This document shows, piece by piece, positions 1 through 36,691 of a DNA stretch of 36,691 nucleotides. Source of the stretch: Komagataeibacter xylinus NBRC 15237 (lineage in GTDB: Bacteria > Pseudomonadota > Alphaproteobacteria > Acetobacterales > Acetobacteraceae); the NCBI RefSeq assembly GCF_001571345.1, contig NZ_BCTP01000030.1, positions 1 through 36,691 of the forward strand. Direction: 5' to 3'. Both the position numbers and the translations under genes were made by a program. The stretch's first letter is position 1. Each line of letters begins with the position of its first letter. The notes below the pieces were generated by a model. It was not told the DNA's origin and did no database searches. It saw only the letters and a list, made by a program, of their open reading frames with translations.

Positions 1-11
1 CACGAAAAAAT

Positions 12-41
12 TTGGCATAGATTGTTCATACGGATTATAAA
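12..41 (+). promoter_or_regulatory. Candidate promoter of the acyltransferase gene
   Basis: TTGGCA at 12-17 and TATAAA at 36-41 are separated by 18 bases and resemble a sigma-70 promoter. Transcription would start at about base 48, almost on the ATG at 47, so the message could be nearly leaderless. No clear Shine-Dalgarno sequence is visible. The whole stretch is AT-rich, so chance matches are likely. Confidence 0.3.
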
Positions 42-46
42 TAAAT

Positions 47-2038
47 ATGGTATCGCGCGCAGGTAATTGTAATAAAAATTATCGAGCAGACATAGATGGC
101 CTTCGCGCTGTTTCCGTTCTATCGGTTATTATTTTTCATGCCTTTCCCAACCTGCTTCCCGGCGGGTTTATCGGCGTTGATATTTTTTTTGTTATTTCTG
201 GATACCTTATTACAAAAATAATAATAAATAACATTGAAAAAGATAATATAAAGATATTTGATTTTTACCGCCACCGCGTCAGAAGAATATTTCCTGCTCT
301 TATAACTATTTTATTATTCTGTATTTTTTCGGGATACTTTATTCTCATGCCGTCTGAATTCGGGCATTTTGGTAAAAATTTATTTTACAGTTCTGTATTT
401 TTAATTAATTTTTCTTTATGGAATGAAGTAGGATATTTTGATACTGCATCAGATTATAAGCCACTATTACATTTATGGTCACTGTCAATTGAAGAACAAT
501 TTTATTTAATATGGCCTTTTTTATTGTTTATTTCAAATAAAATAAAATTACCTACTATATTTGTTTCCATAATTTGTATCATTCCTTCTTTTATATTTTC
601 TTTATTAATTAGTTATTATAATCCAGTAGCTGATTTTTTCTCACCACTTACCAGGTTTTGGGAAATTCTGTTCGGAGCTACCCTTCTTTGCTTAGAACGT
701 AACGGATATATGCGGATATCCTCGACCACGCGCTCGTGCATATCCATTGCGGGTGGAGCACTTATTCTTATTGCTCTCGCTACATTCAATAATACCTCTC
801 CATATCCTGGATGGAGAGCGATGTTACCAGTTTTAGCTGGCACACTTCTCATCGCCAGTGGTTCCAATGCCTGCATTAACCGTTGGGTGCTGTCATTCAG
901 GCCACTCGTCTTGATCGGGGTTATCAGTTATCCTTTGTACCTCTGGCACTGGCCACTACTGTCCTATGCCAGAATTCTACTGGATGAACCCCCACCAGCC
1001 GCGATCCGCACAGGACTCCTGCTCGCCAGCATTGTCCTTGCTGTGGTGACCTATCTCCTGATCGAAAAACCCTTACGTTTTGGCAGGCATGCAACCGGCA
1101 AGATGATCGGCCTCTGTATCGGCATGGCCATAATGGGAATAGCCGGCAGATACATCCAGCATCATAATGGCCTCCCCACACGCTACGTGGCCACCCATGC
1201 ACTTCCGACCGACTGGGATGCTCTCTTGCGCATTGCACCCTCCGTTGAGAAATGTACCCAGTCGGCTGATATAGGAGCGGAGAACTGGTGTTATACAGAT
1301 AAACGGGAGATACCGCACGCTGTCCTGATAGGAGATAGCCATGCTGATGCCCTTTACTGGTCGCTGGCCAATCATTCCCGCCCCGGAGACCGCTGGATGC
1401 TGATGGGCAGACCTGCGTGCGCGCCCATGCTCGGGATGGAAAGAATTACAGCCATCAATGCACTTCAAAACAAAAGTGATCCACCCAAATGCGCACAGTT
1501 CAATCAAGCCAGATTACGTTACATTCTGCAGACCGAATCGATCCATCTTGTTCTGATTGCAACCGCCCAACGTGTTCTGGAACTGGATAGTTACGCGCCC
1601 CATGCCGGCGAAGCAGCCGTTGCTAATGGCGCATTTATTGGTCTTTCCAACCTGATAACCCGCTTGGAAGAGGCAGGGAAAACTGTCGTGTTCCTTGAAG
1701 ATAACCCAGATGGCTTCAGATCCAATAAATGTGCGCTTCTTCATAGTGGGATTAAATGGCTGGATCATATTGGCGAAAATACAATCAGGGAACGATGCGA
1801 GATTTCCTATTCAGATTATTTAAAAAAATCTAGTAATTACCATCATATTGTTGCAGAACTGCAAGCGGCTCACCCCAAGCTGATTGTCTATCACACAGCG
1901 CCCATACTCTGTGATATCCCTGCCAATAAATGCGAACGTCTACGGAACAGCGAACTGTTGTATAGTCATAGCGATCATCTCTCTACAACTGGCGCAGATT
2001 ATATTGCAGCGGATCTGATTAAATTATTAAATTACTGA
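47..2038 (+). CDS. OafA/YrhL-type membrane acyltransferase with SGNH domain
   Basis: Inner-membrane acyltransferase of the acyltransferase-3 family, predicted to transfer acetyl or similar groups to a cell-surface glycan. The N-terminal half is strongly hydrophobic with many membrane helices. It carries the family signature RADIDGLRAVSV (13-24) followed by the probable catalytic His31, and a second conserved segment LLHLWSLSIEEQFYL near 140-155. The C-terminal third is a periplasmic SGNH hydrolase-like domain with GDSH (429-432) and a DH pair at 643-644. The length, 663 aa, is normal for the two-domain form. The ATG at 47 is the only usable start. Base composition is mosaic: the first roughly 650 bases and the last roughly 270 bases are very AT-rich, while the middle is closer to the neighbours. 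This suggests acquisition of a surface-polysaccharide gene. The acceptor glycan is unknown. Confidence 0.88.
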   Translation: MVSRAGNCNKNYRADIDGLRAVSVLSVIIFHAFPNLLPGGFIGVDIFFVISGYLITKIIINNIEKDNIKIFDFYRHRVRRIFPALITILLFCIFSGYFILMPSEFGHFGKNLFYSSVFLINFSLWNEVGYFDTASDYKPLLHLWSLSIEEQFYLIWPFLLFISNKIKLPTIFVSIICIIPSFIFSLLISYYNPVADFFSPLTRFWEILFGATLLCLERNGYMRISSTTRSCISIAGGALILIALATFNNTSPYPGWRAMLPVLAGTLLIASGSNACINRWVLSFRPLVLIGVISYPLYLWHWPLLSYARILLDEPPPAAIRTGLLLASIVLAVVTYLLIEKPLRFGRHATGKMIGLCIGMAIMGIAGRYIQHHNGLPTRYVATHALPTDWDALLRIAPSVEKCTQSADIGAENWCYTDKREIPHAVLIGDSHADALYWSLANHSRPGDRWMLMGRPACAPMLGMERITAINALQNKSDPPKCAQFNQARLRYILQTESIHLVLIATAQRVLELDSYAPHAGEAAVANGAFIGLSNLITRLEEAGKTVVFLEDNPDGFRSNKCALLHSGIKWLDHIGENTIRERCEISYSDYLKKSSNYHHIVAELQAAHPKLIVYHTAPILCDIPANKCERLRNSELLYSHSDHLSTTGADYIAADLIKLLNY

Positions 2039-2058
2039 ATATAGATTTTTCGTTCCTG

Positions 2059-2091
2059 TTGGGGAGTATGAAAACAATTCATACTCCCCAA
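2059..2091. terminator. Perfect 14-bp dyad between convergent genes
   Basis: The arms 2059-2072 and 2078-2091 are fully complementary around a 5-base loop. The dyad sits between the converging acyltransferase and S9 peptidase genes, where a bidirectional terminator is expected. Neither side has a clear T-tract, so intrinsic termination is plausible but not textbook. Confidence 0.5.
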
Positions 2092-2120
2092 AACTGAAAA
2101 ATGACCGGTCCTCGCAACTA

Positions 2121-4106
2121 TTACTCATGTACGCCCAGGTCAACCGCAAGGGCAGGGGTCACGGGCAGGCGCAGCACCTGCTGGTAGAAGGCCAGTTCCA
2201 ACTCCCATGCCTGCCGTATGGTGGCCTCCTGCCGGAAGCCGTGGCCCTCGCCGGCAAATTCATACAAAGCGCAGGGCACGCCCTGCCCACGCAGCGCCGC
2301 AACCATGGAGCGGGCCTGCGAGGGCGGCACCACCTTGTCATCCAGCCCCTGCAGGAACAGCACCGGCGCCTTGATGTGCGCGACCTGCGTAATGGGGGAG
2401 CGGGCCAGATAGGTCGCTTCACCGGCAGGGTAGGGGCCAACCAGCGTATCAAGATAGCGTGACTCGAACTTGTGGGTATCGGTTGCCAGCGCGCGCAGGT
2501 CGGTCACGCCATACAGGCTGGTGCCCGCCGCAAACAGGTCCGAGCGCGCCAGCGCCAGCAGCACCGTCAGCCCCCCGGCACTGCTGCCGCGTATGACGAT
2601 GCGGGTGGGGTCCACCAGCTTTTGCTCCGCCAGATAATGGCAGGCGGCGATGCAGTCATCCACATCCACCACGCCCCACTGGCCCTCAAGCCGCTGGCGA
2701 TAGGCGCGGCCAAAGCCGGTCGAGCCGCCATAATTGACATCGACAACCGCAAAGCCACGACTGGTCCACCACTGCACCTTGAACGAGAAGGCGGCACTTG
2801 CCCGCCCGGTCGGGCCGCCATGCGCCACGACCACCAGTGGCGGCTTTTCACCCGCAGGCCCGCCGTAGCGGCTGCTCGCAGGCGCATAGAAAAAGGCCTG
2901 CCCCATGCCATCGCCCGTAGGCAGCGGAAAGGTGATGGCGCGCGGCAGGGCAATATCGGCAGGGCCAAGCGGCAGGTCGGTGGCGCGGCGCAGCGCATGG
3001 GGCGACTGGCCTGCGCCACCAGTCACCACCGCCGCCGCATTGTCGGGCGGCACGTCAAGCCACGCGAAGCCGCCACCTTCCACCGGCACGGGGCAGCCAG
3101 CGGGGTGACCGAGGGCCATGGGCGTTGCCACGCCATCACGCAGGCAGGCCATGCGGGCCTCGCCGCCGCTTATGATCATGGCCAGGATCGCGCCATCAGC
3201 CAGCAGCGCGTAGCTGCGCAGGCCAAAGATCCAGTATGGCTGGCCAATTTCAGCCTGCATGGGGGCCAGCGCCACCGGGGCTGAGGATGTGGTGTCGAAG
3301 CGGTAGAGGTTCCACCACCCACTGCGATCCGATAACGCCAGCAGGCGGCCCGCCGCATCCCAGCATGGCTCGATGATGGATTCCGCCTGCCCGTCCTCGC
3401 CTGCCAGCGTCCAGGGTGCGGCGAGGCGAGGGGGGTCACCGCCTTCCTGCAGCAGGGTCGCGACACGCAGGCGGGTGGCATCCCACGGCATGGCGGGATG
3501 GTCCCACTCGATCCACGCCAGGTACCGCCCATCGGGCGAGGGCCGGGGCGAGGACAGGAAATCCGGCCCCATCACCAGCGGCGTGCCGCCATTAAAGGCG
3601 GGGTCTTCCACCACTGCCATGCAGTCAAACACCACGATGGCGGCGGCGGGCTCACCCTCTTCCACGCCATGATCCTCACGCACGCAGAACAGGAAGCGGC
3701 CATCGGCGCTGAAGGTCAGGTCCGCAAAGCGCAGCCCGGCGCCTGCGGCAAGGCAGCGCGTCTGCCCGCCTTCCATCAGCCACACGCTGCCATCGCGCCG
3801 GTTGCTCAGTGCAATCCGGCCCTGACAGACCGCATAGGCCCCGCCGCCATATTCATGCACGCGGGTGCCGACATCAAACGGGGCAGGGGTCATGTCCGCT
3901 ACCACGCCCGCGCGGGCACGCACCAGCACCCGGCGGCCGCCTTCTGCCGGGCGGCCCTCGATCCAGTAAATATCCCGCCCATCGACCCGCACATCGGACA
4001 GCGACACCGTCTGCCCCGCCACCAGCGCCGCGCTGACGGGTGAGGGCCATGTGCCGTAAGGTCGTATATCGATGTCCGTCTTGCCGCTGGTGCCGGACTG
4101 GGTCAT
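2121..4106 (-). CDS. S9 family prolyl oligopeptidase-type serine peptidase
   Basis: Probable cytoplasmic oligopeptidase or acylaminoacyl-peptidase of clan SC, family S9 (S9C-like). It would cleave short peptides. Residues about 30-390 fit the N-terminal beta-propeller that filters substrates by size. Residues about 400-650 are the alpha/beta-hydrolase domain. The nucleophile motif is GSSAG with Ser509, the acid is one of Asp589/Asp590 in QGLDDKVVPP, and the base is His622 in EGHGF. The oxyanion-region segment AHGGPTG is at about 428-434. The length, 661 aa, is typical. There is no signal peptide. The gene is divergent from the dedA-like gene, with only 66 bases between the start codons, so their promoters must be compact or overlap. 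The exact substrate class cannot be told from sequence. Confidence 0.9.
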   Translation of the reverse strand: MTQSGTSGKTDIDIRPYGTWPSPVSAALVAGQTVSLSDVRVDGRDIYWIEGRPAEGGRRVLVRARAGVVADMTPAPFDVGTRVHEYGGGAYAVCQGRIALSNRRDGSVWLMEGGQTRCLAAGAGLRFADLTFSADGRFLFCVREDHGVEEGEPAAAIVVFDCMAVVEDPAFNGGTPLVMGPDFLSSPRPSPDGRYLAWIEWDHPAMPWDATRLRVATLLQEGGDPPRLAAPWTLAGEDGQAESIIEPCWDAAGRLLALSDRSGWWNLYRFDTTSSAPVALAPMQAEIGQPYWIFGLRSYALLADGAILAMIISGGEARMACLRDGVATPMALGHPAGCPVPVEGGGFAWLDVPPDNAAAVVTGGAGQSPHALRRATDLPLGPADIALPRAITFPLPTGDGMGQAFFYAPASSRYGGPAGEKPPLVVVAHGGPTGRASAAFSFKVQWWTSRGFAVVDVNYGGSTGFGRAYRQRLEGQWGVVDVDDCIAACHYLAEQKLVDPTRIVIRGSSAGGLTVLLALARSDLFAAGTSLYGVTDLRALATDTHKFESRYLDTLVGPYPAGEATYLARSPITQVAHIKAPVLFLQGLDDKVVPPSQARSMVAALRGQGVPCALYEFAGEGHGFRQEATIRQAWELELAFYQQVLRLPVTPALAVDLGVHE

Positions 4107-4172
4107 GCTTTAGCTCCTGCCATTTGTGCGTGACAATGGTATCGGGATTGCCCAAACCGTGTTTCACGGCCT

Positions 4173-4871
4173 GTGCCCGTACCCTACATAATCTTCTTAT
4201 CTGTGACAGGTAGTACGCTGCTTCACCATCTTGAATCCCTTTTCCAGCATTACGGCTATGGCGTGATCGGGATCATCGTCATGCTGGAAAGCATGGGCAT
4301 TCCGCTCCCGGCGGAAACACTGGTCATCTCCGCCGCCATCTACTGCGCCACCACCCACAGGCTGGACATCAGATGGGTGGCGACAGCCGCCATCGTGGGC
4401 GCAATCATGGGCGATAATTGCGGCTACCTGATTGGCAAATGGCTGGGCTACCCGCTGCTCGAGCGCCATGGCGCGCGGATCGGGCTAACAGCGCGGCGGC
4501 TGCAACTCGGGCGCTTCCTGTTCCGCAGGCGTGGGGGCATCATCGTATTACTGGGGCGCTTTATCGCCATCTTGCGGGTCTTTATTGCCCTGCTGGCAGG
4601 CGCCAATCATATGTCATGGCCCAAATTCCTCCTGTTCAACGCCATGGGGGGCATATTGTGGGCGGGGGGCTATGCCTACGCGGCCTATTACCTGGGCAAC
4701 AGGATCACGCGCCTGTCTGGCCCGGTGGGCATGACGGTCGCCATCTGTGGCGGGATCGTGCTGGTGTGTGTCATCATCTTCCTGCGCCGCAACGAGGCAC
4801 GGCTGGCAGCCGAGGCGGAAGCCGCCGCCGAAAAAGAAATGAACCAACCCGGAGAACAGGCTGAACCATGA
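4173..4871 (+). CDS. DedA/VTT family membrane protein
   Basis: Inner-membrane protein of the DedA (SNARE-associated/VTT) family. Members are linked to lipid carrier or phospholipid flipping and to envelope homeostasis. Visible features are the early IVMLESMGIPLPAETLV segment with its re-entrant-loop acidic residue, the central GRFIAILRVFIALLAGANHMSW segment with the conserved Gly-Arg and second Arg, and a final helix followed by an Ala/Glu-rich cytoplasmic tail. The length, 232 aa, is usual. The start is uncertain: 4173 is a GTG, another GTG lies at 4203, and no ATG precedes the conserved region. The stop overlaps the next gene's start by 4 bases (ATGA), so it is translationally coupled to the dehydrogenase. 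Confidence 0.87.
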   Translation: MPVPYIIFLSVTGSTLLHHLESLFQHYGYGVIGIIVMLESMGIPLPAETLVISAAIYCATTHRLDIRWVATAAIVGAIMGDNCGYLIGKWLGYPLLERHGARIGLTARRLQLGRFLFRRRGGIIVLLGRFIAILRVFIALLAGANHMSWPKFLLFNAMGGILWAGGYAYAAYYLGNRITRLSGPVGMTVAICGGIVLVCVIIFLRRNEARLAAEAEAAAEKEMNQPGEQAEP

Positions 4872-5809
4872 GCAGACACTGGACCGTAAAACAGGCCCCC
4901 CGCATGGACGGGCGCCTGGCCCTGGTCACGGGTGCGACCGGTGGCCTGGGCTACCAGACCGCCCTTGGCCTGGCACAGCGCGGCGCGCGGGTCATGCTGG
5001 CGGGCCGCAACCCCGACAAGGGGCTGGCGGCGCTGACGCGCCTGCAACAGGACGCGCCGGGGGCCAATGCCTCCTTCCGCCTGCTTGATGTCGCCTCCCT
5101 TGAATCAATCGCAACCTTCGCCCGCGACCTGGCGGACGAAACCGATACGCTCGATGTGCTGGTCAATAACGCAGGCGTCATGGGCACGCCCCACCGGCTG
5201 GAAACGCGCGACGGGTTCGAATTGCAGTTCGGCACCAATTTCCTTGGCCCCTTCGCGCTCACCGCGCGGCTGCGGCCGCTGCTGTGCGCGCCCCGGCATG
5301 GCGGGCGGGTGGTGACGGTGGCGAGCCTTGCGGCGCTGACCGGCCAGATCGTGTTTGATGACCTGCAGGGCCGCCGCCGCTACGCGCCGTTCCGCGCCTA
5401 CCGGCAGAGCAAGCTGGCCGACCTCATTCTGGCGCTGGAGCTTGACCGGCAGGCCCGCACGCATGGCTGGAACCTGCATTCCATCGCAGCCCATCCCGGC
5501 TGGTCCATGACCGATATCGCCACCAGCCGCCTCAATAACGACCAGGGCCTGCATGAGCGCATGACCCGCTTTGGCGCGGTATGGGCGTTCCGGCTCATGG
5601 GGCAGTCAGCCATCGATGGCGCACTGCCCATCGAATTCGCCGCCATGGCGCCCGAGGCGCGTGATGGCGGTTATTACGGCCCCGGTGGGTGGGGCGAGCG
5701 CCGGGGGCCGGTGACCGAGGCCTTCGTGCCGCCCGCCGCCCGCGACCTGACCATTGCCAGGCGACTGTGGCAGGCGGCCCAACGGCTAACCGGCACGTCG
5801 CTGTCGTGA
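4868..5809 (+). CDS. Short-chain dehydrogenase/reductase (SDR)
   Basis: NAD(P)-dependent oxidoreductase of the classical SDR fold, closest in look to the retinol-dehydrogenase/WWOX-like group. The dinucleotide-binding motif TGATGGLG is at 21-28 and the structural motif NNAG at 100-103. The catalytic residues are Ser153, Tyr178 and Lys182 (YRQSK). The length, 313 aa, includes a C-terminal extension typical of this subgroup. The start overlaps the dedA-like stop, so the two form an operon. The stop codon directly abuts the stop of convergent trmB. The substrate is unknown, and the dedA link gives only a weak hint of a lipid or membrane role. Confidence 0.88.
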   Translation: MSRHWTVKQAPRMDGRLALVTGATGGLGYQTALGLAQRGARVMLAGRNPDKGLAALTRLQQDAPGANASFRLLDVASLESIATFARDLADETDTLDVLVNNAGVMGTPHRLETRDGFELQFGTNFLGPFALTARLRPLLCAPRHGGRVVTVASLAALTGQIVFDDLQGRRRYAPFRAYRQSKLADLILALELDRQARTHGWNLHSIAAHPGWSMTDIATSRLNNDQGLHERMTRFGAVWAFRLMGQSAIDGALPIEFAAMAPEARDGGYYGPGGWGERRGPVTEAFVPPAARDLTIARRLWQAAQRLTGTSLS

Positions 5810-6517
5810 TCAGCGACGGGTGAAGGTCCAGTACATCGGCTGGCGGCCAGCCCTGATCGCCTTGGCCTCATAACGGGTGGGCGCCCAGCCTTCGGGCCGC
5901 ACGGTGGCGGGGGGTGCTGTATCGAACAGGTCCTGGGCCGCCATCACTTCCTCCACCCATGCCTGATAGGTCGGGTCATCGCTGGCCACGCGCCATATGG
6001 CGCCGGGCCGCAGCACGCGGGCGACCATCTTCACCATCTCGGGGTGGACAAAGCGGCGCTTGGCATGGCGTGACTTGGGCCACGGATCGGGGAACATGAG
6101 GAACAGGCGGTCGATTGACTGCGCGGGCAGGCCACGCAGCAGGATGCGCGCATCCTCATCCCACACCCGCAGCATGTCGGGCAGGGGGGCGGTATCTTCC
6201 GCGCCATCTTCAGGCACGAGGCGCGAGAGCAGCGAGCACAGGCCGTTCTCGAACACCTCGCAGGCAATATAGCCCACGTCGGGGTGGGCTGCGTGCTGGG
6301 CCAGCGAATGCTCGCCACCACCAAAGCCCACTTCCACCCAGATCTGCGCGGGCCTGTGGCCAAAACCGGTGGCCGGGTCGGCCATGGCAGCGGCGGGAAA
6401 GCGCAGCCGTGGCAGCGTCTGGTCCAGAAGGCGCTGCTGGCGGGGGCGCAGGGTATGGCCGCGCGGGCGCCCGTACAGTCGGTCTGGCGATGGCTTTACA
6501 TCCACGGAGGCCGTCAT
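5810..6517 (-). CDS. trmB: tRNA (guanine-N7-)-methyltransferase
   Basis: SAM-dependent enzyme that makes 7-methylguanosine at position 46 in the variable loop of many tRNAs. The family segments are present in order: the N-terminal LYGRPRGHTLRPRQQRLLDQ, the SAM-binding VEVGFGGGEHSLAQHA, then FENGLCSLLS, and the diagnostic LMFPDPWPKSRHAKRRF with its catalytic Asp in PDPWPK. The C-terminal part contains ATRYEAKAIRAGR-like family sequence (PTRYEAKAIRAGR). The length, 235 aa, is standard. The ATG at 6517 fits the family start. The gene is convergent with the SDR gene with no spacer between stops, and metK, the source of its methyl donor, lies just upstream on the same strand. Confidence 0.95.
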   Translation of the reverse strand: MTASVDVKPSPDRLYGRPRGHTLRPRQQRLLDQTLPRLRFPAAAMADPATGFGHRPAQIWVEVGFGGGEHSLAQHAAHPDVGYIACEVFENGLCSLLSRLVPEDGAEDTAPLPDMLRVWDEDARILLRGLPAQSIDRLFLMFPDPWPKSRHAKRRFVHPEMVKMVARVLRPGAIWRVASDDPTYQAWVEEVMAAQDLFDTAPPATVRPEGWAPTRYEAKAIRAGRQPMYWTFTRR

Positions 6518-6629
6518 CTATCCGAAAATCCTGCTCCTGCTGCCGTAGGATACGGCATGATTGAAAAACGCAGCGGGGGCCGCCACGACCCGCTTTTGCA
6601 AGCAGCCATGGCAAGCCCCCTCGATACAG

Positions 6630-6673
6630 AAGTTTCTGGTACAGCCTTAAGGCTGTACCAGAAGACTTTTATC
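6630..6673. repeat. Short one-hairpin member of the intergenic repeat family; likely metK terminator
   Basis: A perfect 13-bp stem (6634-6646 with 6651-6663, loop TTAA) lies 5 bases after the metK stop. Its ends match the about 80-bp repeat elements elsewhere in the window: read on the minus strand it starts GATAAAAGT and ends CCAGAAACTT. The interior differs and has one hairpin instead of two. It probably also terminates metK transcription, although the T-tract on the minus strand is weak. Confidence 0.6.
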
Positions 6674-6678
6674 GTCTT

Positions 6679-7866
6679 TTAGCGGTTGAACGCGCCACGC
6701 AGGGCACCGACCAGATCGGTCTGCTCCCAGGTGAAGTCGTCCTTCGCCGCATCCGGCGTGCGGCCGAAATGGCCGTAGGCGGAGGTCTGGGTGTAGATGG
6801 GGCGGTTGAGGCGCAGATGCTTGCGGATGCCGCGCGGGGTGAGGTCCATGACCTCGCGCAGGACGCGGCCAAGCTTCGCCTCATCAATGTCCTTGCCCGT
6901 GCCATCAAGGTCCACATAGACCGAAAGCGGATGCGACACGCCAATGGCGTAGGAGATCTGGAGCGTGCAGCGATCGGCAAGGCCGGCTGCCACGACGTTC
7001 TTGGCCAGGTAGCGGCAGGCATAGGCTGCCGAGCGGTCCACCTTCGTGGGGTCCTTGCCCGAGAACGCGCCGCCACCATGCGGGGCCGCACCACCATAGG
7101 TATCGACAATGATCTTGCGCCCGGTCAGGCCGCAATCGCCATCGGGGCCACCAATCACGAACACGCCGGTGGGGTTGACGTAGAATTCATCTTCGGGCGG
7201 CATCCAGCCCTCGGGCAGCACATCGCGCACGATGCTGCCGAGTTCCTCTCGGATGGTGGCCTGGCTGGCCCCTTCCACATGCTGGGTCGAGATCACGACC
7301 GAAGTGGCGCCCACGGGCTTGCCATCGACATAGCGCAGCGTGACCTGGCTCTTGGCATCGGGCTGCAGGGCCGCGGCACGCGGGTCGCCCGCCTTGCGCA
7401 GGTCGCGCACGCGGTGAAGGATGTCATGCGCGTAGAACAGCGGCGCGGGCATGAGGCTTTCGGTCTCGCGCGTGGCGAAGCCGAACATGATGCCCTGGTC
7501 GCCTGCGCCTTCGTCCTTCTCGCCCGCGCTGTCAACGCCCACGGCGATATCGGCGGACTGGGCGTGCAGGTAGTATTCCACCTCGGCATTGCGCCATGAG
7601 AAACCGGCCTGGTCGTAGCCGATGTCCTTCACCGCATCGCGCGCGCCCTGAATCAGCAGGTCAGGGGTTACGGAAGACGGACCACGCACTTCACCGGCAA
7701 GGATGATGCGGTTGGTGGTGACCATCGTTTCACACGCAACGCGGGATTCACCGTCTGCTGTCAGGAATGCATCGAGAACGGTATCACTGATCCGGTCAGC
7801 GACCTTGTCGGGATGCCCTTCGGATACTGATTCCGATGTAAACAGAAAATCGCCTTTATTGCGCAT
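6679..7866 (-). CDS. metK: S-adenosylmethionine synthase
   Basis: Makes S-adenosylmethionine from methionine and ATP in the cytosol. The N-terminal segment [22 protein letters not shown] carries the ATP-binding His and the metal-binding Asp. [12 protein letters not shown] and [19 protein letters not shown] are the two PROSITE-type signatures. The start is set at the ATG ending at 7866 ([13 protein letters not shown]), giving 395 aa. The open frame continues 41 codons upstream to 7989, but that extension lacks family similarity. No SAM-II or SAM/SAH riboswitch could be recognised in the leader. A short repeat-family hairpin follows the stop. Confidence 0.97.
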
Positions 7867-8027
7867 GATGGTCCTGTCTGCCTCGTATGGAGTAGAATAA
7901 CGCCTGCGAAACCGGGCGTACGATCGCATGCGTTTGGCCGAAACCCGCCCAAGCGTCAAGCCATTTCCCTGAATAGCACCCTCCCGCACGGCCTGCGTTG
8001 GGGGAATGGCCGGAACACCACCATGAG

Positions 8028-8109
8028 AAAGTTTTTGGCGACGCTTTTGTCAAAAAGCCTCGAAAGATGCCGCCTTTTTGAAAACAGGCGGCATCCCAAA
8101 ACTTTTATC
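8028..8109 (-). repeat. Two-hairpin intergenic repeat, copy A
   Basis: Element of about 80 bp whose minus-strand reading aligns end to end with copies at 28962 and 32513. It runs from GATAAAAGTTT through a GCCGCC/GGCGGC hairpin and a second AT-rich hairpin to CCAAAAACTTT. Its boundaries form an imperfect terminal inverted repeat. It lies 22 bases after the dapB stop, so it may also end dapB transcription. It is non-coding. Confidence 0.8.
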
Positions 8110-8131
8110 TTTTATTATCAATAGTCTGGAA

Positions 8132-8920
8132 TCAATCGCGTGGCAGGCCCAGCACATCTTCCATATCATAAAGACCAGCCTCATGCCCGCGCAGCCAGTG
8201 CGCGGCCCGGACCGCGCCCGTGGCGTACACCCTGCGGTCAAACGAGCGATGGGTCAGGCTGATCTGTTCATGGCTGGAGGTGAAAATGACCGAATGCTCG
8301 CCCACGATCTGGCCGCCGCGCAGAGCCGCGAAGCCAATCGCGCCATCGGCACGCGGGCCGGTATGGCCATCGCGCCCGCTTTCAATATGGTCTTCCAGCC
8401 TTATGCCCCGCCCCTGCGCCACCGCGCGGCCCATGGCCAGCGCCGTGCCTGAAGGGGCATCCACTTTCTGGCGATGATGCATCTCCAGTATTTCGGCATC
8501 ATATTCGCTGCCGGGCAGCACGGCGCCCATCTGGCGCGCAATGCGGGTGACCAGCGTGACACCGGGCGAGAAATTGGCCGCCTGCACCACGGCAATGCGG
8601 GTCGCGGCCTGATCGACCGCCTGCTGGTCCGCCCCTGACAGGCCGGTCGTGCCCAGCACCCAGCCCGTGCCTGTTTTTGCCAGGGCATGGGCATGGCCCA
8701 CCACCGTGCTGGCATGGGTGAAGTCGATCACCACATCACATTGCCGCGCCAGATCAGCAATATCGGCATGAACCGGGCAGTCGATCCCCTCAACAGGGCG
8801 GCCATCGCGCGTCGTGCCACCGGCCAGCACGGCCCCTGCCGCTGGCACTTCGTGCGCCAGAAGGCGACCGACACGGCCATTAAGGCCCGTAATCCCGATC
8901 CGCAGGGGCTGCGCGTTCAT
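8132..8920 (-). CDS. dapB: 4-hydroxy-tetrahydrodipicolinate reductase
   Basis: Reduces the cyclic product of DapA in the diaminopimelate/lysine pathway using NAD(P)H, supplying meso-DAP for peptidoglycan. The Rossmann motif GITGLNGRVG is at 9-18. The diagnostic segment MHHRQKVDAPSGTALAMG contains the His pair and the Lys used in catalysis. The N-terminal FTHASTVVGHA segment and the central GTTGLSG are also family-typical. The length, 262 aa, is normal. It lies downstream of dnaJ on the same strand after a 184-base gap with two hairpins, so it may have its own promoter. A repeat element follows the stop. Confidence 0.96.
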   Translation of the reverse strand: MNAQPLRIGITGLNGRVGRLLAHEVPAAGAVLAGGTTRDGRPVEGIDCPVHADIADLARQCDVVIDFTHASTVVGHAHALAKTGTGWVLGTTGLSGADQQAVDQAATRIAVVQAANFSPGVTLVTRIARQMGAVLPGSEYDAEILEMHHRQKVDAPSGTALAMGRAVAQGRGIRLEDHIESGRDGHTGPRADGAIGFAALRGGQIVGEHSVIFTSSHEQISLTHRSFDRRVYATGAVRAAHWLRGHEAGLYDMEDVLGLPRD

Positions 8921-8954
8921 GCTGTTTTCTCCACCAGTGCCCAGATATGCAAAT

Positions 8955-9026
8955 GGCGGCGCGACCGGGGGATCGCGCCGCCTGAACTCTATTCATGGTG
9001 CAGGTTGGGGGGGATTCACCATGAAT
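8955..9026 (-). terminator. Two tandem hairpins between dnaJ and dapB
   Basis: The first dyad has perfect 10-bp arms 8955-8964 and 8973-8982 (GC-rich). The second has perfect 10-bp arms 8991-9000 and 9017-9026 (ATTCATGGTG and its complement). Read on the minus strand they follow dnaJ and precede dapB. T-tracts are poor, so partial termination, mRNA stabilisation or leader structure are all possible. Confidence 0.45.
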
Positions 9027-9104
9027 AGTGGATCGACCCTACACCTGACCCATCAGCAATTTCAACCACCTGCACGCCATGGTCTCCATGCCGTGAGAGC
9101 GGGC

Positions 9105-10232
9105 TTACAGCTTGCCTTCAAAAAAGTCCTTCACCTTGCTGAAGAAGCCGGTGCTCTCGGGGCTGCCCTTGGCGTGGCCCGCCGCATCGGTCTCGAATTC
9201 CTCCAGCAATTCGCGCTGGCGCTTGCTCAGGTGGCGCGGGGTCTCGACCACGACCTGAATATACATGTCGCCCCGCGCGGAAGAGCGCAGCACCGAGAAG
9301 CCCTTGCCACGCAGGCGGAAGTGCTCGCCCGTCTGGGTGCCTGCCGGGATCTTGACCTTGGCGCGCGAGCCATCGACCACCGGCACCTCGATCTCGGTGC
9401 CAAGGGCGGCCTGCCCCATGCGCACCGGCACGCGGCAATAGATATTGGCGCCATCGCGCTGGAAGATGGCATGCGCCTCAACCGACACATGCACATACAA
9501 GTCGCCCGCGGGCACGCCCTTGCCGCCCGCCTCGCCCTCGCCGGTGATGCGGATGCGCGTGCCATCCTCAACGCCCGCGGGGATCGAGACCTCGATGGTC
9601 CGGTTCTTTTCCACCGTGCCCGCACCGTGGCATTCCTTGCACGGGTTGCGGATCAGGCGGCCGGTGCCGTGGCAGGTGGGGCAGGGGCGCTCGATGGCGA
9701 AAAAGCCCTGCTGCGCGCGCACCTTGCCCGCGCCGTGGCACGAGGGGCAGGTTTCGGGCGGCTGGTCCTTGTCGGCGGAGCCGGTACCCTCACAGCTTTT
9801 GCAGGTGACGCGGGTGGGAATGGTGATTTCCTTCTTCACCCCCGCGAAGGCCTCGGCGAAGGTGATGCTGACCTGCACCTGGATATCAGCACCCGAGCGG
9901 CGGCCACCGCGCCTGCCGCCCATCATGTCGCCAAACATCTGCTCGAAGATGTCGCCAAGCCCGCCGCCACCGAAGTCGAAGCCACCAGCACCCGGGCCAC
10001 CGCCCTCGAACGCGGCATGGCCAAAGCGGTCATAGGCGGCGCGCTTCTGGTCGTCCTTCAGCACCTCGTAGGCTTCGCTGATTTCCTTGAACTTGTTTTC
10101 CGCTTCCGCATCACCCGGATTGCGGTCGGGATGGTATTTCATGGCCAGCTTGCGATACGCCCGCTTGATCTCGTCGCCATTGGCATCGCGCGAAACTTCA
10201 AGGGCTGCGTAATAATCTATCTTGGTGGCCAT
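9105..10232 (-). CDS. dnaJ: Chaperone protein DnaJ (Hsp40)
   Basis: Co-chaperone that delivers unfolded substrates to DnaK and stimulates its ATPase. The J domain is at about 5-70 with HPD at 34-36. A Gly/Phe-rich linker (GGGPGAGGFDFGGGG) follows. Four CxxCxGxG zinc-binding repeats lie at roughly 145-210 (CKSCEGTG, CPSCHGAG, CPTCHGTG, CKECHGAG), then the C-terminal substrate-binding domains. The length, 375 aa, is typical of a type I DnaJ. It is 190 bases downstream of dnaK on the same strand. An intrinsic terminator lies between them, so expression would rely on read-through or a separate promoter, keeping DnaJ below DnaK. Confidence 0.97.
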   Translation of the reverse strand: MATKIDYYAALEVSRDANGDEIKRAYRKLAMKYHPDRNPGDAEAENKFKEISEAYEVLKDDQKRAAYDRFGHAAFEGGGPGAGGFDFGGGGLGDIFEQMFGDMMGGRRGGRRSGADIQVQVSITFAEAFAGVKKEITIPTRVTCKSCEGTGSADKDQPPETCPSCHGAGKVRAQQGFFAIERPCPTCHGTGRLIRNPCKECHGAGTVEKNRTIEVSIPAGVEDGTRIRITGEGEAGGKGVPAGDLYVHVSVEAHAIFQRDGANIYCRVPVRMGQAALGTEIEVPVVDGSRAKVKIPAGTQTGEHFRLRGKGFSVLRSSARGDMYIQVVVETPRHLSKRQRELLEEFETDAAGHAKGSPESTGFFSKVKDFFEGKL

Positions 10233-10314
10233 GTCGGTCCTCTAGCAAACGCGGCCGCCCGGCTTGTCGCGGCACGATCCTCGCGTTCCATCTGTCGTTG
10301 TCGGGCAGCATATG

Positions 10315-10346
10315 AAAAGCGCCCGTCTTCAAAGAAGCACGGGCGC
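10315..10346 (-). terminator. Intrinsic terminator after dnaK
   Basis: On the minus strand a GC-rich hairpin pairs GCGCCCGT with ACGGGCGC (10339-10346 and 10319-10326). An inner CTTC/GAAG stem and one bulged base lie inside it, and TTTT follows. It sits 76 bases past the dnaK stop and before dnaJ, so it probably attenuates transcription between the two chaperone genes. Confidence 0.8.
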
Positions 10347-10422
10347 CACCTTGGTGGAAGGGGAGCGCGGACCATCAGGCCCGCGCCCCGTTTTCCGAAG
10401 CCTGTATGACGCCTTGCGCCAA

Positions 10423-12330
10423 TCAGGACTTCTTGGAGTCGTCCACGTCCTCGAAGTCGGCGTCGACAACCTTTTCGTCCTTCGGGGCTGCCCCGCCAGC
10501 GGCGGCACCTGCGGCACCCTCGGCCTGGCCTGCCTTGTGGATGGCCTCGCCAACCTTCATGGCAACCTGTGTCAGGTGATCGGTCGCGGTCTTCAGCGCC
10601 TCGGCATCGCTGCCTTCAAGCGCCTTGCGCACGGCGGCGATCGCGGCTTCCGCCTCGGTCTTGTCCGCAGCCGGGATCTTGTCGCCACCTTCAGCAAGGG
10701 ACTTCTCGACCTGATGGGTCATGCCTTCGGCCTGGTTGCGGGCCTCGACCTGCTCCTTCTTGGCCTTGTCGGCCTCGGCATTGGCTTCGGCGTCCTTCAC
10801 CATCTTGTCGATGTCGGACTCGGACAGACCGCCAGAAGCCTGGATCTTGATCTGCTGTTCCTTGCCGGTCGCCTTGTCCTTGGCCGAGACGGACACGATG
10901 CCGTTGGCGTCGATGTCGAAGGTCACCTCGATCTGCGGCACGCCACGCGGCGCGGGGGCGATACCGGTCAGGTCGAAGTTGCCCAGCAGCTTGTTGTCAG
11001 CCGCCATCTCACGCTCGCCCTGATAGACCTTGATGGTCACGGCGTTCTGGTTGTCATCCGCGGTCGAGAAGGTCTGGCTCTTCTTGGTCGGGATGGTCGT
11101 GTTGCGGTCGATCAGGCGGGTGAACACGCCACCCAGCGTCTCGATGCCCAGTGACAGCGGGGTCACGTCGAGCAGCAGCACGTCTTTTACGTCACCCTGC
11201 AGCACCGCACCCTGCACGGCGGCGCCGATGGCGACCACTTCGTCGGGGTTCACGTTGCGGGCGGGTTCCTTGCCGAAGAACTCCTTCACGGCCTCGATCA
11301 CCTTGGGCATGCGGGTCATGCCGCCCACGAGGATGACTTCATTGATCTCACCCGACGAGACGGATGCATCCTTCATCGCCGCGCGGCAGGGCTCGAGCGT
11401 GCGCTGGATCAGGTCATCGACCAGGCTTTCCAGCTTCGCGCGGCTCAGCTTGACCACGAGGTGCTTGGGGCCGGACGCATCAGCGGTGATGAACGGCAGG
11501 TTGATCTCGGTCTCCTTGGATGAGGACAGCTCGATCTTCGCCTTTTCCGCCGCTTCCTTCAGGCGCTGCAGGGCCAGCTTGTCCTGGCGCAGGTCGATGC
11601 CCTGCTCGCGCTTGAACTCGTCGGCCAGGAAACCGATGATACGGGCATCGAAGTCTTCACCACCGAGGAAGGTGTCACCGTTGGTGGACTTCACCTCGAT
11701 CACGCCATCGGAGATCTCGAGGATGGACACGTCGAACGTGCCGCCGCCAAGGTCATAGACCGCGATCGTGCCGCCGTCCTTCTTCTGCAGGCCATAGGCC
11801 AGGGCAGCAGCGGTCGGCTCGTTGATGATGCGCAGCACTTCAAGGCCCGCGATGCGGCCCGCATCCTTCGTGGCCTGGCGCTGGGCGTCGTTGAAGTAAG
11901 CCGGAACGGTGATGACGGCCTGCTTGACCGGCTCGCCAAGATAGGACTCGGCGGTTTCCTTCATCTTGCCCAGGATGAAGGCGGAGATCTGCGCGGGGGC
12001 GTATTTCTTGCCCTGCGCCTCGACCCATGCATCACCATTGTCGCCCTTGACGATCTCGTAGGGGACAAGGCCCTTGTCCTTCGCCACGGTCGGGTCATCA
12101 TAACGGCGGCCGATCAGGCGCTTGACGGCATACAGCGTGTTGGTGGGGTTCGTGACGGCCTGGCGCTTGGCGGCCTGGCCGACGAGCATTTCACCGTTGT
12201 CGGTAAAGGCGACCATCGACGGGGTGGTGCGTGCGCCTTCGCTGTTCTCGATAACCCGCGTCTCGTCGCCTTCACGCACGGCAACGCAGGAATTGGTCGT
12301 ACCAAGGTCGATACCGATAACCTTGCTCAT
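10423..12330 (-). CDS. dnaK: Chaperone protein DnaK (Hsp70)
   Basis: ATP-driven chaperone for folding and heat-shock protection. The ATPase domain begins [13 protein letters not shown]. It contains the phosphate-binding [17 protein letters not shown] and [13 protein letters not shown] signatures, and the linker [16 protein letters not shown] leads into the substrate-binding domain. The C-terminal tail ends in an acidic [13 protein letters not shown] segment typical of the protein. The length, 635 aa, is standard. An AAGGAGAAG ribosome-binding site precedes the ATG. The order grpE-dnaK-dnaJ on the minus strand makes a heat-shock cluster. A candidate sigma-32 promoter lies in the 185-base gap upstream. 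Confidence 0.98.
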
Positions 12331-12456
12331 GTAATCTTCTCCTTTTCAGCGGCCTGTCCGGACCCGAAGCATCGGGACAGACCCTTCTTTTTCAGTATTC
12401 AGGCGCGTGGTGCGGACTGTCTTTTTTCACATCCACCCGCATGCCGTTATCATTAT

Positions 12457-12488
12457 CCGATGTAGGCAGCCCATGCGTCGCTTTCAAG
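12457..12488 (-). promoter_or_regulatory. Candidate sigma-32 heat-shock promoter for dnaK
   Basis: On the minus strand CTTGAAA (12482-12488) is followed after 15 bases by CCTACATCGG (12457-12466). This resembles the heat-shock sigma consensus (CTTGAAA, then CCCCAT- or CYTAT-like). It is about 130 bases upstream of the dnaK ATG. Its position in front of a DnaK gene supports the call, although the -10 match is imperfect. Confidence 0.45.
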
Positions 12489-12515
12489 AGGATCCAGCCA
12501 TGCACGGGCGGGATT

Positions 12516-13115
12516 TCACCCTGCCTGCGCCGGTCCTTTTGACACGACCACCATGGCCGGCCTGAGCAGCCGCCCGTGCAGGGTCCAGGCCGGGGTCCAG
12601 GCCTCCATCACGGTATCGGCGGGGTGTTCGTCGCTGTGCTGCTGGCTCATGGCCTGATGCAGGTTGGCGTCGAAGGGCTTGCCCTTCGCGTCTTCCGCCT
12701 TGATGCCGTTGCGCTCGAGAATGCCCATGAACGAACGCTCGGTGCTCTCGATGCCTTCGCGCATGCTGGTCAGCAGCTTGTCCTCTCCCTCGACGGGCTT
12801 GGGCAGGCTGGCGAGCGCGCGCTTGAGGTTCTCGGCGGCCTCGACCACGTCCTTGGCGAATTTCTGCACGGCGTACTGCCGGGCATCTTCCACTTCGCGC
12901 TTGGTACGGGTGCGCAGGTTCTGCATGTCGGCTTCCGCGCGCATCCACTTGTCGCGCATGGCCGAGACTTCGGCTTCAAGCTCGGCTATGCGCGGGTCTG
13001 ATCCGGCCTCCGCCTCGGGCTGGGGCGCTGCCGCCTCATGGGCGTGCGCGTCGGAGGGCGTGCCGTCGCCCTGGGGGGCGTCGGAAAAGGGGGTGGGGTC
13101 TGTGTTCTCGCTCAT
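12516..13115 (-). CDS. grpE: Nucleotide exchange factor GrpE
   Basis: Releases ADP from DnaK, completing its chaperone cycle. The N-terminal region is acidic and disordered (MSENTDPTPFSDAPQ). A long coiled-coil helix follows at about 38-100 (RIAELEAEVSAMRDKWMRAEADMQNLRTRTKRE). The C-terminal beta domain ends in the conserved TLHGRLLRPAMVVVSKG. I set the start at 13115 (199 aa) because AAGAG lies just before that ATG. An upstream ATG at 13151 would add 12 unconserved residues. It lies upstream of dnaK on the same strand. hrcA, its common partner, is not visible beside it. Confidence 0.95.
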   Translation of the reverse strand: MSENTDPTPFSDAPQGDGTPSDAHAHEAAAPQPEAEAGSDPRIAELEAEVSAMRDKWMRAEADMQNLRTRTKREVEDARQYAVQKFAKDVVEAAENLKRALASLPKPVEGEDKLLTSMREGIESTERSFMGILERNGIKAEDAKGKPFDANLHQAMSQQHSDEHPADTVMEAWTPAWTLHGRLLRPAMVVVSKGPAQAG

Positions 13116-13359
13116 GCTCTTACAAGTAGGTAACGACTGGCCGATGGGCAAGGCATTGCGCTCCCGGCAGGCATGCCGATTTTGCGCAACGTCCCTGCCG
13201 TGAACGGAACAGCCGGAATGACGTTGTCATTGCAGTGGATCGCGGCACCCGCATCCCCTCATGACATGCGGGCGGTTATGACGCTATGCTGCGCGCGCCT
13301 GCCAGGCAAGATGCTGGCGGTCATGCCCGGATCGGCGAAGGAGCAAAAAGAGAGCCCCC

Positions 13360-14070
13360 ATGGAGCCAACGAAACAGACGATCGTGCTGGTTGACGATGA
13401 CAGGAACATCCTGACCTCCGTGCAGATGACACTGGAGGCGGAAGGCTTCATCGTCCGCACCTATACCGATGGGGAGAGCGCGCTGCATGGTCTGTCATCG
13501 CGCCCCGCCGACCTGGCGGTGCTCGATATCAAGATGCCGCGCATGGACGGGATGGAACTGCTCCAGCGCCTGCGCGCGCGCTCGCAGCTGCCGGTGATCT
13601 TCCTGTCCTCCAAGGATGAGGAGGTGGACCAGCTCATGGGCCTGCGGCTGGGGGCGGATGACTACATCACCAAGCCGTTCTCGCAGCGCCTGCTGCTCGA
13701 GCGCATCCGTGCGCTGCTGCGCCGCAACGAGGTCAGCCGCAGCGAGGCGGCGGGCATCAGCCCCACCGGCACCATGGTGCGCGGCGGCCTGTCGCTTGAT
13801 GAAACCCGCCACCAGTGCCTGTGGCACGGACGCGACATCCAGCTTACGGTCACCGAGTTCCTGCTCGTCAAGGCGCTGGCCGCCCGCCCCGGCCTGGTCA
13901 AGTCACGCGACCAGTTGATCGACGCCGCCTATGGCGAGAACATCTATGTGGATGACCGCACCATCGACAGCCACATCAAGCGCGTGCGCAAGAAGTTCCG
14001 GCAGGTGGATGACGAGTTCAACCAGATCGAGACGCTGTACGGCATCGGCTACCGCTACAAGGAAGAATGA
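13360..14070 (+). CDS. chvI: ChvI-type response regulator
   Basis: DNA-binding output half of an envelope or acid-stress two-component system. The receiver domain has the acidic pocket VDDD (11-14), phospho-acceptor Asp56 in LAVLDIKMP, and the conserved Lys in ITKPF. The winged-helix OmpR/PhoB domain fills the C-terminal half and ends with [26 protein letters not shown], very like ChvI of alphaproteobacteria. The length, 236 aa, fits. The start ATG at 13360 is preceded by an AGAGAG stretch. It overlaps the kinase gene by 4 bases. In relatives this pair controls exopolysaccharide, envelope and acid responses, which would suit an acid-producing bacterium. Confidence 0.9.
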
Positions 14071-15851
14071 CCTCGCCGGTGTCCCGTCTCTTTGTATCAG
14101 CACTCCCGCTTCCACGCCCGCTGCGCCGCCTGCTGCCCCGGCGGTGGAGCGGGGAGCGGCAGAACGCGGTTGCGGAATTCATGGAATACCGCTCCCGGCT
14201 GGTCTCGCCGCTCATGCGGCGCATCCTGCTGGTCAATACGCTGCCGCTTGGCCTGCTGGCGCTGACGCTGCTGTACCTGACCCAGTTCCAGAACAGCCTG
14301 CTTGAGGCCGAGGTATCAGCCCTGCGCGAGCAGGCGCGCATCTATGCCGGTGCCCTGGGGCAGAGTGCCGTGATCGTGTCGCGCCGCGACGTGACGCTGG
14401 CCCCTGATCTTGCCGGCCCGCTGCTGCTGCGCCTGACCGAACCCAGCCCGAGTGCCCATGCCCGCCTGTTTGCCCCCGATGGGCAGGTCGTGGCCGACAG
14501 CCGCGTGGAACAGGCAGGCTTCGGCATCAAGGCCACGCCGTTGCCACCGGCCGAGGAAGACGAGCACGCAAGCCCCCCCCACGGCACATCGATCAATATG
14601 GGCGAGCGGCTGTATAACTGGCTTCTGGCGCAGTTGCCCACGCTCTCGGGCGAGCGGATCATGACGCTGGACACGCCGGATTCAGACCCGTCGATCCAGC
14701 CCGTAACCCAGCCCGATGGCACGCGGGTGATGGAGATCCCGCCCTATATCCGCCGCAACGCCGACCACCAGCTCATGGTCACGGTAGCCGAGCCGGTCAT
14801 GCATGCGGGGCAGACCACGGTGGGCATCATCCAGCTCACGCGTGAGGCGCGTGATGTCGACCGCTCGCTGTTTGCTGTGCGCTCGTCCATCCTGTCGCTG
14901 TTTCTCATGGCGCTGGCGCTGACCATCCTGCTCTCGTGGTATCTGTCGCTCACCATTGCACGCCCGCTGCTGCGGCTGGCCGCCTCGGCCCATACCATGC
15001 GCGAATCCTCCGACCGCACCGACATGGTGCCCGAGCGCCTGCTGGCCCGGCGCGACGAGATTGGCGAGGTCGCCCGCGCATTGCAGGACAGTGCGAGCGC
15101 GCTGTGGGCGCGCATGGACGCCATCGAGCGCTTTGCCGCCGATGTCAGCCACGAGATCAAGAACCCGCTCTCCTCCATCCGCTCGGCCATTGAAAGCCTG
15201 CTGCGCATTGATGACCCCGCGCGCCAGCGCCGCCTCATGTCGATCATCAATGACGACGTGCGCAGGCTCGACCGGCTGATTACCGATATTTCCGATGCCA
15301 GCCGCGTGGATGCCGAACTCTCGCGCATCCGCGCCGAGCCGGTGGCCATCGTGCCGCTGTTGTCCGTGCTGGCCGAGATCCATCAGGCCACGCGCCAGCC
15401 GGGCCAGCCCTTCATGGCGGTGGCCAGCAGCGGCGACAGCCCGGAGCGCAGGCTGGTGGTGCTGGCGGTGGAGGACCGGCTGGTACAGGTGCTGCGCAAC
15501 CTGATTGGCAACGCCATCTCGTTCTCGCCGCCCGATGGCAAGATCCTGCTCAGCGCGGTGCCCGCGGGCGGCATGGTGGAGATTGCGGTCAGCGATGAAG
15601 GGCCGGGCATTCCGCAGGCCAAGCTCGACAACATTTTCGACCGCTTTTATTCCGAGCGGCCCAGCAGCGAGAATTTTGGCCAGCATTCCGGCCTGGGCCT
15701 GTCAATCAGCAAGCAGATCATCGAGGCCCTGCGCGGCACCATCAGCGCCGAAAACCGCGTCGATGCCGATGGCCACGTGCAGGGTGCCCGCTTCGTGATC
15801 TGCCTGCCGCGCGTGGACGTGAAGGGCGAGGTCAGCCGACCTCATCCGTAG
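14067..15851 (+). CDS. chvG: ChvG/ExoS-type sensor histidine kinase
   Basis: Membrane sensor kinase partner of ChvI. After a basic N-terminal tail, the first membrane helix is near [20 protein letters not shown] periplasmic sensing domain of about 200 residues follows, then a second helix ([19 protein letters not shown]) and a HAMP linker. The HisKA segment is [23 protein letters not shown] with phospho-acceptor His362, and the HATPase domain contains [19 protein letters not shown] and [10 protein letters not shown]. The length, 594 aa, is typical. Translation is coupled to chvI through ATGA. The 3' end overlaps the 3' end of convergent pqqE by 20 bases, leaving no room for a terminator. The hprK/PTS genes that often follow in other alphaproteobacteria are absent. 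Confidence 0.9.
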
Positions 15852-16938
15852 CGCGCGCATACCGCCGGTAGCGAAAGGGCGGTGGCGCGGCGGGCAGGGT
15901 GTCGAGAACGGCCTTGACCCGCTCATGGTCAGGTGCCCGCGAACACACCGGGTCGGTCGCGGCCGCATCACCTGCCAGCGCCAGGGCCTGACAGCGGCAG
16001 CCGCCCCAGTCCTTCTCACGCTGGTCGCAGCTCCGGCAGGGCTGGGGCATCCAGTCCGTGCCGCGGAACATGGTAAAAAGCGGAGCCTCGCGCCAGATAT
16101 GGTCCAGCGTGTCATGCCTTACGTCAGGGAAGGCGACGTTGGGGATGGTCTCCGCCGCATGGCACGGCAGCACCCGGCCCGAGGGCGAGATGTTGATGAA
16201 CCGTCGCCCCCAGCCGCCCATGCACGGCTTGGGCCGGTCGGCATAGTAATCGGGGGTGACATAATCGATGGTCAGGCGACCTTCGTATTTTTTCCGCGCT
16301 GCCTCCACCGCCTGCGTGGTCTGCTCAAGCTGGGCGGCGGTGGGCATGAGGGCCTCGCGGTTGGCCAGCCCCCAGCCATAATACTGCGTATGGGCAATCT
16401 CGACCCGGCGCGCGCCCATCTGGATGGCCGCTTCAAGCATCTGCGGCACGCGCCCGGCGTTTTCGCGGTAGATGACGAAGTTGAGCGTAAGCGGCATGCC
16501 GTCGGCGGCGACCAGCCGCGCCGCCTCGATCTTGCGGGCCTGCGCGCCCTTCATGCCGCCGACAAGCTCGGCATTTGCCGTATCTATATCCTGAAACGAA
16601 AGCTGGACGTGATCGAGTCCCGCTTCCACCAGCGCGGGGAAGGTCTTCGCGTTAAGCAGCACGCCGGAGGTAATGAGGTTGGTGTACAGCCCCAGCCCCA
16701 CGGCATGGCGGATGAGTTCGGGCAGGTCGGGGCGGCTCATCGGCTCGCCGCCCGAAAAATGCACCTGCAGCACCCCCATCTCGGCGGCCTGATCGAGCAC
16801 GCTGATCCACTCGGCGGTGGAAAGTTCGTTGCGGCGCGGCTCCAGCGCCAGCGGGTTGGAACAGTACGGGCACTGCAACGGGCAGCGATGCGTGAGTTCC
16901 GCCAGCAGGCTCATGGGCGAGAGAATGGTTTTGGTCAT
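15832..16938 (-). CDS. pqqE: PqqA peptide cyclase (radical SAM)
   Basis: Radical SAM enzyme that forms the carbon-carbon bond between Glu and Tyr of PqqA, the first committed step of pyrroloquinoline quinone synthesis. The radical SAM cluster motif is CPLQCPYC with Cys19, Cys23 and Cys26. The C-terminal SPASM region holds the auxiliary cluster cysteines (KPCMGGWG, LPCHAAE, PCRSCDQREKDWGGCRC). The length, 368 aa, is normal. The start overlaps the pqqD stop by 4 bases. It works with PqqD, which presents the peptide. The 3' end overlaps chvG on the other strand. Confidence 0.97.
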   Translation of the reverse strand: MTKTILSPMSLLAELTHRCPLQCPYCSNPLALEPRRNELSTAEWISVLDQAAEMGVLQVHFSGGEPMSRPDLPELIRHAVGLGLYTNLITSGVLLNAKTFPALVEAGLDHVQLSFQDIDTANAELVGGMKGAQARKIEAARLVAADGMPLTLNFVIYRENAGRVPQMLEAAIQMGARRVEIAHTQYYGWGLANREALMPTAAQLEQTTQAVEAARKKYEGRLTIDYVTPDYYADRPKPCMGGWGRRFINISPSGRVLPCHAAETIPNVAFPDVRHDTLDHIWREAPLFTMFRGTDWMPQPCRSCDQREKDWGGCRCQALALAGDAAATDPVCSRAPDHERVKAVLDTLPAAPPPFRYRRYARATDEVG

Positions 16939-17216
16939 ACCACCAGCACCTGTCGGGTCATGAGGTCATTCACCATGACATGGACATCGCGCCCGATCAC
17001 ATCAACCGGGGCCGCGAAGCGGGTGGCCAGATCGGCAATGATCTGGCCCAGCGTGCGCGTGCCATCGACCAGTTTGAGCACCTCGGCCGCGATGGGATCG
17101 GGAATGAAAGCCCGCTCCGGCGCCTGGATGATCCAGCGCTCGCGCACGCGGTCATGCTGGAGCCGGACCCCGCGCGCGAAGCGGATAACGCTGTCGTCCG
17201 TGAGGTCTGCGCTCAT
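16935..17216 (-). CDS. pqqD: PQQ biosynthesis peptide chaperone PqqD
   Basis: Small RiPP recognition-element protein that binds the PqqA peptide and hands it to PqqE. The winged-helix-like RRE domain spans most of the 93 residues (FARGVRLQHDRVRERWIIQAPERAF near the N-terminus, then EVLKLVDGTRTLGQIIADLATRF). The family length matches. It overlaps pqqC at its start and pqqE at its end, 4 bases each, which suggests coupled translation and near-equal amounts of D and E. Confidence 0.95.
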   Translation of the reverse strand: MSADLTDDSVIRFARGVRLQHDRVRERWIIQAPERAFIPDPIAAEVLKLVDGTRTLGQIIADLATRFAAPVDVIGRDVHVMVNDLMTRQVLVV

Positions 17217-17950
17217 GCCACGTCCGGGCGGAACGCACCGGGGGGAATGCGGCCGGGATTGACGTAGCCATATTCCAGCTCATCAAGCATGGCCCACAGC
17301 ACGCCGCACTTGAACTTGAGCGCGCCCAGCACGGCCTGCTGCTGCGCGGGCGTGCGGGCATGTTCCTTCACATAACCCAGCGCGAAGTCGGAATCACGCG
17401 GGGCCTGTGTCAGGCGCGGCTGGAAGTAGGCCAGCGTCTCGGGCGTGATGAAGTCGTAATGACGCAGCATGCCCGCCACGCGCTCGCTGATGATGGTGGG
17501 CGAGAACAGCTCGGTCAGCGACGAGGCAATGGCCTCGAGGATGGAGCGGTCGCGCACGAAGGCCACATACGCATCCACCGCGAAGCGGGTGGCGGGCAGC
17601 AGCCCTTCAAGCGACTCCACATAGGCGCGGTCCAGCCCCAGCCCGTCGGTCAGCTTGAGCCAGCGTGCGACACCACCGGTGCCCGGTGCGTCGCCATCAT
17701 GGTCAACCAGCCGCCTGCGCCATTCACGCCGCAGTTCCGCCGTGGGCAGGCGGGCGAGCAGCGTTGCGTCCTTGGCGGGAATGCTGGCCTGGTAATAATA
17801 GCGGTTCAGCGCCCAGGCCTGCACCTGCGCGCGGTTGAGCCTGCCATCATGCAGCGCGCGGTGGAAAGGGTGCAGGTTGTGGTAGCGTTCCGCCCCGATG
17901 GCGCGGAGTGCGGCTTCAAGTTCATCAGGGGAAAGCAGGGGTGCGCTCAT
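17213..17950 (-). CDS. pqqC: Pyrroloquinoline-quinone synthase
   Basis: Cofactor-free oxidase that performs the last step of PQQ synthesis, ring closure and eight-electron oxidation of AHQQ using molecular oxygen. The TENA/THI-4-like helical fold is recognisable from RYHNLHPFHRALHDGRLNRAQVQAWALNRYYYQASIPAKDA near the N-terminus, with active-site His and Tyr residues, and from SLTELFSPTIISERVAGMLRHYDFI in the middle. The length, 245 aa, is typical. Four-base overlaps on both sides (pqqB and pqqD) indicate a tightly coupled operon. Confidence 0.97.
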   Translation of the reverse strand: MSAPLLSPDELEAALRAIGAERYHNLHPFHRALHDGRLNRAQVQAWALNRYYYQASIPAKDATLLARLPTAELRREWRRRLVDHDGDAPGTGGVARWLKLTDGLGLDRAYVESLEGLLPATRFAVDAYVAFVRDRSILEAIASSLTELFSPTIISERVAGMLRHYDFITPETLAYFQPRLTQAPRDSDFALGYVKEHARTPAQQQAVLGALKFKCGVLWAMLDELEYGYVNPGRIPPGAFRPDVA

Positions 17951-18870
17951 GCCGTAATCCTCATCCCGTCATGGGAGATTTCCCACCCTGCGGCCTCGAC
18001 GGCAGCGCGCTCGGGCGTATCCGCCAGCAGCACAGGGTTGGAATTGTTGATGTGTATGAAAATCCTGCGCTTGATGCCCAGGTCACGCAGGGCGGCGATG
18101 GTGCCGTCCATGCCATCCATGGACATATGGCCCATGCGGCGGCCGGTCTTCTCGCCCAGGCCCGCGCGCACCATCTCGTCATCCACCCACAGCGTGCCGT
18201 CAAAGAACACGGCATCCGCCCCGCGCAGGCGCACGCGCAGGTTGTCGGTCATGCGCGCGCAGCCGGGCACGAAGCACACACGGTGGCTACCATCGGAGAT
18301 TTCGAGGCCGATCGTCTCGCCATTTTCGCATATGGCGGCGGGGTCGGGGCCGGACTCGGCATAAAGCGGCACCTTGCCGGGCACGGCAAACGGCACGATG
18401 GTCAGGCCCGCGGGCGTGCCATCGGTCAGCTTCAGCGCCACGGGCTGGTCGAGTCCCATCGGTTCACGGGTCACGACCGCGCGGTTCAGGGCCTCAAAAA
18501 TGGGGTTGGCATCCAGCATGGACAGCACTTCGGGCGTGGCCAGAAGGGTAAAGGGCTGTCGCTCGCGCAGGGTGAGCAGGCCGGTGATGGTATCCACCTC
18601 GCCGCCTGTCAGGATCACGCCAGCGATGGGCGTGGAACGCAGGCCCTCGCTGGGGTGCAGCGCCGGGGTCTGGTTGATCTGGGTGCGCAGGTCAGGCGAT
18701 GCGTTGACCACGAACCAGTTTTTTCCATCTCCGCTGATGGCGATGGAAGCCTGTGTGCGGGGCAGGGCTGCCGGATCGCCGGCCCTGGCCCGCCTGCAAC
18801 CGGGAGCGTTGGAGTTCCATTGGGGAAATCCGCCACCCGCCGCCGCGCCGAGAACGATAATGTCGATCAT
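17947..18870 (-). CDS. pqqB: PQQ biosynthesis protein PqqB
   Basis: Metallo-beta-lactamase-fold protein of the PQQ pathway, thought to be a hydroxylase acting on the excised Glu-Tyr intermediate. The N-terminus IIVLGAAAGGGFPQWN is diagnostic, and the C-terminal MGHMSMDGMDGTIAAL matches the family. In the region where the fold usually carries an H-x-D-H metal motif the sequence is GGEVDTITGLLTLRERQ, so the motif is degenerate. PqqB proteins are known to vary here. The length, 307 aa, is usual. It begins 59 bases after pqqA, beyond a terminator-like hairpin, and overlaps pqqC by 4 bases. Confidence 0.96.
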   Translation of the reverse strand: MIDIIVLGAAAGGGFPQWNSNAPGCRRARAGDPAALPRTQASIAISGDGKNWFVVNASPDLRTQINQTPALHPSEGLRSTPIAGVILTGGEVDTITGLLTLRERQPFTLLATPEVLSMLDANPIFEALNRAVVTREPMGLDQPVALKLTDGTPAGLTIVPFAVPGKVPLYAESGPDPAAICENGETIGLEISDGSHRVCFVPGCARMTDNLRVRLRGADAVFFDGTLWVDDEMVRAGLGEKTGRRMGHMSMDGMDGTIAALRDLGIKRRIFIHINNSNPVLLADTPERAAVEAAGWEISHDGMRITA

Positions 18871-18883
18871 GGACGCAGAGTGT

Positions 18884-18920
18884 AAAAGAAAATCGCCGCC
18901 TGTGCGAGACAGGCGGCGAT
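18884..18920 (-). terminator. Attenuator-like terminator between pqqA and pqqB
   Basis: On the minus strand a perfect 12-bp GC-rich stem (arms 18909-18920 and 18892-18903, loop of 5) is followed at once by TTTTCTTTT. It starts 9 bases past the pqqA stop and ends before the pqqB start. It should end most transcripts after pqqA and let a minority continue into pqqBCDE, giving an excess of the peptide substrate. Confidence 0.85.
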
Positions 18921-18929
18921 GTTTCCATC

Positions 18930-19010
18930 TTACTTCTTTTCGCCGCAGACGTAGCTGTTGATCTCGGCGCCCAGGGGGACTTCAACAATCTTGGGGGTAT
19001 TCCAGGCCAT
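18930..19010 (-). CDS. pqqA: PQQ precursor peptide PqqA
   Basis: Ribosomally made 26-residue peptide whose Glu16 and Tyr20 are joined and excised to become PQQ. Read on the minus strand it is MAWNTPKIVEVPLGAE, then INSYVCGEKK and a TAA stop. The E-x3-Y spacing is exact. A GGAGAG ribosome-binding site lies just upstream of the ATG at 19010. It is the first gene of the pqq operon and is followed by a strong terminator-like hairpin. Its length and sequence match PqqA of acetic acid bacteria and methylotrophs. Confidence 0.97.
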   Translation of the reverse strand: MAWNTPKIVEVPLGAEINSYVCGEKK

Positions 19011-19061
19011 GGGACTCTCCATTGATGATATGCGAAAGGCAGGAACCTTCGTCTGATGCGT

Positions 19062-19090
19062 ATTTGAGCCCTGTCTCCCGCCACTTTCAA
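19062..19090 (-). promoter_or_regulatory. Candidate pqqA promoter
   Basis: On the minus strand TTGAAA (19085-19090) and TCAAAT (19062-19067) are spaced 17 bases apart, about 55 bases before the pqqA ATG. The -35 is a 5/6 match and the -10 a 4/6 match to sigma-70. A strong promoter is expected here because PqqA is used as a substrate. Confidence 0.4.
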
Positions 19091-19291
19091 GTCGTGTGTG
19101 GGGGCATATGGGGCCTGAAAATTCACGTTAGCGTGTACCATCCCGCCCCCTGCAATGGCTGCGTAGCGGGAATGTGCCAAAATCCTTGGTCCTGCCTGCC
19201 CGATACCGCCATAAGGAGCGGGTTGGCACGGAAACGCGGATACCAGCCCCGGCCATACGGGCCAAGCCAGCAAAAGCCAGGACCTGAACCG

Positions 19292-20569
19292 ATGCCGCCC
19301 GAGACACCGCCCCCCCCGCCGCCATCCTACGAGCAGGTCCAGCAGCAGCGCGCCATCGAGGTCATGCGCCACAGCCGCATCGACACCCGCACGGCCTGCC
19401 TGCTGCTGCTCAGCGTGCTGGCGGTGTTCTATACGCTGTATTTCGCCTCGGCCATCATCCTGCCCATGATCCTGGCGCTGGTGGTCAACCTTCTGCTGTC
19501 CTCGCCGCTCCGCTTTTTGCACACGCGGCTGCACCTGCCCAAGCCGCTGGCGGCCCTGTGCCTGATCCTGTGTGTGTTTGGCGTAGTGGGGGCGGTGGGC
19601 ACCGCCATTTCCGTGCCCGCCACGGGGTGGCTCGAGCGCGCGCCCGAGGCGATCAGTACCCTGCAAGAGCGCCTCGCCTTCCTGCGCGGGCCGTTCCAGC
19701 TCCTGACCGGCGCTTCAGACCGGATCCATAATTTCCTCTCCATCGCAGGCGGCCATGCCACGGCAGTAGCTCCCGACCAGCCAACAGCCGACGGGCATGT
19801 CATCGTCGTGTCCACGCCCGCAGGCGGTGGGGGGGTAGCGGGGCTGGACCGCTTTTCCTCCTCCATCCTGCTGGGCACGCAGGCCTTCATGGGCCAGTTC
19901 TTTACCATGATCCTGATGCTGTTCTTCCTGCTCGCGCAGGGCGACAGCCTGCTCAGGCGCTTTGTCGAGATCATGCCCACCTTTGCCGACAAGCGCCGCA
20001 CGGTGCAGATCGCCTATCAGATCGAGCGCAATGTGTCGGAATACCTGGCCACCATCACAATCATCAACAGCCTCGTGGGCCTGGTGAACATGGTGCAGTG
20101 CTGGCTGCTGGGCATGCCCAACCCGCTGCTATGGGGGGTCATGGCGTTCCTGCTCAACTACATTCCCATCATCGGGCCGATGATGGGCATCATCATCTAT
20201 TTCCTGGTGGGGCTGTTCGTCTATCCATCGGTGTGGCAGGCGCTGCTGCCCCCGGCCATCTACCTGTGCATTCACCTGACGGAAGGCGAGACCATAACCC
20301 CCATGGTGCTGGCGCGGCGCTTTACGCTCAACCCGGTGCTGGTCATGGCGTCACTCATGTTCTGGGACTGGCTGTGGGGCATTTTCGGGGCGTTCCTGTC
20401 GGTGCCCCTGCTGGCAGTGTTCAAGATCATCTGCGACCATGTGGAGATTCTCACCCCGCTGGGTCACATTGTCGGTGGCCCGGCCCATCCCGCGCCAAAG
20501 AAGCCGCTCTTTACCGAAACGCCCGCCAGCGCCACGCCGGATGAAGACCCCGACCGGCTGGAAGACTAG
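19292..20569 (+). CDS. AI-2E/PerM family membrane transporter
   Basis: Inner-membrane permease-like protein of the AI-2 exporter superfamily. Members export diverse small molecules, or act as Na+/H+ antiporters, so the substrate is open. A proline-rich cytoplasmic N-terminus precedes two hydrophobic helices (TACLLLLSVLAVFYTLYF, IILPMILALVVNLLL). Then come a third helix, a long soluble segment at about 130-200, and a C-terminal helical block with the family patterns NSLVGLVNMVQCWLLGMPNPLLWGVMAFLLNYIPIIGPMMG and LNPVLVMASLMFWDWLWGIFGAFLSVPLL. I use the ATG at 19292 (425 aa). A TTG at 19223 with AAGGAG just upstream is an alternative. The stop codon shares the palindrome CTAG with the convergent fnr stop. 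Confidence 0.85.
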   Translation: MPPETPPPPPPSYEQVQQQRAIEVMRHSRIDTRTACLLLLSVLAVFYTLYFASAIILPMILALVVNLLLSSPLRFLHTRLHLPKPLAALCLILCVFGVVGAVGTAISVPATGWLERAPEAISTLQERLAFLRGPFQLLTGASDRIHNFLSIAGGHATAVAPDQPTADGHVIVVSTPAGGGGVAGLDRFSSSILLGTQAFMGQFFTMILMLFFLLAQGDSLLRRFVEIMPTFADKRRTVQIAYQIERNVSEYLATITIINSLVGLVNMVQCWLLGMPNPLLWGVMAFLLNYIPIIGPMMGIIIYFLVGLFVYPSVWQALLPPAIYLCIHLTEGETITPMVLARRFTLNPVLVMASLMFWDWLWGIFGAFLSVPLLAVFKIICDHVEILTPLGHIVGGPAHPAPKKPLFTETPASATPDEDPDRLED

Positions 20570-21393
20570 CCGTTGCCTGCGGCCAGGACCTCAAGCTTGG
20601 CCATTGACACGATGGTAATGGCGTAGCCCTTGCCCACCTCGATCATGCCCTGACCGCGCATCCAGCTCAGCGTGCGGCTGACGGTCTCGATGGTCAGGCC
20701 AAGATAGTCGGCAATGTCGCCACGGGTCATGGGCAGGTGCAGCCGGCCACCCGATGGTGGTGGCTGGCCGGGCAGGAGACCTGCCTGCATCTGGTCAAGC
20801 AGGAAGCTCGCCACGCGCTCGCGCGCGGTCTTGCGGCCGAGCAGGAGCATCTGGTTCTGGGCGGCGACGAGTTCGTTGGAGGCTTCTTCAAGCAGGCGGC
20901 GCTCGAGCTTGGGGAAATCATCAAGCAGTTCGCCCATCTTCTCACGCGAGAAGCGGCATACGCGCACCGTATCGATCGCCTCCGCGCCAAAGGCATAACT
21001 GTCGGACACGGCAAGGCCGAGAAAATGCCCCGGTGCCGCGAAACCGGTAATCTGGCGCCGTCCGTCAGGCAGGGCCTTGAACAGCTTCACGGTGCCCGAT
21101 GTCACATTGAAGAAGTCGGTCGCGGGCGCGCCTTCCTCGATAAAGCCGCGACCGGGGGAAACGATGGTTTCCACCGCGACTTCAGCCAGGCGGGAGATAT
21201 CGGAGGGTTCGATCACGCTACAGACGCTGGTGGGGCGAACGCTGCAATTGGTGCAGAAATCCGCCTGCACGCCACCCGACCCGATCACGATACGCCGTGG
21301 CCTCGATTCAAACTGACACGAAGGCATATCCGACATGATAATTTCCAATTCACTTTCAGGCGCCCACGTTCCGGCGCCGAAGTAACCGGACAT
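20566..21393 (-). CDS. fnr: FNR-type oxygen-sensing regulator (Crp/Fnr family)
   Basis: Transcription factor expected to hold an oxygen-labile [4Fe-4S] cluster. With the start at 21393 (275 aa) the cysteines are Cys47, Cys50 and Cys58 (C-x2-C-x7-C) plus a central Cys146, the FNR arrangement. A cyclic-nucleotide-binding-like barrel, a dimer helix and an HTH (TRGDIADYLGLTIETVSRTLSWMR) follow. The recognition helix has E-TV-SR, matching the FNR residues that read TTGAT half-sites. I chose the ATG at 21393 because AGGGAG lies 7 bases before it. An upstream ATG at 21432 is possible. A perfect FNR box lies 63 bases upstream, suggesting autoregulation. Gluconobacter oxydans has a comparable regulator, GoxR. 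Confidence 0.93.
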   Translation of the reverse strand: MSGYFGAGTWAPESELEIIMSDMPSCQFESRPRRIVIGSGGVQADFCTNCSVRPTSVCSVIEPSDISRLAEVAVETIVSPGRGFIEEGAPATDFFNVTSGTVKLFKALPDGRRQITGFAAPGHFLGLAVSDSYAFGAEAIDTVRVCRFSREKMGELLDDFPKLERRLLEEASNELVAAQNQMLLLGRKTARERVASFLLDQMQAGLLPGQPPPSGGRLHLPMTRGDIADYLGLTIETVSRTLSWMRGQGMIEVGKGYAITIVSMAKLEVLAAGNG

Positions 21394-21455
21394 GCCCTGG
21401 CTCCCTAGAAATACAATAAATGCATTCGCCAAGAGCGCAGACTATGGCTGATGGG

Positions 21456-21469
21456 TTGATGTAAATCAA
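21456..21469. promoter_or_regulatory. FNR box upstream of fnr
   Basis: TTGATGTAAATCAA is a perfect TTGAT-N4-ATCAA palindrome in the divergent gap between fnr and the gene starting at 21546. It can serve autoregulation of fnr, control of the divergent gene, or both. The specificity residues in the neighbouring FNR fit this site. Confidence 0.85.
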
Positions 21470-21545
21470 TGCAGCCAACCCAGAAATATAAGGTAAACAC
21501 GACTGATCATAACAAAAAATTCTTAACCCGAGGAAAATCCGACGC

Positions 21546-22031
21546 GTGCAGGCCGTCCCCCCGCCCATGGTCAGACGACTGGACCCCGCCGATGTCCCGC
21601 TCCTTTATCCGCTTGTGCGCCTGTCCTTCCCACACCTGACGCTGCGCGAATGGATGCGGATCGGCCGCAGGCTGGCCCGCCCCGGCGCGCGGGCGCGGCA
21701 GGGCATTCTTGTCGCCCATTATGGCCATGACAGGCCGCCATGCGGCATGGCCACCTTCCGGCGCGGGTTCGACCTGTGTTCAGGCGATACCCTGACATCG
21801 GACTACATCATCACCCTGTCCTATACCCGTGCGCAGACCATTATCGACGCGCTGCTCCCGGCCATGGAAACACTGGCACGTGAATGGGGATGTGACGCCA
21901 TGCGCACCATCACCCACAGTAAACCCGTTGCAAAACCATACAGCCCGGTTCTGAAACTGTGTTCATCCGGCAACATTACCGAAAGAACAGTCAGGCTGGA
22001 CCATAACACGCAAATAGTTCCGCGTGGTTGA
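21546..22031 (+). CDS. Orphan protein, GNAT-like
   Basis: Protein of 161 aa that I do not recognise with confidence. The order of predicted strands and helices (VRRLDPADVPLLYPLVRL, then GILVAHYGHDRPPCGMATFRRG, then DYIITLSYTRAQTIIDALLPAMETLAREWGCDAMRT) resembles a GCN5-related N-acetyltransferase fold. A clear acetyl-CoA P-loop is not visible. The start is a GTG at 21546 with GAGGA 11 bases upstream. An in-frame ATG lies at 21567. It is divergent from fnr and flanked by FNR boxes on both sides, so oxygen-dependent expression is likely. The codon usage and GC content look native. Its function is unknown. Confidence 0.7.
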   Translation: MQAVPPPMVRRLDPADVPLLYPLVRLSFPHLTLREWMRIGRRLARPGARARQGILVAHYGHDRPPCGMATFRRGFDLCSGDTLTSDYIITLSYTRAQTIIDALLPAMETLAREWGCDAMRTITHSKPVAKPYSPVLKLCSSGNITERTVRLDHNTQIVPRG

Positions 22032-22045
22032 TTGATTCATATCAA
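22032..22045. promoter_or_regulatory. FNR box upstream of ompW-hemN
   Basis: TTGATTCATATCAA is a perfect TTGAT-N4-ATCAA palindrome starting right after the preceding stop codon and 107 bases before the ompW-like ATG. It is the likely operator for an ompW-hemN transcript. Confidence 0.85.
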
Positions 22046-22152
22046 GGCCGAGTGCTAGGTGGCCGTGATTTCTGCACACATCAAATGAACTTGAATATTC
22101 TTAACGCTCTCGCCTGCCTGCCAGCCGGGAAAGAAACTAGGGTCTGCTTACC

Positions 22153-22941
22153 ATGAAGAACATCCGCAAACTCGCCCTGTCGGCAGTGCTCGGCGCCTCG
22201 GCGCTGGCCCCCGTGGCAGGCCATGCCCAGACAACGGCGCCCTCCACCTACGTCAATGCCCCGCTGGCGGCACCCGTGGCGCCCGCACGGCCCAAGGGCC
22301 ACTGCGGCATTTTCGAGACCTGTGCCTCGACCAAGATCGGCCTGGGCCGCGGTGATTTCATGATCCGCCTGTCCGCCGTGGGCGTGCTGCCCGAAGATCG
22401 TGACAGCAAGGTGTGGGCGAACGGGACGGCACTGGCAGGTACCCGCATCAAGACCACCAACCAGGTCATGCCGGAACTGACGTTCGAATACTTCGTGACC
22501 GACAACATCTCGCTGGACCTGATCGCGACCAGCACCCGTCATGAAGTTGCAGCCGAAGGTGCTGCCGTGGGCGGCAAGCTTGACGTGGGCAGCGCCTGGG
22601 TGCTGCCGCCCACGGTCACGGTGGCCTGGCACTTCCGTCCGCACAAGCGCCTGAACCCGTATGTGGGCGTGGGTGGCACCTTCATGTGGTTCCACAACAT
22701 GAATGCTGCTGGCAACGCACTGGGCACGACCAAGCTGAACTCCGGCTTTACCGGTGGCCCGTCCATCAATGCCGGTGTGGATTACCAGCTCGTTGGCAAC
22801 TGGTTCTTCAACTTCGACGTGAAGCAGATGTTCGTGCGCATGCACGCCTGGGCTGAAAACGACAGCGAAAGCCTGAAGGTCAAGGCCCACGACTCGCTGG
22901 ACCCGACCGTCGTTTCCGCCGGTATCGCCTACCGGTTCTAA
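22153..22941 (+). CDS. OmpW family outer-membrane protein
   Basis: Small eight-stranded beta-barrel outer-membrane protein. The signal peptide MKNIRKLALSAVLGASAL.. is followed by a likely cleavage site after AGHA (about residue 25). The barrel region shows alternating aromatic and polar strands, including KIGLGRGDFMIRLSAVGVLPED, LTFEYFVTDNISLDLIAT and PTVTVAWHF. The NPYVGVGG segment is typical of OmpW, and the chain ends with the terminal aromatic motif IAYRF. The length, 262 aa, is slightly longer than the E. coli protein. It lies directly downstream of an FNR box and 4 bases before hemN, which suggests co-transcription. In enterobacteria ompW is also an FNR target. The solute carried is unknown. 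Confidence 0.88.
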   Translation: MKNIRKLALSAVLGASALAPVAGHAQTTAPSTYVNAPLAAPVAPARPKGHCGIFETCASTKIGLGRGDFMIRLSAVGVLPEDRDSKVWANGTALAGTRIKTTNQVMPELTFEYFVTDNISLDLIATSTRHEVAAEGAAVGGKLDVGSAWVLPPTVTVAWHFRPHKRLNPYVGVGGTFMWFHNMNAAGNALGTTKLNSGFTGGPSINAGVDYQLVGNWFFNFDVKQMFVRMHAWAENDSESLKVKAHDSLDPTVVSAGIAYRF

Positions 22942-22945
22942 TGGC

Positions 22946-24310
22946 ATGAACGCGGCGGACAGCACCCTGCTTTCCCGCTATGGGGGCAACCTGCCGCGTT
23001 ATACCAGCTACCCCACCGCAGCCCAGTTCACGGATGCGGTGGGCCCGGACGACAGTCGCAACTGGCTGTCCTCCCTCCCGGCGGACCAGCCGGTTTCCCT
23101 TTACCTGCATGTTCCCTTCTGTGATACGCTCTGCCGGTTCTGCGGGTGCAACACCGCCGTGCTGCGCAATGCGGATGCAAGGAGCGCCTATGCCGCCCTG
23201 CTGCACGAGGAACTGCGCCGTATCATTGCCCTGATCGGCCCCGGTCGGCGTGTAACGCACCTGCAATGGGGCGGCGGCACACCCACCACGCTCCCCGCCA
23301 GCGCGATGCGCCGCGTGATGGACGCCATCCGCCGCGATTTTGACATCGCCCCCGATGCCGAGATCAGCATCGAGGTCGATCCGCGCCATCTTCCCCCCGA
23401 ATATCCGGCCCTGCTGCACGAACTCGGTTTCAACCGCGCCAGCATGGGTGTGCAGGATCTTGATGCCAGCGTGCAGGAGGCCTGCGGTCGCATCCAGAGC
23501 TGGGAACAGACGCGTGACTGCCTTGAGGCGCTGCGCGGCGCGGGTGTCGCCTCCATCAACATCGACCTGATCTACGGCCTGCCCCGGCAGGATACCGAGG
23601 GCGTCGCCCGCACGGCGCAGGCCGTGGCCAGCCTGAAACCCGACCGGCTGGCCGTGTTTGGCTATGCCCATGTGCCGTGGAAGCAGAAGCGCCAGACCCT
23701 CATGCCCGTGGGCGACCTGCCGGGCGCGCAGGACCGCATCAGCCAGCGTGCGGCGATGGACAGCGTGCTGCGCGCGGCCGGTTTCCTGCCCGTGGGGCTG
23801 GACCATTACGTCAGCCCCGATGACAGCATGGCCCATGCCCTGCGGGCGGGCAGGCTGCACCGCAATTTTCAGGGCTATACCACCGACAGCGCACCGGTGC
23901 TGATCGGCATCGGGGCCTCGGCCATCTCCTCGCTGCCCGGCGGCATGACGCAGAACGCCGTCTCGGCTGCCGCCTATGCCCGCCTCATGGCCCGCCCCGA
24001 CACCCTGCCCGTGGCGCGTGGCGTGCGCATGCGCGAAGATGACCGGGCCCGTGCCGACATTATTGAACAGCTCATGTGCGCCATGCAGCTCGATCTCGAT
24101 GCGCTTTGTGCCCGCCACGGCCTGCCTGCCAGTCATTTCGACCCCGAATACAGCCGTCTTGCCCCCATGGTGGCGGATGGACTGGTCACGCTCACGGGCC
24201 GGCAAATACGCCTTACCGAAAAGGGGCGGCCGTTCGTGCGGCATGTCGCCGCACTCTTTGACCGCTACCTTACGGCCCAGAGCCGCACCCGCCACGCCAG
24301 CGCCCTCTAG
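22946..24310 (+). CDS. hemN: Oxygen-independent coproporphyrinogen III oxidase
   Basis: Radical SAM enzyme that decarboxylates coproporphyrinogen III to protoporphyrinogen IX without oxygen. The N-terminal PRYTSYPTAAQF is the HemN signature. The radical SAM motif is Cys59-x3-Cys63-x2-Cys66 followed by Gly and Cys68, the HemN pattern that separates true HemN from HemW. WGGGTPTTL and the C-terminal HemN domain (EQLMCAMQLDLDAL) are present. The length, 454 aa, matches the E. coli enzyme. It follows ompW by 4 bases downstream of an FNR box, so synthesis under low oxygen is expected. Confidence 0.96.
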   Translation: MNAADSTLLSRYGGNLPRYTSYPTAAQFTDAVGPDDSRNWLSSLPADQPVSLYLHVPFCDTLCRFCGCNTAVLRNADARSAYAALLHEELRRIIALIGPGRRVTHLQWGGGTPTTLPASAMRRVMDAIRRDFDIAPDAEISIEVDPRHLPPEYPALLHELGFNRASMGVQDLDASVQEACGRIQSWEQTRDCLEALRGAGVASINIDLIYGLPRQDTEGVARTAQAVASLKPDRLAVFGYAHVPWKQKRQTLMPVGDLPGAQDRISQRAAMDSVLRAAGFLPVGLDHYVSPDDSMAHALRAGRLHRNFQGYTTDSAPVLIGIGASAISSLPGGMTQNAVSAAAYARLMARPDTLPVARGVRMREDDRARADIIEQLMCAMQLDLDALCARHGLPASHFDPEYSRLAPMVADGLVTLTGRQIRLTEKGRPFVRHVAALFDRYLTAQSRTRHASAL

Positions 24311-24378
24311 CGCCGTCCAGCATCCCCGGGGCGGCAACCCGGCATGGCCCACAACCCCACAGCCAGCAGCAGACCTTC

Positions 24379-25020
24379 ATGCAAACCAACTGCGTCACCG
24401 CCGCCCTTGCCGCAAGTCCCGTCCTGCCGCAGCCCTATCCGCACTGGCAACTGCATGACGTGCTGCCCGCCGCCATTGCCGCCGCCCTTGTGCACTGGGT
24501 GCCCGGCACGCGGTTCATCGGTGGCGACAGCGGCGGCCAGCGCGCAGGCCGCAACGGGCACCGGCTGTTCGTAACTCCCGCCCAACGCGCGGCCCATCCC
24601 GCACTCGACCAGCTCGCCTGCCTGTTCGATGATGCCGCCACGCGCGCGGGCTTTACCCGCCAGTGCAGTGCCCGGCTGGACGATGCCGCCCTGCGCCTTG
24701 AACTGTGCCTCGATACCGATGGCTTCTGGCTTGAGCCGCATACCGATATCGGCGCCAAGCGGCTGACGCTGCTGGTCTCGCTCTCGATGGGTGCCGAGGC
24801 GATGGACTGGGGCACCGATATCATGACAGCGGAGGGCACGCCGGTGGCGCGGGCCTCGGGGCTGTTCAATTCGGGGCTGCTGTTCATTCCGTCCGCGCAC
24901 TCATGGCATGGCTTCGTGCGCAGGCCACTCAATGGCGTGCGGCGCACGCTGATCGTCAATTACGTCAGCCCCGAATGGCGGGCGACGGAGGAACTGGCCC
25001 AGAGGCCCTGCGCCGCCTGA
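24379..25020 (+). CDS. 2OG-Fe(II) oxygenase-like protein
   Basis: Protein of 213 aa resembling 2-oxoglutarate/iron-dependent oxygenases of the prolyl-4-hydroxylase type. The candidate facial triad is His and Asp in EPHTDIGAKRLTLLVSLS and His in SAHSWHGFVRR. The following Arg in GVRRTLIVNYV is placed to bind 2-oxoglutarate. The N-terminal half is not recognisable. The ATG at 24379 is the best start. It lies 68 bases after hemN on the same strand and may belong to the FNR-controlled unit, a curious pairing because the enzyme class needs oxygen. The substrate is unknown. Confidence 0.7.
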   Translation: MQTNCVTAALAASPVLPQPYPHWQLHDVLPAAIAAALVHWVPGTRFIGGDSGGQRAGRNGHRLFVTPAQRAAHPALDQLACLFDDAATRAGFTRQCSARLDDAALRLELCLDTDGFWLEPHTDIGAKRLTLLVSLSMGAEAMDWGTDIMTAEGTPVARASGLFNSGLLFIPSAHSWHGFVRRPLNGVRRTLIVNYVSPEWRATEELAQRPCAA

Positions 25021-25144
25021 ATACAGCCCCGCCAGACGGCTGGACGGAACAGAATGCGCACGCAAGGCTTTATTCGCGCACCAATCGGTTCTAGGAAACA
25101 CTCCTATATAAATGTAACCCCTTTCATCCCATGTCATCCCGGTC

Positions 25145-26809
25145 ATGACGCAAGAGGACAACAGAGGTATGAGCGAGACCCCGCGCGAGACTATGGAATT
25201 CGATGTCGTCATCGTAGGTGGCGGCCCGTCTGGCCTGGCCGCGGCCATCCGGCTGCGCCAGATTGCCCCCGATGCCACCGTGTGCCTGATTGAAAAAGGC
25301 AGCGAGATTGGCGCCCATATCCTGTCCGGCGCGGTGATCGAGCCGCGCGCGCTGGCGGAGCTCCTGCCGCACTGGCACGAGGAAGGCGCCCCGCTGAACA
25401 CCCCCGTGACGGAAGAGCAGATGCTCTACCTGACCGAGAACGGCGGCATCGAGATCCCGTTGCTTGACCGCGTGATGCCGCACATGCGCAACCACGGCAA
25501 CTACATCGTGAGCCTTGGCGACCTGTGCCGCTGGCTGGCGGGCCGCGCGGAAGAACTTGGCGTGGAAATCTATCCCGGCTTTGCAGGCGCGGAAGTGCTG
25601 GTTGATGACAGCGGGCGCGTGGCAGGCGTTGCCACGGGCGACATGGGCGTGGGCCGCGACGGGGAGCCTACCGGCAATTACGCGCCCGGCATGGAACTGC
25701 GCGCCAAATACACCCTGTTCGCCGAAGGCTGCCGCGGCTCGCTGACCAAGCAGGTCATGGCGATGTACAACCTGCGCCAGGGCGTTGACCCGCAGACCTA
25801 CGGGCTGGGCATCAAGGAACTGTGGGAAATACCCAAGGAGATGCACCGCCCCGGCCTGATCCAGCACAGCTTTGGCTGGCCGCTTGATGACCGGACCTAT
25901 GGCGGCGCGTGGATGTACCATTTTGGCGACAACCTCGTCTCCTACGGCTTCGTGGTGGGGCTGGACTACCCCAACACATGGCTCTCGCCATTTGACGAGA
26001 TGCAGCGCGTGAAGCTGCACCCGTCCTTCCGCCCGTATTTCGAGGGCGCGCGGCGCATCGCCTATGGCGCGCGCGCGCTGTCGGAAGGAGGGATCCAGTC
26101 CATCCCGCGCCTGACTTTCCCCGGCGGGGCGCTGATTGGCGATACGGCGGGCTTCCTCAACGTGCCCAAGATCAAGGGCACGCACACGGCCATGAAGTCG
26201 GGCATGCTGGCAGCCGAGGCCGTGGGCGAGGCGCTGGCCACCAGCCGCGTGGAACCCGGCTCCTACACCCGCCGCATCAAGGATTCCTGGCTGTGGGATG
26301 AACTGCGCACGGTGCGCAACATCCGCCCCGCCTTCGCCAAATTCGGCATGAAGGGCGGCGCGCTGTATGCGGGCATCGACGCCATGCTGCTGCGTGGCCG
26401 CGCGCCGTGGACGCTGCACACCCGCCACGCCGATAACGAAGTGCTGGAACCGGCCTCGGTCTCGCCAAAAATCGACTACCCAAAGCCCGATGGCAAGATC
26501 ACCTTCGACCGCCTCTCCTCGGTGTTCCTGTCGGCCACCAACCATGAGGAAGACCAGCCCGTCCACCTCAAGGTGCGCAACATGTCGCTGTGGAAGACGG
26601 TGAACTGGGATGTGTTCCGCGCGCCTGAAAGCCGCTACTGCCCGGCGGGCGTGTATGAAGTGGCTGATGAAGCCACCGACCCGCACCTGCAGATCAACGC
26701 GCAGAACTGCGTGCACTGCAAGACATGCGACATCAAGGACCCGGCGCAGAACATCGACTGGGCCACGCCGGAGGGGGCGGGCGGCCCGAACTATCCGGGC
26801 GGGATGTAA
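25145..26809 (+). CDS. Electron transfer flavoprotein-ubiquinone oxidoreductase
   Basis: Membrane-associated flavoprotein that passes electrons from reduced ETF to ubiquinone, linking acyl-CoA and similar dehydrogenases to respiration. The FAD-binding motif GGGPSG is at 25-30. The middle region has [31 protein letters not shown], typical of the family. The C-terminal [4Fe-4S] ligands are Cys499, Cys522, Cys525 and Cys528 (CVHCKTC). The length, 554 aa, is normal. The start may be the ATG at 25145, 25169 or 25193; no strong ribosome-binding site decides it. etfB and etfA follow on the same strand, so donor and acceptor are probably co-expressed. Confidence 0.95.
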
Positions 26810-26880
26810 TTGCCCGGCGGGTACGGTATGTATCCGCCACACCGATTGCCCTTATCCGAAGACAGACAGGCAAATATGCA

Positions 26881-27630
26881 ATGAAGGTTCTTGTACCCGT
26901 CAAGCGCGTGATTGATTACAACATCAAGCCACGTGTGAAAGCCGATGGCACCGGCGTTGAAACCGCTGGCGTCAAGATGTCCATGAATCCGTTTGACGAG
27001 ATCGCGGTCGAGGAAGCCGTGCGCCTGAAGGAAAAAGGCGTAGTGAGCGAGATCATCGCCGTCTCCATCGGCGAGGCCAAGGCGCAGGACACGCTGCGCA
27101 CCGCCATGGCCATGGGTGCCGACCGCTCCATTCTGGTCGAGACCGATGTGGTGACCGAGCCACTGGCCGTTGCCAAGGTGCTCAAGGCCCTGGTGGAAAA
27201 GGAAAAGCCGGAACTCATCATCCTGGGCAAGCAGGCCATTGATGATGACATGAACGCCACCGGCCAGATGCTTGCAGGGCTGCTGGACTGCCCGCAGGCC
27301 ACCTTCGCCTCGAAGGTGGAAGTGGCTGATGGTGCGGTAACCGTCACGCGCGAGATCGATGGCGGGTCGCAGACCGTGAAGCTGGCGCTGCCCGCCATCA
27401 TCACCGCCGACCTGCGCCTCAACGAGCCGCGCTACGCCTCGCTGCCCAACATCATGAAGGCGCGCAAGAAGCCGATGGAAAAGATCACGCCAGCCGATCT
27501 GGGCGTGGACATGACCCCGCGTCTGAGCGTGATCTCGGTGTCAGAACCGCCCGAGCGCAAGGCGGGCGTCAAGCTCGACTCGGCGGCCGAACTGGTTTCG
27601 CGCCTGCGTAACGAAGCAAAGGTGATCTGA
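26881..27630 (+). CDS. etfB: Electron transfer flavoprotein beta subunit
   Basis: AMP-binding subunit of ETF, the soluble carrier between flavin dehydrogenases and ETF-ubiquinone oxidoreductase. The chain starts [20 protein letters not shown] at the ATG at 26881, giving 249 aa. [20 protein letters not shown] and the recognition-loop region [13 protein letters not shown] are family-typical. The conserved ETF-beta signature region is [26 protein letters not shown]-like ([19 protein letters not shown]). It is 71 bases after the ETF-QO gene and 2 bases before etfA. Confidence 0.96.
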
Positions 27631-27632
27631 TC

Positions 27633-28571
27633 ATGACCGTTCTCGTTTACCTCGATCATGAAGGCGGCGTGATCCGCCAGGCTTCGCGCTCCGCCATTAC
27701 GGCCGCCACCAAACTTGGCGATGTCGATGTGCTGGTCACAGGCCCCGATGCCGCTGCCGCCGCCAAGTCGGCTGCCGCCATTCCCGGCGTGAAGAAGGTG
27801 TTTGCCGTAACCGACACCACCGGCAACAGCGAACTTGCCGAGCCGGTTGCTGCCCTGCTGGCCCAGCTTGCGGGCGGTTACACGCATATCCTCGCGGCCT
27901 CTTCCGCCACGGCCAAGAACGTGCTGCCGCGTGCGGCGGCCCTGCTGGATGTGCAGCCGATCCCCGATATTGTCGCCATCAACGATGCCGAGACCTTCGT
28001 GCGCCCGATCTATGCGGGCAGCGCGCTGGCGACCGTGAAGTCGGCTGATGCGAAGAAGGTGATCACGGTACGCGCCTCCGCCTTCGATCCCGCCCCGGCG
28101 GAAGGCGGCAGCGCCACCATCGAGGAGATTGCCCTGCCCGCAGGTCCGGGTGGCTCCACCTTCGTCGCCACCGAGTTGTCGAAGTCCGAGCGGCCGGAAC
28201 TGGAATCCGCCCGCGTGGTGGTTTCGGGCGGTAACGGCATGCTCAATGAAGAAAACTTCAAGCTGCTCGAGCCGCTGGCCGACCGGCTGGGTGCGGCCAT
28301 CGGCGCCTCACGCGCGGCGGTGGACAAGGGCTTTGTCTCGAACGAATACCAGGTGGGGCAGACCGGCAAGATCGTGGCGCCGGAACTGTATATCGCCATG
28401 GGCATTTCCGGGCAGATCCAGCATCTGGCCGGCATGAAGGACAGCAAGGTCATTGTTGCCATCAACAAGGACCCGGAAGCCCCGATCTTCCAGGTGGCGG
28501 ATTACGGGATCGTGGGCGACCTGTTCACCATCCTGCCGCAGCTTGAGGCGGAACTCGACAAGGCAGGCTGA
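27633..28571 (+). CDS. etfA: Electron transfer flavoprotein alpha subunit
   Basis: FAD-carrying subunit of ETF. The N-terminal domain is variable. The C-terminal FAD-binding domain shows [39 protein letters not shown], then [30 protein letters not shown] and [24 protein letters not shown], which form the PROSITE-type ETF-alpha signature. The length, 312 aa, is usual. The gap to etfB is only 2 bases, so the two subunits are co-translated. A strong intrinsic terminator follows the stop by 26 bases and closes the operon. Confidence 0.97.
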
Positions 28572-28597
28572 CCCCTGCGGGCCAGTCGCAAGACATA

Positions 28598-28634
28598 AAG
28601 GGGTGCCGGGCGGTCTGTCCGACACCCCTTTTTT
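28598..28634 (+). terminator. Intrinsic terminator of the etf operon
   Basis: A hairpin pairs AAAGGGGTGCCGG with CCGACACCCCTTT, with one C-A mismatch, and a run of six T follows. It begins 26 bases past the etfA stop on the plus strand. Confidence 0.85.
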
Positions 28635-28645
28635 GTCATGCGGGT

Positions 28646-28849
28646 CTATTCATTTTCCAGCACGGCATGGGCACGGGCCACGACCGTGTCGTATTCCTGC
28701 TGGCTCAGGTCGCCGCGGTGCAGCATCTCGCTCGCGCGGGCCAGCGCATCACGCGCATGGGTTACGTCGGGTATGGGGTAGCGTCGGCCCGGCAGGGCAA
28801 AGGCTGAATCAGGCAGGGCATCGCGTTCGGCCGCCGTCAGTCTGGACAT
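28646..28849 (-). CDS. Small conserved protein with DUF6582-like segment
   Basis: A 67-residue soluble protein. The core LPDSAFALPGRRYPIPDVTHARDALAR is a motif I associate with DUF6582-like sequences found in many bacteria and phage proteins. The second half is a helical SQQEYDTVVARAHAVL. A strong AAGGGAGGA ribosome-binding site lies 7 bases before the ATG at 28849, which strongly supports translation. It is convergent with etfA, with the etf terminator between them. Its function is unknown. Confidence 0.75.
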   Translation of the reverse strand: MSRLTAAERDALPDSAFALPGRRYPIPDVTHARDALARASEMLHRGDLSQQEYDTVVARAHAVLENE

Positions 28850-28961
28850 CGGTATTCCTCCCTTAATGCAGGGGTTCCTGCCACGGGCGGGAACCGGCTC
28901 CAAGCGTAATGGAACCACCCTGGCCGCCACCAGCGGTAAAAGCGCTGGTCTCCCGCGCAAT

Positions 28962-29043
28962 GATAAAAGTTTCCGGGTGCGGCCCTTTTGTGAAAAAGGC
29001 AGCGTTCTTCGAAGCTTTTTGAAAAAAGCTTCACCAAAAACTT
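28962..29043 (+). repeat. Two-hairpin intergenic repeat, copy B
   Basis: The element begins GATAAAAGTTTCC and ends CCAAAAACTT. The first hairpin is GCGGCCCTTTT.../AAAAAGGC and the second is GAAGCTTTTTGAAAAAAGCTTC-like at about 29010-29032. It aligns with copies A and C over its full length. Its right end lies 15 bases from the stop codon of the membrane protein gene at 29059, so it may double as that gene's terminator. Confidence 0.8.
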
Positions 29044-29058
29044 CTTTTGGCAGAAGGC

Positions 29059-29694
29059 TTACAGATCCTGTTCGACCTCATGGGCCACGTGGTGCCGCCC
29101 GTCAGGTGCAGGGCCACCGGGCAGGGGCTGCGCGGTCTCGATGGTGTGCATCTGCCCGCGCAGGGTCGGTATGGCCCCGATACTATAAAACCCCAAAAGC
29201 ACAATGCAGATCATGAGGCCACAATACACGCTCAGCAACAGCCGCTGCCTGACGGGTACAAGGTAGGCAACGGTCATGCACAGCATTGCCTGCACCTCGA
29301 GGCCAAAATGGGTGGCGTTGCCGTACCCCCACTTCCAGCAGGTCAACGCCATCTGCAGACTCATGGCAACAATAAAAAACACCCCGTTTTTCTGCCTTGC
29401 CTGCAGCCGGGACAGGCGACCGATCAGCCAGTACGGCAGGCTCATGCACAGGGCATTGTTCACAAGGCTGACCACCACCACGGCGGTGAGGGCGATCAGC
29501 AGCACGAGCGCCATGAACGCCTCAGCACTCAGGCTACCCGACAGGTGCTGCAGGGTGCGCTGCATATGCGAGGTGTGGAAGACTGCGACAAAAGGGTTTT
29601 CCGGTCCAAGCAGCACACTCACCCCACCCGACAGCACACCCATGCCACCAACGAACAGGTAGGGGTGTTTTTGCAGCACGGCGAGTCTGTTCAT
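29059..29694 (-). CDS. Orphan integral membrane protein
   Basis: Protein of 211 aa that I do not recognise. It has about five hydrophobic helices: YLFVGGMGVLSGGVSVLL, FMALVLLIALTAVVVVSLV, NGVFFIVAMSLQMAL, AMLCMTVAYLVPV and LLLSVYCGLMICIVLLGFY. Its C-terminal tail is hydrophilic and His-rich (DGRHHVAHEVEQ). The spacing of short loops suggests a small transporter or an accessory membrane protein. No partner gene is adjacent. A TetR-type operator overlaps its likely promoter, so it may be induced by a small ligand. A copy of the intergenic repeat follows its stop. Confidence 0.65.
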   Translation of the reverse strand: MNRLAVLQKHPYLFVGGMGVLSGGVSVLLGPENPFVAVFHTSHMQRTLQHLSGSLSAEAFMALVLLIALTAVVVVSLVNNALCMSLPYWLIGRLSRLQARQKNGVFFIVAMSLQMALTCWKWGYGNATHFGLEVQAMLCMTVAYLVPVRQRLLLSVYCGLMICIVLLGFYSIGAIPTLRGQMHTIETAQPLPGGPAPDGRHHVAHEVEQDL

Positions 29695-29749
29695 GGGGGC
29701 GTTACTCTGGTGGATAGGGTTATACAGCAGCCTGGGATTACGGTTTCCT

Positions 29750-29770
29750 TAAATAGACCAGACCGGTCTA
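29750..29770 (-). promoter_or_regulatory. TetR-type operator at the promoter of the orphan membrane gene
   Basis: TAGACCAGACCGGTCTA (29754-29770) holds the perfect palindrome AGACCGGTCT and a wider TAGACC...GGTCTA dyad, the style of sites bound by TetR/AcrR/NemR repressors. On the minus strand it lies next to TATTTA (29750-29755), a plausible -10. No TetR gene is in the window. Confidence 0.5.
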
Positions 29771-29860
29771 ATTTGGAACCCGACCGGACATCCGCTGCCG
29801 CAGCGCCGGCGTGGCAGCCAACCAGTGCAGCCCAAGCCGTGCACACGAAGGGCAGGGCAC

Positions 29861-29990
29861 AAAAAAAGACAGGGCCTCCCATAGGGCGACCCTGTCAGTA
29901 GAACGTTGATACCGGAAGGTAACACGTCCAGCCCGGCATCATGACCGGATTTTATTGGTTTTTATGGAAGCCAGCGGCTTCGTGTAACCC
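29861..29990 (-). ncRNA. Candidate structured small RNA with its own promoter and terminator
   Basis: On the minus strand TTGACG (30014-30019) and CATAAG (29991-29996) are spaced 17 bases and form a good promoter. About 120 bases downstream the hairpin GACAGGG/CCCTGTC (29868-29896) ends in seven T, a textbook terminator. Between them GGTTACACG (29981-29989) can pair with CGTGTTACC (29918-29926) with one mismatch. This encloses GAAGCC-GCT-GGCTTC (29967-29981) and a CCGG/CCGG hairpin (29933-29948). No reading frame is apparent. It could be a trans-acting sRNA or a terminated leader of the gene at 29059. I do not recognise a known family. Confidence 0.55.
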
Positions 29991-30052
29991 CTTATGCCAT
30001 CCGCCTATTTAAACGTCAACAATAAATATAAATAAAAATACGATTTTACTTT

Positions 30053-30095
30053 TTTTGCACTGCACAATCAACATGGTTATTTTGCACTGCACAAT
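30053..30095 (+). promoter_or_regulatory. Direct repeat TTTTGCACTGCACAAT, candidate operator before the MATE gene
   Basis: Two identical 16-base copies lie at 30053-30068 and 30080-30095, 27 bases apart. Each contains the TGCA-C-TGCA core, palindromic except for its centre. The second copy overlaps TTGCAC (30082-30087), a possible -35 with TTATAT (30105-30110) 17 bases later. This looks like a regulator binding array for the downstream exporter gene or for the divergent ncRNA. Confidence 0.45.
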
Positions 30096-30259
30096 AAAAT
30101 TTAATTATATACATAAATAGTACGACAATTTTCTACCAGGCGGCTCAAACAGGCCGGGCAGGGGTCTTGTGCCCGGTTTCAATGCCCCGCATCATGGATG
30201 CGTGACCATGGCAGCACCGTCCAGCGCCAGGCCCCCATTGCAGCTGACAGGACACCAAA

Positions 30260-31696
30260 ATGGGCGGACAACCCGCAACCCGACCCAACAAAGCCGCATT
30301 CTGCACAGGCAGCATCGTCCGCCATGTGGTGGTCATGGCCGGTACGGGTGCCATCGGCCTGATGGCGGTGTTCCTTGTTGACCTGCTGAACCTTTTCTAC
30401 ATTTCATGGCTCGGCGATCCTGCATTGACGGCGGCCATCGGCTTCTCCGGTGTGATCGGCTTCGTGCAGATCGCGGTCTCCATCGGGCTGTCGATTGGCA
30501 TCGGGGCCATTACCGGCAGGCTGATCGGCGCGGGCAAGATGGAGCAGGCGCAACGCGTCGCATCCTCCTTCGGCATTGTCATGCTCGGCTTCTGCCTGCT
30601 CATCGGGGTGTTCACCGCATGGCTCGCACCACTCCTGCTTTCCCTGCTCGGGGCACAGGGGGAGGCAGCACGACAGGCGGCCACGTTCCTGCGCATCGTC
30701 TCGCCCGGCCTGCCGCTGATCGCGGCCGGCATGGGGTGCTCGGGCCTGCTGCGCGCCATCGGGGCGGCGCGCATTTCCATGAACGTGACGCTGATCGGCG
30801 CCATGATCTCGGCCATGGCCGACCCGTTGCTGATCGTGGGCCTCGGGCTGGGGCTGAAGGGGGCGGCGATCAGCACCATTCTCTCACGCGGGGTCGTGGC
30901 GCTGATGGGCTTTCGCTGCGCGCGCCGTCACGGCCTGCTGGCCTGGCCCGTGCGCACCCATGTCGTGGCCGATACAAAGCTGGTGGGGCAGGTGGCTATG
31001 CCCGCCATCCTGACCAACCTGGCAACGCCGGTGGGCAGCGTGTTCGTAACGCACGCCATGGCGGGGTTCGGGCTGGCGGCGGTGGCGGGACAGGCGACCA
31101 TCGAGCGGATCGTGCCGGTGGCCTTTGCCTTTGTCTTTGCGCTGACGGGATCGGTGGGGCCGATCATGTCGCAAAATCTTGGCGCGGGTAAACTCGAGCG
31201 CGTGCGGGCGACACTCGTGGCCTCGCTGTGGCTGGTGGCAGGCTGCGTGGCGCTGACATGGGCCATTTTGTTCCTGAGCCAGAACCTGGTGGTGCGGGTA
31301 TTTTCAGCGCAGGGCACGGCGGCAATGCTGATCCACCTGTTCTGTAACTGGACCATTGCGGGCTATGTATTCATCGGCATGCTGTTCGTGGCCAATTCCG
31401 CGTTCAACAATCTGGGCCATCCGCTGTATTCCACGCTGTTCAACTGGGGGCGGGCGACACTGGGCACCATTCCGTTCGTGTGGATGGGCATGCGTTACGG
31501 ACCGGGCGGCGTGCAGGTGGGGCAGGTGCTGGGCAGCGTGCTGTTTGGCTCCTGCGCGGTGCTCACCGCTTTTTCCGTGGTGCGGCGCCTGCACCCGGGC
31601 GACCGGGCCACGCAGCAGGCCATGCCGGTCATTCCCCCGCCCCAGACCGGCGAAGCGGGCCTGATCGAACTCGACGAACTCGACCACTCCGCCTGA
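30260..31696 (+). CDS. MATE family efflux transporter
   Basis: Cation-coupled multidrug/organic-compound exporter of the MATE superfamily. It has twelve predicted helices in two related halves. The first begins MAGTGAIGLMAVFLVDLLNLFYISWLGDPALTAAIGFSGVIGFVQ, and the second begins VGQVAMPAILTNLATPVGSVFVTHAMAGFGLAAVAGQATIERIVP. The length, 478 aa, is typical. The ATG at 30260 follows a long AT-rich leader with a direct-repeat operator candidate. It stands alone, convergent with the RmlC-like gene with 25 bases between stops. The substrate is unknown. Confidence 0.92.
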   Translation: MGGQPATRPNKAAFCTGSIVRHVVVMAGTGAIGLMAVFLVDLLNLFYISWLGDPALTAAIGFSGVIGFVQIAVSIGLSIGIGAITGRLIGAGKMEQAQRVASSFGIVMLGFCLLIGVFTAWLAPLLLSLLGAQGEAARQAATFLRIVSPGLPLIAAGMGCSGLLRAIGAARISMNVTLIGAMISAMADPLLIVGLGLGLKGAAISTILSRGVVALMGFRCARRHGLLAWPVRTHVVADTKLVGQVAMPAILTNLATPVGSVFVTHAMAGFGLAAVAGQATIERIVPVAFAFVFALTGSVGPIMSQNLGAGKLERVRATLVASLWLVAGCVALTWAILFLSQNLVVRVFSAQGTAAMLIHLFCNWTIAGYVFIGMLFVANSAFNNLGHPLYSTLFNWGRATLGTIPFVWMGMRYGPGGVQVGQVLGSVLFGSCAVLTAFSVVRRLHPGDRATQQAMPVIPPPQTGEAGLIELDELDHSA

Positions 31697-31721
31697 TCAA
31701 CAGCGCAGGGCCGCCTGCGTG

Positions 31722-32351
31722 TCACGCGTAATGGAACCAGTCGATCACGGCGGAAAATGGCGGCGCCGCCGCATCGTGCTCCGAGACAATGGCCTGCCCA
31801 TCGGCTACAGGCCATTCAATGCCCAATGTTGCGTCGTTCCAGCGCAGGCTGCGCGCGCAGGTGGGGTCGGAGGGGGCCGTGCATTGGCAATACACCTCCG
31901 TATGGTCGGCCAATGCGCACAAACCGTGCAGGAAGCCTGGCGGTATCCAGAACTGGCTGCCGTTTTCGGCATTCAGGGTCATGTCCACCCATTGCCCGAA
32001 CGTAGGCGAGCCGGTGCGCACATCCACCGCCACGCCCCATATCGCCCCACGCGTGCAGCGCACAAGCCTGCCCTGGGCCTGGGGCGCCACCTGCGCGTGA
32101 AGGCCCTGCACCATGAATCTGTGCCGCAACAGGCTATGATGATCCTGCACGAAAGAGCTGCCCCCTCCAATCCGGGCCAGCAGGGTGGCAGGGCAGTTCG
32201 CGCTGGAAAAGCCGCCCCCTTCCTGCCGGTGGGGCGGGGTGAGCAAAAACAGGCCTTCCAGCGGCAGGGCCTCGACGTGGAGAGCATGCCCCGGCGTGCT
32301 GCCTGATGCGGAAAAACCCGGACGGTCGCGGGTCGGGGACTGCGTTCCCAT
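31722..32351 (-). CDS. RmlC-like dTDP-sugar 3,5-epimerase, divergent
   Basis: Cupin protein related to dTDP-4-dehydrorhamnose 3,5-epimerase. Family segments are clear: QGLHAQVAPQAQGRLVRCTRGAIWGVAVDVRTGSPTFGQWV, then NAENGSQFWIPPGFLHGLCAL and RSLRWNDATLGIEWP. The GLH histidine is kept. Usual substrate-contact residues are changed: the Arg before GLH is Gln, the Tyr after it is Ala, and the N-terminal D-x-RG motif is lost. It may act on another nucleotide sugar or be drifting. I use the ATG at 32351 (209 aa); the frame also opens with a TTG at 32378. No rmlA, rmlB or rmlD genes are beside it, so it is an orphan in this window. Confidence 0.82.
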   Translation of the reverse strand: MGTQSPTRDRPGFSASGSTPGHALHVEALPLEGLFLLTPPHRQEGGGFSSANCPATLLARIGGGSSFVQDHHSLLRHRFMVQGLHAQVAPQAQGRLVRCTRGAIWGVAVDVRTGSPTFGQWVDMTLNAENGSQFWIPPGFLHGLCALADHTEVYCQCTAPSDPTCARSLRWNDATLGIEWPVADGQAIVSEHDAAAPPFSAVIDWFHYA

Positions 32352-32691
32352 TTTCAGCACGCCTGTATGGTCAGGCAATTGGTTGAATGGTGCATCACGG
32401 CCCTGTTCGCTATCCGGTCTGATTATTTCATCACTTTGAAATGCAGTTTTAACGCCGCATCGGTTACGAACCGATTAAGAGCGTGTTTTGAAATAAATAT
32501 TTGATATTAAATAACAAAAGTTTCCTGATGCCGCCCTTCTTTCAAAAAAGGCGGCGTTATCCGAAGCTTTTTGAAAAAAGCTTCGCCAAAAAATTTTTCA
32601 GAATTTCAGAACGCATAAAGCCCTCATGCGGAACATGAAGGCACTGACGCGGTCATCAATGAATAATGGGTGGGGTACCAGATAAGGAATC
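32352..32691. other. Non-coding gap between the RmlC-like gene and tRNA-Ala
   Basis: About 340 bases with no supported gene. It contains an AT-rich stretch (about 32480-32515) that may hold the promoter of the RmlC-like gene, repeat copy C, and a small dyad CCAGAT/ATCTGG (32678-32694) overlapping the tRNA 3' end. Confidence 0.5.
32513..32595 (+). repeat. Two-hairpin intergenic repeat, copy C
   Basis: The element runs from AAAAGTTTCCTG to CCAAAAAATT. It carries a GCCGCC/GGCGGC hairpin (about 32530-32555) and a near-perfect second hairpin at 32563-32584 (GAAGCTTTTT/AAAAAGCTTC). It aligns over its length with copies A and B. It lies about 95 bases beyond the tRNA-Ala 3' end. Confidence 0.8.
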
Positions 32692-32767
32692 TGGTGGAGC
32701 CAAGGGGAGTCGAACCCCTGACCTCCTGAATGCCATTCAGGCGCTCTCCCAACTGAGCTATGGCCCC
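32692..32767 (-). tRNA. tRNA-Ala (anticodon GGC)
   Basis: A 76-base cloverleaf on the minus strand. It begins GGGGCCATAGCTCAGTTGGG and ends TGGCTCCACCA with CCA encoded. The acceptor stem carries the G3-U70 pair that specifies alanine. The anticodon arm is CCTGA-ATGGCAT-TCAGG with GGC at the anticodon, and the T arm is AGGGG-TTCGACT-CCCCT. It reads GCC and GCU alanine codons. Confidence 0.97.
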
Positions 32768-32864
32768 ACTGTTCCAACGGTGCGGGCCATTTTCATGGCC
32801 ACCGTGGTCCGGTGACGGGGGTATAACCGCAAGCACGGACCGATGCAACCCCCCTTTAACCGAT

Positions 32865-33509
32865 TCAGGGCAAGATAATGTCCTGCCCGCGCAGGGCGGC
32901 GAGCAGGGGCAGCAGCGGCAGGCCCATGATGGCCGACTGTTCCCCCTCGATACGCGAGAAAAGCTGGATTCCGCGCCCTTCAAGCCGGTAGCACCCGACA
33001 CAGGACAGAATCGCCTCGCCCTCGGCTGCCAGATACCATTCAAGAAAGGTTTCACTGAACGCGCGCATATGCAGCACGGGACAGGCGACATGGTGCCAGA
33101 CCTCGTGGCCATCACGCAGCAGGCACACCGCCGTGTGCAGCACATGCGCCCGGCCGCGCAGGCGCCGTAACTGCGCGCGGGCCGTGTTGCGGTCGGCGGG
33201 CTTGTCGAACCATTCCTCCCCGCATGACAGGATCTGGTCCGCGCCAATCACCACCGTGCGCGGTGCAACCTCGACCGCACGGGCCTTGGCGCGGGCCAGT
33301 TCAAGGGCTGCGGCACTGGCATCGTGCCCGGCGGCAAGCATGGCCGCGCGAATGGCGTGTTCATCCACATCCGCTGCCATGAACCGGGCAGAAAGCCCCG
33401 CCGATTCCACCAATGCGCGCCGCGCGCCCGAGCGGCTGGCAAGTACTATCGGTGGCGACTCCACCTGTAATGGGGCGGCCTTTAGTACTAAACTGGAGTC
33501 GTCTGGCAT
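32865..33509 (-). CDS. maf: Maf-like nucleotide pyrophosphatase
   Basis: House-cleaning nucleoside triphosphate pyrophosphatase of the Maf/YceF family, hydrolysing dTTP, UTP or modified nucleotides. The N-terminal IVLASRSGARRALVESAGL is the substrate-binding signature. PRTVVIGADQILSCGEEWFDKPAD carries the catalytic Asp region, and EGRGIQLFSRIEGEQSAIMGLPLLPL is the C-terminal signature. I use the ATG at 33509 (214 aa), preceded by GGAGAG; an ATG at 33539 has no such site. It is divergent from hemE across the candidate replication origin. Confidence 0.92.
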   Translation of the reverse strand: MPDDSSLVLKAAPLQVESPPIVLASRSGARRALVESAGLSARFMAADVDEHAIRAAMLAAGHDASAAALELARAKARAVEVAPRTVVIGADQILSCGEEWFDKPADRNTARAQLRRLRGRAHVLHTAVCLLRDGHEVWHHVACPVLHMRAFSETFLEWYLAAEGEAILSCVGCYRLEGRGIQLFSRIEGEQSAIMGLPLLPLLAALRGQDIILP

Positions 33510-33553
33510 CGCGCTCTCCGTACTGCGGAAGTGAAACATTTAAATCGGGGCTC

Positions 33554-33586
33554 TGGAGTACTGGGGTACATGGGGACAGTACTCCA
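33554..33586. repeat. Perfect 10-bp inverted repeat in the oriC candidate
   Basis: TGGAGTACTG (33554-33563) and CAGTACTCCA (33577-33586) are exact complements around 13 bases. Each arm contains a GTAC. A third GTAC sits in the spacer. Confidence 0.7.
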
Positions 33587-33681
33587 AACAATTCTGTGCC
33601 GTACCGAGTACCGTGGACAACGTGTACCCAGCCCATTTCGGTGAGTTGTACACAGGCTTATGGCGGTACATCCGGGATAAC

Positions 33682-33715
33682 TTTCCGACTCCGTGGGAAT
33701 CCTTGGAGTCGGAAA
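33682..33715. repeat. Perfect 11-bp inverted repeat with GANTC in each arm
   Basis: TTTCCGACTCC (33682-33692) and GGAGTCGGAAA (33705-33715) are exact complements around 12 bases. Each arm contains a GANTC site, so adenine methylation could mark both arms. Confidence 0.7.
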
Positions 33716-33916
33716 CGGTACACACTGTGGGGAAAACGGGGTACATTTTCGGAAACATGGGTACCCCGTGATCCACAGCACTAAAAGAACATCAACAAAT
33801 TTCTTTCTCTTTTCTTTTATTGTTTTGAAAGGGGCGCGCGCGCTGCGCCCTGCCCGCTATCCGTCGGCCCGAAAGTACGAGATAGTCCGGCCACAACGAA
33901 ACAGAACGACGGATCA

Positions 33917-34978
33917 ATGACACAAACACGCAAACCCCTGCTTGCCACCCTGATGGGAGAGGCGACCTGGCCCCCTCCGGTATGGCTGATGCGGCAGGCG
34001 GGCCGGTTCCTGCCGGAATTCCGGGCATTGCGTGAAAAGGCGGATTTCATAACGCGCTGCATGACCCCCGACATGGCGGTCGAGATCACGCTGCAGCCCA
34101 TCCGCCGTTTCGGCATGGATGGGGCTATCCTGTTTTCCGATATCCTCATCCTGCCCTGGGCCATGGGGCAGTCGCTGGAATTCGTGCAGGGCCGTGGACC
34201 TGTCCTGGGGGCCGTGCGCTCGCAGGCCGATCTCGACCGGCTTGACCCGGGCAGGGTGGCGCAGGCGGTTGAACCGGTCATGCAGACGCTGCGCAGGCTG
34301 CGGGCCATTGTTGATGGGCCGGAAGCGATCGGTCCGGCACGACCGGGGCAGGTGACGCTGATCGGCTTCGCGGGCGCGCCGTTTACGGTGGCGTGCTACA
34401 TGGTGGAAGGCCATGGCTCGCGTGAGTTCGAGGAAACCCGCAAGCTCGCCTATACCGATCCCGCGTTCTTTGACCGGCTGATCGACCTGCTCACCACGTC
34501 GACGGCGGATATGCTTTGTGCCCAGATCGAGGCCGGGGCCGAAGCGGTCATGCTGTTCGATAGCTGGTCGGGCCTGCTGCCACCCTCGCAGTTCCGCAAG
34601 CATGTGATTGAACCGGCAAAGCGCATCACCGCCATCATCAATGCCCGCCACCCTGGCGTGCCGGTCATTGGCTTCCCCCGGCTGGCGGGGCTGATGGCGG
34701 TTGAATACGGGCGTGAAACCGGCGTGAACGCAATGGCGCTCGATACCGGGGCGGACATGAAGGCCGTGGCCGACAGGGTGCCCGGCACGCTGGTGCTGCA
34801 GGGCAATCTCGACCCGATCCGGGTTCTGGCTGGCGGCGAGGGCATGCGCACCGAGGCGCGGGCCATCCGCGATGCCATGAAGGGCCGCCCGCATGTGTTC
34901 AACCTTGGCCACGGCGTCATTCCCACAACGCCGCCCGAGCATGTGGGCGACCTGATCAAGACCATCAGGGAGGTCTGA
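33917..34978 (+). CDS. hemE: Uroporphyrinogen decarboxylase
   Basis: Cytosolic heme-pathway enzyme that removes four carboxyl groups from uroporphyrinogen III to give coproporphyrinogen III. The N-terminal signature PVWLMRQAGRFLPEFRALR gives active-site Arg26 and Arg30. Asp75 in ILFSDILILP matches the key catalytic Asp of the human enzyme. The second signature is IGFAGAPFTVACYMVEG, and FNLGHGVIPTTPPEHV ends the protein. The length, 353 aa, is normal. The gene borders the candidate oriC as in other alphaproteobacteria. A HAD phosphatase starts 3 bases after its stop, and hemJ follows. Confidence 0.97.
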   Translation: MTQTRKPLLATLMGEATWPPPVWLMRQAGRFLPEFRALREKADFITRCMTPDMAVEITLQPIRRFGMDGAILFSDILILPWAMGQSLEFVQGRGPVLGAVRSQADLDRLDPGRVAQAVEPVMQTLRRLRAIVDGPEAIGPARPGQVTLIGFAGAPFTVACYMVEGHGSREFEETRKLAYTDPAFFDRLIDLLTTSTADMLCAQIEAGAEAVMLFDSWSGLLPPSQFRKHVIEPAKRITAIINARHPGVPVIGFPRLAGLMAVEYGRETGVNAMALDTGADMKAVADRVPGTLVLQGNLDPIRVLAGGEGMRTEARAIRDAMKGRPHVFNLGHGVIPTTPPEHVGDLIKTIREV

Positions 34979-34981
34979 GCC

Positions 34982-35695
34982 ATGCTGCCCTCCGCCCTGC
35001 GCCCTGATGGCGCGCTCAGGCTGGTCATTTTCGATTGTGATGGCGTGCTGATCGATAGCGAAGGTCCGTCATGCCGCATGATCGCGCGCACCCTGCGCGA
35101 TTATGGCACCGAGATCAGCGATGAAGAGGCCGTGCACCGCTTTGCAGGCCACGCCCTGACCGCGCTCAAGCACGAGATCGAGGATGCGGAGGGCATAAGC
35201 CTGCCTGCTGACTGGCCCGCCCGGATGCAGCGCAACCTCGTTACCCTCATGCGCAATGAGGCGGAAACCATCGAGGGCGCGCCTGCCATGCTGCGTGGCG
35301 TAGCTTCGCTGGGGCTGCCCTACCGCATTGGCTCCAACTCATCGGTAGAGGAAATGGAAGCCAAATTCGGCCGCACCGGGCTCGATGCGCTGATTGCGCC
35401 CGCCAACATCCATTCCGCGCGCGACATGGGCCAGCCCAAGCCGGACCCGGCGGTCTACCTGGCGGCAGCAAAGGCGCAGGGCGTGCCGCCGGAATGCTGC
35501 ATCGTGCTGGAAGATACCGATACCGGCGCCCGCGCGGCGAAGGAAGCGGGCATGGGCTGCGTGCTGCTGCGCGCGCCAGACCTGCCTGCGCCCACATGGC
35601 CGGGGCTGCTGCGCATCGCTCACCTTGATGAATTCGTGCCGCTGCTCACCCGCATCCTGACCAGCCAGAAACAGGCAGGCCGCGTGCATGGGTAG
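34982..35695 (+). CDS. HAD superfamily phosphatase (subfamily IA)
   Basis: Cytosolic haloacid dehalogenase-type phosphatase. Motif I is VIFDCDGVLIDSE with nucleophile Asp18 and acid/base Asp20. The helical cap follows. Motif II is around YRIGSNSS, motif III is the Lys in GQPKPDPAVYLAAA, and motif IV is VLEDTDTGARAAKEAGMGC. The length, 237 aa, fits phosphoglycolate phosphatase or beta-phosphoglucomutase relatives. It is 3 bases after hemE and overlaps hemJ by 8 bases, so it sits inside a heme operon. Whether it has a heme role or is a passenger is unclear. Confidence 0.9.
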   Translation: MLPSALRPDGALRLVIFDCDGVLIDSEGPSCRMIARTLRDYGTEISDEEAVHRFAGHALTALKHEIEDAEGISLPADWPARMQRNLVTLMRNEAETIEGAPAMLRGVASLGLPYRIGSNSSVEEMEAKFGRTGLDALIAPANIHSARDMGQPKPDPAVYLAAAKAQGVPPECCIVLEDTDTGARAAKEAGMGCVLLRAPDLPAPTWPGLLRIAHLDEFVPLLTRILTSQKQAGRVHG

Positions 35696-36137
35696 CGCCC
35701 TCATTCCCTTCATGCTGTGGTTCAAGGCGTTCCACATCATGTCGTTCATTGCGTGGATGGCGGGGCTGTTCTACCTGCCGCGCCTGTTTGTCTATCACTG
35801 CCAGGTCGTGGCCGGTTCACCGGAATCAGCCCGTTTCAAGGTGATGGAATACAAGCTGCTGCGCTTCATCATGGCGCCTGCCATGATCAGCACTTTCGTG
35901 TTTGGCGGGCTGCTTGCCGCCATACCGGGGCTGATCGACTGGCATTCCGGGTGGTGGCTGGTCAAGCTTGCCTGCGTGCTCGCCATGGCGGGCTTTCAGG
36001 GGGCGTGCGGGCGGTGGCGGCGTGACTTCGCCCATGACCGCAATACGCGGCCCGAACGCTTCTATCGCATGGCCAATGAAGTGCCGACCGTGCTGATGAT
36101 GGTCATTGTCATCATGGTGGTGGTCCGCCCGTTCTGA
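35688..36137 (+). CDS. hemJ: Protoporphyrinogen IX oxidase HemJ
   Basis: Integral membrane enzyme that oxidises protoporphyrinogen IX to protoporphyrin IX, the form used by most alphaproteobacteria. It has four hydrophobic helices. The first, WFKAFHIMSFIAWMAGLFYLPRLFVYH, carries His16. The GWWLVKLACVLAM helix carries Lys93. Both residues are highly conserved in HemJ and implicated in function. FRMANEVPTVLMMVIVIMVVVRPF-like sequence (YRMANEVPTVLMM) ends the protein. The length, 149 aa, is typical. It overlaps the HAD gene stop by 8 bases, completing a hemE-HAD-hemJ operon. Confidence 0.94.
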   Translation: MGSALIPFMLWFKAFHIMSFIAWMAGLFYLPRLFVYHCQVVAGSPESARFKVMEYKLLRFIMAPAMISTFVFGGLLAAIPGLIDWHSGWWLVKLACVLAMAGFQGACGRWRRDFAHDRNTRPERFYRMANEVPTVLMMVIVIMVVVRPF

Positions 36138-36167
36138 ACCGAGCAGGCGGACCCTGTCAGCCGTGGA

Positions 36168-36605
36168 TCAGAGCAGGGACTTGCCCTGCTTGAGCACCGC
36201 GTTGCAGACCTTGGTGGTGACCTTCTGCTTGAGGTTGCCCTTCAGCGAGGCCAGCGAGAAGGTGTTGCCGTTGCCGGTATCCAGAATGCCGTTCTGGCCG
36301 TTGGAATACTGGCTGCTCGAGGTGTCGAGCCCGGCCTTCTGCTTGAGCGAGGACAGCAGGGTGGAGGGGCTGTTGCCCTGCAGGTAGTTGTTCTGCACGC
36401 AATAGCCCAGCAGGCCCGTGACATTGGAAGGGGCCAGCGAGGACACGGAAGGCACGCTCATGCCACTGCCCGAAAGCAGGCTCGATGCGTCGCCGCCCAG
36501 GCCACCAAGGCCGCCAAAGCCTTCTGCATGCGCAGGCGCGGTGTAAAGAGCGGCTGCTACGGGCAGGGCGGCAAGAAGTGCCAGGAAACGGTTTGATTTT
36601 TTCAT
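36168..36605 (-). CDS. DUF2501 family secreted protein
   Basis: Small periplasmic protein of the DUF2501 (YjjA-like) family, function unknown. The signal peptide MKKSNRFLALLAALPVAAAL.. has a likely cleavage site after AHA (about residue 27). A Gly/Ser-rich segment follows, then the conserved NVTGLLGYCVQNNYLQG and a C-terminal KVTTKVCNAVLKQGKSLL. Two cysteines (in GYC and KVC) could form a disulfide in the periplasm. The length, 145 aa, is usual. It is convergent with hemJ, 30 bases between stops, with no obvious terminator. Confidence 0.87.
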   Translation of the reverse strand: MKKSNRFLALLAALPVAAALYTAPAHAEGFGGLGGLGGDASSLLSGSGMSVPSVSSLAPSNVTGLLGYCVQNNYLQGNSPSTLLSSLKQKAGLDTSSSQYSNGQNGILDTGNGNTFSLASLKGNLKQKVTTKVCNAVLKQGKSLL

Positions 36606-36691
36606 GTGAAGAACAACTCCTAAAAATGCAGTACGGGGAAAATCAGGCCCGTAAGGCTGTTATATCCCCGTGGGAAAGGCCGGGAATAGAC

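Follow-up and report, generated by a model that had tools for sequence, protein, structure and literature searches.

Methylation-controlled replication origins are known from m6A systems, namely Dam and CcrM. The oriC of E. coli carries about 11 GATCs in about 245 bp, and the origin of Caulobacter is hemE-linked. The CtrA pair motif is TTAA-N7-TTAA, and the sequence cut by RsaI is GTAC. Dam, hemimethylated oriC and SeqA are described in PMC13076061, and PMC6256690 reports from PacBio data that M.RsaI of R. blasticus 28/5 makes m4C at GTAC. One published acetic-acid-bacterium genome report places oriC near dnaA (PMC3751514). We recognised no report of GTAC or m4C at an origin of acetic acid bacteria in the sources covered, most subscription journals lying outside that coverage.

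The window analysed here is the whole stretch of 36,691 nucleotides (positions 1-36,691) of contig NZ_BCTP01000030.1 from Komagataeibacter xylinus NBRC 15237. Its maf-hemE gap holds an element that is very probably the chromosomal oriC of the acetic acid bacterium Komagataeibacter and that is packed with the word GTAC. Judging from sequence comparison, a DNA methyltransferase that stands alone, here called MTase2, probably has this array as its target, and the array may act on DNA replication as a chemical switch that has so far gone unnoticed. The location of oriC, the fixed array, its bare 4-bp unit and the presence of MTase2 in every array-bearing genome examined are computed results.

The locus resembles the Dam/GATC/SeqA system of E. 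coli in that the origin is packed with the palindromic 4-bp word of a solitary methyltransferase (here a putative target), at 11 GTACs in 207 bp, interleaved with DnaA boxes. The likeness is one of working only and not of membership. The word is GTAC and there is no GATC array (0-5 GATC against 6-15 GTAC per 450 bp in 24 origins), MTase2 is an N6_N4-family enzyme related to RsaI-associated phage enzymes and probably makes m4C rather than m6A, and a reader in the GTAC system is hypothetical. The locus shares with CcrM/GANTC of Caulobacter a solitary enzyme of the N6_N4 family and a hemE-linked origin, but MTase2 is a second, separate enzyme that lacks the RAMA domain present in the CcrM-like protein, whose gene coexists in the same cell. 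Unlike the CtrA-controlled origin of Caulobacter, the 24 origins contained no exact CtrA-type pair (two occurred with one mismatch), and none was found near 33.4-33.9 kb with up to one mismatch allowed. The connection to RsaI restriction-modification (Rhodobacter blasticus; cyanophage pairs) is that the MTase2 family is paired in phages with a gene annotated R.RsaI. Unlike the enzymes of that system, MTase2 is core in acetic acid bacteria, no RsaI-like neighbour was found in the loci searched, and its putative target is concentrated at oriC.

The main parts of the element and its surroundings are the following, unstranded unless a strand is given.

32865-33539, reverse strand: maf (Pfam PF02545)
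33917-34978, forward strand: hemE (Pfam PF01208)
33558-33832: oriC core, made up of the GTAC array, DnaA-like boxes and an AT-rich tract, on the evidence of GC skew, relocation and conservation
33784-33832: AT-rich tract, candidate unwinding element, 75.5% A+T, strongly conserved in the genus
33769-33777, forward strand: DnaA box TGATCCACA (Caulobacter G-box form), position conserved, sequence variable
33612-33620, reverse strand: DnaA-like box TTGTCCACG, two mismatches to TTATCCACA, neighbourhood conserved
33672-33680, reverse strand: DnaA-like box TTATCCCGG, GGATAAC conserved in the genus alignment
33726-33734, reverse strand: DnaA-like box TTCCCCACA, CTGTGGG conserved in the genus alignment
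33687-33710: GANTC (CcrM-type) sites at 33687, 33697 and 33706

An earlier note on this DNA had named the Caulobacter-type G-box, a second box, the AT-rich tract and several GANTC sites. The G-box and the tract are present as listed, and six GANTC sites start within 33403-33706, three of them in the gap. Weaker boxes with two mismatches are also present; one DnaA box in the gap has one mismatch and the others have at least two. Exact TGATCCACA is kept by part of the genus, and the rest carry TCATCCACA or a further diverged form.

The same note had proposed a candidate oriC here, and this identity is strongly supported, since the GC skew turns at the element and the skew flip moves with the element where it has been relocated. 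Because the stretch's own assembly is split into 156 contigs, skew was measured in sampled stretches of relatives, and the turn or minimum falls at the element, including the turn in a complete Komagataeibacter chromosome. In G014, a 2.95-Mb contig from the same genus, the turn is clear across the sampled stretches: all samples as far as 1.06 Mb had positive skew, and those from 1.2 Mb onwards had zero or negative skew. The last negative sample and the first positive one flank the element, at 2,928,540, and the turn is shallow within the surrounding 20 kb. The lowest cumulative skew samples of Gluconacetobacter diazotrophicus (G140), at 2.0 and 2.2 Mb, bracket the element at 2,138,651; the shallow minimum extends over a broad range, 1.2-2.2 Mb, and this genome gives weak support for oriC.

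Ten Bombella-group genomes had no array in the 900 bases upstream of hemE. We considered whether they have MTase2 without an array and rejected this, as the element is relocated and its signature pattern (described below) was found elsewhere in all ten. In the three that were measured, the relocated element lies 21-25 kb from hemE (G201:C1:228163-228370, L318; G167:C1:56042; G103:C28:887306), and the skew flips sharply at the element. These natural relocations are the strongest evidence for the origin. In G201 (Bombella apis) it is at the element, at 228.2 kb, that the skew changes from about -0.1 to +0.1, and hemE, at 203.0 kb, shows no such flip. The flip coincides with the element at 56 kb versus hemE at 77 kb in G167, and with the element at 887 kb versus hemE at 912 kb in G103.

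All 15 GTAC coordinates given earlier proved correct, and 11 of these words start within 33558-33761. The maf-hemE gap (33540-33916) contains 12 GTACs compared with a mean of 1.8 in dinucleotide-preserving shuffles, and none of 5000 such shuffles attained 12. The enrichment that had been claimed is real, although the expectation of fewer than one copy was slightly optimistic, the shuffle rate being about 1 per 207 bases. A related complete chromosome, sampled over 300 kb, had 0.86 GTACs per kb. The pattern GTAC-N(0-30)-GTAC-N(0-30)-GTAC had 15 forward matches in the strain's own genome, 7 of them within the oriC element. A second small GTAC cluster in this genome (C29:22534-22583) lies inside an open reading frame read as a putative Rrf2-type regulator.

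Sequences were registered on the anchor TTGTACACA with a GTAC 40 bases upstream, with a position tolerance of 2 bases. This registered 65 of 82 sequences, and the 17 unregistered ones were ten relocated genomes, four deep lineages (L071, L074, L097 and L098) and the variants L046, L057 and L065. GTAC was found at offsets -90, -82, -69, -47, -40, 0, +70, +93 and +113 in 63-65 of the 65 anchored sequences, with offsets -40 and 0 required by the anchoring rule and therefore 65/65 by construction. The individual GTACs are listed below.

33558-33582: core GTACs at 33558 (-90), 33566 (-82) and 33579 (-69), in 63, 65 and 65 of 65 sequences, and in 19/19 genus genomes
33601-33611: paired core GTACs, offsets -47 and -40 (GTACCGAGTAC), abutting a DnaA-like box; -47 in 64/65, -40 in 65/65 by anchoring
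33648-33651: core GTAC, offset 0, inside the DnaA-like box TTGTACACA (33646-33654); the anchor, 65/65 by construction
33718-33721: core GTAC, offset +70, 65/65
33741-33744: core GTAC, offset +93, 65/65
33761-33764: core GTAC, offset +113 (GGGTACCCC), 65/65
33624-33627: lineage-variable GTAC, offset -24, 19/19 in the genus and 26/65 in the wider set
33666: lineage-variable GTAC, offset +18, 19/19 in the genus and 20/65 in the wider set
33520: lineage-variable GTAC, offset -128, 19/19 in the genus and 22/65 in the wider set
33443-33446: outlying GTAC in the maf coding sequence, 19/19 in the genus
33485: outlying GTAC in maf, within the palindrome TTTAGTACTAAA, 19/19 in the genus
33875-33878: outlying GTAC just upstream of hemE, 19/19 in the genus

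Conservation, on which the earlier note had made its proposal depend, was seen at both levels: all 15 GTACs are intact in the 19 genus genomes, and nine keep a fixed spacing in 63-65 of the 65 anchored sequences of acetic acid bacteria. GTACs beyond the core occur in lineage-specific places. Three GTACs in 33443-33523 fall in the maf reading frame or at its start, and all 19 genus genomes have them intact. In the genus alignment of 33540-33780, all 44 GTAC columns were invariant, compared with 119 of the 197 other columns. TTGTACACA was present in 19 and GTACACAG in all of 20 aligned representatives. Two MTase2-negative genomes (L309 and L297) likewise carry a lone GGTACCCC upstream of hemE.

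GTAC was the most enriched 4-mer in 24 lineages, chosen as GTAC-bearing (250 seen vs. 41 expected, z 36.7), and the next, TACA (z 13.2), overlaps it. The flanks of these 250 GTACs held at most 0.13 bit at every position. Since they are almost without information, the unit is the bare 4-bp palindrome GTAC, and the GGTACA and GTACAC forms pointed out earlier do not amount to a motif. GTACs abut or overlap DnaA-like boxes at 33608/33612, 33646-33654, 33718-33744 and 33761/33769. DnaA boxes with at most one mismatch numbered 0-3 per origin in the 24 lineages.

A PF01555 search of 19 genus genomes yielded two methyltransferases common to all, the CcrM-like protein and MTase2. MTase2 is a stand-alone DNA methyltransferase of 296 aa encoded outside the window (G000:C8:3058-3945). 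It matched PF01555 (N6_N4_Mtase) with 147.7 bits, and its NCBIfam matches were weak. On the NCBIfam CcrM model, the CcrM-like protein scored 624 bits and MTase2 scored 67 bits, neither reaching the cut-off of 830. The motif TSPPYN was invariant in 22/22 aligned MTase2 sequences, and we take its TSPPY form to be typical of N4-cytosine enzymes. Relatives with solved structures are cytosine-N4 enzymes (8s9m, PvuII) and also adenine enzymes such as CcrM.

MTase2 was present in 50/50 named genomes tested (50 of 80 named loci) and in 190/395 genomes of the order (E 1e-30). A class-wide draw gave matches at E 1e-40 in 4 of 385 genomes, all four in Acetobacteraceae. Relatives with 50-54% identity are carried by two Paracoccus plasmids with no known origin role. 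The gene mltA adjoins MTase2 in 32 of 51 loci, and the loci without it are mostly from Acetobacter. With seven phage RsaI-like proteins as queries (E 0.1), no RsaI-like neighbour was found in 95 loci, a set that includes 19 CcrM-type and two plasmid loci and covers some genes twice. MTase2 is solitary in that no RsaI-like endonuclease gene lies beside it; an endonuclease that is unrelated or has diverged strongly would be beyond the reach of these queries. The enzyme of Acetobacter thailandicus (L371, G244:C1:408475) is 47% identical to that of Komagataeibacter, and the array is kept in this species. It retains TSPPY and much of the target region, and its sequence looks as if either a related enzyme had taken its place or it had changed fast while under constraint.

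The putative assignment of GTAC comes from phages. MTase2 is 43% identical over 258 positions to a methyltransferase of Synechococcus phage ACG-2014j whose gene overlaps one annotated as R.RsaI endonuclease, and Syn19 has the same annotated pair. Among 80 viral loci with a related methyltransferase, the DNA retrieved included a homologue of the R.RsaI gene in 50, and 49 of these homologues end within 60 bases of the methyltransferase start. The R.RsaI name is the depositors' annotation; the gene so annotated had no match in Pfam, NCBIfam or PHROGs, and none in plasmids. These pairs suggest that MTase2 methylates GTAC, the tie to RsaI running through their annotation and not through the sequence of M.RsaI. 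The mark at GTAC would probably be m4C.

We compared the occurrence of MTase2 and the array with the signature pattern GTACCGAGT-N(25-50)-TTGTACACAG, which was built from these origins. The signature was found in 130 of 395 genomes, once in each, and the reversed control in none. All 130 signature-bearing genomes were MTase2-positive, and 0/205 genomes without MTase2 had the signature. A pattern-independent test covered 80 signature-negative genomes across genera (38 of 60 with MTase2, 42 of 205 without), and hemE was found in 77. At least five GTACs were present in the 300 bp upstream of hemE in 18/36 MTase2-positive versus 0/41 MTase2-negative genomes. G186, whose contig begins inside the origin and has 15 GTACs there, was counted as array-positive. 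The 18 sampled MTase2-positive genomes (of 36) with no array at hemE were mostly deep and GC-rich. Because MTase2 without the array is common in such lineages, the enzyme probably predates the array. One of these 18, the crown genome G182 (L245, L430), had no array upstream of hemE or in the one 20-kb stretch searched.

In a hemE tree of 56 rows, the array marks a 36-row clade (support 100/99). It is absent from two rows inside this clade, G071 and G212, both of which are MTase2-negative. Outside the clade, G077 (L285, 6 GTACs) and G340 (L277, 5 GTACs) have separate smaller arrays and are both MTase2-positive, and G087, which stands beside G077 (82/89), has neither array nor MTase2. This tree shows five changes of the array and eight of MTase2; a 51-row tree gave a single array gain, and the addition of G077 and G340 raised this to five changes. 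No independent pair contradicts the link between array and MTase2. Several pairs show no difference, and the independent evolutionary changes are too few for the pair test to reach 0.05. The genome counts are likewise not independent, since array and MTase2 both follow the tree, and Fisher values computed from them carry no correction for shared descent.

The two exceptional rows are also nested inside in the DnaA tree, on long branches (fast-evolving DnaA), and G071 and G212 may be unusual for other reasons. Both retain the CcrM-like gene, with CcrM-model scores of 544 and 608 bits. G071 is a small-genome acetic acid bacterium. Its 800 bases upstream of hemE (L274, G071:C1:947700-949091) lack GTAC and contain 14 TTATCCACA boxes that have one mismatch or none, and the skew still turns near hemE. 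We rejected a small genome as the cause of array and MTase2 loss, given that both are retained in G070 and the Bombella group, whose genomes measure about 2 Mb. In the MTase2-negative genus g41 (L351, L352; G383, G212), the helix-turn-helix stretch of DnaA is shortened (KFERDHTTV) and the protein sits on a very long branch.

The reading we favour, and judge to be somewhat probable, is that the oriC GTAC array is the target of the stand-alone RsaI-type MTase2 and serves a Dam/GATC-like control of initiation, probably through m4C. A fuller version holds that in this family m4C controls chromosome replication, placed by a domesticated RsaI-type methyltransferase at a fixed set of GTACs overlapping DnaA boxes, and that the array disappears where the enzyme does, with the origin rebuilt around near-consensus DnaA boxes in at least one lineage; we see its chances as evenly balanced. 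MTase2 would place N4-methylcytosine at the oriC GTACs, and fork passage would leave them hemimethylated. An N4-methyl group inside the DnaA-like boxes might weaken or strengthen DnaA binding or recruit a hypothetical SeqA-like reader, and the C to be methylated in TTGTACACA would lie within the core of the box. The changed binding would delay re-initiation and so time or limit it. We infer that the GTAC mark controls initiation, and the 14 near-consensus boxes of G071 would make sense if DnaA binding at its origin had once relied on the mark. The earlier suggestion of a different initiator or regulator, one peculiar to acetic acid bacteria, came close, except that the best candidate is a DNA methyltransferase and not an initiator.

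The GTACs could instead be sites for an initiator or repressor that binds DNA and is particular to acetic acid bacteria, a functional analogue of CtrA or SeqA acting with no methylation, in which case MTase2 merely shares the clade. Their fixed spacing is as in a nucleoprotein complex, both the array and MTase2 largely follow the clade and have changed independently only a few times, and deep lineages have MTase2 without the array. A protein site, however, normally has an extended consensus, whereas the flanks here are nearly devoid of information at every position; the exact CtrA pair is missing from the 24 origins, and the array is lacking in both crown lineages that lack MTase2 (G071 and G212). 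We regard a binding protein of this kind as rather unlikely. Less probable still is that ordinary DnaA reads the GTAC sequences as variant boxes, with the GTAC word a by-product. The two-mismatch box TTGTACACA at 33646, present in 19 of 20 aligned representatives, could indeed be a DnaA box containing GTAC, and the GTAC-free origin of G071 has 14 close boxes where the 24 GTAC-bearing origins have 0-3, but most GTACs have no DnaA-box flanks. Moreover, the DnaA motif RDHTTV, presumably the base-contacting part of the protein, is identical in 30/30 genomes, GTAC-rich and GTAC-poor relatives alike. Altered DnaA specificity was rejected as a general cause on this ground, and the divergent DnaA sites proposed in the earlier note are unsupported as a general account for the same reason and for want of a flank consensus.

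If the array served to regulate hemE or maf and were no part of the origin, its place in the maf-hemE gap in most genomes read would be accounted for. The relocated element carrying the skew flip speaks strongly against this: in the three Bombella-group genomes the array lies far from hemE with the flip travelling along, and in G201 hemE and maf stay together with no array between them. We consider such a role hardly credible.

These results place the origin in industrially used producers of vinegar and cellulose. If methylation by MTase2 does govern the array, this would be a further independently evolved methylated origin that differs from the known ones in its word, its enzyme family and probably its chemistry. 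As a natural replicate, it could help to define which features such an origin needs. It would also be a case of a restriction-modification enzyme turned housekeeping replication factor, with natural losses open to study. In three deep relatives (L071, L074 and L098), GAGTC, a GANTC site, stands upstream of hemE in place of the GAGTAC of acetic acid bacteria, and this swap suggests a possible exchange between CcrM-type and GTAC sites.
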